Assembly (NCBI RefSeq): GCF_000255135.1
Contig: NC_016751.1
Location: 310,001-374,000, forward strand
Direction: 5' to 3'
Length of the DNA stretch: 64,000 nucleotides
Origin: Marinitoga piezophila KA3
Lineage (GTDB): Bacteria; Thermotogota; Thermotogae; Petrotogales; Petrotogaceae
Position numbers and translations under genes: made by a program. The notes beneath the pieces are model-generated. The model was given only the letters and a program-made list of their open reading frames with translations, was not told the DNA's origin and searched no databases. Positions 1 through 64,000 of this stretch are shown here, in pieces (position 1 is the stretch's first letter; the number at the start of each line of letters is the position of its first letter).

Positions 1-299
1 AATTACAAAAGTTAATAAGAACATCGCCGGAACCATATAAAACGTATTTTAAAGATATTTTGAAAACAATAAATAGAATTGACAATCCACAAGATGAAAT
101 TATTATACAGATTTTTTTTAGAAGTATCCAGATTGGTGTGGAAAATAGAAAATCAAATGGCTTATTGAAATTTTTCGATATTCATGGCCCATATCAAAAA
201 TGGAAGATTAGAGAAGGGATTAAACGATACAAAGAAGAACAAGCAAGACTTATAAGCTTACCTTTAAAAGAAAACGCCCACACCGCGGGAACAGTGTGA
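1..299 (+). CDS. C-terminal part of an unrecognised phage protein (cut by window edge)
   Basis: The reading frame is open from base 3 to the stop at 297-299, so the gene starts before the window. About 98 residues are visible. They are rich in basic and aromatic residues and have no motif I recognise. An internal TTG at 60 could be read as a start, but the upstream frame is open and there is no ribosome site there. An imperfect stem-loop (arms 279-283 and 294-298) overlaps the 3' end and is not followed by a T-run. The gene lies 84 bases ahead of the recombination genes and on the same strand, so it probably belongs to the phage early region. Confidence 0.6.
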   Translation, partial: LQKLIRTSPEPYKTYFKDILKTINRIDNPQDEIIIQIFFRSIQIGVENRKSNGLLKFFDIHGPYQKWKIREGIKRYKEEQARLISLPLKENAHTAGTV

Positions 300-383
300 G
301 CGCGGAAGATAGGGAAAAATTCCATATTTCTGCCAATATTATTATATCATATTTTTTTTAAATTTGAAGAGGAGGGAGAAGCG

Positions 384-2429
384 ATGAAATTAATTTTAAA
401 AAAATTAAAAATGAAAAATTTCAAAGGAATACGAGATTTAGAAATAACTTTCGATAAAAAAGAGACTTCGATTTTTGGTGCAAACGCAACTGGAAAGACT
501 TCTATTTTCGACGCTTTTGTTTGGCTCCTGTTTGATAAAGACTCTACTAACCGAACTCAATTTGAAATCAAAACACTTGATAAAAATGGAAATGTCATTC
601 ATGGATTAGAACACAGTGTCGAAGCAATCATAGAGATTGATGGAAAAGAAACGTCTTTTAAAAAAATTTATAAAGAAAAATGGACTAAACGAAGGGGAGA
701 ATCAACAAAACAACTAACAGGTCATGTAACTGATTTTTTTATAGATGATATTCCAGTGAAAAAATCAGAATATCAGCAAAGAATCAATGAAATAATAGAT
801 GAAAAAATATTTAAGTTAGTTACGAATCCTCTTTACTTCAATGAACAGCTTCATTGGACTGAAAGAAGAAAATTATTACTTGAAATTGTTGGAGATGTTT
901 CGAATGATGAAATAATAAAATCTAAAAGAAGCTTATCTAAAATAGAAGAATTCTTAAAGGATAAAGAAATTGATGAATTCAAAAAGATGATCTCATATAA
1001 AAAGAAGAAACTTAATGATGAAATAAAAACTATACCAATAAGGATCGATGAAATAAACCAGTCTTTAGCAGATTATAATTTAGATTTTAAAGAAATAGAA
1101 AAAAATATTGAAATACTCAATAAACAACTTGAAGAAATAGAAAATAAAATACTTGACGAATCAAAGATATATGAAGAAAATTCTAAAATAAAAAGCAAAA
1201 TTTATGAAAAACAAAATGAATTACAAAAAATACAATATGAAAAACAGCTTAATCAAGAAGCACCCAAAAGAGAATTAGAAGAGCAGTTAAGAAGAATCAA
1301 ATATGAAATCAAAAACATTCAAAGCAATGTTCAAGATTTTGAGAATGAAATAGAGAGGCTTCAGGAAAAGGAAAAAGATTATAAAGAGCAAATTCAATAT
1401 AACAAAGAAAAAATACAAGAATTGCAAATAGAAAATGAAAAACTCAGGAAAAAATGGCAGGAAGAAAAATCTAAAGAATTTGTTATTGATGAAAAACAAT
1501 TTGTTTGTCCAACGTGTGGACAGATGCTTCCTGAAAATCAAAAAGAAGAAAAAATAAAAGAAATGGAATTAAATTTTGAAACAAATAAAAATAAAATACT
1601 TGAAAATATAAGATATTCTGGGATGAGAAATAAAAACGAAATTGAAAAATTAGAACAAAAAAATCAAGACTTTGAAGAGAAAATCAAAAATATCAATAAG
1701 AAAATAAATGAATTGAAAATTGAATTAGATAACAACAAAGATGATCTTGAAACATATATAGCTAAAAAAATAGAAATTGAAGAAAGAATAGAGAATTTTA
1801 AGCCCATAATTATAGAAACACCAGAAGAGAAAATATTAAAAGCTAAAATTGAGAAACTAAAAAATGAAGTAAAAGAACCAGATGAAAATACTATCGAGAT
1901 ATTGAAAGTTGAAAAAAGAAAAATTTTAAAAGAAATAGATGAACTAAAGAATAAATTAAGTTTTAAAGAGCAACAAGAAAAAGCTAAAAAAAGAATAGAA
2001 GAATTACAAAATAAAGAAAGAGAATTAGCAAATCAAATTGCAGAATTAGAAGGATATGAATATTTATGTGATGAATTTATAAAAACAAAAGTAGATATGC
2101 TTGAAGAAAAGATAAACAGCAAATTTAAACAGGTAAAATTTAAACTTTTTAATGTTCTGGTTAATGGTTCAATAGAGGAAACATGTGAAACGCTTATTGA
2201 AGGAGTACCTTTCCAAGATGCAAATAATGCAGCAAAAATTAGTGTAGGTCTTGATATTATAAACGTTTTATCTGACCATTTTAATGTATATGCACCTGTG
2301 TTTATTGATAACAGAGAATCGATCGTAGAATTACCAGAAACTAATAGTCAAATAATTAATTTATTTGTAAGTGCCAAAGATAAGAAATTAAGAGTAGAAA
2401 ATAAAAAGTTAGAAGAGGTGAGATTATGA
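384..2429 (+). CDS. SMC/Rad50/SbcC-like AAA ATPase of phage recombination module
   Basis: A 681-residue protein with an N-terminal Walker A (GANATGKTS, about residues 32-40), a long lysine/glutamate-rich coiled coil, and a CPTC zinc-hook-like motif near residue 375 in the middle of the coil. A second coil follows, then a C-terminal ATPase half with a Walker-B-like VFIDNRE near residue 640. This is the layout of Rad50/SbcC proteins, shortened as in phage versions. It would act on DNA ends and probably supplies single strands for the RecT annealase encoded next; no SbcD-like nuclease is visible nearby. The strong site GAGGAGGGAGAA precedes the ATG. The stop overlaps recT by four bases (ATGA), which suggests translational coupling. 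Confidence 0.85.
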   Translation: MKLILKKLKMKNFKGIRDLEITFDKKETSIFGANATGKTSIFDAFVWLLFDKDSTNRTQFEIKTLDKNGNVIHGLEHSVEAIIEIDGKETSFKKIYKEKWTKRRGESTKQLTGHVTDFFIDDIPVKKSEYQQRINEIIDEKIFKLVTNPLYFNEQLHWTERRKLLLEIVGDVSNDEIIKSKRSLSKIEEFLKDKEIDEFKKMISYKKKKLNDEIKTIPIRIDEINQSLADYNLDFKEIEKNIEILNKQLEEIENKILDESKIYEENSKIKSKIYEKQNELQKIQYEKQLNQEAPKRELEEQLRRIKYEIKNIQSNVQDFENEIERLQEKEKDYKEQIQYNKEKIQELQIENEKLRKKWQEEKSKEFVIDEKQFVCPTCGQMLPENQKEEKIKEMELNFETNKNKILENIRYSGMRNKNEIEKLEQKNQDFEEKIKNINKKINELKIELDNNKDDLETYIAKKIEIEERIENFKPIIIETPEEKILKAKIEKLKNEVKEPDENTIEILKVEKRKILKEIDELKNKLSFKEQQEKAKKRIEELQNKERELANQIAELEGYEYLCDEFIKTKVDMLEEKINSKFKQVKFKLFNVLVNGSIEETCETLIEGVPFQDANNAAKISVGLDIINVLSDHFNVYAPVFIDNRESIVELPETNSQIINLFVSAKDKKLRVENKKLEEVRL

Positions 2430-3394
2430 CAGAAAGCGTACAAATGGAAAACGTTCAGAAAGACATTACACCTAAAAAATCTTATTCAGAAATAGTGTTA
2501 GAAAGAGTAAAAGAACTGGAAAAAGAAGGCGTTATACAATTTCCGCCAAATTATAGTTATGCAAATGCTTTAAAAAGCGCATGGTTAATGTTAAAAAGCA
2601 TGACTGATAAAAATGGAAAACCTGTATTACAATCATGCACAAAAGAAAGTATTACAAATTCTTTGTTAGATATGGTTATTCAAGGATTATCACCAGCTAA
2701 GAAACAATGTTATTTTATTCCTTATGGTAATAAATTACAACTTCAAAGAAGCTATTTTGGAACTGTAGCAGTTATAAAAAGACTTAAAGGAGTTAAAAAT
2801 GTTTTTGCAAACATAATTTATGAAGGAGACGAATTTGAATACACAATAGATTTAGAAACAGGAGTTTATAAAATAATAAAACATAAACAAGATTTTAGAA
2901 ATATTGATCCACATAAAATTCTTGGTGCATATGCGGTTATAGTTACTGAAGATGATCAGCCAAATTATGTTGAAATTATGAATATTAATCAAATTAAAGA
3001 TTCATGGAATCAGGGAAAAATGAAAGGAAATTCTAACGCACACAAAATTTTCACTGATCAAATGGTAAAGAAAACTGTTATTAATAGAGCTTGCAAAATG
3101 TTCGTTAATACTTCTGATGATAGTGATTTATTAATCGAAGCATTCAATAAAACAACAGAAAATGAATACGAAAATTCACAAGAACCTGAACCAGTTTTCG
3201 AAGAAATTGAAGCTGAAACAATCCAAGAGATTAAAGAAAATGCAAATAAAAAAGTTTTAGTTATTGAAGAATCACAAGAACATGAAACGTTGCAAGAAGA
3301 AATCAAAGAAGAAGTTAAAGATAAAAAACAAGAACAAACTTCAGCCACTAAAAGAGTTCATCAAAAATTATTTGCGGAGGATCCTGGATTCTAA
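2426..3394 (+). CDS. recT: RecT-family single-strand DNA annealing protein
   Basis: A 322-residue protein of the RecT/Redbeta-like family. The conserved core lies at about residues 60-190, including the segment with LLDMVIQGLSPAKKQCYFIP and the following QLQRSYFGTVAVIKR. RecT anneals complementary single strands during phage recombination and repair. The last 90 residues are a glutamate/lysine-rich tail of low complexity, as is common in phage RecT proteins. It overlaps the upstream ATPase gene (ATGA) and its TAA overlaps the next ATG (TAATG), so the three genes form one translationally coupled unit. Confidence 0.9.
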   Translation: MTESVQMENVQKDITPKKSYSEIVLERVKELEKEGVIQFPPNYSYANALKSAWLMLKSMTDKNGKPVLQSCTKESITNSLLDMVIQGLSPAKKQCYFIPYGNKLQLQRSYFGTVAVIKRLKGVKNVFANIIYEGDEFEYTIDLETGVYKIIKHKQDFRNIDPHKILGAYAVIVTEDDQPNYVEIMNINQIKDSWNQGKMKGNSNAHKIFTDQMVKKTVINRACKMFVNTSDDSDLLIEAFNKTTENEYENSQEPEPVFEEIEAETIQEIKENANKKVLVIEESQEHETLQEEIKEEVKDKKQEQTSATKRVHQKLFAEDPGF

Positions 3395-4122
3395 TGAAAT
3401 TGAAAATATTAGGATCATCAAGCAAAGGAAACGGATATCTTCTTATTGGAGAAAATGAAACATTAATAATCGAAGCTGGAATAAATATCAAACAAGTAAA
3501 AAAGGAATTGAACTTTAATTTATCAAATGTTGTAGGGTGCCTGATTTCACATTCTCATGGTGATCATTCAAAATATACATCAGATTTTCTGAAAACTGGA
3601 ATTAGTTGCTATATGACAAAAGAAACAATAGAGGCTTTGAACATAAATCATTATAGACTTCATAAAATTATTCCTGAACAAATGTTTAATATTGGAAATT
3701 TTAAAATATTACCTTTTTCAACAAAGCATGATTGTCCTGGAAGTGTTGGATTTTTAATAAAACATAATGAGTTAGGAACACTATTATTTGCAACAGATAC
3801 ATTTTATCTTGAATATAAATTTCCAAATGTGAATCATATAATGATTGAAGCTAATTACGATAAAAATATTCTTGTAGAAAATATTTTAAAAGGATATATA
3901 CCAGATGTTGTTGCAAAAAGAGTTTTTAAAAGTCATTTTGAATTAAGTAATTTAAAAGAATTTTTTAAAGCTAATGATTTGACCAAAACTAAAGAAATAA
4001 TTTTAATTCATCTTTCTGATAATAACAGTGATGCGAAAAGATTTAAAAAAGAAATAGAAGAACTGACTTTTAAAACAGTTTATATTGCAGAAGAAGGGCT
4101 GGAATTAAGTTTACATCCTTAG
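3394..4122 (+). CDS. Metallo-beta-lactamase-fold hydrolase (YycJ-like)
   Basis: A 242-residue protein opening with LKILGSSSKGNGYLL and carrying the metal-binding HSHGDH motif at about residues 53-58. Further metal ligands are likely in TKHDCPG, FATDTF and LIHLSD. This is the metallo-beta-lactamase fold close to YycJ/WalJ-type proteins, some of which are exonucleases. In phages, such genes often sit beside recT, as here, which suggests a DNA-end-processing partner. The substrate cannot be read from sequence. It starts on the TAATG overlap with recT. A GGAGG lies about 13 bases upstream, so coupling probably drives initiation. Confidence 0.75.
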   Translation: MKLKILGSSSKGNGYLLIGENETLIIEAGINIKQVKKELNFNLSNVVGCLISHSHGDHSKYTSDFLKTGISCYMTKETIEALNINHYRLHKIIPEQMFNIGNFKILPFSTKHDCPGSVGFLIKHNELGTLLFATDTFYLEYKFPNVNHIMIEANYDKNILVENILKGYIPDVVAKRVFKSHFELSNLKEFFKANDLTKTKEIILIHLSDNNSDAKRFKKEIEELTFKTVYIAEEGLELSLHP

Positions 4123-4145
4123 GGGCTCCCCCCGCCCCTTTTTTT
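4122..4145 (+). terminator. Intrinsic terminator after recombination genes
   Basis: Stem GGGGC (4122-4126) pairs with GCCCC (4134-4138) across a C-rich loop, and a run of seven T follows. The stop codon of the upstream gene overlaps the stem. It would separate the recombination unit from the replication unit. Confidence 0.7.
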
Positions 4146-4219
4146 AAAAAGCTCTTTGACAAGTTAATATTCGAGTTTTAGTTTTGGAATGAATATGGCA
4201 AAGAATAAGAGGTGATTAT

Positions 4220-4987
4220 ATGGAATTAACCTATATCGACCTCATTAATCAATTTCACATGATCCGCCGAGCTAAAGGTCTGGGGCCGATAGAGACTGCT
4301 CTGTACTTCATCATATTAGATGAATACAATAGCCGCTATTGGCCTGATTCTTTAGCAGTGCCGACATGGGTATTGATGGAGCAGGTTGATATAAAACACA
4401 AATCTACTTTTTTTAACCATTTAAATAAATTGCAACAAGCAGGATTAATCGAATTTATAAAGGCAAAAAACCAATATGAAAAAATGATTATAAAAATAAA
4501 TGCCGTTCTAATAAATGACACACCACTTAGAACAGCACCTATAACAGCATCGCAACAGCAACGCAACAGCAACGCAACGGCACCCGAACAGCAACGCAAC
4601 AGCAACTTTCTAAAAAATGCTTTATTTGCTGATTACAGAAGCCGTAAAGATAATAAAGATATAAAAGATAATAAAGATACAGATATATATAATGTCGCGA
4701 TTGAGATTTTGGACTACTTAAACGAAAAAGCAAATAAGAAATTTAAACCTACAAAAGGAAATCTTAAATACATTAATGCAAGACTCAAAGAAAAATATCA
4801 AAAAGAAGATTTTTTTAAAGTTATAGATTTAAAAGTAAAACAATGGATTAATGATCCTAAAATGAAGCAATATTTAAGACCTTCTACTCTTTTTAATTCT
4901 GAAAAGTTTGATGCTTATTTGAATGAGAGTCTTGAAAGTAATGAAAATACAGATACTTTATTTATTGAATATCCTTATGGAGGATGA
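4220..4987 (+). CDS. Phage replication initiator (winged-helix plus conserved phage C-terminal domain)
   Basis: A 255-residue protein. Residues 1-100 look like a DnaD/replisome-organiser winged helix. Residues about 165-245 match the conserved phage C-terminal domain found in DnaD-like initiators (segments FKPTKGNLKYINARLKEKY and YLRPSTLFNSEKFDAYLNE). The linker between them, about residues 108-155, is glutamine/asparagine/lysine rich and is encoded by DNA with 11-bp repeats. It is followed by genes for DnaB helicase and SSB, so it probably opens the origin and loads the helicase. The site AGAGGTGA precedes the ATG. A TTGACA at 4156-4161 could be part of a promoter, but I see no matching -10. 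Confidence 0.8.
   Translation: MELTYIDLINQFHMIRRAKGLGPIETALYFIILDEYNSRYWPDSLAVPTWVLMEQVDIKHKSTFFNHLNKLQQAGLIEFIKAKNQYEKMIIKINAVLINDTPLRTAPITASQQQRNSNATAPEQQRNSNFLKNALFADYRSRKDNKDIKDNKDTDIYNVAIEILDYLNEKANKKFKPTKGNLKYINARLKEKYQKEDFFKVIDLKVKQWINDPKMKQYLRPSTLFNSEKFDAYLNESLESNENTDTLFIEYPYGG
4540..4606 (+). repeat. Six 11-bp direct repeats inside the initiator gene (candidate origin iterons)
   Basis: Units of 11 bp run head to tail. Three are perfect copies of CGCAACAGCAA (4551-4561, 4562-4572, 4595-4605). The units at 4540, 4573 and 4584 are degenerate. Eleven is not a multiple of three, so the repeat is kept at the DNA level and not as a protein repeat. The period is close to one helical turn. 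It lies in the linker part of the initiator gene, the position of the lambda origin within gene O. Confidence 0.75.
4646..4680 (+). repeat. AT-rich 16-bp direct repeat next to the iteron-like array
   Basis: AAAGATAATAAAGATA occurs at 4646-4661 and again at 4664-4679, a period of 18 bp that matches the codon frame (KDNKDI/KDNKDT). The region 4607-4700 is nearly pure A/T and lies directly downstream of the 11-bp array, as a DNA-unwinding element would. Confidence 0.6.
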
Positions 4988-4991
4988 TTAT

Positions 4992-5246
4992 ATGGATTTT
5001 TATAAATTTTTAGATGATTTAATAGATTTGCATTTTAAACGGTACAATCTTTCACATACAAAATACGCAAAAATCATTGATAAAAAAATTATCTACAAGT
5101 ATAAGCTATTAAAAAGAGCTTTAATGTTTGAAAGTTTTGCGGATAAAGAATTGATCGATTTTATGGATTCAGTAATCGAAAATGAGTGGGTGATAGACCA
5201 TGAAGGATTTAGAAAAATGGATAATCGGGTATATGTTCTTAGATGA
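4992..5246 (+). CDS. Small unrecognised protein between initiator and helicase genes
   Basis: An 84-residue protein starting at the ATG at 4992, with GGAGG at 4979-4983 (spacing 8). It is rich in lysine, tyrosine and phenylalanine and probably helical. I recognise no family. It overlaps the helicase gene by 47 bases, and its position between a replication initiator and a DnaB-type helicase would suit a helicase loader or adaptor, although it lacks a Walker motif. That role is inferred from position only. Confidence 0.6.
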   Translation: MDFYKFLDDLIDLHFKRYNLSHTKYAKIIDKKIIYKYKLLKRALMFESFADKELIDFMDSVIENEWVIDHEGFRKMDNRVYVLR

Positions 5247-6474
5247 TTCTATTGATGTTTCTGTATTAACAAAAGATGATTTTGAAAACACAAATTTCGG
5301 TGTTGTTTTTGAATATTTAAAAAACAAACTTGAGAATGGTGAAGTAATAGACGTCTTTACTGCATCAGCTGATTTGAAACTTTCGCCAGAAACTTTAGAA
5401 GATTTTATTGATAGTGTTCCTGATCTTTTTAATTTCGAAAATGCTATAAAAAAGCTTAAAGAAGAAAGTATTAAAAGACAATTAAAACATGTTGCTGAAA
5501 ATATTTCAAAGACTTTAGATAACGCAAATGTGTATGAAATTTTGGAATATGTAGAAAAAAGAGTCTTGGGAATTGAAGTTATCGGTGAAAGAATATATGA
5601 AACTTTAAAAGAAACATTGGAAACATATTTTGATGAAGTAGAAGAAATGCAGAAAAGAAGGTTGAATAATGAATTTGTTGGAATACCTTCAGGGATAAAT
5701 GATTTAGATAAATTTTTAGGCGGATTCAAAGGTGGGCAGTTAATAATTATTGCTGGAAGACCGGCAATGGGTAAAACAACTTTTGCTCTCAATATAGCAA
5801 CGAATATGGCAAGAAAAGGATATCCTAGCGCCTTTTTCAGCTTAGAAATGAATCAAAAGCAATTACGAAATAAGATTTTAGCTTCAGCAACTCACATTGA
5901 ATATAACAAAATTGCTCATGGATTTATAAACGGGAATGAAAGAACGATTATTAAAGATATTATAAATCAGCTTAAAAGAGTTCCTATTGTTCTTGGAAAA
6001 ACAACTAATTTAACCATTGATAGCCTTAAATCTGTAGCAAGAAAATTAAAAAGAGAGTATAAAATCCAAGGACTATTTGTTGATTATCTCCAACTTATGA
6101 CTAAGACTACAGATCTTGTAAAGGAACTTGGGATAATAACAAGGCAATTAAAACTTCTTGCTCTTGAATTAGACATTCCAATTTTCCTACTTTCACAACT
6201 TTCCAGAAACGTTGAGCACAGAGAAGATAAACGACCAATGTTAAGTGATTTAAGAGATTCTGGAACAATAGAGCAAGATGCTGATATTGTAATGTTTTTA
6301 TATCGTCCAGCATATTATGCAAGAAAAAAAGTAAAAGAAAAAGATGAACATGAAAATAAAGCTGAAAGGATTGAAGTTATTATTGGCAAACAAAGAGAAG
6401 GTGAGACCGGCATAGTTGAATTAGGTTTTTTTGGAAAGTATTCGCATTTCTTCGATCTTGCGTTAGCGAGGTGA
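5200..6474 (+). CDS. dnaB: DnaB-type replicative helicase
   Basis: A 424-residue hexameric helicase of the DnaB family. The N-terminal domain (residues 1-110) is short. The RecA-like core has Walker A GRPAMGKTT near residues 186-194, FFSLEM, Walker B LFVDYLQLM near residues 292-300, SQLSRNVEHR, and the C-terminal DLRDSGTIEQDADIVMFLYR. It is somewhat shorter than host DnaB, as is usual for phage copies. It would unwind the phage replication fork. The start ATG is preceded by GGGTGA and lies inside the upstream small gene. SSB follows after four bases. Confidence 0.92.
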   Translation: MKDLEKWIIGYMFLDDSIDVSVLTKDDFENTNFGVVFEYLKNKLENGEVIDVFTASADLKLSPETLEDFIDSVPDLFNFENAIKKLKEESIKRQLKHVAENISKTLDNANVYEILEYVEKRVLGIEVIGERIYETLKETLETYFDEVEEMQKRRLNNEFVGIPSGINDLDKFLGGFKGGQLIIIAGRPAMGKTTFALNIATNMARKGYPSAFFSLEMNQKQLRNKILASATHIEYNKIAHGFINGNERTIIKDIINQLKRVPIVLGKTTNLTIDSLKSVARKLKREYKIQGLFVDYLQLMTKTTDLVKELGIITRQLKLLALELDIPIFLLSQLSRNVEHREDKRPMLSDLRDSGTIEQDADIVMFLYRPAYYARKKVKEKDEHENKAERIEVIIGKQREGETGIVELGFFGKYSHFFDLALAR

Positions 6475-6478
6475 AAAC

Positions 6479-6946
6479 ATGGCAGGTTTTAATAAGATAA
6501 TTTTAATCGGGCGACTTACTAAAAATCCAGAAATAAGATTAACAACGACAGATATAAAAGTTTCAAATTTTACTTTAGCAGTAGATAGAAGTTATAGAAA
6601 AGAGAAGGAAGAAAGCAAAACAGATTTTATACCTATTACTTCTTTTGGCAAAAGCGCTGAGTTTGTGGAACAGTACTTGAGAAAAGGAATGCAAATAATG
6701 GTTGAAGGTAAATTACAAATAGATAATTGGCAAGATGAGAACGGACAATGGCATAATAAATCCTATGTTGTTAGTAGCAATATTGTATTTTTGGAGAAAA
6801 AGAAAGATCCCGCTGATGAGTATCAGGAAAAATACCTTAAAGATATTAACGAGGTTGAAAATAATATTGATGAACCTTTTGGAGATATTCCGGAAATAAA
6901 AGATGATGATTTTCCGCAATTTTTTCCAGTAGATGAGGAGGGATGA
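6479..6946 (+). CDS. ssb: Single-stranded DNA-binding protein
   Basis: A 155-residue protein with an N-terminal OB fold (MAGFNKIILIGRLTKNPEIR, then VEGKLQIDNWQDENGQ) and an acidic C-terminal tail. The tail reads DDDFPQFF followed by PVDEEG. The hydrophobic tip that normally ends SSB proteins (DDDIPF) is therefore not terminal. It lies directly after the helicase gene with GAGGTGAAAAC before the ATG. It would coat single strands during phage replication and recombination. Confidence 0.92.
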   Translation: MAGFNKIILIGRLTKNPEIRLTTTDIKVSNFTLAVDRSYRKEKEESKTDFIPITSFGKSAEFVEQYLRKGMQIMVEGKLQIDNWQDENGQWHNKSYVVSSNIVFLEKKKDPADEYQEKYLKDINEVENNIDEPFGDIPEIKDDDFPQFFPVDEEG

Positions 6947-6949
6947 TTT

Positions 6950-7369
6950 GTGTTTAGCCTTTATTATGAAAACAATATGGTAAAGCCCTTTAAAAAACAT
7001 TGGACTGATGCTGGATATGATATTCGTTCGAAAATTGATATAGAAATTAAACCTATGCAAAGAGCAATTATTCCTACAGGATTAACAATGAAAATACCTT
7101 ATAAACATGTTGGAATTATAAAAGAAAGATCATCATTTGCTGCTAAAGGAATTGTTGTTACTGGTGGAGTGATTGATAGTGAATATCGTGGAGAAGTACG
7201 AGTAATAATGCTGAATTTAGGAGAAGAAACATTAAAAATTAAAGCCGGAGATAGAATTGCACAAATATTAATTGTTCCTGTATTATTACACGCTGAAATC
7301 TTACTCGGCAAGGCTGAAGAAGATACCGAAAGAGGAACGAAAGGATTCGGATCTACGGGGGTGAGATAA
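6950..7369 (+). CDS. dut: dUTP diphosphatase (trimeric dUTPase)
   Basis: A 139-residue protein with all five dUTPase motifs in order: DAGYDI, KERSSFAAKG, GGVIDSEYRGE, GDRIAQILIVP and the C-terminal RGTKGFGSTG. It hydrolyses dUTP to dUMP and keeps uracil out of phage DNA. The start is a GTG at 6950, three bases after the ssb stop, with GAGGAGGGATGA just upstream. The stop overlaps the next ATG (TAATG). Confidence 0.93.
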   Translation: MFSLYYENNMVKPFKKHWTDAGYDIRSKIDIEIKPMQRAIIPTGLTMKIPYKHVGIIKERSSFAAKGIVVTGGVIDSEYRGEVRVIMLNLGEETLKIKAGDRIAQILIVPVLLHAEILLGKAEEDTERGTKGFGSTGVR

Positions 7370-7569
7370 TGATTGGAGTAATAAATTTTGAAAGACAATA
7401 TGAACAGATTTTAGAAAAATTACCTGAAAAATTTACTAAGATTGAAATATCTAAAGATGATTATTTTTATGTTCTTAGATTATATAGGGGAAAACAAGTG
7501 TATAGGGTAATAAAGAAAGATCGGATAGATAAATTGATGTTTACTGCAGCAAATTATATGGGGGTGTGA
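7369..7569 (+). CDS. Small unrecognised early phage protein (66 aa)
   Basis: A 66-residue basic protein that starts on a TAATG overlap with dut. It contains the segments KIEISKDDYFYVLRLYRGKQ and YRVIKKDRIDKL and looks like one small alpha/beta domain. I recognise no family. The tight packing in the early operon supports it as a real gene. Confidence 0.55.
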   Translation: MIGVINFERQYEQILEKLPEKFTKIEISKDDYFYVLRLYRGKQVYRVIKKDRIDKLMFTAANYMGV

Positions 7570-7571
7570 AA

Positions 7572-7820
7572 ATGATATGGGGAATATTACTTTCATTTTT
7601 TTGTGGAACATTTGCTGGAGTTTTTGGGATAAGTTTATTAATAACTTCTAAAGAAGCAGAATTAACAGCTGAGATTTTACGAAAAAAGAAAGCAAATAGT
7701 GATTTAGCAGAAAAAAATAAAATATTAAAAAAAAGAATTAAACAACTATCTCTTGAAAATGCTAAACTTTTTGCAGAAAATATGAAGTTAAGAAGGGGAA
7801 AGTGTGAAGTTGAAAATTGA
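7572..7820 (+). CDS. Small membrane-anchored coiled-coil protein
   Basis: An 82-residue protein. The ATG at 7572 is chosen because GGGGGTG (7560-7565) stands at a good distance; an in-frame GTG at 7566 would sit inside that site. Residues 2-24 form one hydrophobic segment (WGILLSFFCGTFAGVFGISLL). The rest is a charged coiled coil. Topology and role are unknown. It lies between the dUTPase block and rusA in the early operon. Confidence 0.55.
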   Translation: MIWGILLSFFCGTFAGVFGISLLITSKEAELTAEILRKKKANSDLAEKNKILKKRIKQLSLENAKLFAENMKLRRGKCEVEN

Positions 7821-8169
7821 AATCGAAGGGATCCCGCCCTCGGTGAATCACGCTTATAGAAAACGAGGGAATGGATATGGAATGTATATGACCGCAACTG
7901 CAAGGGAATTTAAAGAGTATGTTCATTATCTTGCTGTTAAAGCAATGAGAAAAGCAAAATGGACTAGACTTCCTAACGATAAGAGTTTTTACAAAATGAA
8001 AGTGTATTTTTACTTTAAAAACAGGCGGCATCCTGATCCAAATAATTTACTTAAGATTCTTATTGATGCCCTGGAGGGTGTAGTTTTTGAAAATGACAGA
8101 AATATTGATATTGAGACAAATTCAAGCATCACTGGAGAAAATAAAACTCTGGTTGTGTTTGAGAAGTAG
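7804..8169 (+). CDS. rusA: RusA-family Holliday junction resolvase
   Basis: A 121-residue protein with the RusA signature: IPPSVNHAYR at the N-terminus and the acidic DPNNLLKILIDALEG with FENDRNI near residues 78-100. The aspartates there bind the catalytic metal. It resolves branched DNA made during phage recombination and replication. GTG start at 7804, overlapping the upstream gene by 17 bases, with AGGGG just ahead. Confidence 0.9.
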   Translation: MKLKIEIEGIPPSVNHAYRKRGNGYGMYMTATAREFKEYVHYLAVKAMRKAKWTRLPNDKSFYKMKVYFYFKNRRHPDPNNLLKILIDALEGVVFENDRNIDIETNSSITGENKTLVVFEK

Positions 8170-8180
8170 GAGGGAATGAA

Positions 8181-8645
8181 ATGCTTAAAACAAAAGGGAA
8201 TTTTTCAAAAATGTTATTGCCAAAATTTATAAGTTTTGCAACCGAATTACATTCAAAACTAATCGAAACAGCTTTTTATTATGATTTGGAAAAAGCACGA
8301 ATAAAAATTAATAACCTTTACAAAAAGCATAATATAAAAATAAATAAAGTTTATGATGTTGATGAATTTAGAAAAGAATTTCCTAAATTCGATGATGACG
8401 ATATACAAGTTGAAGAACCTGAAGAAATATTAAATACATTATTTAAAAATTATGCTGTAGTTGATTTTAATTCAATTGACGCACAAGAAGAGTTCCCATT
8501 GTATTATGAAAATTTTTGGATTTATGATTTTGATAGAGATGCATTATTGGAAGTCAAAATGGAAAATTATAGTGATGATTATAAACATGGAGATTATCTT
8601 TTGTTGGCAGTTTATGAATTAATTTATAAGGGGAAGATAGAATGA
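8181..8645 (+). CDS. Unrecognised acidic early phage protein (154 aa)
   Basis: A 154-residue protein, basic in its first third (KIKINNLYKKHNIKINK) and strongly acidic after it, with clusters such as FDDDDIQVEEPEEI and YDFDRDALLEV. I recognise no family. The ATG is preceded by GGAGGGA. The gene overlaps the next one by four bases (ATGA). It belongs to a run of four small unknown genes between rusA and the late regulator, a common place for host-takeover or anti-defence genes. Confidence 0.55.
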   Translation: MLKTKGNFSKMLLPKFISFATELHSKLIETAFYYDLEKARIKINNLYKKHNIKINKVYDVDEFRKEFPKFDDDDIQVEEPEEILNTLFKNYAVVDFNSIDAQEEFPLYYENFWIYDFDRDALLEVKMENYSDDYKHGDYLLLAVYELIYKGKIE

Positions 8646-8914
8646 TTAAAAATCTTTTAACTGGCTTACAATTTATCATTTATTTGTATAAAAATATCGA
8701 TAATATAGATGAACCATATACTTTTGATATTCAAGGTTATGTATCAGATACAGATTTAGTAAAACAAATAGTTGATGAAGGAATACAAAAAGGAACTCAT
8801 ATATTAAGAATAGATCAAGGATTAACAGAATTTTATATTTATTTAAGCAAAGATAGTATGGTAGAGAAAAAGGTTTTAAATATTATTACAGATTTTAAAA
8901 ATGGGGTGGGATAA
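8642..8914 (+). CDS. Small unrecognised early phage protein (90 aa)
   Basis: A 90-residue protein with a tyrosine/isoleucine-rich start and two predicted alpha/beta stretches (DTDLVKQIVDEGIQKGTH; LTEFYIYLSKD). No family recognised. It overlaps both neighbours (ATGA upstream, TAATG downstream), so it is translated in a coupled series. Confidence 0.5.
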   Translation: MIKNLLTGLQFIIYLYKNIDNIDEPYTFDIQGYVSDTDLVKQIVDEGIQKGTHILRIDQGLTEFYIYLSKDSMVEKKVLNIITDFKNGVG

Positions 8915-9189
8915 TGATTAATGAAGAATTACATCTTGAATATGAATATAATCTTGAAGCATTGGAAAATATTCGAAGAAAAAAAGAGAAATGCATTTCC
9001 ATGATTAAAAATTATGAAAATTCAATTGGAAATGCAAGAAATGAAGAAGCTAAGGAAAATATTGAAGAACATATAAGACAATTACATGTAGAACTGTATA
9101 AGTGGATTAAACTTGAGAATTTTGCAAAAACAAATTTAGCAAATTTATCTTTGTATTTAGAAAGGGATGAGAAACATGAAAAAGTATAA
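8914..9189 (+). CDS. Small coiled-coil early phage protein (91 aa)
   Basis: A 91-residue, highly charged helical protein that is probably a coiled coil along most of its length (segments LEYEYNLEALENIRRKKEK and EENIEEHIRQLHVELYKW). No family recognised. It starts on a TAATG overlap, with GGGGTGGG just upstream. Confidence 0.5.
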   Translation: MINEELHLEYEYNLEALENIRRKKEKCISMIKNYENSIGNARNEEAKENIEEHIRQLHVELYKWIKLENFAKTNLANLSLYLERDEKHEKV

Positions 9190-9406
9190 TTTCTTTAATT
9201 CAAGACATTTGAAACAAATATATATCGAGGAATTAGAAGAAGCTCAATCGCTATTAAAAGTCTTAAATTCAAAAAATCCTATACTCACAGATGAATTAGA
9301 TAATTTAGTTCAACTTTCAAATATTCACGATGTAATTATACATGTGGAATTCAAGGCTGATACAAAAATTTTGAAAGAAGGTAAAAAGAAACCTGCGATA
9401 ATATAA
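9176..9406 (+). CDS. Small unrecognised early phage protein (76 aa)
   Basis: A 76-residue protein. The ATG at 9176 fits the upstream AAAGGGATGAG better than the ATG at 9167, which would leave almost no spacing. It overlaps the previous gene by 14 bases. The sequence is helical and charged, with no recognisable motif. Confidence 0.45.
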   Translation: MKKYNFFNSRHLKQIYIEELEEAQSLLKVLNSKNPILTDELDNLVQLSNIHDVIIHVEFKADTKILKEGKKKPAII

Positions 9407-9422
9407 AGGTGCGTGATATTGA

Positions 9423-9905
9423 ATGTATGAAGTTGTTTCTTTTTTTGCGAGTTTAAGAATAGATAAAGAAACAATAATAGATTTACTTCAACAATACAAA
9501 AAATCATTGCAAATATTAATGGGAAGACGAATTCACTTGTATATTGATGAAGATGGAGAAATACATGTTGAAGGTGCTTTTAAAAATGATGAATATCAAA
9601 AAATAAAAGCTTTTAAAGCACTAAAAGTTAAAGATTTCAATTCTTTAATTACAAATGGAATCCCAAAAGAAATTGTTGATTCTATAGTGATTTTAAAATT
9701 AATCGATGAGTGGATGAATATTTTAACTACTAAAGAAAAAATAGTGTTATTTCATGCTTATATAAATCATGATTTTGAAAAGAATGGAAATCATTACAAA
9801 ACATTGAGTATTAGGGAAATTTCTAAAAAAATGAATTTACCTAAAAGTACGGTTTATGATTTGATGCAAAAGAGCTTAACAAAAATTTTACAATACAATA
9901 TATAG
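9423..9905 (+). CDS. Sigma-region-4-like phage transcription regulator (ArpU/late-regulator type)
   Basis: A 160-residue protein. The C-terminal 60 residues look like sigma-70 region 4: ILTTKEKIVLFHAYIN, then a helix-turn-helix (LSIREISKKMNLPKSTVYDL) ending in a basic helix. This layout fits the ArpU/RinA-like regulators found at the end of early operons in phages of Firmicutes, which switch on packaging and structural genes. Its position, last in the early operon and ahead of the terminase region, agrees. The 100-residue N-terminus is not recognised. Confidence 0.65.
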   Translation: MYEVVSFFASLRIDKETIIDLLQQYKKSLQILMGRRIHLYIDEDGEIHVEGAFKNDEYQKIKAFKALKVKDFNSLITNGIPKEIVDSIVILKLIDEWMNILTTKEKIVLFHAYINHDFEKNGNHYKTLSIREISKKMNLPKSTVYDLMQKSLTKILQYNI

Positions 9906-9912
9906 TATATCA

Positions 9913-9942
9913 TTGACTTTTCCGGACAAAATGTAGTATAAT
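9913..9942 (+). promoter_or_regulatory. Sigma-70-type promoter
   Basis: TTGACT (9913-9918), an 18-bp spacer and a consensus TATAAT (9937-9942). Transcription would begin near 9949, right at the edge of the inverted repeat at 9951-9987. Confidence 0.75.
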
Positions 9943-9950
9943 TTATTATG

Positions 9951-9987
9951 ATGGGAGAGTGTACTTTGAGGAAGGTAACTCTCCCAT
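9951..9987 (+). promoter_or_regulatory. Stem-loop at the 5' end of a transcript
   Basis: A perfect 10-bp inverted repeat, ATGGGAGAGT (9951-9960) and ACTCTCCCAT (9978-9987), with a 17-base loop holding GAGGAAGG, a Shine-Dalgarno-like sequence. No long T-run follows, so it is a weak terminator at best. It may stabilise a leader or form part of a short RNA. An ATG at 9951 also opens a 15-codon frame ending at 9998. Confidence 0.6.
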
Positions 9988-9999
9988 TTAAATTGTAAC

Positions 10000-10028
10000 T
10001 TGAAAATACCATCAATTGATGGTATAAT
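10000..10028 (+). promoter_or_regulatory. Promoter with a 20-bp palindromic operator filling its spacer
   Basis: TTGAAA (10000-10005), a 17-bp spacer and TATAAT (10023-10028). A perfect 20-bp palindrome, ATACCATCAATTGATGGTAT (10006-10025), fills the spacer and runs into the -10. A dimeric repressor bound here would block RNA polymerase. The antitoxin encoded downstream has a helix-turn-helix and is the natural candidate. Confidence 0.8.
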
Positions 10029-10046
10029 TTGATTGGAGAGGAAATC

Positions 10047-10373
10047 ATGATAGAGATGTTTTTAATGTTATTAAAAAAATCCATAGAAAATAATACTATA
10101 CAATTTATCTGTAGAACTAAGAACAAGGAATTCCTGGCAAAATTTGGATGGACTGTTGAAGATATTTATGAATTCCTTTACAATGAACTAACTCCTGAAG
10201 ATTTTGTATATAAAGATAAAGAAAAGGATTCAGATTTTGATGATGGAGATATGTACATTTTTATTAAATATGCCTCAATTGAAAACGAAGAAATTAAAAT
10301 TTATATTAAAATAAAATATACGAGTCCAGATGATTTTATGGTTCTTATTTCGTTTCATGAGGCTGAGAGGTGA
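10047..10373 (+). CDS. MqsR-like type II toxin
   Basis: A 108-residue protein. The ATG at 10047 follows GGAGAGGAAATC. The pattern is that of MqsR-family toxins (RelE/ParE fold mRNA interferases): an FGWTVEDIYEFL helix, LTPEDF, then beta strands MYIFIKY, KIYIKIKY and MVLISFHEAE. No catalytic residue can be assigned with certainty from this reading. The antitoxin gene starts five bases after the stop. This toxin-first order is also seen in mqsRA. In a prophage such a unit could serve maintenance or exclusion of other phages. Family assignment is by pattern recognition only. Confidence 0.65.
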   Translation: MIEMFLMLLKKSIENNTIQFICRTKNKEFLAKFGWTVEDIYEFLYNELTPEDFVYKDKEKDSDFDDGDMYIFIKYASIENEEIKIYIKIKYTSPDDFMVLISFHEAER

Positions 10374-10378
10374 GTTTT

Positions 10379-11398
10379 ATGTTTAAAATAACCGAACCAA
10401 AAGAAAGGTTATATTGCGAAAAGTGTGGAAAATTAGTATCTTATACTATTACTGAAAAAGATGAAATATTTAAAATAAAAAAAGATGAGATAAGAATAAA
10501 AAGCACTATCGCTGTATGCGAAAAGTGCGGTGAAGAACTATTTGAACCATATTATGAAAATGAAAATTTGAAAAAGGCTTATAAAATATACGCTAAAAAA
10601 CATAATTTAGTTTTGCCTGAAGAAATTAAAAAAATTAGAGAAATGTATGGAGTTTCACAAACTTTATTTGCTTTAATTTTAGGTTTGGGAGAAGCGACTA
10701 TTCAAAGATATGAAAGGGGTTCTTTGCCAACAAAAGCTAATAGTGATTTAATTAAACGTGCTGCTGATCCTATAGAATTTAATAATATATTAGAAAACAA
10801 CAAAGATAATTTATCTGTCACTGACTACCAAAGGGTTAAAAATAAGTTATCTAACATATTAAAACAATATGAGGAAGAATTTGAATTAAGAAAATTAGAA
10901 GAAATTTTACTTTCTAATCACGAATCTTTAGTAATAGAAAAATTAGAGGGATTGATTTCTGCAATATTTTATTATCTACGAAAAATATATGGTTATACAT
11001 ATTTATACAAAACTGCATTTTTTAAAATGTTATGGTTTATTGAAAAAGAAGCAAAAGTAAGGTTCGGAAAACAAATTGCTAATTTAAGTTTTATTCATTA
11101 TTATTATGGTCCTATCCCAAAAGGAGCTAAAAATGATGAAGGTATCTTTTTAAATTATCTTAATAAAAAGAAATTAATTGATATTAATGTGGAATTTTCA
11201 TCTGATTTTTTAAATGAAACTTACAAGATAAACTCTAAAGATGAAACTGCTATAAAATATTTAACAAATGAAGAAAAAGAAATTGTTGAAGAAATTATTA
11301 AAAAATACGCTAATTTATCTGCAAAAAAATTAAGCGAAATTACACATGAAGATGAAAAATATATAAATACTGATCATGATGAAGAAATAATTTTATAG
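10379..11398 (+). CDS. MqsA-like zinc/HTH antitoxin fused to a Panacea (DUF4065) domain
   Basis: A 339-residue protein in three parts. Residues 1-55 form a zinc finger with two CEKC pairs (Cys13/16 and Cys47/50), as in MqsA. Residues about 78-125 form an Xre-type helix-turn-helix (VSQTLFALILGLGEATIQRYERG). Residues about 185-335 match the Panacea/DUF4065 domain (HYYYGPIPKGAKND; LTNEEKEIVEEIIKKY; LSEITHED). Panacea is known as an antitoxin domain paired with many unrelated toxins. The protein should neutralise the upstream MqsR-like toxin and repress the shared promoter through the palindrome at 10006-10025. ATG at 10379 is chosen for its spacing from GAGAGGTGA. Confidence 0.8.
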   Translation: MFKITEPKERLYCEKCGKLVSYTITEKDEIFKIKKDEIRIKSTIAVCEKCGEELFEPYYENENLKKAYKIYAKKHNLVLPEEIKKIREMYGVSQTLFALILGLGEATIQRYERGSLPTKANSDLIKRAADPIEFNNILENNKDNLSVTDYQRVKNKLSNILKQYEEEFELRKLEEILLSNHESLVIEKLEGLISAIFYYLRKIYGYTYLYKTAFFKMLWFIEKEAKVRFGKQIANLSFIHYYYGPIPKGAKNDEGIFLNYLNKKKLIDINVEFSSDFLNETYKINSKDETAIKYLTNEEKEIVEEIIKKYANLSAKKLSEITHEDEKYINTDHDEEIIL

Positions 11399-11422
11399 GA
11401 GCCTTAACAGGCTCTTTTTTTT
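11399..11422 (+). terminator. Intrinsic terminator after the toxin-antitoxin genes
   Basis: GAGCC (11399-11403) and GGCTC (11410-11414) with loop TTAACA, followed by eight T. It directly follows the antitoxin stop codon. Confidence 0.85.
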
Positions 11423-11429
11423 ATTATTC

Positions 11430-11514
11430 CGACAAACATCGACAGATTTCGACAGGTTCGACAACATTTGTGACTATGTGACAACTGTAGAATTTTTGTA
11501 GAGTGTTGTGACAA
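11430..11514. repeat. Phased CGACA and TGTGACAA repeats
   Basis: CGACA occurs at 11430, 11440, 11450 and 11459, spaced 10, 10 and 9 bp, so all copies face the same side of the helix. TGTGACAA follows at 11477-11484 and 11507-11514. There is no gene here. The cluster sits ahead of the tRNA and the terminase genes and looks like an array of protein-binding sites. Confidence 0.6.
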
Positions 11515-11516
11515 AT

Positions 11517-11591
11517 CAGGATATGGTGTTAATGGTAGCATTCCACACTTGGGATGTGGAGGTGCAGGTTCGAGTCCTGCTATCCTGACCA
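11517..11591 (+). tRNA. tRNA-Pro (anticodon TGG)
   Basis: A complete cloverleaf: acceptor CAGGATA/TATCCTG, anticodon stem CCACA/TGTGG with loop CTTGGGA (anticodon TGG), T stem GCAGG/CCTGC with loop TTCGAGT, and an encoded CCA. C1:G72 with A73 is the usual bacterial tRNA-Pro identity. The D stem is short (GTG/CAT, with a wobble). It lies inside the prophage between the early and late regions, so it is a phage-carried tRNA. Confidence 0.88.
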
Positions 11592-11617
11592 GCTCTTCCC
11601 TCCTTGAAATAAATATA

Positions 11618-11683
11618 CCGGCACTTCGGCATTAATCCGGCAGCTTCCGGCACTTTTCCGGCATTTTATATGCCGGATTTTTT
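11618..11683 (+). terminator. CCGGCA repeat array ending in an intrinsic terminator
   Basis: CCGGCA occurs at 11618, 11637, 11647 and 11658, with a near copy at 11626. The last copy pairs with ATGCCGG at 11670-11676 (stem CCGGCAT/ATGCCGG, loop TTTAT) and is followed by a T-rich run, giving a terminator. The upstream copies could compete for the same 3' arm, or the array could be a protein-binding site near the packaging genes. The GC-rich repeats stand out in a very AT-rich region. Confidence 0.65.
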
Positions 11684-11771
11684 ATTACTAATTACAATTA
11701 TACTAATTTAAATTATTATGCTGGTTAATATTCTGACTGGCATAATTCCAGAATAGAAAGGAGGTCGCGAC

Positions 11772-11810
11772 ATGCAGGGGTTTGACGGGCGCCCCTGCTT
11801 TTTATTTTGA
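11772..11810 (+). other. 12-codon leader frame overlapping a terminator-like hairpin ahead of the late genes
   Basis: AAAGGAGGTC lies just before an ATG at 11772 that opens a 12-codon frame ending in TGA at 11808-11810. The frame overlaps a hairpin, GCAGGGG (11774-11780) with CCCCTGC (11792-11798), followed by TTTTTATTTT. A leader-peptide attenuator is one reading. The same GC-rich patch holds two 8-bp palindromes (GTCGCGAC at 11764-11771 and GGGCGCCC at 11788-11795) just before terS, so a cos cleavage site is another. The sequence does not decide between them. Confidence 0.5.
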
Positions 11811-11838
11811 AAAGAGGAGATGAGAGAGGTGATGTGAA

Positions 11839-12219
11839 ATGAGAAAAAATAAGTCAAGAAAAGTCAAGAAAAAAGGACTTTCAAAAAAACAATTAAAAGC
11901 AATTGAAATGTTGATAGATATTGAAAAAGATTACACAAAAAGAGATATAGCGTCTTTACTACAAATTGATGAGTCAACTTTATACAAATGGCTCAGAAAA
12001 GAAGAATTTATTGAAGAACTTAATAGACAATCAGAAGAGTTTTTTAAACGCAGTAAAAATTTAGTCAATAAAGCATTATTAAAAAAGATTTTAAAAGGCG
12101 ATGTTTCAGCAATGAGATTGTATTATGAAAAAGAAAATGAATTCATTCAAAAGCATCAATTCACTGGTAATTTTGAATTAGTAATAGATGGGAATGAGAT
12201 AAATGATTCTGAGGATTAA
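11839..12219 (+). CDS. terS: Terminase small subunit
   Basis: A 126-residue protein with a basic N-terminus and a helix-turn-helix (YTKRDIASLLQIDESTLYKWLRKEEF, about residues 34-60), then a helical oligomerisation region. This is the layout of phBC6A51-type small terminases. It would recognise the phage DNA packaging site and hand DNA to the large subunit, whose gene overlaps it by 17 bases. A GAGAGGTGATGTGAA stretch precedes the ATG. Confidence 0.8.
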   Translation: MRKNKSRKVKKKGLSKKQLKAIEMLIDIEKDYTKRDIASLLQIDESTLYKWLRKEEFIEELNRQSEEFFKRSKNLVNKALLKKILKGDVSAMRLYYEKENEFIQKHQFTGNFELVIDGNEINDSED

Positions 12220-13450
12220 ACATCCTGAAAAGATATTTAATGATGTATATTTCAAAAACCTCAAAAATACTTATGGGACACAAATATATTTTGGTGGGGC
12301 TTCCTCTGGAAAGTCTTATTTTATTTTAGGTCAAAGAACTATATTGGATGTTTTAACCTCAAATAGAAATTTTCTTATTGTTAGAAATGTTGCAAGAACA
12401 AACAGACATTCTACATTTAATGAAGTCCTTAAAGGAATAGCAAATTTTAACTTAACAGATTACTTCAAAATAAATAAATCAGAAATGACAATTACAGCAT
12501 TTAATGGAAATCAAATTTTATTTGCAGGACTTGATGATGTTGAAAAACTAAAATCAATTACACCAGCTAAAGGAGTAATTACAGATATTATTATCGAAGA
12601 AGCTACTGAAATAAGATACGATGCGTTTAAACAATTAACAAAGAGGCTAAGGGGTAAAAGTGATGTAAAGAAAAGAATTACCTTGATGTTTAATCCTATT
12701 TATCAAACACACTGGATTTACAAAGAATTTTTCCAAGGTTGGGTTGATGACAAAGAAGAATTCATTAACAAGGGAAGAGATTTGTATATATTAAAAACTA
12801 CATATAGAAACAATAAATTTTTAACTGCTGATGATATTGAAAGAATAGAGAGCGAAACTGATCCGTATTATAGAGACGTTTATATTGAAGGTAACTGGGG
12901 AATATTAGGCAATGTTATTTTCAGAAACTGGAAGGTGGAAGATACTTCTAAGTATAATTTTGATAGATATATTAATGGGCTTGATTTTGGATTTGCTAAT
13001 GATCCAGCTGCATTTGTAAGAATGAGTTTTGATAGGAAAAGAAATAGGCTGTTTATCCTGGATGAAATATATGCAACTGGACTGGACAATGAAGAATTAG
13101 CTAAATTAATCAAAGAAAAAATAGGTAGTGAATTAGTTACTTGTGATAGTGCAGAACCTAAATCTATACAAGAATTAAGAAAATACGGTGTAAATGCACG
13201 TGGGGCAAAAAAAGGAAAGGGAAGTTTAGAAACAGGATATAAATTCTTACAGAAATTAGAAATAATCATAGATCCAAAATGTCAGAATACAATAAATGAA
13301 TTTACAGTACATAAGTGGAAAGAAAATAAAAATGGTGAAGCCTTACCTATCCCAGAAGATAAGGATAATCATGCTATTGATGCAATTAGATATGGTATTG
13401 AAGATGAGATTATAGAAAATACTTATATAGAAGAAGAAATGGAGTGGTGA
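12203..13450 (+). CDS. terL: Terminase large subunit (packaging ATPase/nuclease)
   Basis: A 415-residue PBSX/Terminase_3-type protein. The ATPase half has Walker A GGASSGKS (residues 31-38) and Walker B ITDIIIEEATE near residue 130, followed by LMFNPIYQTHW. The RNase-H-like nuclease half has GLDFGFANDPAAF near residue 259, VTCDSAEPKSI, and DNHAIDAIRYG near the C-terminus. These acidic residues bind the nuclease metals. It pumps DNA into the procapsid and cuts concatemers. It overlaps terS and the portal gene region. Confidence 0.93.
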   Translation: MILRIKHPEKIFNDVYFKNLKNTYGTQIYFGGASSGKSYFILGQRTILDVLTSNRNFLIVRNVARTNRHSTFNEVLKGIANFNLTDYFKINKSEMTITAFNGNQILFAGLDDVEKLKSITPAKGVITDIIIEEATEIRYDAFKQLTKRLRGKSDVKKRITLMFNPIYQTHWIYKEFFQGWVDDKEEFINKGRDLYILKTTYRNNKFLTADDIERIESETDPYYRDVYIEGNWGILGNVIFRNWKVEDTSKYNFDRYINGLDFGFANDPAAFVRMSFDRKRNRLFILDEIYATGLDNEELAKLIKEKIGSELVTCDSAEPKSIQELRKYGVNARGAKKGKGSLETGYKFLQKLEIIIDPKCQNTINEFTVHKWKENKNGEALPIPEDKDNHAIDAIRYGIEDEIIENTYIEEEMEW

Positions 13451-13452
13451 GA

Positions 13453-14667
13453 ATGAGATTTCACGACAAAATAGATTTTAAATTGTTAGATTCGATGTTT
13501 AAAGATGAATTTGAATATGAACAAGAGGATGTTGATTTTTTATATAATTTCATTCCAAAATTTATTATTATATCAATTGCTCTTACAATGCAAAAAAAAC
13601 TTTCTCTTGTTGGTGATGGAAGTGAAAAAGATAAAGTAGATCAAATTTGGAGTATTTGGGAAAATAATAATATGCAAACTTTGAAATATGAAATTGCAAA
13701 ACATTTTTTCTTGTATAATCAGGTCAATTTAGAAGCTGTTCTTGAAGATACAACTGATAAGATTTCAGGGACAAAAATAATACTTCATCATCCAAGCGCA
13801 GTTTCAATTGAAAAAGTGGCAAATGAAATAGTAAAAGTTGAGATTCAAAGTGAGATTTTTATTGATGGAAAAAAAGTACAAACAAAAAAGATTCTTACCG
13901 AAGATGAAATAATAACCAAAATAGGTGATAAAGAAGAGAGAAAGCCGAATTTATATGACGGAATTCCTTTTATAAGGATTGATAATGAAAATTATAGGAT
14001 TATAGGGTTAATTCGATTGCAGGATAGATTGAATCTATATGAATCATATCTTGATGTTCTTTTTGATTTACATGCAGATCCAATTCTTTACGATGATTTA
14101 GGCGAAGCTTTTATGGCAAAACAACAGGCCAATAAAGAAACTAAGATAATTGTTAGCAAAGATAAAAGAAAAATAAGGAAGTTTCTGCATTATCCAAGAG
14201 ATTCTAAAGGATTAAACCTTCTTGAATCAAATGGCGCAATGGCTGAGAGAATACAAGTTCAACAAGATAAAATAAATAAGACAATTGAAAAACTTTTCCC
14301 TGAAGTTGTTTTGATGGATATTTTAAAAGCTGGAGGACAAATCACTGGGCCTGGTTTAGAAAAGAAATTAATAGAAATAAGCTCACATATTAATTTAGCT
14401 CGTGGATCTTTAAAAAATGGATTGGAAGAATTAAACGAATTAATAAGTTGGTTAATATTTGATCAAAAAATAAAAACACAGATAGAATTTGAACCAATAA
14501 CTCCACGTGATTTTGATGATGTAATAAATGAAGTTACTAAAGCTTCAGGTCTTTTAAGCAAAAAATGGCAATTGGAGAAATTGCAAAAAGAAGGAATTAT
14601 TAATAATGCGGAAGAGGAAATGAAAAATTTAGAAAAAGAAAACCAAGCTAGTCCTTTAGGTTGGTGA
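13453..14667 (+). CDS. Portal protein
   Basis: A 404-residue protein that follows terL directly and has the usual portal features of long siphoviruses: a helical stem region, a segment with GLIRLQDRLNLYESYLDVLFD, and a charged C-terminal clip/crown region. The ATG at 13453 is preferred over the GTG codons at 13444 and 13447 because GGAG at 13441-13444 gives an eight-base spacing. The portal forms the ring through which DNA enters and the head-tail joint is built. Assignment rests on gene order and general sequence character. Confidence 0.75.
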   Translation: MRFHDKIDFKLLDSMFKDEFEYEQEDVDFLYNFIPKFIIISIALTMQKKLSLVGDGSEKDKVDQIWSIWENNNMQTLKYEIAKHFFLYNQVNLEAVLEDTTDKISGTKIILHHPSAVSIEKVANEIVKVEIQSEIFIDGKKVQTKKILTEDEIITKIGDKEERKPNLYDGIPFIRIDNENYRIIGLIRLQDRLNLYESYLDVLFDLHADPILYDDLGEAFMAKQQANKETKIIVSKDKRKIRKFLHYPRDSKGLNLLESNGAMAERIQVQQDKINKTIEKLFPEVVLMDILKAGGQITGPGLEKKLIEISSHINLARGSLKNGLEELNELISWLIFDQKIKTQIEFEPITPRDFDDVINEVTKASGLLSKKWQLEKLQKEGIINNAEEEMKNLEKENQASPLGW

Positions 14668-14671
14668 AAAA

Positions 14672-16177
14672 ATGATAAAACAAGACTTTGAATCTAAAAT
14701 GCTGGAATTAAGAAAGAATTATTTAAATACAACGATAAAAGAACTTGAAGAAAAATATAGAACCGAATATTCAAAATTATTTAAAGAGCTTTATTATGAT
14801 TTAAACAATAGAATAAAAAAATACAAAGACGATATGGGAAATATTAGAGCAATTTATTTAAATCAAATAAAAGAAGATTTGAAGAAAGAGATAAATAAGT
14901 TCTATAAAAGATATAAATCTACCACATTAAATCTTTTAGAAGAATCAAGTTTCAGGGCTTTTGAAGACATGAAAGAAATTTATTTTAAAGTAGGAATGGA
15001 AAATTTAGTTGAACATATAAAATGGAATAAAAATATTATGGATTATTTGATATCTTATCAAGCACAAGATGGATTAACTATTTCTAAAAGATTATGGGGT
15101 CATTCAAAACAAATAAGAGATAAGATATTTGATTCATTAAAAAAGAATATTCTTGCAGGTGAGTCTGTTTGGGATACAATGATGGAATTGCAGGAGATAA
15201 AATCGCCTAAAATAAAAATTCCGGAGTATTTAGAAAAAGAATTTGAGAAGATGTCGCATAAAAAAATAGAGGAAATAATAGATTTATACACAGTAAAAAA
15301 GACAAATTATCTTACAAGAAGACTTGTAGAAGCTGAAATTGAAAGAGCATATAGAACAACTACATTGAAACTTGCTGAAGATAAGGAATGGATAAAAGGA
15401 ATGAAATGGAATCTTTCACATAAACATAAATACGGAGCATATGATTGTAACTGTGAAAAGAACGCGACACAAAATGCTTTTGGGCTTGGAAGAGGTGTAT
15501 ATCCGATAAAATATTATCCTCATGTTCCTGATCATCCATGGTGCAATTGTTTTGAAACTGAAATTTTTGATGAAAAAGTTCTGGAAGATTATGGTATAAT
15601 TGATAAAAAAAACAAGAAAAAGGACGATAATATGAGTGATAGAATTTCATTTGACAAAATGACAGATAAACAACGAAATCAATTTTTATTGAAAAAAATC
15701 GAAAAAAGAGAAAGTTTAACTGAAGAAGAAGGAAAATCTTTAGAAAAATATTTGAACAATGTAGATTGGGATAAAAGTTTTAAAAAGATAATAGACGTTG
15801 AAAATCCAGAGTTTGAGATTGGTAAAGAAGTTGATTTACTTACTTTTCATTATGTAAAACGCAAATACAAAGATAAGTATAATTTTAAAAGTAAATCAAG
15901 TTATAATGATATGGTTAAAGATACATTGAAATCTGGAGATATATATGGTATAATCAATAGTGAACAGTTTAAAGAAGGTCCTGTTTCTGTACTTAATATA
16001 GTAAAAATTTATTCTGAAAATGAAATATCCAAATATATTGATGATGTGCCTGATTCAAAAAATTTTGTTGTAATAGTAAATGTTTTATTTGGAAATATAA
16101 AATCAGCATTTCCTAAAGAAGATAAATCTTTAAAAAAGAAATTAAAAAAGTGGGTGTTACTATGGCAAAGAAAATAG
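14672..16177 (+). CDS. MuF-type minor head protein with C-terminal extension
   Basis: A 501-residue protein. Residues about 130-305 match SPP1 gp7/Mu gpF-type minor head proteins (LVEAEIERAYRTTTLKLAED; a Cys/His-rich stretch with CNCEK and HVPDHPWCNC). Residues about 320-501 form an added domain (DLLTFHYVKRKYKDKYNF; NFVVIVNVLFGNIKSAFP). MuF proteins of temperate phages often carry C-terminal toxin domains with a small immunity gene next to them, and a small gene follows here. An in-frame ATG at 15632 with AAAAGGA seven bases upstream might give the C-terminal part alone. The nature of the extension is not recognised with confidence. Confidence 0.75.
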   Translation: MIKQDFESKMLELRKNYLNTTIKELEEKYRTEYSKLFKELYYDLNNRIKKYKDDMGNIRAIYLNQIKEDLKKEINKFYKRYKSTTLNLLEESSFRAFEDMKEIYFKVGMENLVEHIKWNKNIMDYLISYQAQDGLTISKRLWGHSKQIRDKIFDSLKKNILAGESVWDTMMELQEIKSPKIKIPEYLEKEFEKMSHKKIEEIIDLYTVKKTNYLTRRLVEAEIERAYRTTTLKLAEDKEWIKGMKWNLSHKHKYGAYDCNCEKNATQNAFGLGRGVYPIKYYPHVPDHPWCNCFETEIFDEKVLEDYGIIDKKNKKKDDNMSDRISFDKMTDKQRNQFLLKKIEKRESLTEEEGKSLEKYLNNVDWDKSFKKIIDVENPEFEIGKEVDLLTFHYVKRKYKDKYNFKSKSSYNDMVKDTLKSGDIYGIINSEQFKEGPVSVLNIVKIYSENEISKYIDDVPDSKNFVVIVNVLFGNIKSAFPKEDKSLKKKLKKWVLLWQRK

Positions 16178-16443
16178 ATGCTTTAGTATATGCATATAGG
16201 TATAATTCAGCAATAACAGATTATGAAGATGATCCATATTATGCTGAAGATGCAGCATATTTTCGTGAAATGGCAATAAAAAAATTAAAGAAAGTAACTG
16301 ATCCTCGTATAAAAAAAGAGGTTACAAAAATAATTGAAGAAACGGATCAAATTCTAAAAAAAGAACGTAAAAATATAATTAGAATACTATCAGGTCTTTC
16401 TGATATGGATAAAAAAGAACTAAAATATTTAGAAAGAATATAA
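16162..16443 (+). CDS. Small helical protein after the MuF gene (possible immunity partner)
   Basis: A 93-residue charged helical protein. The ATG at 16162 follows GGGTG; an in-frame GTG at 16150 is less well placed. It overlaps the MuF gene by 16 bases. No family is recognised. The segments YEDDPYYAEDAAYFREMA and LSGLSDMDKKELKYLERI suggest a compact helical fold. Its place directly behind a MuF protein with a C-terminal extension would suit an immunity protein, but that is inference from position. Confidence 0.5.
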   Translation: MAKKIDALVYAYRYNSAITDYEDDPYYAEDAAYFREMAIKKLKKVTDPRIKKEVTKIIEETDQILKKERKNIIRILSGLSDMDKKELKYLERI

Positions 16444-16449
16444 CTTAAG

Positions 16450-16517
16450 CCGCTCATATGAGCGGTTTTTTTATTGATACACAAAATTAATTGGAGCCTT
16501 TTAGGCTCCTTTTTTTA
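16450..16517 (+). terminator. Two tandem terminator-like hairpins before the scaffold gene
   Basis: First hairpin: CCGCTCAT/ATGAGCGG (16450-16465) followed by seven T. Second hairpin: GGAGCCT (16493-16499) and AGGCTCC (16503-16509) followed by eight T. Both lie between the MuF-linked gene and the scaffold gene, inside the late operon. Confidence 0.8.
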
Positions 16518-16544
16518 TTGCCAAAATATCATGGAGGTGAAATA

Positions 16545-17147
16545 GTGAAAGGTAAAGATTTAGATTTTAACTTTGATTTGCAGTTGTTTGCAGAAAATGG
16601 TGAAGGAGGTGAAAATGGAACAGAACCACAGAATAATCCCACAAACGAAAATGGACAAAACAATGAACCTACACAAGAACCAGAAAAAAATACAGAAATT
16701 GAAGCGTTGAAAACACAGATTTCTGAATTAACTAAGATTATTGAGGAATTAAAATCGAACAAAAAAACTGAAACTGAACCCGGCAAAAATGATGAAAATG
16801 ATGAAACTAATCCTATGAGTGAAATCGAAAAGTTGAAAGCAGAATTGGCCAAAAAAGATTTAATCTATCAAACTGAAAAATTATTAATGAAAGAAGGATT
16901 TGCAGAGTATGCAGATTCGCTAATGCCAATAGTTATGAAAGATGACGTGAAAACTACAGAAAAGAATATAAAAACACTTAAAACTGTAATTGAAAAATTG
17001 ACTCAAGCTAAAATAGAAGATTTAAAAAAAGGCAAAGGATTTAAAGGAACTGGAACAGACAGCATGGAACATTTAGAATCTGAAATAGAAAGTATTTTAA
17101 GTGTTGATAAAACAGGAGCGCCTAAAATAGAAGATTTTTGGAAATAA
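16545..17147 (+). CDS. Capsid scaffold-type protein (DUF4355-like)
   Basis: A 200-residue protein starting at GTG 16545, with GGAGGTGA at 16533-16540. An apparent start at 16491 falls inside a terminator hairpin and is rejected. The N-terminus FNFDLQLFAENGE is a hallmark of DUF4355/scaffold-like proteins upstream of capsid genes. An acidic, asparagine/glutamate-rich stretch and a coiled coil (about residues 55-120) follow. It would guide procapsid assembly and then be removed. Confidence 0.75.
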   Translation: MKGKDLDFNFDLQLFAENGEGGENGTEPQNNPTNENGQNNEPTQEPEKNTEIEALKTQISELTKIIEELKSNKKTETEPGKNDENDETNPMSEIEKLKAELAKKDLIYQTEKLLMKEGFAEYADSLMPIVMKDDVKTTEKNIKTLKTVIEKLTQAKIEDLKKGKGFKGTGTDSMEHLESEIESILSVDKTGAPKIEDFWK

Positions 17148-17165
17148 GAAAGGAGAGTGATTTAA

Positions 17166-17519
17166 ATGCTTAATCAAAAAGATTATGCAGGTAGTGTAGC
17201 ATTTTTGGTAAGTGATCATTTTGTAATGTTAGGTTGTGTAATTGATTCTTCAACAGTAACTGCCGATTCAGATGGAGATAAAATCTTAAAAGCTGGAACA
17301 GTCTTAGGAAAAATAACTGCAAGTGGAAAATTTGGACCATATGATTCTACTGCAAGTGATGGAAGACAAACAGCAGTTGGTATTTTAGTACATGATGTAG
17401 ATGTGACTAAAGAAGATGAAATGGCCAATTACGTAATTCACGGTGTTGTTCAAGAATCAAAACTTACAGGTATTGATGCCACAGCAAAAACACAATTATC
17501 ACATATTATCTTTATATAA
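17166..17519 (+). CDS. Head decoration protein (lambda gpD-like)
   Basis: A 117-residue protein with the gpD-type core: GTVLGKITASGKFGPYDS, then DGRQTAVGILVHDVDV and VIHGVVQESKL. Decoration proteins bind the expanded capsid as trimers and stabilise it, which would matter at high temperature. It stands directly before the capsid gene, as in lambda (gene D before E). AAAGGAGAGTG precedes the ATG. Confidence 0.8.
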   Translation: MLNQKDYAGSVAFLVSDHFVMLGCVIDSSTVTADSDGDKILKAGTVLGKITASGKFGPYDSTASDGRQTAVGILVHDVDVTKEDEMANYVIHGVVQESKLTGIDATAKTQLSHIIFI

Positions 17520-17534
17520 GGAGCGTGATATAGC

Positions 17535-18554
17535 ATGAAAACTATTACAAATCTTTTGGATTCAAAAACATTTTTAAATTACATGTTGAATAGACCTGAC
17601 AGAAAATTCTTAGGTGATGCCATTTTCCCAAGAAAAAAGATTGATACATTATCTTTTGAATGGGTTAAAGGTGCAAATAATCTTCCGGTAATGGCCAGAG
17701 TTCAACCATTTGGTGCTGAAGCTGCTATTATGGGAAGAGATGGAGTATCAACAGTTTCAGGAAAAATTCCAGTTATAAAAATTAAAAGAAGTCTTGATGA
17801 AGAAGAGTATATTAAATTAAAAAAATTCCAAAAAAGAGGATATGACATTCCAGAAAGTACAATAAGAAAGATTTTTGATGACGTAACTGCTGTATTTGAT
17901 AGTGTTGAAAACAAAATTGAATATTTAAGAATGCAAGCATTATGTAAAGGACAACTTGATTTTACAAATGATGGTTTTCAATACTCAATAGATTATCTCA
18001 TGCCTTCTGAAAACAAACCAACTGTTGCAACTCTTTGGAGCGATACCACAAATTCAGATCCAGAAAATGATATTTACACATGGGTATCAATGGTCATTGA
18101 AAAAGGAGGACCTCAACCAACAAAAGCTGTAACCTCTTTAAAAGTTGTAAATTACTTATTGAGAAACGTAAATTTAAGGAAAGCAATATTTGGTGTAAAT
18201 TCAGACAGATTGCTTGATTTAAGAACATTGAACTCTTACTTTACTTCAAAAGGATTACCAGCATTAACTCACTACGATTTACAAGCACGAGATTTGAGTG
18301 GAAATACAGTAAGATTCTTTGATGAAGATAAATTCGTATTGCTTCCTGGAAATGGAGTAGCAGGAGATACACTCGTTGGTCCAACAGCCGAAGCATTATT
18401 AGAAGATGCAGGTAAGAAGAAAAAAGAACTTAAAGGTATAACAGTTGTACAATGGGAATCAACAGAACCAGTTACATTATGGACAAAAGCTGCAGCTGCT
18501 CAAATTCCTTCTATGCCATATGCTGATTATACAGTAAGTGCTACAGTTATTTAA
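17535..18554 (+). CDS. Major capsid protein (lambda gpE family)
   Basis: A 339-residue protein of the phage major capsid protein E family, with LPVMARVQPFGAEAAIMGRDG, KIPVIKIKRSLDEEEY and a C-terminal QWESTEPVTLWTKAAAAQIP. It forms the icosahedral shell with the HK97 fold. The order decoration protein, capsid, head completion matches lambda-type heads. The start ATG at 17535 follows AGGAGCG. A terminator hairpin follows the gene. Confidence 0.88.
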   Translation: MKTITNLLDSKTFLNYMLNRPDRKFLGDAIFPRKKIDTLSFEWVKGANNLPVMARVQPFGAEAAIMGRDGVSTVSGKIPVIKIKRSLDEEEYIKLKKFQKRGYDIPESTIRKIFDDVTAVFDSVENKIEYLRMQALCKGQLDFTNDGFQYSIDYLMPSENKPTVATLWSDTTNSDPENDIYTWVSMVIEKGGPQPTKAVTSLKVVNYLLRNVNLRKAIFGVNSDRLLDLRTLNSYFTSKGLPALTHYDLQARDLSGNTVRFFDEDKFVLLPGNGVAGDTLVGPTAEALLEDAGKKKKELKGITVVQWESTEPVTLWTKAAAAQIPSMPYADYTVSATVI

Positions 18555-18558
18555 TATA

Positions 18559-18584
18559 ATCCGCTCTGATGGGCGGATTTTTTT
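18559..18584 (+). terminator. Terminator-like hairpin after the capsid gene
   Basis: ATCCGC (18559-18564) and GCGGAT (18573-18578), followed by a T-run to 18584. Partial termination here would raise capsid mRNA over the downstream genes. Confidence 0.75.
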
Positions 18585-18619
18585 ATTGTTTACAAAATTA
18601 AAAATTGGAGGTTAGAAAA

Positions 18620-18802
18620 ATGAAATATAAGGTATTAATTCCATTGACTTTAGATGGAAAAGTTTGGAAAAAAGGCGAAATTGTGGAATTAGATAAAAAT
18701 TATCCAGTTGGAGATTTGATTAAAAGAAAAGTTATAGAAGCTGTAAAGACTTCAAAGAAAGAAGCTGATAATAATGACAAATCTGGAGAGAATAAGAATT
18801 GA
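18620..18802 (+). CDS. Small conserved head-completion-region protein (60 aa)
   Basis: A 60-residue protein beginning MKYKVLIPLTLDGKVWKKGEIVEL. Small proteins of this pattern are common just after capsid genes in siphoviruses. ATG at 18620 is chosen because GGAGG (18607-18611) is eight bases upstream; an in-frame TTG at 18605 lies inside that site. It overlaps the next gene by 29 bases. Confidence 0.6.
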   Translation: MKYKVLIPLTLDGKVWKKGEIVELDKNYPVGDLIKRKVIEAVKTSKKEADNNDKSGENKN

Positions 18803-19094
18803 ATTAAGGGATTCAAATGGGAAGGTTTTCTCTGATTCAGAATTAGAAGCATGGCTTAGTGATCATGGATTAAATAAAGATGATTTATACACTGCAGAAA
18901 ACAAAATATCTTTAATGCTTGCGGTTAGAGATGCTTTGAGACAACTGCTTAGGGATTGGGATTCGGCAAAAACAACAACGAGAGGTGATTATCAGGAGAG
19001 TTATTCAAAAACTTCATTGATACGTGAAATTGAAAGGATTACAAGAGAATATGAGTGGGATTTGGTTATTGGAGAGATGAGTTATGAAGATTGA
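18774..19094 (+). CDS. Head-tail connector protein (gp6/gp15-like)
   Basis: A 106-residue helical protein with LERIRIELRDSNGKVFSDSELEAWL, a pattern typical of head-tail adaptor proteins that bind the portal ring. The position, after capsid and before the HK97-gp10-like gene, supports this. It overlaps both neighbours. Confidence comes from gene order and overall pattern. Confidence 0.6.
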   Translation: MTNLERIRIELRDSNGKVFSDSELEAWLSDHGLNKDDLYTAENKISLMLAVRDALRQLLRDWDSAKTTTRGDYQESYSKTSLIREIERITREYEWDLVIGEMSYED

Positions 19095-19557
19095 AATTGT
19101 AGGTGATAAGAAATTAAATAAAAGACTAAAACAATTAGGAAAAAATTTAGGGCCTTCTGGAAGAAGGAAGGCCTTTGGCATTGCAACATCTTTATTAGCT
19201 AATTATTTAAAACTCTTGTATGATAAAGAGTTAAACTCATCTAAGATAAAAAATAAAGTTTTTACAGAAGTTTCTACAGAACATGGAAAGGTTTATACTG
19301 ACCAAATACATGCAATATTTTTAGAATATGGAACTAAAGCACACGATATTTTCCCAAAAAGGAAAAAAGCTTTAAGTTGGTATATTGGGCCAAAACCTAA
19401 ACCACAAGGATATATGGGAGATAAAAAATACTGGGCAGTAGCTAAACATGTAAGACATCCAGGAACAAAAGGGAAATATTTCTTTGCAAGAACATTGAAA
19501 GATAATAAAGAGAAGATTTTGACAATCTTTAAAAAAGGAATGATGGAAGATGTATAA
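19084..19557 (+). CDS. HK97 gp10-like head-tail joining protein
   Basis: A 157-residue basic protein. The segments GDKKLNKRLKQLGKNLG, IHAIFLEYGTKAHDIFPKRKKAL and the FFARTLKDNKEKI end follow the HK97 gp10-like family, where an E-x-G-T motif comes before a basic stretch. It takes part in joining head to tail. It overlaps the connector gene upstream and the next gene downstream. Confidence 0.7.
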   Translation: MKIEIVGDKKLNKRLKQLGKNLGPSGRRKAFGIATSLLANYLKLLYDKELNSSKIKNKVFTEVSTEHGKVYTDQIHAIFLEYGTKAHDIFPKRKKALSWYIGPKPKPQGYMGDKKYWAVAKHVRHPGTKGKYFFARTLKDNKEKILTIFKKGMMEDV

Positions 19558-19936
19558 TGATTTATTAAATTCAATAAAATCAGATTTAAAAGGAATGACA
19601 TATAATAACAAAAATGTTTTTCAAAAAGTAGGTATTGGAGCTTTGAAAGCCGATGATTATTTATCTTCAGCTTCAATTTTTTTAGATTCATCTATTCATC
19701 AGCAAATGACTTCATTGAGATATGAAATTAATGTAAATGTTGATATAGTGTGTGTGTTTTCAATGAGTAGAGGCGAAGATTCGGAATTGTTTTTTCAAGA
19801 AAAATATGATATTGTAGAAGTTCTGGAAAAATATTTTAAGCAGAATTATCAGTTATTGAATACAGAATTTAGTTCTGATGATGAACATCTTTTTGTTATG
19901 TTCAGAATAAAAACAAGTGAGGTGAATAATATATGA
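19550..19936 (+). CDS. Probable tail terminator / tail completion protein
   Basis: A 128-residue protein in the position of the tail terminator (after the gp10-like gene, before the tail tube). It has an alpha/beta pattern with strands RYEINVNVDIVCVFSM and EHLFVMFRIKTSE, as expected for the gpU-like fold. There is no clear family motif, so the call rests on gene order. It overlaps both neighbours by a few bases. Confidence 0.5.
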   Translation: MYNDLLNSIKSDLKGMTYNNKNVFQKVGIGALKADDYLSSASIFLDSSIHQQMTSLRYEINVNVDIVCVFSMSRGEDSELFFQEKYDIVEVLEKYFKQNYQLLNTEFSSDDEHLFVMFRIKTSEVNNI

Positions 19937-20898
19937 GTTATACAGGTGCAAAAAGTAGCGTATTGTTAGGAATAGAGAGTTCGTTCGCAACTGAAGCAAC
20001 GTTGAAATATAAGTTGCCTTTCAAATCAGAAAGTTTGAATCACAAAATTGAAACAGCAAAATCCGAGGCATTGCTTGGAATTAGAGGAACAAAATCACTT
20101 GCTCCTACGAAAGAAGGTGCAGAAGGCTCTCTTGAATTAGAAGCTTATCCAACATCTGCAGGATTGGCATTTTACCTTGCCTTAGGTAAAGCAGCATTAG
20201 TGGATCCTGACGGAACAGCTGATAGTGGTGATGAATATACGAAAATTACACCTATTGATTTAAATTCAGATATACCTTCTGCAACAGTTCAAGTGGATCA
20301 TTCAGGACAAAAAATGAAATATTTAGGAATGAAAGTAAATTCATTAAAATTCTCAGGAGCAGTTGGTTCAATACCTTCAATCAGTTTAGATTTAGTAGGT
20401 AAAGAGGAAGTAGTAGGAGCTGGAACAGAAGGAACAATAGTTGATGTAGATGATCAACCATTTTTCTTTAAAGAATTAACTCTATACACAGATGATTTTC
20501 AAACAACAACCGATCTTTATTCAAGTATTGAGCTAAATATAGGTAATAACTTAGATGCAGACGATTACAGACTTGATGGAACAGGGAAAAGAAAAACATT
20601 AGAAGCAGGTAATTTAGAAATAACAGGAAGTTTAGATATTATCTTTGATGCTTCTGTTGTTAGTGGTGAATACAGTAAATTTAAAAACTTCCAGGACGGA
20701 GCAATAGGTATTAAATTAGAAAAAGCAACAGGAGAAAAATTAACAATATATCTTCCAAGAATCAATTTCTCAGAAATGACACACGATATTGGAGGAGCAG
20801 AAAAAATAATGTTCAAAGCAAACTTTACAGCTTTAATTCCTGATACTGGTGATGTAATTGAAGTTTCTGATTATCAAAATACAACTGGAACATATTAA
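19933..20898 (+). CDS. Major tail tube protein
   Basis: A 321-residue protein with the long beta-rich pattern of gp44/XkdM-like or siphovirus tail tube proteins: an N-terminal GAKSSVLLGIESSFATE, the conserved EGSLELEAYPTSAG segment, then LGMKVNSLKFSGAVGSIPSI. Rings of it form the inner tube of the tail. The predicted product is larger than a bare tube domain (about 150-200 residues). ATG overlaps the previous stop region. Confidence 0.8.
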   Translation: MSYTGAKSSVLLGIESSFATEATLKYKLPFKSESLNHKIETAKSEALLGIRGTKSLAPTKEGAEGSLELEAYPTSAGLAFYLALGKAALVDPDGTADSGDEYTKITPIDLNSDIPSATVQVDHSGQKMKYLGMKVNSLKFSGAVGSIPSISLDLVGKEEVVGAGTEGTIVDVDDQPFFFKELTLYTDDFQTTTDLYSSIELNIGNNLDADDYRLDGTGKRKTLEAGNLEITGSLDIIFDASVVSGEYSKFKNFQDGAIGIKLEKATGEKLTIYLPRINFSEMTHDIGGAEKIMFKANFTALIPDTGDVIEVSDYQNTTGTY

Positions 20899-20915
20899 GA
20901 TTGGAGGTAGAGGTT

Positions 20916-21266
20916 ATGGGATTATTTGCAAGTGAAAAAACTGTGAAAATCCATTTTGAAGAAGGTAGAATAGTTGAAAAAGAAACACAGGATTACATTG
21001 AAGTATTAGAAGAATTAAGTTTTGAATTAGGTGAAGAAATTAAGAAAGCAGTTACACCAAAAGATTTGGTAGTTAATGCTGATGGGAGCTACAAAATGAA
21101 TGTAGAAAATTCTGTGCAAGTTCCTTTGAACGTACTAGTAAAAGTTATAAAAGGTTGGAGTGAACAAGTTCCAGTTACAGTTGAAAACCTCAAGAAACTT
21201 GATAATAATATTATAAACAGATTATGGGTAAAACTACAGGAAATGTATGGATTAAGCCTCCGCTGA
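20916..21266 (+). CDS. Tail assembly chaperone, first reading frame (gpG-like)
   Basis: A 116-residue acidic protein between the tail tube and tape measure genes, the invariant place for the tail assembly chaperone pair. ATG at 20916 follows GGAGGTAGAGG. The stop at 21264-21266 lies in the loop of an 8-bp hairpin (21254-21276), and the frame of the next gene is already open from 21256. It binds and protects the tape measure protein during tail assembly. Confidence 0.65.
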   Translation: MGLFASEKTVKIHFEEGRIVEKETQDYIEVLEELSFELGEEIKKAVTPKDLVVNADGSYKMNVENSVQVPLNVLVKVIKGWSEQVPVTVENLKKLDNNIINRLWVKLQEMYGLSLR

Positions 21267-21279
21267 AAGGAGGCTTTTT
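21254..21279 (+). promoter_or_regulatory. Hairpin spanning the chaperone stop codon and the next gene's ribosome site
   Basis: AAGCCTCC (21254-21261) pairs with GGAGGCTT (21269-21276). The loop holds the TGA stop of the upstream gene, and the 3' arm holds GGAGG, the only ribosome site for the ATG at 21283. Five T follow, so it might also terminate. It could couple translation of the two genes or promote a shift into the downstream frame. Confidence 0.7.
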
Positions 21280-21282
21280 CTT

Positions 21283-21780
21283 ATGTTGTATGAATTCGAT
21301 AATGACTGGATAGAAACAAAAGATCCAAAAGAATTGAGTATAAAAGAAAAAAGATTTTTTGAGACACAAAAATATACTAAATTATTGCAAAGTTATATAC
21401 TAGATTGGTCTATTAATCAAAAAATAACAGAGAAAACAATAAAAAAAATTAAGTATAGATATATGAGTTTTATAATTCGAGATATTGGTAGAGAAATAGA
21501 AAGGTTTGATAAAAACGTTCTAAAAGAAGAAAAAATCATAACTAAGATTTTTTATCTTAGATTTAAAGGAGCAAAGGTTATAAAGCACGGCGAGAATTTT
21601 TGGGAATATTTAGATGATCTTATCTTTGAAATACCATATTATTTTGATCATAGAGGAAATATAATTCATTTACCAAAAACAGCTGGTATAGAGGATCAGG
21701 AATGGGAAAAAATGAAAATAATCACCATGGCACAAAATGGATTAAAAGAAGTTTTAAAAGAGCAGAATAACGCAACTTAA
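21283..21780 (+). CDS. Tail assembly chaperone, second protein (gpT position)
   Basis: A 165-residue helical protein encoded in the +1 frame relative to the upstream chaperone gene, immediately before the tape measure gene. It has its own ATG with GGAGG nine bases upstream, but the frame is open back to 21256, so a +1 shift product is possible. Segments such as LQSYILDWSINQKITEKTIKK show no named motif. The role is taken from gene order. Confidence 0.55.
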   Translation: MLYEFDNDWIETKDPKELSIKEKRFFETQKYTKLLQSYILDWSINQKITEKTIKKIKYRYMSFIIRDIGREIERFDKNVLKEEKIITKIFYLRFKGAKVIKHGENFWEYLDDLIFEIPYYFDHRGNIIHLPKTAGIEDQEWEKMKIITMAQNGLKEVLKEQNNAT

Positions 21781-21792
21781 GGTGGTGACATC

Positions 21793-24700
21793 ATGTTAAA
21801 TAATACAGCGAACCTTGCGATAATATTAAGTGCAATAGATAAAGCAAGTCCTCAAATAAACAATGTAGCTAAGGGATTTGAAAGAATTAAACAAACTGCA
21901 GAACAAGCAAAAAAAGCAGCTACTATTGCATTAAGCGCAATTTCTGCTGCTGCAGGTGGAGCGACAAAAACTTTTATAGAATTGGAAAGAAAAATATCTA
22001 ATGTAAGAACGATGTCAAAGATGACATTTAAAGAAATGGAAAGGGGATTATTAAATCTATCTTCTAAATACGGAAAATCTGCAACTGATCTTGCTGATGC
22101 ATTATATGATATTGTATCTGCCGGATATGATGGTGCAGAAGCTATGCAAATATTGGAGAGCTCAATAAAAGGTGCAGTCGTTGGTGTCTCTGATATTCCT
22201 ACTGCAGTCAGTGCGACATTGACTGTATTGCGTTCTTATGGTGATGAAATAAAGAATGCAGATGAAGTTCAAAAATTAATGTTTGCAGGTGTTCAAAAAG
22301 GTAGATTAACCATGCAGGATTTAGCTTCGAATATTGGTGAAGTTTTGCCTATTGCTAAAAGTTTTGGAGATAGCTTCAAAAATGCATTACTTACTTTAAG
22401 TTTTGGAACACAGGTATTTGGTGGTCAGGCAGATCAAACTGCTAATAGGTTGCAAAACTTATATCAAGATTTACAACAAAAATCAGATGCCTTTGAAAAG
22501 CTTGGAATTAAAATTTATGATGCTCAAGGAAAATTTTTGGGATTGAATAAAGTAATGGAACAATTATATAAATTGACTGCTGGAAAATCAACGTCAGAAA
22601 CGAATGCAATTTTAAATTCTCTTGGTGTTTCTGATACAGCACAGGAAATGATTTTAGCAATAATAAATAATTTTGAAGATTATAAAGCAACGTTGGAAGA
22701 TGTTGGTAATGTGGATTTTGAATCAAAACTTGACGAGCAATTAAATACATTATCAGCTTCATGGGATAAACTTAAAGAAAGTACAATAAATGTTGCTAGA
22801 ATATTCGGAAGTTCATTGGCCAAAAATATAAAGAATATAATTGATAAAACTCAAAAAATAGTTTCTGGTATTGGAGAATGGATTTCTAAAAACAAAGAAT
22901 TTGTTGCATCTTACACTTCTACAATCGTAAAAATTTTATCTGCTACTATAGGATTATTAATGATTCCAAAAATAATAGCATTAATAATGAGTCCTATAAC
23001 ATGGCTATTAGTTGGAGTTGCATTATTAGCTGGAGCATGGACATTAAATTGGGATGGAATAAGAGATAAAACAAAAGAAGTGTGGGGAAAAATAGAACCT
23101 ATTTTCAACGCTATGAAAAAATGGTTTAATGAAAATCAAAATAAAGTTGTGCAATGGACATGGAATATTCTTGGAAATGCTTGGGATTGGATGAAAAACA
23201 ACTGGGAAAAAATAGAGCCATATATAAAAAATGCTTTTGATTTAATAATAAAAGCAGGAGAACAACTTATTAAATGGACTTTTGATATTTTAGGTTCTGG
23301 GTGGAATTGGTTAATAAATAATTGGGATACAATAAGCGAATATATAAAAAAAGCTTTTTCTTGGTTATGGAATAAAGGAGAACAATTTCTAAAATGGAGT
23401 TTTGAAATAACCGGAAAAGCGTGGGAGTGGTTAAAAAATACATGGAAAGAGATAGAACCTTATATTCAAAACGCTTTTAAATATTTGTGGAATAAAGGAA
23501 ATCAATTTATAGAATGGGGATTAAAAACAAGTGGAGATGCTTGGGATTACATAAAAAACAATTCTCTAAAAGATATAATAGATGATTTAAAAAACAGTTT
23601 AAATGAAAATATTGGAACACTAAAAATGAATATGAGTGACGAAACAAAGGGTATTTTAAATAGTATAACTGTCTTAAGCAAAGGCGTATGGGCAACCTTA
23701 AAATGGGATTTAAATACATTTCTTGATACGTATAACTTAACAATTGTTCCAATTATTAATGGGTTAAAAGAAGTGATTGTATATGTAAAATGGCAAGAAG
23801 CTACAGATAACCAACAAACAATTAACTCTATAATAACAGGTCTTTCTACAAGTTTAGGTGCAAAGTATTTATTAAAACAAGGTTGGGTATTAAGTATAGC
23901 TGTTGGATTTACAGTTGGAGCAATGAACTTTCTATCTTCTGGTGTCAGAAAAGATATGCAAAATTTACAAAAAATTTTACAAGGTGAAATGTCGATAAAA
24001 GATATAGCAGACAAAACAGGTAGAGAATATACACAACATCTTATTGATATTCTGATGAATGAACCAAATTCAATACGGGGTGGAATTCTTAAAAATATGT
24101 TGGATTTATCAAAAGAAGAACCTTCATTAATAAATGATTTTAGAATGTTGGGACTTTCAGTCGGTTTTGCTTTTGCTGATGCATTTAGCACTACCGTTAA
24201 GGAAATTATAAATAATTTATTTGGTTGGATAACCAAGAAGACAGAAAAATATACACCTTCAATTAAAGAAAAAGCAACATTTGTTGCTGATAGAACAGCT
24301 ATTCATTTATCAGATACTGAACAACCTTTTATGTCTGTTGGTCATATTCCAAAATTCGCCACAGGAGCTATACTTGACAGAAACGGTTTTGTATATGGTC
24401 CTGGCACAGAAACAAGTGACAGTATCTTAGCAAGAATAAGTAAAGGTGAAGCTATAATTAATGCAAAAAGTGCAAGAAAATATCGAGATTTACTTATAGC
24501 AATAAATAACGATACGTTAAAACTTCCAGGATTTGCAGAAGGTTATGTGGAACAGAATTTAAGTTATTTATCAAAATTCAAAGATATTTTACCTAAACAA
24601 TTAAAAGTTATTTTAGAAACAACAGCAAAACACTCTGAAGATACTGAAGGATATGAAAAACTTGTAGATTCAATAGTAAGTTTGATTAAAATGAATAAAG

Positions 24701-25872
24701 ATATGGACAAACAAATTGGTAAATTAGAAGATACACTTAAAAAACAAATAAATGCATTAAATGAAAATACAAATACAACTAAAAATAACAACAAAAATAA
24801 CTTAGGAATGGGAAATTTAAGAGAAATAGCAGAAGAAAACCTTAATCCTTTTAGAGAATTAATTGGCAAAATAATACTTAAATTAAATGATAACAAAGAA
24901 ATAAAAACATACTACAATTTTCAAAAAGATCAATTAGGAAGTTTAGGAAAGATTTTTTCAGGTGGATTTGATATATTAACAGGAAGCATAAGAAATGTGG
25001 GAACTTTAGTTGCTGATGGAATTATGAAAACATCATGGGCACAAAATATATCAAATTGGATTAAAAGTAATGCCAAATCAGCTGGAAACGCTATTAGCGG
25101 AGGCCTTTCAAGTTTTGGAAATGCAATGGGAGAATTAGGATCACAAATAAGTTTAGATCCGATTTATGGTCCAATATTAGACGGTTTAAAAAACGTTTTT
25201 GGTGGTATAACAGGATTACTCGGAGATATATTTGGACCAGTTATTCAAGCAATTATGAGTCTTAGCAATGTAGTAGCTATTTTAAATCCAATAACAACTA
25301 TTGTAGAAAGTTTAATGACAGTAGTAGGACCCTTAATAAATAGTGCTTTACAACCATTCGTGAATATACTAAAAGCACTTGGACAAATGTTAGGAACATT
25401 ATTAATACCGTTACTCGATCCATTATTCGCTGGATTACAAGCAATTGGAGCAGTTTTAACTTGGATTTATAACTCAGTTATTGTTCCATTAGGAAGAGGA
25501 TTTTATATAATATTTGGGATGATTGGAAGTGCTTTTAATTTGTTGTACAATATTGTTTCAGATGTAGTTAAAGGATTAACCTTTGGAGTTGTAGACATAG
25601 GAAAAAGAGCTGTAAAAAGTTTTGGTCAAATTGTAAGAGAAGCTAATGAAAAAGTTTCAGAAATTGATATGAACGTTGAACAAAATGTAGAAAATTCCTA
25701 TCAAAGTCAATATACAAGTACAGTGCAACGTTCGGGTCCAGAAATTATAAATAATACAATTATTGTTAATGCAAATGACAGTTTTATATTTGATTCAGAA
25801 ACAGCATTTAAAGATTGGTTAGCTAAAACAGTACAAGATTTGTTTGATAGTGGAACTTTGAAATTTGCATAA
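21793..25872 (+). CDS. Tape measure protein
   Basis: A 1359-residue protein. The N-terminal part (about residues 50-170) matches the TIGR01760-type tape measure domain (ERKISNVRTMSKMTFKEME; SAGYDGAEAMQILESS). Hydrophobic segments lie near residues 375-415. Four tryptophan-rich 40-residue repeats cover about residues 432-590. The C-terminal third is hydrophobic and glycine-rich. At roughly 0.15 nm per residue the tail would be about 200 nm. It sets tail length and may help DNA cross the envelope. GGTGGTGAC precedes the ATG. Confidence 0.92.
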   Translation: MLNNTANLAIILSAIDKASPQINNVAKGFERIKQTAEQAKKAATIALSAISAAAGGATKTFIELERKISNVRTMSKMTFKEMERGLLNLSSKYGKSATDLADALYDIVSAGYDGAEAMQILESSIKGAVVGVSDIPTAVSATLTVLRSYGDEIKNADEVQKLMFAGVQKGRLTMQDLASNIGEVLPIAKSFGDSFKNALLTLSFGTQVFGGQADQTANRLQNLYQDLQQKSDAFEKLGIKIYDAQGKFLGLNKVMEQLYKLTAGKSTSETNAILNSLGVSDTAQEMILAIINNFEDYKATLEDVGNVDFESKLDEQLNTLSASWDKLKESTINVARIFGSSLAKNIKNIIDKTQKIVSGIGEWISKNKEFVASYTSTIVKILSATIGLLMIPKIIALIMSPITWLLVGVALLAGAWTLNWDGIRDKTKEVWGKIEPIFNAMKKWFNENQNKVVQWTWNILGNAWDWMKNNWEKIEPYIKNAFDLIIKAGEQLIKWTFDILGSGWNWLINNWDTISEYIKKAFSWLWNKGEQFLKWSFEITGKAWEWLKNTWKEIEPYIQNAFKYLWNKGNQFIEWGLKTSGDAWDYIKNNSLKDIIDDLKNSLNENIGTLKMNMSDETKGILNSITVLSKGVWATLKWDLNTFLDTYNLTIVPIINGLKEVIVYVKWQEATDNQQTINSIITGLSTSLGAKYLLKQGWVLSIAVGFTVGAMNFLSSGVRKDMQNLQKILQGEMSIKDIADKTGREYTQHLIDILMNEPNSIRGGILKNMLDLSKEEPSLINDFRMLGLSVGFAFADAFSTTVKEIINNLFGWITKKTEKYTPSIKEKATFVADRTAIHLSDTEQPFMSVGHIPKFATGAILDRNGFVYGPGTETSDSILARISKGEAIINAKSARKYRDLLIAINNDTLKLPGFAEGYVEQNLSYLSKFKDILPKQLKVILETTAKHSEDTEGYEKLVDSIVSLIKMNKDMDKQIGKLEDTLKKQINALNENTNTTKNNNKNNLGMGNLREIAEENLNPFRELIGKIILKLNDNKEIKTYYNFQKDQLGSLGKIFSGGFDILTGSIRNVGTLVADGIMKTSWAQNISNWIKSNAKSAGNAISGGLSSFGNAMGELGSQISLDPIYGPILDGLKNVFGGITGLLGDIFGPVIQAIMSLSNVVAILNPITTIVESLMTVVGPLINSALQPFVNILKALGQMLGTLLIPLLDPLFAGLQAIGAVLTWIYNSVIVPLGRGFYIIFGMIGSAFNLLYNIVSDVVKGLTFGVVDIGKRAVKSFGQIVREANEKVSEIDMNVEQNVENSYQSQYTSTVQRSGPEIINNTIIVNANDSFIFDSETAFKDWLAKTVQDLFDSGTLKFA
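23086..23565 (+). repeat. Four 40-residue tryptophan-rich repeats in the tape measure gene
   Basis: Each unit follows the pattern K-I-E-P-Y-I-x-N-A-F, then a segment with N-K-G-x-Q-x-I-x-W, and ends W-x-W-x-x-N-x-W. The units begin near 23086, 23206, 23326 and 23446, a 120-bp period. The DNA copies have diverged, so the repeat is old and is kept at protein level. Confidence 0.75.
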
Positions 25873-25873
25873 A

Positions 25874-25917
25874 AAAATCCCCTCTTTTGAGGTATAATTA
25901 TCTCAAGGGGGGATTTT
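25874..25917 (+). promoter_or_regulatory. Hairpin with internal -10 element; can mask the ribosome site of the HEPN-like gene
   Basis: AAAATCCCC (25874-25882) pairs with GGGGATTTT (25909-25917), with a nested TTGAG/CTCAA (25887-25891, 25902-25906). A consensus TATAAT (25893-25898) lies in the loop region, with no good -35. The ribosome site GGGGGG (25907-25912) is in the 3' arm. Read-through RNA from the tail genes would hide this site. RNA started at the internal promoter, near 25905, would lack the 5' arm and leave it free. Confidence 0.65.
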
Positions 25918-26532
25918 ATGGAAGAATTGTATATTAATAATGAAGGTATTTCTTTTCTAATTTATAGTAACTTTGAATTAACGAATCTTATTTCAACACT
26001 AGTTACTCAGTATAATCAAGCTGCTTATTCATTGGAAATGTATTGGCTTGTAAAAGAAAAAATTAATGAACCTGAATATTATTATTTATTTCAATATTCT
26101 ATACCTTTTTATTATGCAGAGAATTATTTTATTAAATTAGACATGTGCGTGAAAATAGTAAGCGAAATGAAAAAGTATACTAACAAAAAAAAGAATATAA
26201 AACTTTTTTTTAAGAGAATTAATAAAATCTTTCCTAATTTAAGATATGTTAGAAATTCTATTGCACATTTTGAAGATAGAATACAAAACAAAGGCCCAAA
26301 TAATCAAAAAGCAATAAATGATGATACTAATGTAATAATAGGTAATATAATTGATGGCAAATATCAAACAGAAATATATGTGGAAAAACCCATTGAATAT
26401 AAAACGAATCATAAAAAGAAAGTAATATATGAAAAGAAAAGAATTACAATTGATTTAGCTAAAATAAAATTGTTGGAATTTAAAAAATTACTATTAAATT
26501 TATTAATAGATTTAGCAAAAAAAGAGCCTTAA
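25918..26532 (+). CDS. HEPN-like protein, accessory gene inside the tail operon
   Basis: A 204-residue mostly helical protein with RNSIAH at residues 112-117, which fits the R-x4-H signature of HEPN domains (N follows the R, as in active RNases). It lies between the tape measure gene and the distal tail genes, framed by its own hairpin/promoter element and a terminator. That is how a moron, an accessory gene not needed for particle assembly, is usually arranged. Many HEPN proteins are RNases in abortive infection or toxin systems. No antitoxin partner is visible beside it. The C-terminal 60 residues are basic and not recognised. Structural or enzymatic role is unproven. Confidence 0.6.
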   Translation: MEELYINNEGISFLIYSNFELTNLISTLVTQYNQAAYSLEMYWLVKEKINEPEYYYLFQYSIPFYYAENYFIKLDMCVKIVSEMKKYTNKKKNIKLFFKRINKIFPNLRYVRNSIAHFEDRIQNKGPNNQKAINDDTNVIIGNIIDGKYQTEIYVEKPIEYKTNHKKKVIYEKKRITIDLAKIKLLEFKKLLLNLLIDLAKKEP

Positions 26533-26545
26533 TTGGCTCTTTTTT
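26522..26545 (+). terminator. Terminator after the HEPN-like gene
   Basis: AAGAGCC (26522-26528) and GGCTCTT (26535-26541) with loop TTAATT, followed by a T-run. The stop codon lies in the loop. The stem closely resembles the one after the toxin-antitoxin unit (11399-11422). Confidence 0.85.
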
Positions 26546-26566
26546 ATTTTATACGGAGGTGAAATA

Positions 26567-26905
26567 ATGGTTAGAAGTTCAGTAAAACCTTCTGAAATTC
26601 AAATAATTAGCGTTACTGATGATATTAGAAAATCAAAAACAAGAGTGAAATATGCTTTCAATTACAATATTCAAGAAGTTCGGGAAGAAATGCCAATAAT
26701 TGATGAACAAGGGAATGAAGTAATGCAAACTCAAACAATGTATGAATATGAACAATTTGTTTTTGAAAGTGAATTTGATTTGTTCATGAAAAATGTTATT
26801 CCAGAAGTTTTAAAAACAATGTATGCAGCTAAAAAAGATGAAATAATGCAAAACCTCGCCTTAGCTAATACTAAAATACCAAAAGAAATAAACATTGGAG
26901 AGTGA
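26567..26905 (+). CDS. Unrecognised distal-tail-region protein (112 aa)
   Basis: A 112-residue protein with a strong GGAGGTGAAATA before the ATG. It has a beta-rich start (RVKYAFNYNIQEVREEMPI) and a helical end (VIPEVLKTMYAAKKDEIMQNLA). It lies at the position of small baseplate/tail proteins. No family recognised. Confidence 0.5.
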   Translation: MVRSSVKPSEIQIISVTDDIRKSKTRVKYAFNYNIQEVREEMPIIDEQGNEVMQTQTMYEYEQFVFESEFDLFMKNVIPEVLKTMYAAKKDEIMQNLALANTKIPKEINIGE

Positions 26906-26911
26906 TAAATC

Positions 26912-28042
26912 ATGGCTTTGATAAAAACACCTTACAACCTCATTTATAACGATGATGGCAGTCTTTGTGTAACACTCAGAGATGACGATATTCCCTTTGA
27001 AGGTGTAAAAAGTTTTGCAGTGGAAGAAGGTACGGAGAATTTATTAACATATTATGATGGAGTTAATGATTCTGAATTTATATGGGAAGCTAGTGAAGGT
27101 GTTTATTATTTTGTAGGTTTTTCTTTTAAAAATCTGGATATTTTAAATACTGATAATACTGGTAATAATTCGCATGAACTCGCACTATCATATGAATATA
27201 AAATTGATCCTGGAACATCAGGCTATATTTACTCAGAATTTTATATTAAATGGTCTGATGGCTCTTATAACTATGGAAGTGGTATATACGGAACAATAAA
27301 AGATGGTAATTGGCATAGAAGTTCAGGAGTTAAAGAATTTCCTGTTAAACCAAATTTATCAATAACAGTTTATACCTGGAGATTTTATTTTTATCCTTCA
27401 GGTTCGACAGGAAAAGTCTATTTAAGACATGTTCAAGCAGAAGATAAAAGCTTTACAACATCGTTTGTGAATGGAACAAGAACAGCTGGGTTACTAGAAA
27501 TTCCTATAAACTTTGGTAATAGTTTTGTTATAAGCTTTTGGCACAAAACAATATATGGCTATTCACAAGATAAAACTATCTTAGGATTACAAGGTAATAG
27601 AGAAGACGGCGGAATAGATAAAGTTATAAACATTTTTCATGGTTGGAACACAGATATGAGAGTTGGAACATCAGAAAATAGATCAAAATATACTATAGGT
27701 ATTTTTTCATATACAGATGAAGATTGGATTTTTTATACTATAATATATGATTTAAATAGTGATTTATTTAAAATTTATAAATATAATAAAAAAACAGGTG
27801 AATTTGATATCGATGATTTAAGTTCTTTTTTAGCAAGCGATAATGAATTACGCTTTTTAAATTTTAATAAAATTAGGATTGGAAGTTGTTTTTACCCAGA
27901 AACGCGAATTTCAGGAAATGGAAAAATTAGCAACCTTCTTATCGCAGCATACGATCCAAACATATGGACAGACGAATTCATTCAAGAACTTTACAACGCT
28001 AAGAAACCATTTGCAATTCCGGCAAAAATGCCTATTGTTTAA
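26912..28042 (+). CDS. LamG/concanavalin-like structural protein of the tail tip
   Basis: A 376-residue beta-rich protein with many aromatic and glycine residues. The second half (about residues 185-350) has the pattern of a LamG/concanavalin-A-like jelly roll: SFVISFWHKTI, DWIFYTIIYDLNSDLFKIY, then IRIGSCFYP. The first half (residues 40-170) looks like a second beta sandwich of carbohydrate-binding type. Such proteins sit on tail tips and bind surface sugars. It lies between tape measure and tail fibre. There is no signal peptide. The exact role is inferred. Confidence 0.6.
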   Translation: MALIKTPYNLIYNDDGSLCVTLRDDDIPFEGVKSFAVEEGTENLLTYYDGVNDSEFIWEASEGVYYFVGFSFKNLDILNTDNTGNNSHELALSYEYKIDPGTSGYIYSEFYIKWSDGSYNYGSGIYGTIKDGNWHRSSGVKEFPVKPNLSITVYTWRFYFYPSGSTGKVYLRHVQAEDKSFTTSFVNGTRTAGLLEIPINFGNSFVISFWHKTIYGYSQDKTILGLQGNREDGGIDKVINIFHGWNTDMRVGTSENRSKYTIGIFSYTDEDWIFYTIIYDLNSDLFKIYKYNKKTGEFDIDDLSSFLASDNELRFLNFNKIRIGSCFYPETRISGNGKISNLLIAAYDPNIWTDEFIQELYNAKKPFAIPAKMPIV

Positions 28043-28130
28043 TACAATTAAATTTGTTAATTTATATGTGACACAATATGATATAATATCTATGCCTTAT
28101 TGGCAAATATATATTAAGGAGGTTTAAATC

Positions 28131-28499
28131 ATGAAGTAGTTTTTTTGGATTTTGATTTAGATTTAGTACCATCTTTTCAAATCACATTTCCTAAGTAAAA
28201 AAATGCCACTTATCGAATTAACCTTAGAAATAAATGATCCTATTGAGGATTAGCTTAATTTTAAAATAAAAAAGGTAGATAATGCTGGTAAGATTTATAA
28301 AATAATTAATGTTATATTTAAAATTGGGAGTGTGATAGGATTCTTTTTTTAGAATTCGTATCTTAAATTAATAACTATAGTAAAAATCATTTCTAACTTT
28401 TTAAAAAAATTGAAAATGATCGAAGTACAAAACTTCAAACCAGAATTAAAAAGAAATACTCTTTGTTATATGCAGAAAAGTCAAAATGGTTTAATCTGA
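28131..28499 (+). pseudogene. Broken gene: 122-codon frame interrupted by five amber codons
   Basis: AAGGAGG at 28117-28123 stands seven bases before an ATG at 28131, but codon 3 is TAG. That frame runs to a TGA at 28497-28499 with five TAG and no TAA or TGA inside. A protein-like stretch in another frame (28137-28196, reading VVFLDFDLDLVPSFQITFPK) joins in spirit to the ATG-frame stretch from 28203 (MPLIELTLEINDPIED). This fits a decayed gene with frameshifts near the T-run and A-run. It has its own terminator and a TATAAT at 28082-28087. The original function is unknown. The surrounding non-coding stretch 28043-28543 holds nothing else. Confidence 0.6.
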
Positions 28500-28500
28500 G

Positions 28501-28534
28501 TAGCGGGCTATTTGAAGCCCGCTAATGTTTTTTT
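28501..28534 (+). terminator. Strong terminator before the tail fibre gene
   Basis: TAGCGGGCT (28501-28509) and AGCCCGCTA (28516-28524), a 9-bp stem with loop ATTTGA, then ATG and a run of seven T. Confidence 0.85.
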
Positions 28535-28552
28535 CTAAGAGAGGTGAAAATA

Positions 28553-31500
28553 ATGTTCGAGCCTTTGAGCATAGATCAAAGTTATTTGCAATATATTAGA
28601 GATCCAACGAGATATAAAAAGATATTATTTTATGCAAAAATAGATGGGCAAAATTGGTATGATTTGAGTAATTATGTTCAAAAAATTACAACAACAAATA
28701 GAATTCAACTTCTTTCCAAACCTGCATTTGATGAAGCAAAAATCACAGTAGCTAACTTAAACAATGAATTCACTCCAACGCAATATAATGATACTTTCGA
28801 TCCTGTAAATGGAAAGATAAATGGAACTGTTAATGATAATTATTTAAATAAAATATGGGAAGTTAAAATTCTTGTTAGAGTTGATAATGGAACATCTCAT
28901 ATTGATGTTCCTATTTTTTATGGCTGGAAATTACAACAAGGAATAGCAGAAAAACACAAAAAAGCAGAAATAGCAATAAAAGATTTATTATGGATAACTT
29001 CTCAAAAGAAATTAGAATATCCGTTATTATACACCGCAATGAAACCAAATGAAATAATAGCAGACTTATTAACAAGAGCAGGAATAGATAGCAGTTATCA
29101 CGATTTTCAATCATTAACAACGACATTTGATGTATTTATTGCAGGGCAAGATAAAACTTATTGGCAGGTTATTCAAGAAATAGTGAATGCAACACAGGGA
29201 AGATTATCAGTAAGTCCGGAAGGGAAAGTAAAGTATAGAACTCGAATTGAAAACTTTACCGAACCAGCTACAGCCCTAAATATTGATGAAAATAATTTTG
29301 CAAATTATGAATTAACTAAAGATAAAAAATATAATAGAATTGTTGTTGAGAGTGAAGGGTATGAAATTGGAGCTACAAACACAGAATTACTTATAGATAC
29401 GAAACTCCAGGGAGATAATGCAATAATTTCAGCTGGAAAACAGGCTACATTTGAACTCGAATACACAAGTGACTATGGAAAAGATTTTGATACATATGTA
29501 ACTTTAACAGTATATGAAGGAGATACTATAGTTGAAGATAAAGGAAGTTTTCAGCAAGGAGATGACAACGGATTAATAAGGGTTGATGAATTAACAGCAT
29601 ATCCGGAAAAACTAGTTTTAAAAATTACAAATCTTTCAAGTAGTGTTGATTATAGAATTGATTATGTTGGATTTAAAGGAAGACCTATAAAGAAAATAAG
29701 TTTAGACAATGTTGTGCTTCCAAATACAACTAATGAACCTGATTCAGAATTAAAAATCAAATCTTATTATTCAAATCAAAGTATGCTTTCAAATATTGCC
29801 GATGTTGCGCAAAGTAATTCAGAAAAAGAAATACACTTTAATCTTAGAATGAATGAATTTTATCCAGATATTTACGCTGGAAATTTGATAGATGTTTCTC
29901 TTGCGCCAAAAGGAATAGCAAATGGTATATTCATTATCAACAAAGTTAATCATAAACTTACTCCATCAAAGTTTGAAACAGTAATCGATATAACAGAATG
30001 GAAAAATATAGCTTTTGATATTAATAATAAAATAATAACCAAATCTATAAAGTCGGATGCAGTAGTAAAACCTCCTGAACAAACACAAATCGAAGAAATA
30101 CAAGGGCAAGTACAAGCACTTCAAACACAAACTGATGAGGTTGATAATAGAACAAGCTATTTAGACGGAAAAGCTCCTGCAACTCCATTAAATCTATCAT
30201 TAACAACAATAAACGAGAACGGATTAAGTTTTATAAAAGCATCCTGGGATGCAAACACAGAAAGTGATTTAATAGGTTATGAATTTGCATGGGGATATGA
30301 TGGAATTCATTGGGATAACCAAATTATTTCGGATACTCTAATAAAAATCGAAGTAACTGGAAATAAAACAATATATGCAAAAGTTCGAGCTTTAGATGCA
30401 GAGGGGAAGAAATCAAACTGGAGTTCAGTAAAAAATATAACAAGTGCAAAAGATGAAACTCCTCCTGCAGTTCCAACAGGATTAACTGCCACAGGATTAT
30501 TTCAAAAAATACAGGTTTCATGGAATGCAAACTCAGAAGAAGATTTCAAAGAATATGAATTACAAGTAGCAACTGATAGCGAATTTACACAAAACGTAAT
30601 AACAATAAAAGTTTCAGCAACACAATTCACATATGCGGGAAATACAAATACAACATATTATTTCAGAATCAGAGCTATCGATGAAAGTGGCAATATAAGT
30701 AATTGGAGCGCAAGTGTTTCAGCAACAACCGCAAAAGTTTATGATGAAGATTTAGAAAGTCAGCGTTTAAATGATGCAGAAGCTAATATAGCACAAAATC
30801 AAGCCGATATAAATACTCTAAATAATACAACAATACCGAACTTACAAACTGATATAACAAATAATCAGAACGAAATAGATAATTTAAATAATAATGTAAT
30901 ACCTGATTTAAATGATAAATTGAGTTATAAAGCATTAGCTTTACCAGCAGGAGCTATAGCTTATTGGACTAATTCTTTACTTGACGAAATTAATAATCTA
31001 AAACCTGTGGGATATGATTATGTTAATCTTGACAGCATAATACAGGTAGTAGAAGATAATATCCCAAATGGAACAATAACAGAAACCAAAATTGCAGATG
31101 ATTCTATATCCACACCCAAATTAAAAGCTAATTCCATATCTTCAGATAAAATAATTGCAGGAGCAATTACTACAGAAAAGATAGCAACAGGTGCAGTAAC
31201 TGCAAATGAGATAGCCGCTAATTCAATATCAGCGATCCATATTCAAACAGACGCAATTACTTCGGATAAAATAAGTGCTGGAGCTATAACTGCAGATAAA
31301 ATTGCAAGTAATGCAATAACAACTGATAAACTAGATGCAAACGCAGTTACAACTGATAAAATAGCAGCAAATGCAATTACTGCTAATGAAATAGCAACGG
31401 GAGCAATAACAACAGAAAAAATTTCAGCAGGAGCAGTGACAGCAAATGAAATAGCAACAGGTGCGATAACAGCGGATAAAATCGCAGCTAGTGCAATTAC

Positions 31501-32563
31501 TGCAGATAAGGTTGGAACAAATGAAATAATAACTAATGCTGCAAATATTACAACAGGTGTAATTCAAGAAGCACATATAAAAGATGCAAGTATTGCAGAA
31601 GCTAAAATAAAAGATGCAGCAATAACAAATGCGAAAATAGCAGATTTGGCTGTAGATGACGCTAAAATAGCAAGTATAGACGCAAGTAAAATAAAAACAG
31701 GATATTTAGATGCAGAGAGAATAGCAGCTGGAACTATAACCGCAGATAAATTAATTATGCAACCTGCTTTTAGCGTTCCTCCTGGAGCAATTGCTTATTT
31801 CACTAACTCTCTTGTAGATGAAATTAATCAAATCACGCCAGTGGGTTATGATGAAGTAAACCTTGCGCCTACAATTACACTAACACCTGATAATGCTCCA
31901 AAAAATAGTATAGTTGCGGATTTGTTAGCAGCAGATAAAGTTTATGCAAATCATATAAGCGTAAATGAACTTTCAGCGCTTACAGCAAATGTAGGAACAT
32001 TAACTGCTGGGGTGTTGCAAAACTCATCAGGAGAAACAAAACTTGACTTAACAAATGGAACATTACAATTAGGATATTCAGGTTCTGATGATTCGAAATA
32101 CTTTAAGTATGATGGCTCAAATATCGAAATAAAAGGAGCAACATTAAGATTAAGTTCAGAATATGGAGAAATAATATTTGAAGATAGTGGGTGGGAAATA
32201 TATGATGGTGCAATCGGAGGTAAAGGTGCTAGTTTATATTTTTATCATGCTGGAAAAAATAGAAGCATAAGGTTTATATCCAATCCAGATTATATGGGTA
32301 TATCTGCAAGTTGGTATTTTTTACAGTTTAAATCACTTGATTTTGTTATTCATGGATATACATGGTATGGAGCAAATTATTATGATTTATTAGCTATTTA
32401 TCAGTCTGCAGAAAATCCTTATTTAAGTAGTTATTTCCCTATAAAAGTTGGACGCATGGACACTGGTGATTTAAATACTTGTCCTGTAGGAACAATTGCA
32501 GAATATAATGGATATTTATATGTTAAAACATCAAATGGTGTAAAAAAAATAGCTACTATCTAA
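28553..32563 (+). CDS. Tail tip/fibre protein with FN3 domains and decapeptide repeats
   Basis: A 1336-residue protein. Residues 1-500 form a hub-like region. Two fibronectin type III domains follow at about 540-632 and 637-728 (ending in NWSS and NWSA motifs). Next come a coiled coil, then a GAIAYWTNSLLDEIN module, about 14 ten-residue repeats of the type GAITADKIAA (about 850-995), a second copy of the module (about 1076), and a C-terminal beta region ending in GTIAEYNGYLYVKTSNGV. This is the architecture of siphovirus tail-tip attachment proteins and is the likely receptor-binding protein. ATG at 28553 is chosen over GTG 28544 for its spacing from AGAGGTG. Confidence 0.8.
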   Translation: MFEPLSIDQSYLQYIRDPTRYKKILFYAKIDGQNWYDLSNYVQKITTTNRIQLLSKPAFDEAKITVANLNNEFTPTQYNDTFDPVNGKINGTVNDNYLNKIWEVKILVRVDNGTSHIDVPIFYGWKLQQGIAEKHKKAEIAIKDLLWITSQKKLEYPLLYTAMKPNEIIADLLTRAGIDSSYHDFQSLTTTFDVFIAGQDKTYWQVIQEIVNATQGRLSVSPEGKVKYRTRIENFTEPATALNIDENNFANYELTKDKKYNRIVVESEGYEIGATNTELLIDTKLQGDNAIISAGKQATFELEYTSDYGKDFDTYVTLTVYEGDTIVEDKGSFQQGDDNGLIRVDELTAYPEKLVLKITNLSSSVDYRIDYVGFKGRPIKKISLDNVVLPNTTNEPDSELKIKSYYSNQSMLSNIADVAQSNSEKEIHFNLRMNEFYPDIYAGNLIDVSLAPKGIANGIFIINKVNHKLTPSKFETVIDITEWKNIAFDINNKIITKSIKSDAVVKPPEQTQIEEIQGQVQALQTQTDEVDNRTSYLDGKAPATPLNLSLTTINENGLSFIKASWDANTESDLIGYEFAWGYDGIHWDNQIISDTLIKIEVTGNKTIYAKVRALDAEGKKSNWSSVKNITSAKDETPPAVPTGLTATGLFQKIQVSWNANSEEDFKEYELQVATDSEFTQNVITIKVSATQFTYAGNTNTTYYFRIRAIDESGNISNWSASVSATTAKVYDEDLESQRLNDAEANIAQNQADINTLNNTTIPNLQTDITNNQNEIDNLNNNVIPDLNDKLSYKALALPAGAIAYWTNSLLDEINNLKPVGYDYVNLDSIIQVVEDNIPNGTITETKIADDSISTPKLKANSISSDKIIAGAITTEKIATGAVTANEIAANSISAIHIQTDAITSDKISAGAITADKIASNAITTDKLDANAVTTDKIAANAITANEIATGAITTEKISAGAVTANEIATGAITADKIAASAITADKVGTNEIITNAANITTGVIQEAHIKDASIAEAKIKDAAITNAKIADLAVDDAKIASIDASKIKTGYLDAERIAAGTITADKLIMQPAFSVPPGAIAYFTNSLVDEINQITPVGYDEVNLAPTITLTPDNAPKNSIVADLLAADKVYANHISVNELSALTANVGTLTAGVLQNSSGETKLDLTNGTLQLGYSGSDDSKYFKYDGSNIEIKGATLRLSSEYGEIIFEDSGWEIYDGAIGGKGASLYFYHAGKNRSIRFISNPDYMGISASWYFLQFKSLDFVIHGYTWYGANYYDLLAIYQSAENPYLSSYFPIKVGRMDTGDLNTCPVGTIAEYNGYLYVKTSNGVKKIATI
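31090..31545 (+). repeat. Decapeptide (30-bp) repeat array in the tail fibre gene
   Basis: About 14 units of ten residues with the pattern [GN]-A-[IV]-T-[AT]-[DN]-[KE]-I-A-[AST]. The units are near-identical in places at DNA level (several GCAATTAC-type junctions), so the array could gain or lose units by recombination. Confidence 0.75.
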
Positions 32564-32574
32564 TTAGGAGGTGT

Positions 32575-32739
32575 ATGATGACGAAAAAAGAAAAAATACA
32601 ATTAAAGTTCATGAATATAAATATGTTTATAGAAGATATTATCGAGTATATAAATGAACTTATAAGTGAAAACGAAAAATTAAAAAACGAAATTTCAAAG
32701 TTAAAGCAAGAATTTCAAAAGAAAACTAATGAAAAATAG
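32575..32739 (+). CDS. Small coiled-coil protein (54 aa) after the tail fibre gene
   Basis: A 54-residue frame from ATG 32575 (a second ATG follows at 32578) to TAG at 32737-32739, with AGGAGGTG at 32565-32572. The sequence is highly charged and heptad-like (ISENEKLKNEISKLKQEF), so it is probably a short coiled coil. A terminator begins at its stop codon. Function unknown. The strong ribosome site and tight fit between fibre gene and terminator support it. Confidence 0.6.
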   Translation: MMTKKEKIQLKFMNINMFIEDIIEYINELISENEKLKNEISKLKQEFQKKTNEK

Positions 32740-32761
32740 AACCCTTCGGGGTTCTTTTTTT
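32738..32761 (+). terminator. Terminator with UUCG tetraloop
   Basis: AGAACCC (32738-32744), loop TTCG, GGGTTCT (32749-32755), then a run of T. The C(UUCG)G loop is exceptionally stable, which suits a thermophile. Confidence 0.9.
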
Positions 32762-32786
32762 ATTGTTCATGTTTGGAGGTGGAATT

Positions 32787-33554
32787 TTGGAAGTAGCAAC
32801 ATACGAATTTGAAACAGATTATATTGACATTTTGCCAATAGGAGATTTACATTTAGGAAGTGAAACTTCAGATTTTAACAAAATAATTAAAGCATTAGAG
32901 CAAGAAAAGAATGCAAAAATAATTTTTCTTGGTGATTTAATTGACAATGCTATTGCAAATTCTTTGGGTGATGTGTATTCACAAAGAGATAACCCACATG
33001 AAACTATCCAACAGGTAAATGCATTATTTAATGCTTTTAGAGAAAGAATTTTGGGAGTTGTTGGTGGTAATCACGAAAGGCGAACATGGAGAAAAGTGGG
33101 AGTTGATCCAATTGCATTATTATGTGAAGAAAAAGGTATTCCATATAGCGATGATCTTATGGTTGTTGATATTAATTTAAAACAAAAAGGGAAAAAACTT
33201 AGAGGAAGCAAGAATAGAATAAACTACAAAATAGCCTGTCATCATGGTTCAAGCGGTGGAAGATTTCCAGAAAGAAGCATGAGACAGCATAGATATTTTT
33301 TTGATGTTATTACTGGCATTGATATTTATTTAGCTGGTCATACACATATTCCAGAAATGCATAAGTTTTCCATTTTTGAGTATGATTCCAAGAACAAAAA
33401 GATACGAAAAAAAGACGTGGTGGGTGTAACTGTTCCAGCATGGAATGATGAAAAATATGCGGTGCAGAAATTACTTGCACCAACAGCAAGAGGAATATTT
33501 AGAATACGTCTTTATACAGAAAAAAATCATAAAGTTGAAGTTTTGGCGAGGTGA
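32787..33554 (+). CDS. Calcineurin-like metallophosphoesterase
   Basis: A 255-residue protein with the full metallophosphoesterase motif set: GDLHLG (residues about 19-24), FLGDLID, VVGGNHERR, ACHHG and AGHTH. TTG at 32787 is chosen because GGAGGTGG (32775-32782) lies just upstream; ATG codons further upstream sit inside or ahead of that site. The substrate is unknown (DNA, RNA, cyclic nucleotide and protein are all possible). It is placed between the tail fibre and lysis genes. Confidence 0.8.
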   Translation: MEVATYEFETDYIDILPIGDLHLGSETSDFNKIIKALEQEKNAKIIFLGDLIDNAIANSLGDVYSQRDNPHETIQQVNALFNAFRERILGVVGGNHERRTWRKVGVDPIALLCEEKGIPYSDDLMVVDINLKQKGKKLRGSKNRINYKIACHHGSSGGRFPERSMRQHRYFFDVITGIDIYLAGHTHIPEMHKFSIFEYDSKNKKIRKKDVVGVTVPAWNDEKYAVQKLLAPTARGIFRIRLYTEKNHKVEVLAR

Positions 33555-33558
33555 AAAC

Positions 33559-33819
33559 ATGGACTATGAAAAAGAAATTGGGGATTTAAAATTAAAAAAC
33601 GTTGAGCATAATGTTATTTTGCTTCAACTTAAAGAAGAAATCGAAAATCTCACTCAAAAAATAGATAAACTAAATGAAGAACTTCATAATGGTTTAATCT
33701 CAAAAAAAGTGAATGAAGCCCTTGAACGAAGAGCTGGAAAATGGTTATTAGGTGCAATAGGTAGTGCGTTAGGAACAGGAATTATAGGCTTTTTAATTGG
33801 AAAGTTCTTTGGAGGTTGA
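33559..33819 (+). CDS. XhlA-like membrane-anchored coiled-coil protein
   Basis: An 86-residue protein with an N-terminal coiled coil (residues about 5-55) and one C-terminal hydrophobic segment (LLGAIGSALGTGIIGFLIGK). This is the layout of haemolysin XhlA-type proteins in phage lysis cassettes. ATG at 33559 follows GAGGTGAAAAC. It sits directly before the probable hydrolase and holin genes. Confidence 0.65.
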   Translation: MDYEKEIGDLKLKNVEHNVILLQLKEEIENLTQKIDKLNEELHNGLISKKVNEALERRAGKWLLGAIGSALGTGIIGFLIGKFFGG

Positions 33820-33823
33820 GAAT

Positions 33824-34201
33824 ATGGATTGGGAAGATTATAGAGCAAAGCTTGCTATTGCAGTTATGGGAGAGTGTGAGAATTGTAGCGCATTTGAAAA
33901 ATTCCTTGTTGCTTGTGTTGGTTGGAATAGATGGTTACATCAAAAAAAATATAAATTCAATCCTTTAGAAAAAGATTTTCTTGGATACAATAGGAAAATA
34001 GTTATAAACAATGTGTCAAGAGATGCAATGGAAGAAAGTATCAAAGCTGTGGATAGAGCATTTATTGAATTAAGATCAAGTCCAGTATATCGTGATCTGT
34101 TCTTTTTCAATTTAACAGGGAAAAAACCGAGTACAATTTTTAAGGTTGAAGCTGCAAAATTTGAAGGAGTGAAGCATACATTCTTCAAAATTATTGAGTA
34201 A
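33824..34201 (+). CDS. Probable endolysin (SleB/cell-wall-hydrolase-like)
   Basis: A 125-residue protein. The segment AIAVMGECENCSAFEKFLVACVGWNRW resembles the E-x-x-x(n)-N-R core of SleB/Hydrolase_2 peptidoglycan hydrolases, and the C-terminal VKHTFFKI fits the family's H-x-F end. The glutamate near residue 17 would be catalytic. It has no signal peptide, so it would need the holin to reach the wall. The similarity is weak and the call relies partly on its place in the lysis cassette. ATG 33824 follows GGAGGTTGAGA. Confidence 0.5.
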   Translation: MDWEDYRAKLAIAVMGECENCSAFEKFLVACVGWNRWLHQKKYKFNPLEKDFLGYNRKIVINNVSRDAMEESIKAVDRAFIELRSSPVYRDLFFFNLTGKKPSTIFKVEAAKFEGVKHTFFKIIE

Positions 34202-34243
34202 TATTCAAGAAAATAAACTAAAATATAACCTTAAAAAGATATA

Positions 34244-34267
34244 GCACCTATAAAGGTGTTATTTTTT
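34244..34267 (+). terminator. Terminator-like hairpin inside the lysis cassette
   Basis: GCACCT (34244-34249) and AGGTGT (34254-34259) with loop ATAA, followed by ATTTTTTT. A second inverted repeat, GCGCTAA (34304-34310) with TTAGCGC (34323-34329), follows before the holin gene and may be regulatory. Confidence 0.65.
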
Positions 34268-34369
34268 TATTTATATATAAACAATCATAAAAGTATAAAA
34301 ACAGCGCTAATATCTTCGAATTTTAGCGCGTGTAATCCTTTTATAGAAAACTTTTCGGGAGGTGTTATT

Positions 34370-34699
34370 GTGGAAGAAGTTTTATTAAAAACTATTGTGT
34401 ATGTAGCTGTTGGTGTTGTGTATATCCTTGTAAATTCGTTATTGAAATCCAAAAAACTTGAAAGCGAAGTTAAAACTATAAGGAAGGTAATAAAACATGC
34501 AGTTGAATATGTAGAGCAAGTATCGAAAATTGAAGACTTACACGGAAATCAAAAAAAGCAATATGCAAAAACTGTTGCTAAAAACATGCTGAAAGATTTA
34601 CACATTAACGTTTCTGATGGAATAATAGACACAATAATTGAAAGCATGGTCTTTTATATGAATTTAGAGAAAGGAGATGAAAGTAATGAACTTGAATGA
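34370..34699 (+). CDS. Phage holin, LLH type
   Basis: A 109-residue protein with one N-terminal membrane segment (TIVYVAVGVVYILVNSLL) followed by an amphipathic helical region containing VIKHAVEYVEQV and GIIDTIIESMVF, the pattern of LLH-family holins. GTG start at 34370 with GGGAGGTG just upstream. Holins open the inner membrane at the end of infection and let the hydrolase through. Confidence 0.75.
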   Translation: MEEVLLKTIVYVAVGVVYILVNSLLKSKKLESEVKTIRKVIKHAVEYVEQVSKIEDLHGNQKKQYAKTVAKNMLKDLHINVSDGIIDTIIESMVFYMNLEKGDESNELE

Positions 34700-34985
34700 T
34701 TTGAAACTTTGGTTAGTAATTGCAGCTGGAATTATTGCTCTTATTTTGCCTTTCGCTATAACAGAATTACAACACTCAGAACAAAGTAAAGTAGTTGTGG
34801 AACAATACTTAAATCAAGAAGAAGATACTACAATTGACGTATATGTTTATTCTGATTCTTGGGAAGAAGCAAAACAAATTCTAGCGATGAAGTATCCAGG
34901 ATACATCGTTGAGGAATATGTATATATAGATAATAAAAAATCTTTCTTAGTAAGACTTAAAAAAATTGAGAAGGTGAGAAAATGA
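34686..34985 (+). CDS. Single-span membrane protein of the lysis cassette
   Basis: A 99-residue protein with a membrane segment at residues about 8-27 (WLVIAAGIIALILPFAITEL) and an acidic, soluble C-terminal domain. It overlaps the holin gene by 14 bases. ATG 34686 is preferred to 34677 because AAAGGAG is ten bases upstream. It could be a second holin, an antiholin or a spanin-like protein; Thermotogae have an outer envelope, so a spanin role is possible but unproven. Confidence 0.5.
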   Translation: MNLNDLKLWLVIAAGIIALILPFAITELQHSEQSKVVVEQYLNQEEDTTIDVYVYSDSWEEAKQILAMKYPGYIVEEYVYIDNKKSFLVRLKKIEKVRK

Positions 34986-35545
34986 AATTAGAAATTGGGG
35001 ATATTCTACTACTTCCTACAGAAAGTGTTGAAACCTTCAAAATAATCGCCTCTCTTTTGGGGCAGAACACAGCAAAATTAATAAAAAATTTAACGGATCA
35101 GGATTATCTTCACGCTGAGATGTACATTGGAAATGGATATATTATGGCAAGCTGGCTGAATGGAGTTCATATTGCAAAATATCCGATTTCAGTACTTTCA
35201 AAATTTGATGTTTTTAGACATAGGAATAAGAGAGTTAAAGCAGTAATTAGAGAAAGAATCAAAGATGATTTGAAAGCTTTTATAAATGGAGAAACAACAA
35301 AATACATTAATAAGCCTTATGATCTACAAAGCTTAATTTTAAATAGCATTTCTGAAATAGTAGGAATAGTTGCAAATGAAGAAGATTTTGAAAATAGTTT
35401 GAATTTCGATAATCCACATGCTTATATATGTTCTGAAATGATTGCAAGAATATATGCAGATGTTGGAGTTAAGATAAAAGATAATCTTGAATTTATAAGC
35501 CCAGATGATATTGCTAAAAGTCCGGAATTTATAAAAGTGATATAA
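34982..35545 (+). CDS. NlpC/P60-superfamily (YiiX-like) protein
   Basis: A 187-residue protein with LEIGDILLLP at the N-terminus, the HAEMYIGNGYIMAS segment (likely catalytic His near residue 44) and YICSEMIARIYADVGV (likely catalytic Cys near residue 150). The order His before Cys indicates a circularly permuted papain-like fold of the YiiX/YebB type. It may cut peptidoglycan peptides or lipid-linked amides. It is the last phage gene and overlaps the previous one (ATGA). Confidence 0.7.
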   Translation: MKLEIGDILLLPTESVETFKIIASLLGQNTAKLIKNLTDQDYLHAEMYIGNGYIMASWLNGVHIAKYPISVLSKFDVFRHRNKRVKAVIRERIKDDLKAFINGETTKYINKPYDLQSLILNSISEIVGIVANEEDFENSLNFDNPHAYICSEMIARIYADVGVKIKDNLEFISPDDIAKSPEFIKVI

Positions 35546-35551
35546 AAACAA

Positions 35552-35580
35552 AATCTGCCCTCGATCTATGAGGGCAGATT
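35552..35580 (+). terminator. Terminator-like 11-bp hairpin at the end of the phage genes
   Basis: AATCTGCCCTC (35552-35562) and GAGGGCAGATT (35570-35580) with a seven-base loop. It lacks a long T-run on either side but the perfect 11-bp stem directly after the last late gene points to transcript termination or processing. Confidence 0.65.
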
Positions 35581-35609
35581 GTTCAGTAAGTGGTTCTACT
35601 GATATTGAC

Positions 35610-35684
35610 TGGTAGCCCCACGGGGAATCGAACCCCGACTCTCGGACTGAGAATCCGATGGACTAGCCGTTATCCTATGGGGCC
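35610..35684 (-). tRNA. tRNA-Glu (anticodon CTC), probable prophage attachment site
   Basis: On the minus strand: acceptor GGCCCCA/TGGGGCT, anticodon stem TCGGA/TCCGA with loop TTCTCAG (anticodon CTC), T arm CGGGG/CCCCG, and an encoded CCA at 35612-35610. Its 3' end faces the phage genes, only 65 bases from the last one. Prophages commonly integrate at the 3' end of a tRNA gene. The other attachment site is outside the window. Confidence 0.9.
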
Positions 35685-35699
35685 ATAAATTGCAATCCT

Positions 35700-35728
35700 A
35701 TTATACCATAAAATTTTATATTTGTAAA
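35700..35728 (-). promoter_or_regulatory. Promoter of tRNA-Glu(CTC)
   Basis: On the minus strand: TTTACA (35728-35723), a 17-bp spacer and TATAAT (35705-35700), placed 16 bases before the tRNA 5' end. Confidence 0.8.
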
Positions 35729-35730
35729 TA

Positions 35731-36588
35731 TCATAAAGAACCTTGATCTTTAAAAATTGCTAAAAAGGTTAATAATAATATTTTTATATCGAGTAACAAA
35801 CTTTTATTTTTTACATAATAAAGATCATATTCTGTTTTTATTTTATAATCCTCCAGGTTTGTTGTATATTTAAATTTAACCTGAGCCCAGCCTGTAATAC
35901 CAGGATTTACCAAAAGACGATAATTATAAAATTCTATATTTTCCATGCACATATCATGAAATGAAATCATTTCCGGTCTTGGACCTATAAAGTTCATATT
36001 TCCTTTTAATACATTAAAAAATTGCGGCAATTCGTCAAGCCTTGTTTTTCTTAAAAACTTACAGAATTTATTAATATGATTATTGTGTATTGTTCTAAAT
36101 TTATACATCAAAAATTTTTTTTCATTTTTCCCAACTCGAGTTTGTTTGAATATTACAGGTTTCCCTAACATAAAATAGTTTATGGTATATATTACTATTA
36201 ATAATGGTGAAGCAATAATTAAAAATAATAAAGTTATAATTATATCAAGAAATCTATTTTCACTTTTTTCAATAAAAAATTCAGAATAATAATATTTGAA
36301 TTTTTTTAATACAATTAAAGGAATTCTCTGTAAATATTTTTCAGCAATTTCAGGTAATATTTCTATAATATAACCATTCTTTTGTGCATCTTCTAACTCT
36401 TTTTTTATATAATGTTCCAGTGAAGGATCGGCAATTAAAATCCTATCAAAATACTTTAGGTTTTCTTTAAACGAGGTCGGATTCGGATTTAAATATCCGC
36501 CAAATTGCATTTTATTATTTGTTTTTAGTGTTATTTCATCTAATATTTTTTGAAAATCTTCCTTTTTACCAATTACAAGATATTTCAT
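35731..36588 (-). CDS. Polyprenyl-phosphate sugar-1-phosphate transferase (WcaJ/PssY-like)
   Basis: A 285-residue protein. One hydrophobic segment lies near residues 112-135 (IIITLLFLIIASPLLIVIYT). The catalytic domain has KQTRVGKNEKKF, YKFRT, FLRKTRLDELPQFFNVLKGNM, GPRPEM and GITGWAQV. This is the bacterial sugar transferase family that moves a sugar phosphate to undecaprenyl phosphate to begin a surface polysaccharide. It is shorter than the large WcaJ forms and keeps a small N-terminal domain. The gene stands alone next to the prophage. Confidence 0.85.
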   Translation of the reverse strand: MKYLVIGKKEDFQKILDEITLKTNNKMQFGGYLNPNPTSFKENLKYFDRILIADPSLEHYIKKELEDAQKNGYIIEILPEIAEKYLQRIPLIVLKKFKYYYSEFFIEKSENRFLDIIITLLFLIIASPLLIVIYTINYFMLGKPVIFKQTRVGKNEKKFLMYKFRTIHNNHINKFCKFLRKTRLDELPQFFNVLKGNMNFIGPRPEMISFHDMCMENIEFYNYRLLVNPGITGWAQVKFKYTTNLEDYKIKTEYDLYYVKNKSLLLDIKILLLTFLAIFKDQGSL

Positions 36589-36654
36589 TTTAATCGCTCC
36601 TGAATTTACATTAAATAGGCTTCAATAAATATTTCATCGTAGTTTTAAATAATC

Positions 36655-37176
36655 CTAAATATTTAATAACCATTCAATAGATTCATCAGACAAATTTTGT
36701 TTTAATGTGTTTAAAACACCAAGTTGTTCAAAATGATTTATTAAAAATGTGCTATATTCCAATACATTAAAGAAATCAGATTGCTGGATATTTTTTCTTC
36801 TATATTCCAAAATCAATTCATCCATATCATCAATTACAAATTTCAAATCTCTTTTTATAATAATATCCAATTCTAAATCTATAAATTCAATACTGTTATT
36901 TTTTGATGAATATTTACCGAAGTCAATGTAAATCAAATAATCTTTAAGAGGTGAATTAAAAGCTGTTTTAAATGTGGTAAGCATTATTAATTTTTCAGGT
37001 ATAACTAATCTTTTAATTTTTTCTATGGAATTATGATTATCAAGTGTTATCCACTTTCTTTCTATACCATAATAATTATCAAATTCCATTATTTCATCAA
37101 TATTAACCTCTACTTTTCTTGTAGGTGAAACAAGAGTTTCTTTTTTTTCATTTAAATAGAAAATATAATCTTTCAT
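36655..37176 (-). CDS. DUF402-family protein (putative nucleotide phosphatase type)
   Basis: A 173-residue protein. The segments LIYIDFGKYS and FIDLELDIIIKRDLKFVIDDMDELI fit DUF402, whose conserved D-x-E-x-D and D-x-D-E motifs bind metal; some members hydrolyse nucleoside diphosphates. The second ATG (37176) is preferred because GGGAG stands eight bases upstream of it; the first, at 37182, is too close. A good promoter lies at 37222-37250. Confidence 0.65.
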   Translation of the reverse strand: MKDYIFYLNEKKETLVSPTRKVEVNIDEIMEFDNYYGIERKWITLDNHNSIEKIKRLVIPEKLIMLTTFKTAFNSPLKDYLIYIDFGKYSSKNNSIEFIDLELDIIIKRDLKFVIDDMDELILEYRRKNIQQSDFFNVLEYSTFLINHFEQLGVLNTLKQNLSDESIEWLLNI

Positions 37177-37221
37177 TTTCATCTCTCCCTCTTAAACTAA
37201 AGTAAAATTAAGGTTAAATTT

Positions 37222-37250
37222 ATTATAACATAAATGATTACAATCGTCAA
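37222..37250 (-). promoter_or_regulatory. Promoter of the DUF402 gene
   Basis: On the minus strand: TTGACG (37250-37245), a 17-bp spacer and TATAAT (37227-37222). Confidence 0.8.
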
Positions 37251-37333
37251 ATTTTTGAATTCATTACAATGATTTCTAAAATTAAAGAAAATGAGGTAAA
37301 ATATAAATAATCTACGGATGTTGGAGGTGCCAT

Positions 37334-38944
37334 ATGATTCATTCATTATCAATAAAAAATTTTGGATTATTTAAAGATATTTCTGTTGATTTCTCCGAAG
37401 GGTTAAATGTTATAACCGGAGAATCTGGTGCTGGAAAATCCATGTTTATTAAAGCCCTAATATCATTATTAAGTGGTAATATACCAAAAAACTTGAGAGG
37501 AGAAAATGGATCTATTTCAGCTTTTATTACTGTTTCTGATGAAATAAAAAAAGAAATTGAAGATTTTTTAAATTTAGAAAATGACGAGATTATTTTAAAT
37601 GTAAATTTCACCGAAAAAAGAGCTGTCTTTAGAGCTAATGGAACTATTATCCCAAAAAGTTTTTTAGAAAAAATTGGTTCATATGTTATGGAAGTTCATA
37701 CTCAAGATTCCCAAGTATTATTAAGGACACCTTCATATCACAATTTATTGGCATATAATATACTAAAAAAGGAATTGAATTCTCTTATTGAAAAATATAA
37801 TTTAAAATTTAAAGAATATACTACTTTAAAAAACAAAATGAGTAAAATTCCTGATGATCCTTCTGAAATTTATAGAAAAATTGATATATTAAAATACCAA
37901 ATTGACGAAATAAAAAGCATTTCCCCAGAAGAAGATGAAGATGAAAAATTACGTGAAGAATATAAGAAATTAAGCAATATAGAAGAAATCAAGAATAAAC
38001 TTTCGAAAACATTAGCTTTATTAAAAGATGAAGAAGAAAACATAGATGTTTTAATTGGAGAAGTTGTTGATGATTTATCTGATATTTCTGAATATGGATA
38101 TTCTTCAGAACTCGATATTGCCGTTTCAATTCAGGATTTAATAAACGAATTATACAGTGAAGTTGAAAATAAATTATACGAAATTGAAAGTGACCCGGAA
38201 AAATTTGAAGAAATATCAAATAGATTAAGCGAAATCAATAATTTAAAAAGAAAATATGGGCCTACTCTTGAGGATGTCTTTGAACATTATAATTCATTTA
38301 AAAAAGAATTAGATGATCTTCTTTCATTGGAAAAGCTTATAAATGAATTAAAACCAACTATGGACAAAATAAAAAAAGAGTTATTCAAAATTGGTGAAGA
38401 AATAAAGATTCAGGGGGAAAAGGTTCTTAAAAAAATCGAAAAATCCATTAAAACAGAACTCAAAAATTTAAATATGGAACATACAGAAATTAAGTTTGAA
38501 TTTTCAAAATTAGAAGAACCTTCAAGATATGGAACATATAGTATAAGATTAAAAGCTAAAACTACTAAACAATCGCCATTATTACCCATTGAAAAAATTG
38601 CTTCAGGCGGTGAACTCTCAAGGATTGTTTTAGCTATAGAAAAGGCGCTTGGAGATATGCATATTGTCGAAACAATGCTTTTTGATGAAATTGATTCTGG
38701 TGTTGGTCAGAGAATGGCTGATATTATAGGTAAAAAATTGAAGGATTTTTCTAAAAACAAACAATTAATTGTAATAACACATATGCCTCAGGTTGCCAAT
38801 TATGCGGATAAACATTTTAAGATTTACAAATACGAAGAGGATGGAATAACCTTCTCAAACTTAAAGGAATTAAACAAAGATGAAAGAATAGAAGAGATAA
38901 AAGAAATGTATGGTGAAATAGTATTTGAAAAAGAGGTGGAATAA
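37334..38944 (+). CDS. recN: DNA repair protein RecN
   Basis: A 536-residue SMC-like ATPase. Walker A GESGAGKS is near residue 32, a coiled coil covers about 150-360, and the C-terminal half has the signature IASGGELSRIVLAIEKAL and Walker B MLFDEIDSGVGQRMADIIGKKL. It is slightly shorter than typical RecN (about 550-570). RecN acts at double-strand breaks. GGAGGTG precedes the ATG. HEAT-repeat gene and murB follow closely, suggesting one operon. Confidence 0.92.
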   Translation: MIHSLSIKNFGLFKDISVDFSEGLNVITGESGAGKSMFIKALISLLSGNIPKNLRGENGSISAFITVSDEIKKEIEDFLNLENDEIILNVNFTEKRAVFRANGTIIPKSFLEKIGSYVMEVHTQDSQVLLRTPSYHNLLAYNILKKELNSLIEKYNLKFKEYTTLKNKMSKIPDDPSEIYRKIDILKYQIDEIKSISPEEDEDEKLREEYKKLSNIEEIKNKLSKTLALLKDEEENIDVLIGEVVDDLSDISEYGYSSELDIAVSIQDLINELYSEVENKLYEIESDPEKFEEISNRLSEINNLKRKYGPTLEDVFEHYNSFKKELDDLLSLEKLINELKPTMDKIKKELFKIGEEIKIQGEKVLKKIEKSIKTELKNLNMEHTEIKFEFSKLEEPSRYGTYSIRLKAKTTKQSPLLPIEKIASGGELSRIVLAIEKALGDMHIVETMLFDEIDSGVGQRMADIIGKKLKDFSKNKQLIVITHMPQVANYADKHFKIYKYEEDGITFSNLKELNKDERIEEIKEMYGEIVFEKEVE

Positions 38945-38945
38945 T

Positions 38946-39560
38946 ATGAAAAGAGAAGATGTTATACAAAGAATAATCGAGGAAAAAGGTGTAACAGCTA
39001 TTCCTATATTGATTGATATGATGGAAGACAGTGATGCTGAAACATATGAACTAATAATGGATATAATAGATATAATGGGTGCTGAAGCAAAAGAATACTT
39101 ATTTAAAGAATTTTTAAAAAGATTCAATCAAAAAAATCTTGATGATGTAGTCATGTTATATTTAATAGACATCTTATCAGAATTAGAATGTAAAGAATTA
39201 GCCCCATATCTTGAAAGAATGCTCGAACTTTATTCTGATGAAAGAGCTTTTCCAATAATCATAGAAGCACTATTAAGACTAACAAAAGATGAGAAATATC
39301 TTGATATTCTTGCTACTTATTTAAACGATGAAGGCGAAATACAGGAATTGGCTGTTATGGCAATGGCTGAACTTCCTGTTAGCAAAAGCATTAACTATTT
39401 ACTCAATAAATATACTGAAAATATTTCTAAACAGCAAAAAGCATTAATTCTTGATTCTATACAAAAAATGTTGGTGAAAAATAAAGATTTATTACCTATA
39501 GTTAAAGAACATCCAGCAGGTGATGAAATATCAGAAATGCTGGAGTGGATGTTGAAATGA
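38946..39560 (+). CDS. HEAT-repeat protein
   Basis: A 204-residue all-helical protein made of HEAT-like helix pairs (AIPILIDMMEDSDAETYELI; APYLERMLELYSDERAFPII; DILATYLNDEGEIQELAVMA). It would be a binding scaffold; the partner is unknown. ATG 38946 follows GAGGTGGAATAAT, two bases after recN. It overlaps murB by four bases. Confidence 0.75.
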   Translation: MKREDVIQRIIEEKGVTAIPILIDMMEDSDAETYELIMDIIDIMGAEAKEYLFKEFLKRFNQKNLDDVVMLYLIDILSELECKELAPYLERMLELYSDERAFPIIIEALLRLTKDEKYLDILATYLNDEGEIQELAVMAMAELPVSKSINYLLNKYTENISKQQKALILDSIQKMLVKNKDLLPIVKEHPAGDEISEMLEWMLK

Positions 39561-40465
39561 ACAACCTTGAAACAATAGCAAAAGATTTATATCTTATGGG
39601 TTGTAATGTTTTAATAAACGAACCCATGTCTAAACACACAACATTTAGAATTGGGGGAAAAGTAGCATTATATGTTACTCCAAAAACAAAAAATATTTTT
39701 ATTGAGGTTTTGAATTATCTTGATAAAAATAATATAGAGTATAAAATAATAGGTGGTGGTGCTAATTTAATTGTTAGCGATAAATTTCATGATTTTGTTG
39801 TTATAAGTACTGAATATATTTCTGGATATGAAATTGAAAATGAAAAAATTATTGCTGAAAGTGGAATTCCGCTTTCAAGATTGTCTTTTATAGCATTGGA
39901 AAATAGTTTAAGCGGAATGGAATTTGCATGTGGAATTCCCGGAAGTTTAGGCGGTGCAATATTTATGAACGCCGGTGCTTATGGTGGAGAAATGAAAAAC
40001 ATAATCGAAACTGTTGAAGTTTATGATCTAAAATCAAAAAAAATACTTTTTTTAGGTAATTCAAACTGTAAGTTTGGTTATAGAACAAGTATTTTTCAGA
40101 AAAATAATCTGATTATTTTAGGGGCAACAATTGCATTAAAAAAGGGAATTCATGAAAAAATAAAACAAGAGATTTTTAATTTGTTGGAAAAGCGCTGGAG
40201 TAAACAACCTTTAGAATATCCAAGTGCAGGAAGCATATTCAAGCGACCAGAACCAACTTTTTATGTAGGCACCACAATTGAAAAACTCAATTTAAAAGGA
40301 TTTTCAATTGGAGGAGCTCAAATTTCCGAAAAACACGGAGGTTTTATTATAAATAAAGAAAATGCTACTTTTGAAGATGTTCAGCAACTTATTAATCATG
40401 TAAAAAAAATTGTTAAAGAAAAATATAATAAAGACTTAAAAGTTGAACCGGAAATCTGGGATTAA
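39557..40465 (+). CDS. murB: UDP-N-acetylenolpyruvoylglucosamine reductase
   Basis: A 302-residue FAD enzyme. Motifs: KHTTFRIGGKVALYV, GGGANLIVSD, the FAD-binding CGIPGSLGGAIFMNAGAYGGEM, GYRTSIF, and YPSAGSIFKRP with the catalytic serine. It reduces the enolpyruvyl group to give UDP-MurNAc in peptidoglycan synthesis. GGAGTGG stands eight bases ahead of the ATG at 39557 and overlaps the HEAT gene end. Confidence 0.92.
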   Translation: MNNLETIAKDLYLMGCNVLINEPMSKHTTFRIGGKVALYVTPKTKNIFIEVLNYLDKNNIEYKIIGGGANLIVSDKFHDFVVISTEYISGYEIENEKIIAESGIPLSRLSFIALENSLSGMEFACGIPGSLGGAIFMNAGAYGGEMKNIIETVEVYDLKSKKILFLGNSNCKFGYRTSIFQKNNLIILGATIALKKGIHEKIKQEIFNLLEKRWSKQPLEYPSAGSIFKRPEPTFYVGTTIEKLNLKGFSIGGAQISEKHGGFIINKENATFEDVQQLINHVKKIVKEKYNKDLKVEPEIWD

Positions 40466-40492
40466 TTTTTCAAATGCTAAAAGGAGGGTTTT

Positions 40493-41263
40493 ATGGTAAT
40501 AATACTAAGAAAAATTATACAATCTTTTATTGAATTACCGGGTTTATTTGTTGCCCTTGTAATTCTCCTTTTATTAAAATCAAAGGAACAGAAAAATTTC
40601 AAAAAGTATGTTATAATTGTCGCGGCTATAATTTACCTATTATCAATTCCATATAGTGCAAGATATATTACTCGCCCTTTGGAAGATTTATATCCACCAA
40701 TTAACTATGAAAAAATAGATAAAAATATTCCTTCTATAATAGTGATTCTCGGTGGAGGTTCTATTCAAAACATTCCTGGTGAAGAAATAGGAGAATTATC
40801 TGATCAGGCTTTCAAAAGGGTTTTTAAGGGATATGAATTATATAAAAATACAAAATTTCCTATAGTCATTAGCGGTGGAAGTTTACCAGAAACTGATTAT
40901 ATACCAGAAGCATTAGTAATGAGGGAATATCTTGTAAGATTTGGGGTTTCACCATCAGACATATTTATGGAACCTGATTCGATGACAACAAAAGAAAATG
41001 CTATTTTTGTAAAAAACTTAATTGATAATATGAAATTAGAAAAGGTATATCTTGTTACATCGGCTATTCATTTACCACGTTCATATAAAATTTTTAAAAC
41101 ATATATAAAAGATGTTGAAATTATTCCTGTTCCTTCAAACTATTTAGTTACCAGAGGAAAAGTTACATGGATAGATTTTAAACCTGATATATCTGCATTA
41201 TATGCTAATGCGCTCGCATTTCATGAATATCTTGGTTTAATTTTCTTTTCAATAACAAAATAA
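40493..41263 (+). CDS. YdcF/ElyC-like DUF218 membrane protein
   Basis: A 256-residue protein with two N-terminal membrane segments (residues about 10-30 and 37-55) and a DUF218 domain: IVILGGGS, FPIVISGGSLPE, MTTKENAIFVKNLI and LVTSAIHLPRSYKIFKTY. The family is linked to envelope metabolism, though its chemistry is not established. AAGGAGGG precedes the ATG. Confidence 0.8.
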   Translation: MVIILRKIIQSFIELPGLFVALVILLLLKSKEQKNFKKYVIIVAAIIYLLSIPYSARYITRPLEDLYPPINYEKIDKNIPSIIVILGGGSIQNIPGEEIGELSDQAFKRVFKGYELYKNTKFPIVISGGSLPETDYIPEALVMREYLVRFGVSPSDIFMEPDSMTTKENAIFVKNLIDNMKLEKVYLVTSAIHLPRSYKIFKTYIKDVEIIPVPSNYLVTRGKVTWIDFKPDISALYANALAFHEYLGLIFFSITK

Positions 41264-41280
41264 AAATGGGGTGATTGTAT

Positions 41281-42402
41281 ATGAAATGTCACGGTTGCGG
41301 AGTTGAAATACAAACTGTTGACCCTCAAAAGCCTGGTTTTTTACCTGAACATGTTTTTGAGAAATTCCTTTCAAATGAAGAAGAAGCATTATGCCAGAGA
41401 TGTTTTAAATTAAAACATTATGGCGAATTAATGCCTATGAAAATCGATATTAATTTCCTTTCTGAATTAAAAAAGATTATCAAGAATTTCGATACCGTTC
41501 TATGGGTTATTGATATAATTGATTTTGAAGGTACCTATGACAAGCAAATACTTGAATTAGTAAAAGATAAAAATGTATTCTTAATCATCAACAAAGTTGA
41601 TCTACTTCCCAAAAGCGTTGCTTTTGCTGAATTAAAGGATTGGGTATTAGAAAGAGTAAAAAATGACTTAAATATTAAAAAAGATAATATTCGTTTAATA
41701 AGTGCGAAAAAGAATTTTGGTATAAATAGATTGATGAAGATTTTAAAAGGGCAAAATATTAATAAGGCTATTGTTGTTGGCACAACAAATGTTGGGAAAT
41801 CATCTTTACTTAATACAATAACAAATGTAAAAATAACAACAAGTTCATTTCCAGGAACAACTTTAGGAGTTGTAAGGAGAAAAATTCCTGATTATGGTAT
41901 TGAATTATATGATACACCTGGAATTGAAACAAATAATAGATTTACAGATTTTTTTGACATATACACTCAGGTTGAAATGATTCCTAAAAGAACTATTAGC
42001 AGAAAAACATTTAAACCCGACGTTGGAAAAGTTATATTTATCAGTTCACTATTTAGATTTAAGATATTATCACCTGCTCATGATGATTTAAAACCAATAT
42101 TCTTAATATTTGCACCTGAAAATATTTCTTTCCATCAAACCAAAGAAGAACGCGTGGAAGATTTATTGCAAAATAGAATAGGCGAAGTTTTATATCCGCC
42201 ATATGAGAAAAATTATCCTTTAGATATTGAATATGAAAAGGAAATAGTGATGATTGAAGAAAACGAAGAGTTGGCATTGCCGGGCCTTGGGTGGATATCT
42301 GTAAGAAGAGGTCCTTTGAATATTGAAGTAGTAAAACCTAAAAATATAGAAATGGTAATAAGAAAACCTTTAATTTCTCCTAAAAAAGGAAATATTATTT
42401 AA
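41281..42402 (+). CDS. yqeH: YqeH-like circularly permuted GTPase
   Basis: A 373-residue protein. An N-terminal zinc finger (CHGCG, CQRC) is followed by GTPase motifs in permuted order: NKVD (G4), SAK (G5), then GTTNVGKSSLLN (G1), SFPGTT (G2) and DTPG (G3). Family members act in 30S ribosome assembly. ATG 41281 is chosen because GGGGTGA stands six bases upstream. Confidence 0.88.
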   Translation: MKCHGCGVEIQTVDPQKPGFLPEHVFEKFLSNEEEALCQRCFKLKHYGELMPMKIDINFLSELKKIIKNFDTVLWVIDIIDFEGTYDKQILELVKDKNVFLIINKVDLLPKSVAFAELKDWVLERVKNDLNIKKDNIRLISAKKNFGINRLMKILKGQNINKAIVVGTTNVGKSSLLNTITNVKITTSSFPGTTLGVVRRKIPDYGIELYDTPGIETNNRFTDFFDIYTQVEMIPKRTISRKTFKPDVGKVIFISSLFRFKILSPAHDDLKPIFLIFAPENISFHQTKEERVEDLLQNRIGEVLYPPYEKNYPLDIEYEKEIVMIEENEELALPGLGWISVRRGPLNIEVVKPKNIEMVIRKPLISPKKGNII

Positions 42403-42420
42403 ATACGGAGGTGTATTATA

Positions 42421-43008
42421 ATGAAAGTAAAGGAACCAGGTATTGTTGTTGGCGTTTCAAACAGACATGTTCATCTTTCAAAAGAAGATTTAGAAATTTT
42501 ATTCGGTGAAGGATATGAATTACATCCAATTAAAGATTTAAAACAGCCAGGTCAGTATGCAGCTGAAGAAGTTGTTACTCTTGAAGGCCCTAAAGGAAAA
42601 ATAGAAAGAGTAAGAGTTTTAGGTCCTGTTAGAAAAGAAACACAGGTTGAAATTTCACAAACAGATGCTTTCAAATTAGGAGTAACAGCACCTGTTAGAG
42701 ATTCAGGAGACTTAGATGGAACACCTGGAATTAAATTAATAGGACCAAAAGGTTCAGTTGAAATTAAAAAAGGTTTAATTCTTGCAAAAAGACATATTCA
42801 CATGTTACCAGAAGATGCAGAAAAATATGGCGTTAAAGATAAAGACCTTGTATATGTAATTGTTGATAAAGGTGATAGAAAACTTATTTTTGGTGACGTT
42901 TTAGTAAGGGTAAGTCCAAAATATGCTTTAGAATTTCATGTTGATACAGATGAAGCAAATGCTGCTTTATTAAAAACAGGAGATGAAGTTAAAATAGTTG
43001 AATTATAA
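42421..43008 (+). CDS. pduL: PduL-type phosphate acyltransferase
   Basis: A 195-residue protein with the duplicated PduL beta-barrel: VGVSNRHVHLSKEDLE in the first half and LILAKRHIHMLPEDAEKYGV in the second, whose histidines bind the active-site zinc. It exchanges phosphate and CoA on acetate or propionate. In Thermotogae without a Pta-type enzyme it can serve as phosphotransacetylase for ATP production. No microcompartment genes are nearby. CGGAGGTG precedes the ATG. Confidence 0.9.
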   Translation: MKVKEPGIVVGVSNRHVHLSKEDLEILFGEGYELHPIKDLKQPGQYAAEEVVTLEGPKGKIERVRVLGPVRKETQVEISQTDAFKLGVTAPVRDSGDLDGTPGIKLIGPKGSVEIKKGLILAKRHIHMLPEDAEKYGVKDKDLVYVIVDKGDRKLIFGDVLVRVSPKYALEFHVDTDEANAALLKTGDEVKIVEL

Positions 43009-43009
43009 G

Positions 43010-43034
43010 AAGCCGGGTAAAACCGGCTTTTCTT
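43010..43034 (+). terminator. Terminator after pduL
   Basis: AAGCCGG (43010-43016) and CCGGCTT (43023-43029) with a six-base loop, then TTTTC-type T-rich sequence. Confidence 0.85.
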
Positions 43035-43066
43035 TATTTTTATAGATTATTTTTTTAGAAAAACTC

Positions 43067-43095
43067 TTGACTATTTTATAAGTTTATAGTATAAT
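43067..43095 (+). promoter_or_regulatory. Promoter of tRNA-Thr
   Basis: TTGACT (43067-43072), a 17-bp spacer and TATAAT (43090-43095), 12 bases before the tRNA 5' end. Confidence 0.88.
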
Positions 43096-43106
43096 AGACT
43101 GGGTTT

Positions 43107-43184
43107 GCAGGTGTAGCTTCAACAGGTTAGAGCGCTGCCTTGGTAAGGCAGAGGTTGTGGGTTCGAGTCCCATCACCTGCTCCA
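43107..43184 (+). tRNA. tRNA-Thr (anticodon GGT)
   Basis: Acceptor GCAGGTG/CACCTGC, anticodon stem CTGCC/GGCAG with loop TTGGTAA (anticodon GGT), T arm GTGGG/CCCAT with TTCGAGT, and an encoded CCA. Confidence 0.93.
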
Positions 43185-43191
43185 TAGTAAC

Positions 43192-43214
43192 ACCCCGATT
43201 AATTCGGGGTTTTT
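43192..43214 (+). terminator. Terminator after tRNA-Thr
   Basis: ACCCCGA (43192-43198) and TCGGGGT (43204-43210) with loop TTAAT, then a T-run. Confidence 0.85.
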
Positions 43215-43249
43215 ATTTTATATTTTTATTTTTCTCTGGAGGAACATTT

Positions 43250-43996
43250 ATGAAATCATGGGAATATTACAACAAAATAGCAAAAGAATATGATGAAATG
43301 TATGAGGATTCATACTGGCAAATGCATAATGCTGTTTCTGAAAAAATTATTTTTAATAATATAGATATTTCTAATGGAAAATTGCTCGACATTGGAGCAG
43401 GAACTGGTTTTTGGAGTAAAATTTTCCTTGATAACGGTTTCGATGTTTATGCCTTAGAACCTGCTGAAAATATGGTTAATATGCTTAAAGAAAGATTTAA
43501 AAAAACAAATTTAAAAGTTTTTAAAGGAATTGGAGAAAATTTACCTTTTGAAAATTCCTCATTTGATATTATAATTGCTATGGGAGATGTATTAAGCTAT
43601 TCTGAAGATATAAACTTATTTATCTCAGAAGTATACCGTGTTTTAAAAAAAGACGGTATCTTTATTGGAACTGTCGATAATTTAAATAAATTTATCCTCG
43701 ATGCTTTTTTTTCAAAAGAATTTGGTATAATAAAATCAATGGAGAAATTCAAAACTGCGAAGGTGGGGGTTTCAAATATAATGTCATTTAAATCTAACCT
43801 TTTTACTTATGATTCCTTATATAATCTTTTACACAAAAAATTTAAAAAAGTTGATATTTTCTCAATAATGCCATTTACCTGGGAATTTAATGAAGATTTC
43901 TCAAAATATTGGGCTGACGTATTAGAATTAGAATTGCATTTTTCAAAAAGTTTTTATGATACTGCTGAACACCTTTTATATATGGTTGTGAAATAA
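43250..43996 (+). CDS. Class I SAM-dependent methyltransferase
   Basis: A 248-residue protein. Motif I is LLDIGAGTGFWSKIF (residues about 46-60), followed by DVYALEP, ENLPFENSSFDIIIAMGDVL and YRVLKKDGIFIG. The substrate is not evident; the pattern is close to small-molecule (ubiquinone/menaquinone-type) methyltransferases. ATG 43250 follows TGGAGGAAC. An upstream frame reaching into the tRNA is rejected. The sigma factor gene follows after one base. Confidence 0.85.
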   Translation: MKSWEYYNKIAKEYDEMYEDSYWQMHNAVSEKIIFNNIDISNGKLLDIGAGTGFWSKIFLDNGFDVYALEPAENMVNMLKERFKKTNLKVFKGIGENLPFENSSFDIIIAMGDVLSYSEDINLFISEVYRVLKKDGIFIGTVDNLNKFILDAFFSKEFGIIKSMEKFKTAKVGVSNIMSFKSNLFTYDSLYNLLHKKFKKVDIFSIMPFTWEFNEDFSKYWADVLELELHFSKSFYDTAEHLLYMVVK

Positions 43997-43997
43997 T

Positions 43998-44627
43998 ATG
44001 AGTAAATATAAATTACGTACCTTAAGAGAAAAAGCACTTGTTAAATTAGCACAAGCTGGAGATAATGAAGCATTAAATATGATCATTGCTAAATTCGAGC
44101 CAATGATCATATCTATTGCTTCTAAATATTTTGGTGCCTGGGCAGAATTTCAAGATTTAATGCAAATTGGTTATGTTGGATTAATTCAGGCTGTCTATTC
44201 ATATAATGAAGAAAAAACCACCAAATTCTCTACATTTGCTTATCTTAATATTTCTTCTGAAATAAAATCTTTTATTACATATCTCAACAGAGAAAAAAAT
44301 AAAGTTCTTTCTGATGCTGTAAGTATTGAATCAATGTTTGAAAACTATTCTGAAGATTCCGATTATTACTTTGAAGTACCTTCAGAAGTTGATCTTCATC
44401 AATCGGCTATATATAATTATATTTTTGAAAGAACTATAGATCAAATGAAAGACCTGGAAAAAGATATTGTAAAAATGTGGTTGGAAAATAATTCATACGA
44501 TGAAATTTCACAAAATATTGGCGTTCCAAAGAAAAAGGTTGATAATACCATTCAAAAATTCAAAAAAATAGCAAATAGAGTAATGAAATATGTAAATAAT
44601 ACCATATCCAATGGAGGGACATTATGA
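43998..44627 (+). CDS. Alternative sigma factor, sigma-70 family (SigH-like)
   Basis: A 209-residue protein with region 2 (FEPMIISIASKYFGAWAEFQDLMQIGYVGLIQAV, then FSTFAYLNISSEIKSF) and region 4 (MKDLEKDIVKMWLENNSYDEISQNIGVPKKKVDN). Region 3 is short and region 1 is absent, which suits a stationary-phase/SigH-like factor. ATGA overlap with the next gene suggests the membrane protein is its partner, although that protein has no anti-sigma motif I recognise. Confidence 0.85.
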   Translation: MSKYKLRTLREKALVKLAQAGDNEALNMIIAKFEPMIISIASKYFGAWAEFQDLMQIGYVGLIQAVYSYNEEKTTKFSTFAYLNISSEIKSFITYLNREKNKVLSDAVSIESMFENYSEDSDYYFEVPSEVDLHQSAIYNYIFERTIDQMKDLEKDIVKMWLENNSYDEISQNIGVPKKKVDNTIQKFKKIANRVMKYVNNTISNGGTL

Positions 44628-45247
44628 AGTTCACACGCATTCTTTTATACATAGCAATATTGCTTTCAATAATATCTATTACATTATCAATTTCTAATGA
44701 ATTTAGATATGCTAAATTCAAAAATTATATGGAAAGTATGTTCAATAGACAAAATGCCAAGGTAACTGACTCACTTTCACAAATGAATTTGAAACTATCA
44801 GAATTAGAAAAATATTTTGCTCCTAATGGCGTTGTTGAAAAATTTATAAACTATAAAACAAACCTTGAAAAACATCTAAGCGACCTTGAAAAACTTCTAA
44901 CTCTAGCTCAGGAAGATCAGAATGTAGGATACTTTCAAATATATATTACCGGCTCAAGAGAAGTCTGGATAGGAATTAAAAATAAAAATAGCAAATATAT
45001 ATTTCAGGGAATGCTAAAACCAGGATTAAATCCTTATAAATTTTATTTTTTTAAAGATCCGTCTGTAAAAACCTCATATACAATTGATATACCTTATGAC
45101 GCCAAAATACAAACAGCAAATCCAGATAATGTTTACTTTTTAATTCAAGAACCTGGCCAACGCAGATTAAAAAAAATGCCTTCTTCAAAGCTTGATAATA
45201 TTTCAGAGGACCTAAACCTTTATATTCCAACAATAAGAGGTAAATAA
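44624..45247 (+). CDS. Membrane-anchored coiled-coil protein downstream of the sigma factor
   Basis: A 207-residue protein with one N-terminal membrane segment (residues about 5-24), a coiled coil (about 35-100), and a C-terminal beta-rich domain (FQIYITGSREVWIGIKNKN; SYTIDIPYDAKIQTANPDNVYF), predicted to lie outside the cytoplasm. It overlaps the sigma gene by four bases. No family recognised. Confidence 0.6.
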   Translation: MKFTRILLYIAILLSIISITLSISNEFRYAKFKNYMESMFNRQNAKVTDSLSQMNLKLSELEKYFAPNGVVEKFINYKTNLEKHLSDLEKLLTLAQEDQNVGYFQIYITGSREVWIGIKNKNSKYIFQGMLKPGLNPYKFYFFKDPSVKTSYTIDIPYDAKIQTANPDNVYFLIQEPGQRRLKKMPSSKLDNISEDLNLYIPTIRGK

Positions 45248-45250
45248 AAT

Positions 45251-45279
45251 TTGATATTTCACAAAAAATCTGGTATAAT
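45251..45279 (+). promoter_or_regulatory. Promoter of leuS-rex
   Basis: TTGATA (45251-45256), a 17-bp spacer and TATAAT (45274-45279). The spacer holds TTTCACAA (45257-45264), which resembles half of a Rex operator. Confidence 0.8.
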
Positions 45280-45319
45280 AAATGAGAAAGTTATCACTTG
45301 GGTAATAGGAGGGAAGATC

Positions 45320-47800
45320 ATGGAATTCGATCATATTCAAATAGAGAAAAAATGGCAAAAAAAATGGTCCGATAAAAATGTTTTTAAAACGGAACAAAGG
45401 AATGAAAAAGAAAAATATTATGTACTCACAATGTTCCCTTATCCTTCAGGAACTATTCATGTTGGACACGTTAAAAATTATGTTATAGGTGATGTTGTTG
45501 CAAGATATAAAAAAATGCAGGGATACAATGTTTTGCATCCTTTTGGTTATGATGCATTTGGATTACCTGCAGAAAATGCAGCAATAAAACGTAACGTAAA
45601 TCCTGGAGAATGGACATTTAAAAATATTGAAACGATTAGAGAACAGATTAAAAAAATCGGTATAAGTTATGATTGGGATAGAGAAATTGCTACATGTACA
45701 GAAGATTATTATAAATGGACACAATGGATATTCTTAAAATTATACGAAAAAGGACTTGCATACAAAAAACATGCAGCTGTAAACTGGTGTCCAAGCTGTA
45801 AAACTGTTCTTGCAAATGAACAGGTAGTTAATGGGAAATGTGAAAGATGTGGAACAGATATTGAAATGAAAAAACTTGAACAATGGTATTTCAAAATAAC
45901 AGATTACTCTGAAAGATTGTTAAATGATCTTGAAAAACTTGAAGGATGGCCTGAAAATGTAAAAGTAATGCAGAAAAACTGGATAGGAAAAAGTGTTGGT
46001 GCTGAAGTTAACTTTAAAATCGACGGAACAGATAAAGAATTAAAAGTATTTACAACAAGACCTGATACATTATGGGGCGTTACATTTATGGCATTAGCTC
46101 CAGAATCACCACTCGTTGAAGAATTAACAACCCCTGAACAAAAAGAAGAAGTAGAATCATTCTTAAATAGAGTAAATAAAGAAGATAAATTTAAGAGAAT
46201 TGCGCAGGGAGCTAAAAAAGATGGTGCATTTACTGGAAGTTATGCTGTTAATCCTGTAAATGGAGAAAAAATCCCTATATACGTTGCTAATTACATTTTA
46301 TTTGAATATGGAACTGGTGCTATTATGGCTGTCCCAGCTCATGACCAGAGGGACTTTGAATTCGCTAAAGAATTCAATCTTCCAATTAGAGTTGTTATTA
46401 CTCCAAAAGATAAAGAATTAAAAGCAGAAGATTTAGAAGAAGCTTTCACAGAAGATGGAATAATGATTAATTCCGACAAATTCAATGGAATGAAAAACAG
46501 AGAAGCTCTTACAAAAATTGTAGAGTGGCTTGAAGAAAATGGTTATGGTAAAAAAAGTATTCAATACAAATTAAGAGACTGGTTAATTTCAAGACAGAGA
46601 TACTGGGGAGCACCTATACCTGTAGTGTATTGTGAAAAATGTGGAACAGTTCCTGTTCCTGAAAAGGATTTACCTGTAAAATTACCTACAGATGTAAAAT
46701 TCGAACCTACTGGAAAAAGTCCATTGGCAACAAACGAAGATTTTATAAATACAACATGTCCAAAGTGTGGAGGTCCCGCACGAAGAGAAGTTGATACAAT
46801 GGATACATTTGTTGACAGTAGCTGGTATTATTTGAGATATATTAATCCAAAAATGGAGGACAAACCATTCGATTCAGATGACGTAAATTACTGGCTTCCC
46901 GTAGATCAATATATTGGTGGTGTAGAACACGCTATATTGCATTTGCTTTACTCAAGATTTATAACAAAGGTTCTTCATGATCTTGGTTATGTTAATTTTG
47001 AAGAACCATTCTCAAATCTCTTTACTCAGGGTATGATTTACAAAGACGGAGCAAAAATGTCAAAATCTAAGGGAAATGTAGTTTCACCAGATGAAATGAT
47101 AGAAAAATACGGTGCTGATACCTTGAGATTATACATGTTATTTATGGGTCCTCCTGAAAAAGATGCTGAATGGAATGATGCAGGATTAGAAGGTGTTGCA
47201 AGATTCATGAATAAAGTGTGGAATTCAATGACAAAGATCATTGAATTCTCAAAAGATGGCAATATTAATAATATCAACTTAACAACAAAAGAAGAGAAGA
47301 ATTTAAGAAGAAAATTACATCAAATGATTAAAAAGATAACAAATGATATTGAAAAGAACTTCCAATTCAACACAGCAATTAGTGGTATGATGGAGCTTAT
47401 TAACGAATTAAATGCCTATCTAAATTCTGTTCCACAAGAAAAATGGAATAAAGATTTACTTAAAGAATTATCTGAAGATTTTGTTATACTTATTTCACCA
47501 TTTGCGCCACATCTTGCTGAAGAATTGTGGGAAATGATGGGACATGAAGATTTCGTGCTAAATGCACAGTGGCCTACAGTTGATGAAGAAGCTCTAAAAG
47601 TTGATGAAATTGAAATTGTTATCCAGATTAATGGAAAAGTTAGAGATAAAATGATTGTTGATGCATCTGCAAGCGAAGATGAAATAAAAGAAAAAGCATT
47701 TGAATTAGATAAAATTAAAAAATATGTAGAAAATGCAGAAATTAAAAAGGTTATCCTTGTAAAAGGAAAATTATTAAATATCGTTGTGAAAAATAAATAA
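45320..47800 (+). CDS. leuS: Leucyl-tRNA synthetase
   Basis: An 826-residue class I synthetase. It has FPYPSGTIHVGHVKNYVIGD (HIGH-type motif, near residue 40), WCPSC and CERCG zinc-type motifs, the editing domain (TTRPDTLWGVTFMALAPE; EYGTGAIMAVPAHDQRDFEFA), and GAKMSKSKGN (KMSKS, near residue 577). ATG 45320 follows AGGAGGGAAGATC; the frame extends upstream through the promoter region, which is not coding. It is followed by rex after 23 bases. Confidence 0.96.
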   Translation: MEFDHIQIEKKWQKKWSDKNVFKTEQRNEKEKYYVLTMFPYPSGTIHVGHVKNYVIGDVVARYKKMQGYNVLHPFGYDAFGLPAENAAIKRNVNPGEWTFKNIETIREQIKKIGISYDWDREIATCTEDYYKWTQWIFLKLYEKGLAYKKHAAVNWCPSCKTVLANEQVVNGKCERCGTDIEMKKLEQWYFKITDYSERLLNDLEKLEGWPENVKVMQKNWIGKSVGAEVNFKIDGTDKELKVFTTRPDTLWGVTFMALAPESPLVEELTTPEQKEEVESFLNRVNKEDKFKRIAQGAKKDGAFTGSYAVNPVNGEKIPIYVANYILFEYGTGAIMAVPAHDQRDFEFAKEFNLPIRVVITPKDKELKAEDLEEAFTEDGIMINSDKFNGMKNREALTKIVEWLEENGYGKKSIQYKLRDWLISRQRYWGAPIPVVYCEKCGTVPVPEKDLPVKLPTDVKFEPTGKSPLATNEDFINTTCPKCGGPARREVDTMDTFVDSSWYYLRYINPKMEDKPFDSDDVNYWLPVDQYIGGVEHAILHLLYSRFITKVLHDLGYVNFEEPFSNLFTQGMIYKDGAKMSKSKGNVVSPDEMIEKYGADTLRLYMLFMGPPEKDAEWNDAGLEGVARFMNKVWNSMTKIIEFSKDGNINNINLTTKEEKNLRRKLHQMIKKITNDIEKNFQFNTAISGMMELINELNAYLNSVPQEKWNKDLLKELSEDFVILISPFAPHLAEELWEMMGHEDFVLNAQWPTVDEEALKVDEIEIVIQINGKVRDKMIVDASASEDEIKEKAFELDKIKKYVENAEIKKVILVKGKLLNIVVKNK

Positions 47801-47823
47801 ATTTTTATAGGCAGGGGGTAATT

Positions 47824-48507
47824 ATGAAAAATCCAAAAATACCTAAACCAACAATTAAAAGATTGGCAATATATTATAGATGCCTCGAAAACAAGGAAAG
47901 TGCTGGAATAAAAAAAACATCATCTAAAGACCTTGCAGAATCACTTGGAATAAAAGCAAGTCAAATAAGAAAAGACTTATCTTATTTTGGAGAATTTGGA
48001 AAACGCGGTGTAGGATACGATATTCCAAAACTAATGAAGTCAATTAAAAATATTCTTGGTTTACACAGAAGATGGAATGTAGCTATCATTGGTGTAGGTA
48101 ATCTTGGTTCAGCTATTGCAAATTATACCGGTTTGGAACAAAATGGTTTCTTTATAAAAGCTGCTTTTGATAAAGATAAGAAAAAAATCGGAACTCAAAT
48201 CGCCGCAGGAGTTCTTGTGTATGATATCAAAGAGTTAAAAAAAGTTTGTTCTGAAAAAAATATAGAAATCGCTATATTATCAGTTCCTGGTAAAACTGCA
48301 CAAAAGGTTGCTGATCAGTTAGTTGAAACAGGAATAAAGGGAATTTTGAATTTTACACCTATAGCTTTACAATTGCCGGAAAATATTGCTGTTGAAAATG
48401 TTGATTTCACAGTTTCATTAAAGGCATTAACTTATGAAATTGTTTCTCAATATAAAGAAATATACGAAGTTGTCGAAGAAAACAATAATAATACTGAAGA
48501 ACAATAA
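47824..48507 (+). CDS. rex: Redox-sensing transcriptional repressor Rex
   Basis: A 227-residue protein. The N-terminal winged helix (SSKDLAESLGIKASQIRKDLSYFGEFG, then KRGVGYD) is followed by a Rossmann fold binding NADH (AIIGVGNLGSAIANY). Rex leaves its operators when the NADH/NAD ratio rises and controls fermentation and hydrogen metabolism. GCAGGGGGTAATT precedes the ATG. It is probably co-transcribed with leuS. Confidence 0.95.
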   Translation: MKNPKIPKPTIKRLAIYYRCLENKESAGIKKTSSKDLAESLGIKASQIRKDLSYFGEFGKRGVGYDIPKLMKSIKNILGLHRRWNVAIIGVGNLGSAIANYTGLEQNGFFIKAAFDKDKKKIGTQIAAGVLVYDIKELKKVCSEKNIEIAILSVPGKTAQKVADQLVETGIKGILNFTPIALQLPENIAVENVDFTVSLKALTYEIVSQYKEIYEVVEENNNNTEEQ

Positions 48508-48529
48508 AGTCATTCAAAAATAAAATTGT

Positions 48530-48618
<89 letters not shown>

Positions 48619-48619
48619 A

Positions 48620-48642
48620 AACCGGCTAAATGCCGGTTTTTT
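48620..48642 (+). terminator. Terminator after tRNA-Leu
   Basis: AACCGGC (48620-48626) and GCCGGTT (48632-48638) with loop TAAAT, then a T-run. Confidence 0.85.
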
Positions 48643-48674
48643 CTATTAATTATTTTTTATACTGAGGTGAATTT

Positions 48675-49364
48675 ATGGGAAAATTATACATAATTGGAAC
48701 ACCAATTGGAAATTTGAAGGATATATCTTTAAGAGCTGTTGAAACTCTAAAAGAATCCGACGTTATTTTCGTTGAAGACAAGAGAGTTACCGTAAAATTA
48801 CTAAATAGTCTTGAAATTGGAAAAAAAGAATTATTTACTTTTAGCGAATATAATGCAAACAAAGTACTTAAAAAAGCTCTTGATATTGTAAAGCAAAAAA
48901 ACATTTGTTCTCTTGTTAGCGACGCTGGTATGCCTGTTATTTCTGATCCGGGATACCAATTGATTAATAAATGCTGGGAGGAAGGAATAGAAATTGACAT
49001 TATTCCGGGTCCAAATGCTCCTTCTGCTGCAATTGCTTTAAGTGGATTCCCTGGATCTAAATATATGTTTTATGGCTTTTTACCAAGAGGAAAAAATAAA
49101 AGAAGAGTTTTAAGAAATATAAAGGATATCGATATACTTTTCGTATTTTTCGAATCCCCACAACGTCTTGTCAATACATTAAAAGAAATTCTGGAAATTA
49201 TTGGCGATAGGGATATTTTTATAGCTCGTGAAATGACGAAAATACATCAGGAATTATTTAGAGGAAAGGTAAGCGAAGCATTGGCTCATTTTTCTGAAAA
49301 TAAGGTTCGTGGTGAAATTACTGTAGTTTTATCCGGGAGAGATAGCAATAATGAAACAGTTTAA
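48675..49364 (+). CDS. rsmI: 16S rRNA (cytidine-1402-2'-O)-methyltransferase
   Basis: A 229-residue tetrapyrrole-methylase-fold protein with IIGTPIGNLKDISLRAVETLKE, FVEDKRVT, LVSDAGMPVISDPGY and GPNAPSAAIALSGF, the RsmI pattern. It methylates C1402 in the decoding centre. Length is somewhat short of E. coli RsmI. TGAGGTGA precedes the ATG. It overlaps xseA by 14 bases. Confidence 0.93.
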   Translation: MGKLYIIGTPIGNLKDISLRAVETLKESDVIFVEDKRVTVKLLNSLEIGKKELFTFSEYNANKVLKKALDIVKQKNICSLVSDAGMPVISDPGYQLINKCWEEGIEIDIIPGPNAPSAAIALSGFPGSKYMFYGFLPRGKNKRRVLRNIKDIDILFVFFESPQRLVNTLKEILEIIGDRDIFIAREMTKIHQELFRGKVSEALAHFSENKVRGEITVVLSGRDSNNETV

Positions 49365-50769
49365 AGATTTAATTTCTTTAATAGATTGGGTAAGTTCAGA
49401 ATTAAAAACAACTGAATTATTTTCTGATTCTATTACTTTTATAGGAGATATATCAAGAGCTAAATTAAGTACCTCAAAAGATTTATTCATTGAGGTGTCT
49501 CAGCGTTTAGGAACTGGTAAAACATACAAAATAAACATATTCCTTTCACGTTATTATGTAAAAACTTTACTTGAAAATTTAGAATTAAAAGATGTTTCTG
49601 ATTTAGAAAATAAAAGCTGGAAAATTGTTGGAAGATTATCTTTTTGGCCATCATCTTCAAATATTGCTATTACTTTAAAATCTCTTTCACCAGTAGGTGA
49701 ATCCAAACTTGAAAAACGTAGAAGAGTCATTTTAAATAAGCTTAAATTGGAAGGTCTTTTAAGAACAGCAAATAATACTTTGGAAATGTTACCTCCAATA
49801 AAAAAAATAGCTGTAATTTCTTCAGAAACTGCAGCTGGTTATGGAGATTTTGTAAAAAATATAAACAAAACAAAATATCCACCATTAATCCATCTTTATC
49901 CATCACCCATGCAGGGGGTAGAAGTTCCTGTAGGGATAATAAGTGCTTTAAAAAATATTTTAAAATCAAAAATAGATTATGATTTAGTAGTTATTATAAG
50001 AGGTGGCGGTTCTCAGGCTGATTTAATGTATTTTGATGATTTTAATCTGGCTCAACATATAGCTTATTTTTCAAATAACAAAATTCCAATTGTTACTGGT
50101 ATAGGGCACGAACAGGATACCACAATTCTTGATTTTGTTTCATATATAAGATTTTCAACTCCAACCGAAGTTGCAAGGGCTATTAATAATCAAATTGAGT
50201 TCTTTCACCAAACATTACATGAAAAATTTCAGAATATTATATATGAAATAAACTCTAATTTTACAACAACAGAAATTAAGCTAAAAAACTTATCTGAAAA
50301 TCTATCCATTTATTTTAATAACATCACAAAAAATCAAGAAAATTACTTAAAGGAAATGTCGAATAAAATCAATAACATAAACAAATTCTTTGAAATGAAT
50401 GAGAAAGCACTTAATTCCAGATTAGATTTTATAAACTTAATTTCAAATCATATTAATAATAAACTGATAAACTTTTCTTCTGTAATTAATAATGAAAAAA
50501 ATCTTATTCAAAAAAATATGGAAAATAAATTAAATATGTCCTTTCAACGCATTGATGAATTATATATCAAAATAACTCAAAATAGCCCATTTAGTGCATT
50601 TTTAAGCAACGGTGCAATTGTCATTCAAAATGGAGAAATTGTCAATACCATAAAAAATTTAAAAATAGATCCTGTAGAAATCAAATTCAAAGATGGTGAA
50701 GCCAAAGGGAAAATAGAAAGTATAAATTATTATAACAATATTGGAGGAGAAAAAAATGACAATAGATGA
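49351..50769 (+). CDS. xseA: Exodeoxyribonuclease VII large subunit
   Basis: A 472-residue protein with an N-terminal OB fold (residues about 1-105), the catalytic domain with IRGGGSQADLMYFDDFNLA and VTGIGHEQDTTILDFVS, and a long C-terminal coiled coil. With XseB it degrades single-stranded DNA. Overlaps rsmI upstream and xseB downstream. Confidence 0.93.
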   Translation: MKQFKDLISLIDWVSSELKTTELFSDSITFIGDISRAKLSTSKDLFIEVSQRLGTGKTYKINIFLSRYYVKTLLENLELKDVSDLENKSWKIVGRLSFWPSSSNIAITLKSLSPVGESKLEKRRRVILNKLKLEGLLRTANNTLEMLPPIKKIAVISSETAAGYGDFVKNINKTKYPPLIHLYPSPMQGVEVPVGIISALKNILKSKIDYDLVVIIRGGGSQADLMYFDDFNLAQHIAYFSNNKIPIVTGIGHEQDTTILDFVSYIRFSTPTEVARAINNQIEFFHQTLHEKFQNIIYEINSNFTTTEIKLKNLSENLSIYFNNITKNQENYLKEMSNKINNINKFFEMNEKALNSRLDFINLISNHINNKLINFSSVINNEKNLIQKNMENKLNMSFQRIDELYIKITQNSPFSAFLSNGAIVIQNGEIVNTIKNLKIDPVEIKFKDGEAKGKIESINYYNNIGGEKNDNR

Positions 50770-51010
50770 AATTTTATCCTTAAAGAAAAGTGATATTAAA
50801 AAAATGACCTTTAAAGATATTTTGTCTATGCTTGAAATGATTTCATATACTTTTCAACATAACAATGATCTTGATGTGGAATATGCTTTGGAAATATACA
50901 AAAAAAGTCTTGACCTTCTTATAATAGCAAGAGAAAAACTAATTCTTGCAAAAGAAGAAAAAGAAAAAATAGATAAAGCTTTCGAAGAAATTAAAAAAAA
51001 TTTTGATTGA
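50756..51010 (+). CDS. xseB: Exodeoxyribonuclease VII small subunit
   Basis: An 84-residue helical protein with the XseB pattern (TFKDILSMLEMISYTFQHN; LDVEYALEIYKKSLDLLIIAREKL). It binds along the XseA coiled coil. ATG 50756 follows GGAGGAG; the stop of xseA lies 14 bases inside. Confidence 0.85.
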   Translation: MTIDEILSLKKSDIKKMTFKDILSMLEMISYTFQHNNDLDVEYALEIYKKSLDLLIIAREKLILAKEEKEKIDKAFEEIKKNFD

Positions 51011-51032
51011 TTTCAATTAAGGAGGCGTCCTG

Positions 51033-51806
51033 TTGAAAGTAGTTGAATATATAAAAAAAGAAAGTTATGAAGTTTCAAAATTTCTCTTTAAAGAACCAGA
51101 AATACGAGAAGCTTTATTTTCACCAAATAAAAAGTATTATAAAATAATTCATCATTTTAACTTATTCTTTTCTCTTATAAATATAATTCCCATCATTGGT
51201 TCAATTTACAATTTTAATCTCCCATATTTTATTGGATATACAATATACGCATTAGGAGTTTATTTTGTATGGGCTTTTGAATGGATGACAAATTTTGTTA
51301 TTTTTGAAGAAATTAAAACTTTTACCATAATTCAAATAGCTCTACATAGTTTTTTTGGACTTTTCCTTGATTTTTACGACAAATATGATGCTTTTGATGA
51401 TATTTTGCATTTAACGGGAGGAATATGGCTGGCATTAATTATTTTCCCGTTGATATTATCTCTTGAACTAACTTTTTCAAGACAAAAAATCCCTACTCTT
51501 ATTTTAAAAGTCAACTTTTATACCTTTTCAGTTGCATTAAGCATGGGAACAATTTGGGAAATATTTGAATTTACTTCTGATTTAATCTTTGCAGGATATC
51601 CCGGTTATCGTTTAGCTCAGGAAGGAAGCTTATTTGATACAATGATGGACTTAATATACGATTCAATAGGTATTATTGTAGGCATATGGTTATTCTGGAC
51701 CATATTAAAACGATTAAATAAAAATAGAGATATGTATTCTTTACTTGAAAAAATTGGATTGGCATTAAGAAAATTCATTGATAAAAACCAATTAAACGAG
51801 GGATGA
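51033..51806 (+). CDS. Multi-pass membrane protein, YjdF/DUF2238-like
   Basis: A 257-residue protein with six or so membrane segments. Conserved polar motifs DDILHLTGGIW, GTIWEIFEFTSD and GSLFDTMMDLIYDSIG fit the DUF2238/YjdF family. The histidine and acidic residues within membrane segments suggest a catalytic or metal-binding site, but the function is unknown. TTG start at 51033 with GGAGG seven bases upstream. Confidence 0.65.
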   Translation: MKVVEYIKKESYEVSKFLFKEPEIREALFSPNKKYYKIIHHFNLFFSLINIIPIIGSIYNFNLPYFIGYTIYALGVYFVWAFEWMTNFVIFEEIKTFTIIQIALHSFFGLFLDFYDKYDAFDDILHLTGGIWLALIIFPLILSLELTFSRQKIPTLILKVNFYTFSVALSMGTIWEIFEFTSDLIFAGYPGYRLAQEGSLFDTMMDLIYDSIGIIVGIWLFWTILKRLNKNRDMYSLLEKIGLALRKFIDKNQLNEG

Positions 51807-51808
51807 AA

Positions 51809-52942
51809 ATGTTGCAAATAATATTATATTCACTTATTTTATCCATGATGTTCCAGTTGCTGGGTAAATATATAAATTTATATAGAACAATGTTTAAAAT
51901 GAAAGATTTAAAGGATATACAACATCCTAAAATCACTATAATCATACCAACTTATAACGAAGAAAAGGTTATAGAAAAAAGTATTCTAAGTATTGAAAAG
52001 AATTCATATAAAAATTACGAAATAATTGTAATTGATGACAATTCAAAAGACAATACTTATAAAATATTAAAAGATTTAGAAAACAAATTTTCAAATCTCA
52101 AAGTTTTTAAAAAAAAGGGAAAACAGGGAAAACCACAATCATTAAATGAGGCCTTTGAATATGCTTCAGGGGATGTTATATTATTCTTAGATGCTGATGC
52201 TATTCTTCCAGATGATTATCTTGAAAAACATATAAGATACTTTGCCAATAAAAATACAGAAATGATATATGTAGACTTTGAAGCTTATAATTACCATAAA
52301 AAATTAATCTTTGATTATCAGGAAATCTATTTTGAATTTAGTAGAAATATTTTATATTCAAATATATTTTCAAAAGCTGTTTTTATGGGAAACGGTGTAT
52401 TTATTAAAAAAGATATTCTTAAAAAAATTATGCCAATAGATGTAAATACCCTTGTTGATGACGTACACATGGCAATAAAATTAAATGAAATAGGTATTAC
52501 ACAGTTTTTTATCATTGAACCAAAAACAGAAATTCAATACGCAACTTCTTTAAAAGATTTATTTTTTCAACATAAAAGATGGTATATTGGAGGATTAGAA
52601 GAATTTTTTAAAGCATCTGTTAATAAAAGGTTTGATGTATTTATATTAAATGCTTTCGTTATTATAATGCTTTTTATTCCAATTTTTGCTGTTGCTATAT
52701 CCTTTAAATATCCATTACTCACAAAAAATATTTTATTATACTACTTTACAATAATCTGGGGAACTCTATTAGCCTCTGTTTTCTTAAACAAAAAAATTAA
52801 ACTTCCTGGAATTATTTTTAATTCATTAATCACAATACCTTTTATGATTATTTTTGAATATATTATTGTATTCAATTCATTTATTTCATTATTTAAAAAA
52901 GAAAGAATATGGTACAAAGTTAATAGAGATGAGGTAAAGTAA
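51809..52942 (+). CDS. Membrane glycosyltransferase, family 2
   Basis: A 377-residue protein: one N-terminal membrane segment, a GT-A domain with IIIPTYNEEKVIEKSI, IIVIDDNSKDNT, ILFLDADAILP, a VDDVH acid and an HKRWYIGG (Q/R-x-x-RW type) acceptor motif, then three or four C-terminal membrane segments. This is the layout of processive or lipid-linked sugar transferases such as BcsA/HAS relatives. ATG 51809 is preferred over 51803 because GAGGG stands seven bases upstream. Confidence 0.85.
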   Translation: MLQIILYSLILSMMFQLLGKYINLYRTMFKMKDLKDIQHPKITIIIPTYNEEKVIEKSILSIEKNSYKNYEIIVIDDNSKDNTYKILKDLENKFSNLKVFKKKGKQGKPQSLNEAFEYASGDVILFLDADAILPDDYLEKHIRYFANKNTEMIYVDFEAYNYHKKLIFDYQEIYFEFSRNILYSNIFSKAVFMGNGVFIKKDILKKIMPIDVNTLVDDVHMAIKLNEIGITQFFIIEPKTEIQYATSLKDLFFQHKRWYIGGLEEFFKASVNKRFDVFILNAFVIIMLFIPIFAVAISFKYPLLTKNILLYYFTIIWGTLLASVFLNKKIKLPGIIFNSLITIPFMIIFEYIIVFNSFISLFKKERIWYKVNRDEVK

Positions 52943-52952
52943 CTCTCTAATA

Positions 52953-52961
52953 TGGTATAAT
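52953..52961 (+). promoter_or_regulatory. Extended -10 promoter of the aldo/keto reductase gene
   Basis: TGGTATAAT: a TGn extension and a consensus TATAAT (52956-52961). No clear -35 is present. Confidence 0.6.
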
Positions 52962-53004
52962 AATAATAACCTATATTATTATAAAATCAATATGGAGGGG
53001 GATT

Positions 53005-53907
53005 ATGGTTGTAAACTTATCTAACAGCGGATTACATCTTTCAAGAATAATACATGGAATGATGAGATTAAACACCTGGGGATACACAATAGATGAATTT
53101 GAATATTTTATAGAAAAAGTCATGGATCTTGGTATTACCACATTTGACCATGCTGATATATATGGAAATGGAGAATGCGAAGAAATATTTGGAAGGTTAT
53201 TAGAAAGAAATCCCGAAATTCGAAAAAAAATGCAACTTATTTCAAAATGTGGAATAATAAGAAAATCGGATAAATTTCCAGATAGGCGTGTAAAACACTA
53301 TAACACGAGTAAAGAACATATAATAGAATCTGTAGAAAAATCTTTAAAAAATCTTCATACCGATTATCTTGATTTACTTTTAATTCATAGACCCGATCCG
53401 TTTATGAATCCAGATGAAATCGCTGAAGCCTTTTATGAACTAAAAAAATCAGGAAAAGTATTATATTTTGGTGTTTCTAATTTTACAATACAACAGTTTA
53501 AAACTTTGCAATCGCGTTTAAGTTTTCCTTTAATAACAAATCAAATAGAAATTTCACCTTATAATCTAGAACACTTTTTCAATGAAAATATATATTTTTT
53601 ACTTGAAAAAAGAATTAATCCAATGGCATGGTCTCCATTATCTGGCGGTAAATTATTTGACCCTGATGATGATAGGGGAGAAAGAATCAAAAAAGCTTTA
53701 AAAGAAGTGGCAAAAGATTTTGGAATTTCAGAAATTGAAAAAATAGTATATGCATGGTTATTAAACCATCCTGTTGGTATTTTACCAATTGTTGGAAGTG
53801 GGAAAATTGAAAGAATCAAAAATGCTGTAGAAGCTCTGGAAATAACCTTAACCCGCGAACAATGGTTTATGATTTATGAAGCTTCATTAGGATATAAAGT
53901 TCCTTAA
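53005..53907 (+). CDS. Aldo/keto reductase (YdhF-like)
   Basis: A 300-residue TIM-barrel protein with GITTFDHADIYGNGECEEIFG (catalytic Asp and Tyr), LISKCGI, YLDLLLIHRPDPF with the active-site His, GVSNFTIQQF, and the C-terminal ILPIVGSGKIERIKNAVEAL that binds NADPH. The physiological carbonyl substrate is unknown. GGAGGGGGATT precedes the ATG. The sugar kinase gene follows after 19 bases. Confidence 0.9.
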   Translation: MVVNLSNSGLHLSRIIHGMMRLNTWGYTIDEFEYFIEKVMDLGITTFDHADIYGNGECEEIFGRLLERNPEIRKKMQLISKCGIIRKSDKFPDRRVKHYNTSKEHIIESVEKSLKNLHTDYLDLLLIHRPDPFMNPDEIAEAFYELKKSGKVLYFGVSNFTIQQFKTLQSRLSFPLITNQIEISPYNLEHFFNENIYFLLEKRINPMAWSPLSGGKLFDPDDDRGERIKKALKEVAKDFGISEIEKIVYAWLLNHPVGILPIVGSGKIERIKNAVEALEITLTREQWFMIYEASLGYKVP

Positions 53908-53926
53908 TATATTGGGGGGGAGAACA

Positions 53927-54850
53927 ATGATTTTTACATTAACAATGAATCCAAGTTTAGACAGGTATATTTATATTGACAAGCTTATACCCGATGACAC
54001 AATAAGAGCAAAAAAAATAAAAGATTATCCAGCAGGAAAGGGGATAGACGTTTCAAGAGTAATAAAAGAATTAGGCGGTGTTTCAGTAGCTGTTGCATTA
54101 TTAGGTGGGGATAACGGTCGAAAAATAGAAGAAATGCTTGACCAGGAAGGTGTAATATATTCTTCAGTTAGAATATCCCATGAAACACGTATGAATATAA
54201 TCCTTGAAGAAGAAACTCAATACAGAATGAGTATGCCTGGAGAACATGTTAAAAGAGAAAAACTTCAAAAAGTTTTTGACATCTTACAATTGCTGGTAAG
54301 AGAAGGAGATACTGTTGCTATATCAGGAAGTTTACCAAAAGGTGTTGATCCTGATTATTATACTGGTCTTATCTTTTCATTAAAACAATGGGGAGCAGAA
54401 GTTTTCTTTGATGCTGATGGAAAAAATTTAATTGCTGGTCTTGATGCTGAACCAGATTGTATTAAGCCGAATACTCATGAATTATCCCGTTTATTGGGAA
54501 AAGATGTCCCTGAAGATGATAAATATGAAATTGCCAGAGAAGCACGATATGTTCTTGAAAAATATCATTTAGATGAAATACTTGTATCAATGGGAAAATA
54601 TGGAAGTGTTTATGCTAATTGGGATATGGCTATGTATGCTTATCCTGTTGATTTAGAAGTAAAAAGTGCAGTTGGAGCCGGTGATTCATTCTTAGCTGGA
54701 TATATATTGAAAAAAAACGAAGGAATTGAAGAAGGATTTAGATGGGCAAATGCTGCAGGAAATGCTGCTGTATTAACTCCAGGAACAGAATTATGCAAAA
54801 AAGAAGATGTCTTAAAGCTACTTCCACAAATAAAAATTGAAATGTTATAA
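53927..54850 (+). CDS. PfkB-family sugar kinase (1-phosphofructokinase/tagatose-6-phosphate kinase type)
   Basis: A 307-residue ribokinase-fold protein. It has MNPSLDRYIYIDKL at the start, PAGKGIDVSRVIKELGG, ISGSLPKGVDPDYY, CIKPNTHELSRLLG and the catalytic SAVGAGDSFLAGYIL. This matches the FruK/LacC branch acting on sugar phosphates. No PTS gene is next to it, so the exact substrate is open. ATG 53927 follows TTGGGGGGGAGAAC. Confidence 0.85.
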   Translation: MIFTLTMNPSLDRYIYIDKLIPDDTIRAKKIKDYPAGKGIDVSRVIKELGGVSVAVALLGGDNGRKIEEMLDQEGVIYSSVRISHETRMNIILEEETQYRMSMPGEHVKREKLQKVFDILQLLVREGDTVAISGSLPKGVDPDYYTGLIFSLKQWGAEVFFDADGKNLIAGLDAEPDCIKPNTHELSRLLGKDVPEDDKYEIAREARYVLEKYHLDEILVSMGKYGSVYANWDMAMYAYPVDLEVKSAVGAGDSFLAGYILKKNEGIEEGFRWANAAGNAAVLTPGTELCKKEDVLKLLPQIKIEML

Positions 54851-54877
54851 AAAACAGAGGCATATCGCCTCTGTTTT
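54851..54877. terminator. Bidirectional terminator between the sugar kinase gene and pyrE
   Basis: AAAACAGAGGC (54851-54861) and GCCTCTGTTTT (54867-54877) with loop ATATC. T-runs lie on the 3' side for both strands, which suits the convergent genes. Confidence 0.9.
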
Positions 54878-54878
54878 A

Positions 54879-55439
54879 TTATTTTCTACTTCCAGGTTTT
54901 ACTGCTGGAATATTCTCTTTACATAAGGGGCAATTGTCTGGTTCATATGTTTTTGCATCAATTTCTACCAATGATTGAATTTTAATATTATTAAGATCTT
55001 TTTTCTTGCTTCTATTTACAATACAACCAATGCCAATAATCTGCGGCTTATACTTTTCAAGAGCCTTTACAACCTCCAATGTGGATTTCCCTGTTGTAAT
55101 TACATCCTCTATAATAATAACCTTTGCATTCTCTTCAATAAAAAAGTTTCTTCTAAGCTCCATAACTCCTTCCTTATTTCTTTCGGTAAATAAAAACGGT
55201 GTTTTAAGTCCTCTTGCAACTTCATATCCAATAATCAATCCTCCAAGCGCAGGAGAAACAACATAATCAGGTTTCTCATTAAATTTTTCTGACAAAGCTT
55301 TTCCAAGCATCTCTGCATATTCTGGATATTTTAAAGCCTGAGCACATTGAATATATGTATCTGAATGCAACCCTGAGGATAATAAAAAATGTCCATTTAA
55401 TATTGCATTTGTCTTTTTCAATATCTCCATTATTTCCAT
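54879..55439 (-). CDS. pyrE: Orotate phosphoribosyltransferase
   Basis: A 186-residue type I phosphoribosyltransferase with the PRPP-binding loop VIIIEDVITTGKSTLEVVKAL, FLLSSGLHSDTYIQCAQAL and VSPALGGLIIGYEVARGL. It converts orotate to OMP. The C-terminal extension has a C-x-x-C pair (NCPLCKEN). Last gene of the pyr operon; GGGGG precedes the ATG and pyrF lies 12 bases upstream. Confidence 0.94.
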   Translation of the reverse strand: MEIMEILKKTNAILNGHFLLSSGLHSDTYIQCAQALKYPEYAEMLGKALSEKFNEKPDYVVSPALGGLIIGYEVARGLKTPFLFTERNKEGVMELRRNFFIEENAKVIIIEDVITTGKSTLEVVKALEKYKPQIIGIGCIVNRSKKKDLNNIKIQSLVEIDAKTYEPDNCPLCKENIPAVKPGSRK

Positions 55440-55451
55440 TTTTTAACCCCC

Positions 55452-56210
55452 TTAGAAATTATAGTATTTTGAAATTAATTCATTGTATTCCTTAGCCTTT
55501 TCACGTGGATTTTCATTGAATATAATACCCCTTGAAACATTTATTACAATATTCTTATATCCTTTAAGATTTCTGAATAATTTCTCTACATTTCCCTGCT
55601 GTGCTCCGATTCCCGGTATTAAAAAAAGCATGTCTTCTGAATTTTCAACTATTTCATCAATAAATTCACTATTTGTAGCTCCCACTACAATTCCAATTTT
55701 ATTTTTATATTCCTTATTCTTTTCATTCATCATCTTTGTTATTTTCAAATATAATTTTTCCGGAATTTCAAAATCATAAGCCCCTTTGTTTGTTGTTAAT
55801 GCCAATGCAAATAGATGTGCATTTTGATATTCGAGGTATGGAAGCATTGTATCAAATCCCATTAGAGGATTTACCGTCAATGAATCAACTTTTAATACAT
55901 TAAAGTAATAATATGCATAAGCTGCTGCTGTATTTCCTATATCACTTCTTTTAGCATCGAGAATTATTGGAATACTCTCATCCTGTTTTATATATTCAAT
56001 TGTTTTTTCCAGTATTTCAATACCTTTATGTCCCATCTTCTCATAAAAAGCTATATTTAATTTATAACCACATACAATATCAGAAGTTTCATCAATAATC
56101 TTTTTATTAAAATCCAGAACATCTCCATCTATTTTTTCAAAATCACTATCCAATCCCGCAAACAAAACGGATTTTTTACTTTCTCTTCTTTTCAAATATT
56201 TTTCAAGCAT
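55452..56210 (-). CDS. pyrF: Orotidine 5'-phosphate decarboxylase
   Basis: A 252-residue protein of the longer (subfamily 2) OMP decarboxylase type: FAGLDSDFEKI, VCGYKLNIAFYE, the catalytic ILDAKRSDIGNTAAAYAYY, and FLIPGIGAQQGNVEKLFRN. It makes UMP. GGAGGGATAATAG precedes the ATG. It lies between pyrD and pyrE. Confidence 0.94.
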   Translation of the reverse strand: MLEKYLKRRESKKSVLFAGLDSDFEKIDGDVLDFNKKIIDETSDIVCGYKLNIAFYEKMGHKGIEILEKTIEYIKQDESIPIILDAKRSDIGNTAAAYAYYYFNVLKVDSLTVNPLMGFDTMLPYLEYQNAHLFALALTTNKGAYDFEIPEKLYLKITKMMNEKNKEYKNKIGIVVGATNSEFIDEIVENSEDMLFLIPGIGAQQGNVEKLFRNLKGYKNIVINVSRGIIFNENPREKAKEYNELISKYYNF

Positions 56211-56213
56211 CTA

Positions 56214-57104
56214 TTATCCCTCCAATGCGCAGTTAAATATTTTTTGATAGTCATGTACTTTAAAATATTCTTCTAATTCTTTTATAATATTTATTGGTCG
56301 TTCTGGATCAGACATAACTCCTGCTCCAATTCCAACAAGATTTGCCCCGGCCATTATAAACTCTATTGCATCTTCAAAAGTAAATACACCACCCATTCCT
56401 ATAATTGGCAAATCTCTAAAGACTTTTCTTATTCTATACACAGTTGCAAGTGCTATAGGTTTTATAGCCGGTCCGCTAAAGCCACCAACTGCTCTTTTTA
56501 ATATTGGTTTTCCGGTATTTATATCTATTTTAAGACCTTTGGGTGAATTAATAAGCGTTACTCCATCAACTCCACCTTTTACAGCACTTTCAACAAGATC
56601 TTCAAGAAATGTTTCCACACCAAGTTTTATAAATATAGGTTTTTTGGATATCTTCTTTGCTTCTTTTACAAGCGAATAAATACCTTCTTTATCAATTCCA
56701 AGTGGAATTCCATTTTTACCTACATTTGGACATGAAAGGTTTAATTCAAATATAACTGCTTTACTATCGTTTAATCTTTCTATTAGATTCAAATAATCTT
56801 CTTTTTTGTCACCACCTATACTTAAAATCACATTTGTATCCAGTGAATCAAGAAAATTCAAATCATCTTCTATAAATTTATCTATTCCAGGATTTTGCAA
56901 ACCTATAGAATTTAATATACCAGCCTTTACATTTACAATACGTGGTGGTGGATTTCCTTCTTTTTCATCTGGTGTAACCGTTTTTGCTGTAAAACCTCCT
57001 AATTTATTTAAATCTATATATTTTGCCAATTCCTGACCATTTCCCCCGGGACCGGAAGCTATTATTATAGGATTTTTAAATTCTATCCCACATATATTTA
57101 CCAT
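56214..57104 (-). CDS. pyrD: Dihydroorotate dehydrogenase, catalytic subunit (PyrDB type)
   Basis: A 296-residue FMN protein with IASGPGGNGQE, GGFTAKTVTPDEKEGNPPPR, SIGLQNPG, LNLSCPNVGKNGIPLG (catalytic Cys), KLGVETF, and GMGGVFTFEDAIEFIMAGANLVGIGAG. It forms the NAD-dependent class 1B enzyme with the PyrK subunit, whose gene overlaps it by seven bases. Confidence 0.94.
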   Translation of the reverse strand: MVNICGIEFKNPIIIASGPGGNGQELAKYIDLNKLGGFTAKTVTPDEKEGNPPPRIVNVKAGILNSIGLQNPGIDKFIEDDLNFLDSLDTNVILSIGGDKKEDYLNLIERLNDSKAVIFELNLSCPNVGKNGIPLGIDKEGIYSLVKEAKKISKKPIFIKLGVETFLEDLVESAVKGGVDGVTLINSPKGLKIDINTGKPILKRAVGGFSGPAIKPIALATVYRIRKVFRDLPIIGMGGVFTFEDAIEFIMAGANLVGIGAGVMSDPERPINIIKELEEYFKVHDYQKIFNCALEG

Positions 57105-57808
57105 TCTAAATCCACCTCACTTAAATCAAAAACGGGACCATCTTTACAAATCATCTTAATTCCATCTTTAGTCTTTATAGGACATCCTTTACACATTCCG
57201 ACGCCACATCCCATTCTTGCTTCTAATGATGCATAAACCTTATATCCTTTAAATTCATTTTTTACTGCTTTTATCATATTTAAACTTCCACACACAAGAA
57301 ATCCTGTATTCTTTGATGGATTTTCTCTTTTTATTCTTTCAATAACTGAAATTCCTTCTTCCTCGTCAATATGTAATTTATCCGTATCCAAAATACTTTT
57401 TATCTCATTTGTTCTAAAACCATAATATTCATTTTCCACAAGCTCAGGATATTCATTTTTAAAATGCATAAGAGGTGCTGAACCACAATCTCCGCCTATG
57501 AGAATATATTTTTTATTTTTATCTATAGTTTCTATAAATGACTTTCCATAAGGCCCTCTAATATCAATAAAATCTCCTATCTTCAATTTTTTTAATCTTC
57601 CTGTTAAATCTCCAACTACAGCAATTAAAAATTCTATTACCTTTCCTTTTTGAAAAATAACTGAAAATGGTTTTGGAAAATCATAATCCTCTGTTTTTAC
57701 CATAAAAAACTGACCTGGTAAAACATTTATTATTTCAGATGTTTCTACTGAAAGAAACAAATAATTCTCTGTATTCTCTTTTCCTATAACCTTACATTTC
57801 ATTTTCAT
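57098..57808 (-). CDS. pyrK: Dihydroorotate dehydrogenase, electron transfer subunit
   Basis: A 236-residue protein with FAD-binding PKPFSVIFQKGK and DIRGPYGKSF, the NAD-binding GGDCGSAPLMHF, and a C-terminal [2Fe-2S] motif (ARMGCGVGMCKGCPI, then MICKDGPVF). It passes electrons from PyrD to NAD. Two ATG codons are possible (57808 or 57802); AGGA is better spaced for the second. It overlaps pyrC by 17 bases. Confidence 0.92.
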   Translation of the reverse strand: MKMKCKVIGKENTENYLFLSVETSEIINVLPGQFFMVKTEDYDFPKPFSVIFQKGKVIEFLIAVVGDLTGRLKKLKIGDFIDIRGPYGKSFIETIDKNKKYILIGGDCGSAPLMHFKNEYPELVENEYYGFRTNEIKSILDTDKLHIDEEEGISVIERIKRENPSKNTGFLVCGSLNMIKAVKNEFKGYKVYASLEARMGCGVGMCKGCPIKTKDGIKMICKDGPVFDLSEVDLEW

Positions 57809-59000
57809 TCATCCTTTCATCGTATTTTATTTCACCATTTACAATAGTCATTACTACTTTACCTTCCAATTCCTTATACGGCATATTTTTTCCTTTTGAA
57901 TATATTTTTCCATCCCATTTTGAATTCAAATCTACAATAGTTATATCTGCAAAATATCCAGTTTTTATATCTCCTACCTTCTCTAAATTAAAAATCTTCG
58001 CAGGATTATATGTAACCTTTTCTACAATATCTGACAATGGAATATTGTATTTTCTGGATACTGTATAAATTGCCGGAAAAAATATATCAAGCCCGGATAT
58101 TCCTGGTGGCGCCTGATTATAATCCCTTGATTTTTCTTCCATTGAATGTGGTGCATGATCGCTAATTATAATATCTATATATTCAAAATTATCTATTAAG
58201 TATTTTTGTGTATTTTTATCCGGCAATGGCGGATTTATTTTGTATATTGGATTACTTTTCCCGTGATTTTCGAGTAATAAATGATGAAATGTAATTTCGC
58301 ATGTTGCCTTTATTTTATTGCTTTTTGCGTATTTTAATAAATCTATTGAATTCTTAGTTGAAATATGGGCTATATGTATATGTGCATCTAAATACTTTGC
58401 TATCTCTATATTTCTTGCTATATTTAACGATTCAAATAAGGGTGTATTTCCAAATCTACTATCTTCACAATGGTCAATAACTATTCCATCATATTTTTTT
58501 GTTTCTTTTAATGCTTTAAACATTATTTCTGAATCATAAACCGGGGAGCCATCATCTGAAAAGAATTTAAATCCATTTTTTATATGTTCTTCAATATTAA
58601 CAAGATCTTTTCCTTTTCTTTCCTTAGTAATTGCGCTTATAGGCATAACCTTTGCAAGATTTACTCTTTTGCTTTTTTCTACAACAAATTGAAGCGTTGT
58701 TAATGAATCCATTGCCGGAGAAGTATTTGGCATTACTCCAACAGTAGTTACTCCTCCATGAACAGCGGCCTTAAGGCCGCTTTCTATTGTCTCTTTATAT
58801 TCAAATCCAGGTTCTCTTAAATGAACATGCATATCTATAATCCCCGGAATAATAGTTAATCCTTCTGCATCAATTATTTTATCAACATCATCTTTAATAT
58901 TTTTCGCTATATCAACAATAATATTATCTTCAATTAAAATATCCTTTTTCCCTGATGTTGAATGTGAAATAATATCCCCATTTTTAATTAAAACTCTCAC
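57792..59000 (-). CDS. pyrC: Dihydroorotase
   Basis: A 402-residue amidohydrolase with the zinc-binding PGIIDMHVHLREPGFEYKETIESGL, VIDHCED, IHIAHIST, and DHAPHSMEEKSRDYNQAPPGISGLD. It cyclises carbamoyl aspartate. GTG at 59000 is chosen because AGGTGG is five bases upstream; an in-frame GTG at 59009 directly follows the pyrBI stop and lacks such a site. Confidence 0.93.
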   Translation of the reverse strand: MRVLIKNGDIISHSTSGKKDILIEDNIIVDIAKNIKDDVDKIIDAEGLTIIPGIIDMHVHLREPGFEYKETIESGLKAAVHGGVTTVGVMPNTSPAMDSLTTLQFVVEKSKRVNLAKVMPISAITKERKGKDLVNIEEHIKNGFKFFSDDGSPVYDSEIMFKALKETKKYDGIVIDHCEDSRFGNTPLFESLNIARNIEIAKYLDAHIHIAHISTKNSIDLLKYAKSNKIKATCEITFHHLLLENHGKSNPIYKINPPLPDKNTQKYLIDNFEYIDIIISDHAPHSMEEKSRDYNQAPPGISGLDIFFPAIYTVSRKYNIPLSDIVEKVTYNPAKIFNLEKVGDIKTGYFADITIVDLNSKWDGKIYSKGKNMPYKELEGKVVMTIVNGEIKYDERMNENEM

Positions 59001-59009
59001 ATCAACCAC

Positions 59010-60593
59010 CTAAACATTCCAGATTTCTTCAAATGTATGAGGTGTTTCACAGAATTCACATACCAATTTACCTTCCTTATTTTTTATAAACGATCCTTTT
59101 ATTCCTTCACCATTATTTGGATGTGAAATACAATTTTCATTTTTACATCTCAATTCTTCAAAACCATATACTCTTGGCGGAAGTGTAATTCTATATTTTT
59201 CAGTTACTCGAGCATTTTTTATAATATTAACTGTCACATTTGGTGAGATAGCTGATAACTTTTTAATTTCCTTTTTAGTTAAATATCTATCCGGCAAACT
59301 AATATATCCCTTAAACACACCATCCTTTGACTTAAAAATTCCATCTGCACTATCTACATCATATAACTTCAATATTTTTCTAATCTTCATAATCATATGA
59401 TAAATTTCTTCTTCCGTTTTACCCTTAGCAATATGATCTATTACAGTTCCATTTTCTATAGGTTTAATTCCTCTTTTCCCTTCCTTTTGCACTCCATGCG
59501 TTCCATCAACAATAGGAGCTTTCACAACAAAATCCTCCTTTATTTCTTTTACGCTTTTCGAAGTATCAAAATCTGCTTTCAATGCTCCACCAAACATTGA
59601 CAATAAAATTATTCGTGTCCAGTATCCGTTAATTGCCTGTCTTTCCCAACCATTTAATGGCAAATCATCTAAAAATGTTGGAATAGTAGGATAAAGTTTA
59701 TGTCTTGGAAGAGGATGATAAAACTTAATATTATCAGGAATTTTTTCAAGGTAGGATTTCTGGAAAGTAACTGCTTTTCTTAAAATATGCTCTTTTTCTA
59801 AAATATCTTCACCCATTCTTTCTAATTGCAAACGTGTAAAATACCATATATTTGCAACGTCACCATATTTTAAATACGAATCTATAGACTCAAATATTCT
59901 TACTTCAAAACCATTTTCTTTCATCTGGGAAATATAATGTGAAGGCATAGAAATTTCCTGCGGAGCAATAAGGTCAACCTTAACATTTTTGAAGATTTTT
60001 AATCCATTAACCTTGGAGTGTACTGTTCTACCATGGAGAAGATCGCCAACAAGCGCAATATGAATAAAGGAGTTATCGAAGTTATTTTGTTCAAGGAAGG
60101 TAAATTCGTCGAGGAGTTCTTGAGTGGGGTGTTCGTGTTTTCCATCACCGGCATTAATAAAAGAAGGAATAGGAAGGCCATTTCTAAGTGCAAATTTTGA
60201 AACAGATTGTTCTAAATATCTACATGTTCCTTCAAGTTTAGAACGTATCACAAAAATGGAATAATCACTGTAACCGGTTAGCATATTAAATGTATCTAAA
60301 TAGCTTTCTTTCTTATTAAACGAGGAATGATTGGAATCAAAGATAGTAACTTTAGCTTTTTTGTGGAATTTTGCAGCATTAATGAAGGATTCTTTAGTGC
60401 GGGTACTTGGTTCTATAAAAACAATATAAATACCAACATTCTTATTAATCATAAATTCGGATAAATCCTGTTTCTCAAGCCATTTTTTCTTTAATTGTTT
60501 TGTTTTTTCATAAAGGAAAAGTTGTTCCTGAATAGAAAGATCGTTAATAACCGCAAGTGTTCTTCCAAGAAAATCGTGTTTCACGTTTTCCAT
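59010..60593 (-). CDS. pyrBI: Fused aspartate carbamoyltransferase, catalytic and regulatory chains
   Basis: A 527-residue protein. The catalytic part (residues about 1-330) has FIEPSTRTKESF, GDGKHEHPTQELLDEF, LVGDLLHGRTVHS and FYHPLPRH. After a linker, the regulatory part (about 370-527) has a nucleotide-binding fold (GIKPIENGTVIDHIAKG) and a zinc site with four cysteines (CKNENC, then CEFC). Such a fusion is known in Thermotoga. It catalyses the first committed step of pyrimidine synthesis. ATG 60593 follows GGAGGTGG; the longer frame upstream crosses the promoter and is rejected. Confidence 0.94.
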   Translation of the reverse strand: MENVKHDFLGRTLAVINDLSIQEQLFLYEKTKQLKKKWLEKQDLSEFMINKNVGIYIVFIEPSTRTKESFINAAKFHKKAKVTIFDSNHSSFNKKESYLDTFNMLTGYSDYSIFVIRSKLEGTCRYLEQSVSKFALRNGLPIPSFINAGDGKHEHPTQELLDEFTFLEQNNFDNSFIHIALVGDLLHGRTVHSKVNGLKIFKNVKVDLIAPQEISMPSHYISQMKENGFEVRIFESIDSYLKYGDVANIWYFTRLQLERMGEDILEKEHILRKAVTFQKSYLEKIPDNIKFYHPLPRHKLYPTIPTFLDDLPLNGWERQAINGYWTRIILLSMFGGALKADFDTSKSVKEIKEDFVVKAPIVDGTHGVQKEGKRGIKPIENGTVIDHIAKGKTEEEIYHMIMKIRKILKLYDVDSADGIFKSKDGVFKGYISLPDRYLTKKEIKKLSAISPNVTVNIIKNARVTEKYRITLPPRVYGFEELRCKNENCISHPNNGEGIKGSFIKNKEGKLVCEFCETPHTFEEIWNV

Positions 60594-60604
60594 ACATCCA
60601 CCTC

Positions 60605-60656
60605 CAGGAAAAAATTTTTTCCTGAAAATCATACAGAATTTTTCAGAAAAAATCAA
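60605..60656 (-). promoter_or_regulatory. pyr operon promoter and 20-bp palindromic leader
   Basis: On the minus strand: TTGATT (60656-60651), a 17-bp spacer and TATGAT (60633-60628). Transcription would begin near 60622. The leader starts within a perfect palindrome CAGGAAAAAATTTTTTCCTG (60605-60624) that touches the ribosome site GGAGG. The A6-U6 run so close to the start could allow UTP-sensitive control or a hairpin over the ribosome site. Confidence 0.7.
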
Positions 60657-60756
60657 TTAAAACAAAGTAACTTTAATGTTAAAAAATAATATATTAGTAT
60701 CAAAAATTATTTCAAACACTACTAAATAATGAGTTTAATAACTTTAAAATAAAAAA

Positions 60757-60784
60757 ATCCCCGAACTAAGTTCGGGGATTTTTT
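60757..60784. terminator. Bidirectional terminator between the tRNA cluster and pyr promoter
   Basis: AATCCCCGAACT/AGTTCGGGGATT (60757-60781) flanked by A-run and T-run. It would end tRNA-cluster transcripts on the minus strand before they enter the pyr operon. Confidence 0.9.
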
Positions 60785-60859
60785 GGTGGCCAGGGACAGA
60801 ATCGAACTGTCGACACCTGGATTTTCAGTCCAGTGCTCTACCAACTGAGCTACCTGGCC
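60784..60859 (-). tRNA. tRNA-Phe (anticodon GAA)
   Basis: Minus strand: acceptor GGCCAGG/CCTGGCC, anticodon stem CTGGA/TCCAG with loop CTGAAAA (anticodon GAA), a T arm with GTTCGATTC, and an encoded CCA. Confidence 0.95.
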
Positions 60860-60871
60860 ACTATTTAAAAA

Positions 60872-60947
60872 TGGTGGGTGCTGCAGGGATCGAACCTACG
60901 ACCTTCTGCTTGTAAGGCAGACGCTCTCCCAGCTGAGCTAAGCACCC
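60872..60947 (-). tRNA. tRNA-Val (anticodon TAC)
   Basis: Minus strand: acceptor GGGTGCT/AGCACCC, anticodon stem TCTGC/GCAGA with loop CTTACAA (anticodon TAC), a T arm with GTTCGATCC, and an encoded CCA. Confidence 0.95.
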
Positions 60948-60962
60948 ACTCATGTTTTTATC

Positions 60963-61038
60963 TGGCGCCCCCAACGGGATTTGAACCCGTGTCTTTGGCG
61001 TGAAAGGCCAATGTCCTAGGCCGCTAGACGATGGGGGC
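60963..61038 (-). tRNA. tRNA-Glu (anticodon TTC)
   Basis: Minus strand: acceptor GCCCCCA/TGGGGGC, anticodon stem TTGGC/GCCAA with loop CTTTCAC (anticodon TTC), T arm with GTTCAAATC, G73 and an encoded CCA. First of a Glu-Val-Phe cluster. It differs from the tRNA-Glu(CTC) at 35610-35684, so the phage site is the minor isoacceptor. Confidence 0.95.
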
Positions 61039-61061
61039 AATCTCTTTCACAACCGAGTTAT

Positions 61062-61090
61062 ATATTACCAGATTTTTCTTTAAAATTCAA
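61062..61090 (-). promoter_or_regulatory. Promoter of the tRNA Glu-Val-Phe cluster
   Basis: Minus strand: TTGAAT (61090-61085), a 17-bp spacer and TAATAT (61067-61062). Confidence 0.75.
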
Positions 61091-61178
61091 GGAAGCAAAT
61101 ATTGAATTTATGTAAAAATTTGTTATTGTTGAATTCACGTTATTTTAATTATTTGGTTATTCCATTTTCATATTTTTT

Positions 61179-61207
61179 TTGATAGAATGCCGGTGTAAGG
61201 ATATTTA
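61179..61207 (+). promoter_or_regulatory. Probable promoter of the purine operon
   Basis: TTGATA (61179-61184), a 17-bp spacer and TATTTA (61202-61207), about 30 bases ahead of the riboswitch aptamer. The -10 is a weak match. Confidence 0.55.
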
Positions 61208-61237
61208 AATTTATATAAGTTAATAAAAAATGTTTTT

Positions 61238-61368
61238 CCTCTTCCTGTATAATCCCGGGAATATGGCTCGGGAGTCTCTACCAGGCAGCCGTAAACTGTC
61301 TGACTACAGGAAGAGGGGTGTGGGATTATTGTATAGAATCACGCCTCTCTTCCTGAGAGGCGTTTTTT
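61238..61368 (+). promoter_or_regulatory. Guanine-class purine riboswitch with terminator, ahead of purE
   Basis: P1 is 12 bp: CCTCTTCCTGTA (61238-61249) with TACAGGAAGAGG (61305-61316). The core has TATAATCC, ATATGG, the P2 loop, GTCTCTACC, CCGTAAA and GACTA. The C in GACTA (position 74 of the family) indicates guanine or hypoxanthine, not adenine. A terminator follows: ACGCCTCTC (61341-61349) and GAGAGGCGT (61355-61363) with T-run. The P1 3' strand, GGAAGAG onward, can instead pair with CTCTTCC-like bases in the terminator, so ligand binding should turn the operon off. Confidence 0.92.
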
Positions 61369-61401
61369 GTTTTTATTAAGATTTTTAAAAGGAGGTCTAT
61401 T

Positions 61402-61812
61402 ATGTCAAAAGTTTTAATTATTGCTGGTAGTAAATCCGATGAAACTTTTGTAAAACAGGCTCTTGATTTATTTGATGAATGGGGCATAGAGCACGAATTT
61501 AAAATTTACAGTGCCCACAGAAACCTCAAAGAATTAACAGAATTCCTCTCTACTCTCTCCTCCGAGTTTAAAGTTATCATAGCCGTTGCCGGTCTTGCCG
61601 CTGCTCTCCCAGGCGTTGTTGCTTCATTAACTACTCTTCCCGTAATAGGTGTACCAAATGCTGTTGGACCTCTTAATGGTGTTGATGCTTTACTTTCCAT
61701 AGTTCAAATGCCCAAAGGTGTTCCAGTAGGAACAATGGGAATTGGAAATCACGGAATGAAAAACGCTGCATATTTTGCAAAAAGAATTCTGGATCTGGAG
61801 GGGAAAAAATGA
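61402..61812 (+). CDS. purE: N5-carboxyaminoimidazole ribonucleotide mutase
   Basis: A 136-residue PurE with the GSKSD phosphate-binding motif, YSAHRN (catalytic His), VAGLAAALPGVVASLTTLPVIGVP and VPVGTMGIG. It is shorter than most PurE proteins (about 160), mainly at the C-terminus. No purK precedes it here. AAAGGAGGTC precedes the ATG. It overlaps purC (ATGA). Confidence 0.93.
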   Translation: MSKVLIIAGSKSDETFVKQALDLFDEWGIEHEFKIYSAHRNLKELTEFLSTLSSEFKVIIAVAGLAAALPGVVASLTTLPVIGVPNAVGPLNGVDALLSIVQMPKGVPVGTMGIGNHGMKNAAYFAKRILDLEGKK

Positions 61813-62516
61813 ATATAGAAAAATTTGAAATGTTATATGAAGGAAAAGCAAAAAAAATATTCAAATATAACGATGAAGAAGTTATTATATATTTCAAAGA
61901 TGATGTAACTGCTTTTAATGGCATAAAAAAAGATTCTATTTCCGGGAAGGGAAAAATCAACAAAAAGATAACAACATTTTTCTTTGAACTGGTAGAAAAA
62001 GAGGGAATTCCAACACAATTCGTAAAAGATTTAGATGAAAATTCTTTTATCGCTAAAAAGGTTGAAATTATTCCTCTTGAAGTTATTGTAAGAAATTATA
62101 CCGCGGGTAGTTTTTGCAAAAGGTATGGAGTAGAAAAAGGAATAAAACTGGAAAATCCTATAGTTGAATTTTCATTAAAAGACGACTCTTTAGGTGATCC
62201 CATGATATGTGAAAATGTCATTTTATCCTTAAACCTTGTGGAAAAAGACGTTCTTGAAAAACTTAAAGAATATGCTTTAAAAATAAACGAAATACTTTCA
62301 AAATTCCTTACAGAAAAAAATATAATACTTGTTGACTATAAGCTGGAATTTGGAAAATACAATGATAAAATATTATTAGCCGATGAAATTTCTCCTGATA
62401 CTTGTAGATTCTGGGATAAAGATACAATGGATTCACTTGATAAAGATGTATATAGAGAAGAAAAAGGTGATTTAATTGACAAATACACAGAATTTTTAAG
62501 GAGGATTGACATATGA
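61809..62516 (+). CDS. purC: Phosphoribosylaminoimidazole-succinocarboxamide synthase
   Basis: A 235-residue SAICAR synthetase with LYEGKAKKIFKY, FKDDVTAFNG, PLEVIVRNYTAGSF, LVDYKLEFGK and ADEISPDTCRFWD. It adds aspartate to CAIR. It overlaps purE and purS by four bases each, so the operon is translationally coupled. Confidence 0.95.
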   Translation: MNIEKFEMLYEGKAKKIFKYNDEEVIIYFKDDVTAFNGIKKDSISGKGKINKKITTFFFELVEKEGIPTQFVKDLDENSFIAKKVEIIPLEVIVRNYTAGSFCKRYGVEKGIKLENPIVEFSLKDDSLGDPMICENVILSLNLVEKDVLEKLKEYALKINEILSKFLTEKNIILVDYKLEFGKYNDKILLADEISPDTCRFWDKDTMDSLDKDVYREEKGDLIDKYTEFLRRIDI

Positions 62517-62779
62517 AAATATATAGATTTGAAGCTTTAATTACATTAAAAAACGGAATTTTAGACCCTCAAGGTGCAGCTACTCAAAAAGTATTGAAAA
62601 GATTGAATTATAAAATCGATAATGTAAGATTTGGTAAATTAATTACTTTTGATCTTGAAGCCGAGAATGAAGAAGATGCTAAAAAAATCGCCGAAGAAAT
62701 AACATATAACTCTTTAATCAATCCAGTTTTGGAAAATTATGAATTAAAATTACTCGAAACAAGGGAGTTAGAAAAATGA
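62513..62779 (+). CDS. purS: FGAM synthase subunit PurS
   Basis: An 88-residue protein with the PurS pattern (LKNGILDPQGAATQKVLKRL; VRFGKLITFDLEAENEEDAKKI). It links PurL and PurQ in the three-part FGAM synthase. ATGA overlaps on both sides. Confidence 0.93.
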   Translation: MKIYRFEALITLKNGILDPQGAATQKVLKRLNYKIDNVRFGKLITFDLEAENEEDAKKIAEEITYNSLINPVLENYELKLLETRELEK

Positions 62780-63450
62780 TAAATGCAGGAATAATAGTAT
62801 TTCCAGGATCTAATTGTGATAGAGATGCGGAGTTTGCATTAAGAAAAGCTGGATTTAATACAGAATATGTATGGCATGATTTTAAAGAAATTGGAAAATA
62901 CGATTTAATATTTATTCCAGGTGGATTTTCATATGGAGATTATTTAAGAGCAGGAGCTTTAGCAAAGTTTTCTCCTGTAATGAATGAAATAGAAAAATAC
63001 GTTTCAAAAAAACAGGGATTTGTTCTTGGAATATGCAATGGATTTCAGATATTAACTGAATCTGGAATATTACCAGGTGCTTTAACTAAAAACACATCAT
63101 TAAAGTTTATATGTAAAGATGTAGATGTAAAGGTAATTAACAAAACATGTTCATTTACAAAATTCGTTTCAAAAGAAGTTTTAAGAATACCAATTGCTCA
63201 TGCTGAAGGAAATTATTATATAAGCGAATCAGAATACATAAAGTTAAAACAAGAACACAGAATAGCCTTTGAATATGTGGAAAATCCAAATGGTTCTGTT
63301 GGAAATATTGCAGGAGTTTATAATGAAAATTTTGCTGTGCTTGGAATGATGCCACACCCTGAAAGAAATTCTGTAAGAACACTTGGAAATGGTGATGGAC
63401 TTGAAATATTGTTATCTATCAGGAGGTCTATAGAAGATGGAAAAAAATAA
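62776..63450 (+). CDS. purQ: FGAM synthase subunit PurQ (glutaminase)
   Basis: A 224-residue class I glutamine amidotransferase with [29 protein letters not shown], the nucleophile [21 protein letters not shown] and MMPHPERN. It supplies ammonia to PurL. It overlaps purL by 14 bases. Confidence 0.95.
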
Positions 63451-64000
63451 ATTATATCTTGAATTGGGATTAAAGGATTTTGAATATGACAGAATAAAAG
63501 AATTGCTTAATAGAGAGCCAAATGAAGTTGAAACATACATGTTCTCCGCTCAATGGTCTGAACATTGTGGATACAAACATTCAAAAGAATTATTAAAAAA
63601 ACTTCCAAAAAATATAGAAAATGAGAATGCAGGTTATGTATTAATAGACGATTATGCTGTTGTGTTTAAAGTTGAAAGCCATAACCATCCAAGTGCAGTT
63701 GAACCATATCAGGGTGCTGCAACTGGTATTGGTGGAATTGTCAGGGATGTACTCGCAATGGGAGCACGTCCTATTGCTTTGCTTGACTCTTTAAGATTTG
63801 GAGACATTAAAGATCCAAAAGCAAAAAATATATTCGAAGGTGTTGTATCAGGAATTAGCGGGTATGGAAATTCCATAGGCGTTCCAACAGTTGCTGGTGA
63901 AACCTATTTCGACGATAATTACCAGACAAATCCACTTGTAAACGTAATGTGCGTGGGGCTTGTGGAAAAGGATAAAATAGCCTCTTCCAAAGCTCCTGCT
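63437..64000 (+). CDS. purL: FGAM synthase subunit PurL (cut by window edge)
   Basis: The first 188 residues are visible. ATG 63437 follows AGGAGGTC. Motifs: [53 protein letters not shown] and [15 protein letters not shown], all typical of the small (bacillary-type) PurL that works with PurS and PurQ. It catalyses ATP-dependent amidation of FGAR. The rest lies beyond base 64,000. Confidence 0.95.

What the first reader, a model, noticed from the sequence alone, without database searches (positions are those of the whole stretch)
4540..4700. Lambda-O-style origin candidate: 11-bp iterons inside the initiator gene
Six 11-bp units run head to tail at 4540-4605 (three are perfect CGCAACAGCAA) within the linker-coding part of the initiator gene. 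Since 11 is not a multiple of 3, selection must act on DNA and not on the peptide. The period is about one helical turn, and a nearly pure A/T stretch with a 16-bp direct repeat follows at once. Lambda's origin has this layout in gene O (established). That this initiator binds these repeats is inference.
Basis: partly seen in the sequence, partly recalled or inferred. Interest (0 to 1): 0.75.

Follow-up and report, generated by a model that had tools for sequence, protein, structure and literature searches.

The report
Phage origin repeats and stolen copies
The repeats inside this deep-sea phage's replication gene are almost certainly its replication origin, and short copies of that origin, lined up with origins of unrelated phages, sit in non-coding DNA of rival prophages, probably as decoys against competing phages.

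Summary
The 11-bp repeats are real (4540-4605; 44/55 matches at period 11; best of 1000 shuffles and 2000 synonymous recodings: 35). The window is Marinitoga piezophila with prophage MPV1; the gene is a Phg_2220_C-type replication initiator. In Marinitoga phages the N-terminal winged-helix domain and the linker repeats are exchanged together, while the C-terminus is exchanged separately (MPV1 vs L002: C-term 100%, N-term 18%; L002 vs MCV2: N-term 97%, C-term 22%). Relatives use other units, 12 bp long, GC-rich and followed by an AT-rich stretch. Lactococcal Tuc2009, whose origin lies in rep2009, also has 11-bp units. So the origin reading is well supported and ordinary.

Not ordinary: 60-110-bp copies of only the iteron part of several different initiators (types A=MPV1, B, C, D) lie side by side, in different frames, in non-coding DNA next to the repressor of prophages MCV1, MCV2 and a third Marinitoga phage, each of which has only one of those initiators. 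Initiator-less phage-origin fragments also occur on Streptococcus thermophilus plasmids (pER35; LMD-9 plasmid 2, two types) and a lactococcal satellite. Best reading: natural, multi-specific PER-type (phage-encoded-resistance) origin decoys. Binding and protection are untested.

The parts
4220..4987 (+). Replication initiator (replisome organizer) gene of prophage MPV1, 255 aa
   Evidence: Identical to 'DnaD-like replication initiation protein' of MPV1, OZ018341.1; phrog_428 replication initiation protein E=1.5e-37
4238..4504 (+). N-terminal winged-helix domain (residues 7-95), the exchangeable specificity module
   Evidence: AlphaFold2 pLDDT about 67-88, helix-helix-strand-helix-helix-strand-strand; exchanged together with the iterons
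4498..4572 (+). Segment copied without the gene into the non-coding arrays of prophages MCV1 (to 4572) and MCV2 (to 4561)
   Evidence: Gene nt 279-353 and 279-342 aligned to the arrays; 67 bp at 95.5% in MCV1
4540..4605 (+). Six 11-bp iterons, proposed binding sites of the initiator N-terminal domain
   Evidence: GC 0.53 in a gene of GC 0.32
4645..4692 (+). AT-rich tract with 16-bp direct repeat (4646-4661, 4664-4679), proposed unwinding region
   Evidence: the same layout in the other six initiators
4706..4924 (+). C-terminal Phg_2220_C domain, proposed helicase-recruiting part
   Evidence: Pfam PF09524 E=1.8e-30, residues 163-235
5200..6474 (+). DnaB-like replicative helicase, proposed partner
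   Evidence: Pfam DnaB_C E=7.4e-90; phrog_19
6479..6946 (+). Single-strand DNA-binding protein
   Evidence: Annotated as SSB in the MPV1 record

Best explanation
(1) 4540-4692 is the replication origin of prophage MPV1, built into its own initiator gene. The initiator's N-terminal winged helix binds the 11-bp iterons, the AT-rich repeats melt, and the C-terminal part brings in the neighbouring DnaB helicase (inferred; about 0.9 likely). (2) Copies of just the iteron segment of this and of several unrelated phage initiators have been gathered, without the initiator genes, in non-coding arrays beside the repressor of other Marinitoga prophages. I think these arrays work as multi-specific origin decoys of the PER (phage-encoded resistance) type: initiator made by an incoming or co-induced phage is captured there, or fires a false origin there, so that the competitor's replication suffers (inferred; about 0.5 likely). 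Shown: the copies exist, come from different initiators, lie in different frames and outside initiator genes.
For: Part 1: and the module table (N-terminus and iterons stay together while the C-terminus changes: MPV1/L002, L002/MCV2, MCV1/MCV2, G003/G002). Tuc2009 precedent: replisome organizers of TP901-1 and Tuc2009 bind repeats inside their own genes, which serve as origin and give PER in trans (PMC8965321); Tuc2009 also shows 11-bp units. Part 2: arrays A-B-C in MCV1, A-B-D-C in MCV2, and D, diverged A, B and C in the G003 phage; matrix scores far above shuffles for nearly all blocks; only the linker part of the initiator genes is ever present; pieces in different frames, one block inverted; array differs between MCV1 and MCV2 by whole units and a whole D block while flanks are nearly identical. 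Gene-less origins also on S. thermophilus plasmids, one of them a restriction-modification plasmid, and on a lactococcal satellite. PER described for a prophage non-coding origin (PMC6356513).
Against: No binding, replication or protection data. One array per prophage, whereas PER is described as copy-number dependent. In the arrays the AT-rich block lies on the 5' side of the iterons, opposite to the genes, which weakens false-origin firing. Arrays also hold the carrier's own type. MPV1 itself and the G002 phage have no array. The three Marinitoga arrays share a location and probably an ancestor, so they are not independent. Flanking non-coding DNA is as conserved as the array or more so.
Confidence: 0.75

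Rival explanations
1. The arrays are relics of phage mosaic recombination: short pieces of old initiator genes left behind when modules were exchanged, with no present function.
For: Initiator modules are clearly exchanged; the arrays end beside a remnant of a repressor 3' end, a plausible recombination spot; flanks are as conserved as the arrays.
Against: Every piece is the iteron linker and nothing else; three to at least four types are lined up in one place; units keep their sequence and spacing without a reading frame; similar gene-less origins occur on streptococcal plasmids and a lactococcal satellite.
Confidence: 0.25
2. The arrays are working origins that benefit the carrier: any of several rival or helper initiators can replicate the carrier prophage, plasmid or satellite.
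For: AT-rich blocks adjoin the Marinitoga arrays; pER35 has iterons followed by AT-rich repeats, a complete-looking phage origin; mitomycin C amplifies pMP1 in cells carrying MPV1 (PMC11921389), although pMP1 has no type A match.
Against: In the Marinitoga arrays the AT-rich block is on the opposite side of the iterons compared with the genes; carriers have their own initiators.
Confidence: 0.2
3. The array is a regulatory sensor: foreign initiators bound there switch the adjacent gene, for example a repressor, and induce or silence the prophage.
For: In MCV1 the array lies just upstream of a CI-like gene and in all three phages beside a LexA-type or CI-like repressor.
Against: The gene downstream of the array differs in MCV1, MCV2 and the G003 phage.
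Confidence: 0.07
4. The window repeats are only a slippage-prone linker-coding microsatellite with no role as DNA.
For: The linker is modelled as disordered; short tandem repeats can arise by slippage.
Against: Synonymous recoding never reaches the observed period score; the peptide is not kept in relatives but the iteron-then-AT layout is; the same DNA persists outside any shared reading frame.
Confidence: 0.04

Closest known systems
In-gene origins of lactococcal phages Tuc2009 (Rep2009) and TP901-1
   Same: Direct repeats inside the replisome-organizer gene serve as origin (PMC8965321); Tuc2009 shows 11-bp units
   Different: Unrelated unit sequence; different C-terminal domain (MPV1 has Phg_2220_C); MPV1 lies beside a DnaB gene; host is a thermophilic Thermotogota bacterium
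Lambda ori in gene O
   Same: Iterons then AT-rich DNA inside the initiator gene (own knowledge for lambda)
   Different: Lambda has four longer iterons (own knowledge); no significant O homology here (phrog_18020 E=0.0099)
PER (phage-encoded resistance): Tuc2009/TP901-1 origin in trans, and the Sfi21 non-coding origin
   Same: Phage-origin DNA without the initiator gene, in a prophage or on a plasmid (PMC8965321, PMC6356513)
   Different: Here several unrelated initiator specificities are lined up in one natural array, in prophages of another phylum; resistance not shown
Iteron-plasmid incompatibility (extra iterons in trans)
   Same: Extra iterons can block replication by titration or handcuffing (own knowledge)
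   Different: Would be aimed at several foreign phage initiators instead of a related plasmid

Membership tests
In-gene iteron origin of the replisome-organizer type | Tandem iterons inside the initiator gene | tested here: met
In-gene iteron origin of the replisome-organizer type | AT-rich unwinding region next to the iterons | tested here: met
   50-bp GC minimum 0.14 starting 38 bp after the iterons; 0.08-0.16 in the other six initiators
In-gene iteron origin of the replisome-organizer type | DNA-binding N-terminal domain whose type predicts the iteron type | tested here: met
   Winged-helix model; co-exchange table
In-gene iteron origin of the replisome-organizer type | Initiator binds the iterons and replication starts there | not testable with these tools
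   Needs gel shift and marker-frequency sequencing
Lambda O protein family | Sequence homology to O | tested here: inconclusive
   Only phrog_18020 'replication initiation O-like', E=0.0099
PER (phage-encoded resistance) | Phage origin DNA present without the cognate initiator gene | tested here: met
   Marinitoga arrays, pER35 and LMD-9 plasmid 2, lactococcal satellite
PER (phage-encoded resistance) | Confers resistance to phages with the matching initiator | not testable with these tools
   Needs phage plating
PER (phage-encoded resistance) | High or infection-induced copy number of the decoy | not testable with these tools
   One array per prophage; amplification on infection unknown

The most novel reading that the evidence does not exclude
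Prophages, satellites and small plasmids keep protein-free, growing libraries of rival phages' origin iterons: a heritable, DNA-only immune record that captures foreign initiators. Pressure from such decoys would explain why phages exchange the initiator's DNA-binding domain together with its iterons.
Probability: 0.4. Interest if true: 0.9.

Novelty: new variant of a known kind. Interest (0 to 1): 0.68.

Why it matters
If the arrays protect, they are an anti-phage mechanism with no gene product, invisible to protein-based defence searches, and they record which phages a lineage has met. They would also give a reason for the rapid exchange of initiator DNA-binding domain plus origin among phages. 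The pieces are short and modular, so the idea can be tested directly with 100-bp fragments.

Tried and rejected
CRISPR-like array: the pieces show no common repeat between them and are stretches of iteron linker. Coding function of the arrays: frames differ between pieces, with stops, and one block is inverted. GC skew as origin evidence: follows gene strand, uninformative. Search for initiators with the unassigned G003 block (GARCAGG at 12-bp spacing): pattern too common in both collections, inconclusive. Searches for more Marinitoga phages: type C and type A sequence in viral contigs gave only already known phages, the type B initiator gave none; the hits of the looser type C pattern were not followed up. 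An array in MPV1: none found in its whole genome. McGrath 1999 (Rep2009/PER) full text not held.

Full report
What the window is. The initiator at 4220-4987 is identical to that of Marinitoga phage MPV1, OZ018341.1; the whole MPV1 record is annotated. The host of MPV1 is Marinitoga piezophila KA3, which also carries the 13.3-kb plasmid pMP1 (PMC11921389); the window's genome has two contigs, one of 13,386 bases. The 255-aa protein has a C-terminal Phg_2220_C domain, its best PHROG is a replication initiation protein, and DnaB and SSB genes follow.

Observation. Six 11-bp units run from 4540 to 4605, three of them perfect. The period-11 score (44/55) is the highest in the window; 1000 shuffles of the gene and 2000 synonymous recodings reach at most 35. 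The 16-bp repeat is at 4646 and 4664, in a tract of about 80% A/T that begins about 40 bp after the last unit.

Why it is an origin. Related initiators do not keep the 11-bp unit. Six others were compared: those of L002, MCV1, MCV2, the phages of genomes G003 and G002, and L071. Each has GC-rich tandem units (GC 0.47-0.61) and an AT-rich stretch (50-bp GC 0.08-0.16) right after. Their units are 12 bp. The telling pattern is exchange. MPV1 and L002 have the same C-terminus (100% aa) but unrelated N-termini and repeats. L002 and MCV2 share N-terminus and repeat type but not the C-terminus. MCV1 and MCV2 share the C-terminus only. G003 and G002 share N-terminus and repeats only. The repeats therefore belong with the N-terminal domain. 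That domain is modelled as a winged helix with moderate confidence and the linker as disordered; among weak PDB matches are plasmid initiator N-terminal domains and a Rep-DNA complex (4pql, 4pt7, 5kbj; E 0.02-0.06). Phages with quite different N-termini also show 11-bp linker units (L072-L082). Tuc2009, whose in-gene origin is established (PMC8965321; record note 'contains origin of replication'), has 11-bp CAACCAAATGW units.

The unexpected part. Searching the genus with the initiator gave a second hit that covers only the iteron linker, in non-coding DNA of a prophage in genome G005; that DNA is identical to Marinitoga camini virus 1. The region holds, side by side, linker pieces of three different initiators: type A (MPV1, 67 bp, 95.5%), type B (its own) and type C (MCV2/L002). 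The same place in MCV2 holds A, B, D and C. The phage of genome G003 holds a D block 98% identical to its own gene but inverted, then an AT-rich block, a diverged A, an unassigned repeat block, B and C. MCV1's own initiator is type B, MCV2's is type C and that of the G003 phage is type D, so most blocks belong to initiators the carrier does not have. Matrices built only from gene units score mostly about 33-62 bits in the arrays against shuffle maxima of about 12 or less for the same record; the short A copy of MCV2 is weaker (16.9 against 7.5), and the diverged A of the G003 phage is not detected by the matrix, only by alignment. No other part of the initiator genes is present. Pieces lie in different frames with stops. 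Between MCV1 and MCV2 the flanks are nearly identical, while the array differs by whole units and a whole D block. MCV1 and MCV2 are complete virus records and the G003 phage is an IMG/VR contig, so the arrays belong to phages.

Is it confined to Marinitoga? A search with the Tuc2009 origin found a 30-bp identical piece (almost three units) in non-coding DNA of a 15.7-kb satellite-like element, LT985572 (its lactococcal origin is inferred from its relative bIL310), at a site where the relatives bIL310 and LT985586 differ. A plasmid search found Streptococcus thermophilus pER35, a type I restriction-modification plasmid, with tandem units of this kind followed by AT-rich repeats in a stretch with no annotated gene. 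The matching phage sequences lie in initiator linkers of Streptococcus phages and satellites (SVep1 gene nt 318-451, Javan193 gene nt 348-421). The small LMD-9 plasmid 2 carries two such blocks outside its two annotated genes: one matching the linker region of phage 20617 (124/146 identical) and one matching the Javan193 type (76/98), together with pieces of other phage genes such as Erf and antirepressor. This was not a systematic survey, and the PLSDB gene table is incomplete.

Mechanism. Shown: gene-less, type-mixed copies of candidate initiator-binding sites exist. Inferred: initiators bind them. Inferred further: they hinder rival replication. The closest established mechanism is PER: phage origin DNA in trans inhibits the phage (PMC8965321), and a prophage non-coding origin is described as activated by infection and copy-number dependent (PMC6356513). 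A single chromosomal array could act by titration, by handcuffing or by firing as a false origin; but the AT-rich block lies on the 5' side of the iterons, opposite to the genes, so firing is doubtful. Relic DNA is the main rival (0.25); an origin that benefits the carrier is next (0.2).

Verdict. The reported feature is an ordinary, well-supported in-gene phage origin (by itself a new member of a known kind). Following it leads to natural multi-specific arrays of rival phages' origin iterons, a new variant of the PER idea whose function is unproven.

Noticed in passing
L012 (plasmid pMP1) 11329-11380 and 11419-11457: Two to three type-C-like units in non-coding DNA (matrix score 10.7 against a shuffle maximum of 5.1), 40 bp from a 39-bp stretch 87% identical to DNA just downstream of the MCV1/MCV2 repressor. 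Possible small decoy or hijack site on the plasmid that MPV1 packages; weak.
   Followed up: partly
window 4149-4170; L002 1043-1064; L005 1433-1454; L041 7741-7762 (approximate): A conserved leader AAAGCTCTTTGACAAGTTAATA lies upstream of initiators whose N-terminal domains are unrelated; with the shared C-terminal DNA it brackets the exchanged cassette and may be a promoter or recombination site.
   Followed up: no
window 4505-4511 and 4527-4533: Inverted repeat GTTCTAA...TTAGAAC just upstream of the iterons, inside the piece that is copied into MCV1 and MCV2; significance not tested.
   Followed up: no
L094 (S. thermophilus LMD-9 plasmid 2) 506-2199: The non-coding part of this 3.4-kb plasmid is a mosaic of phage pieces: two initiator linkers, Erf/SSB-region DNA of lytic phages and antirepressor DNA. 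It may be a broader anti-phage fragment array.
   Followed up: partly
L043 8300-9370 (G003 phage): Two further repeat blocks in the array (GAACAGG-type and GGGAGAGTAGGT-type) match no known initiator; they predict Marinitoga phage initiators not yet sequenced.
   Followed up: partly
window 384-2429: SMC-like gene that is intact in the prophage but annotated as disrupted in the encapsidated MPV1 genome.
   Followed up: no
window 11516-11590 (approximate): The phage carries a tRNA-Pro gene (MPV1 record 10170-10241), just before the terminase genes.
   Followed up: no
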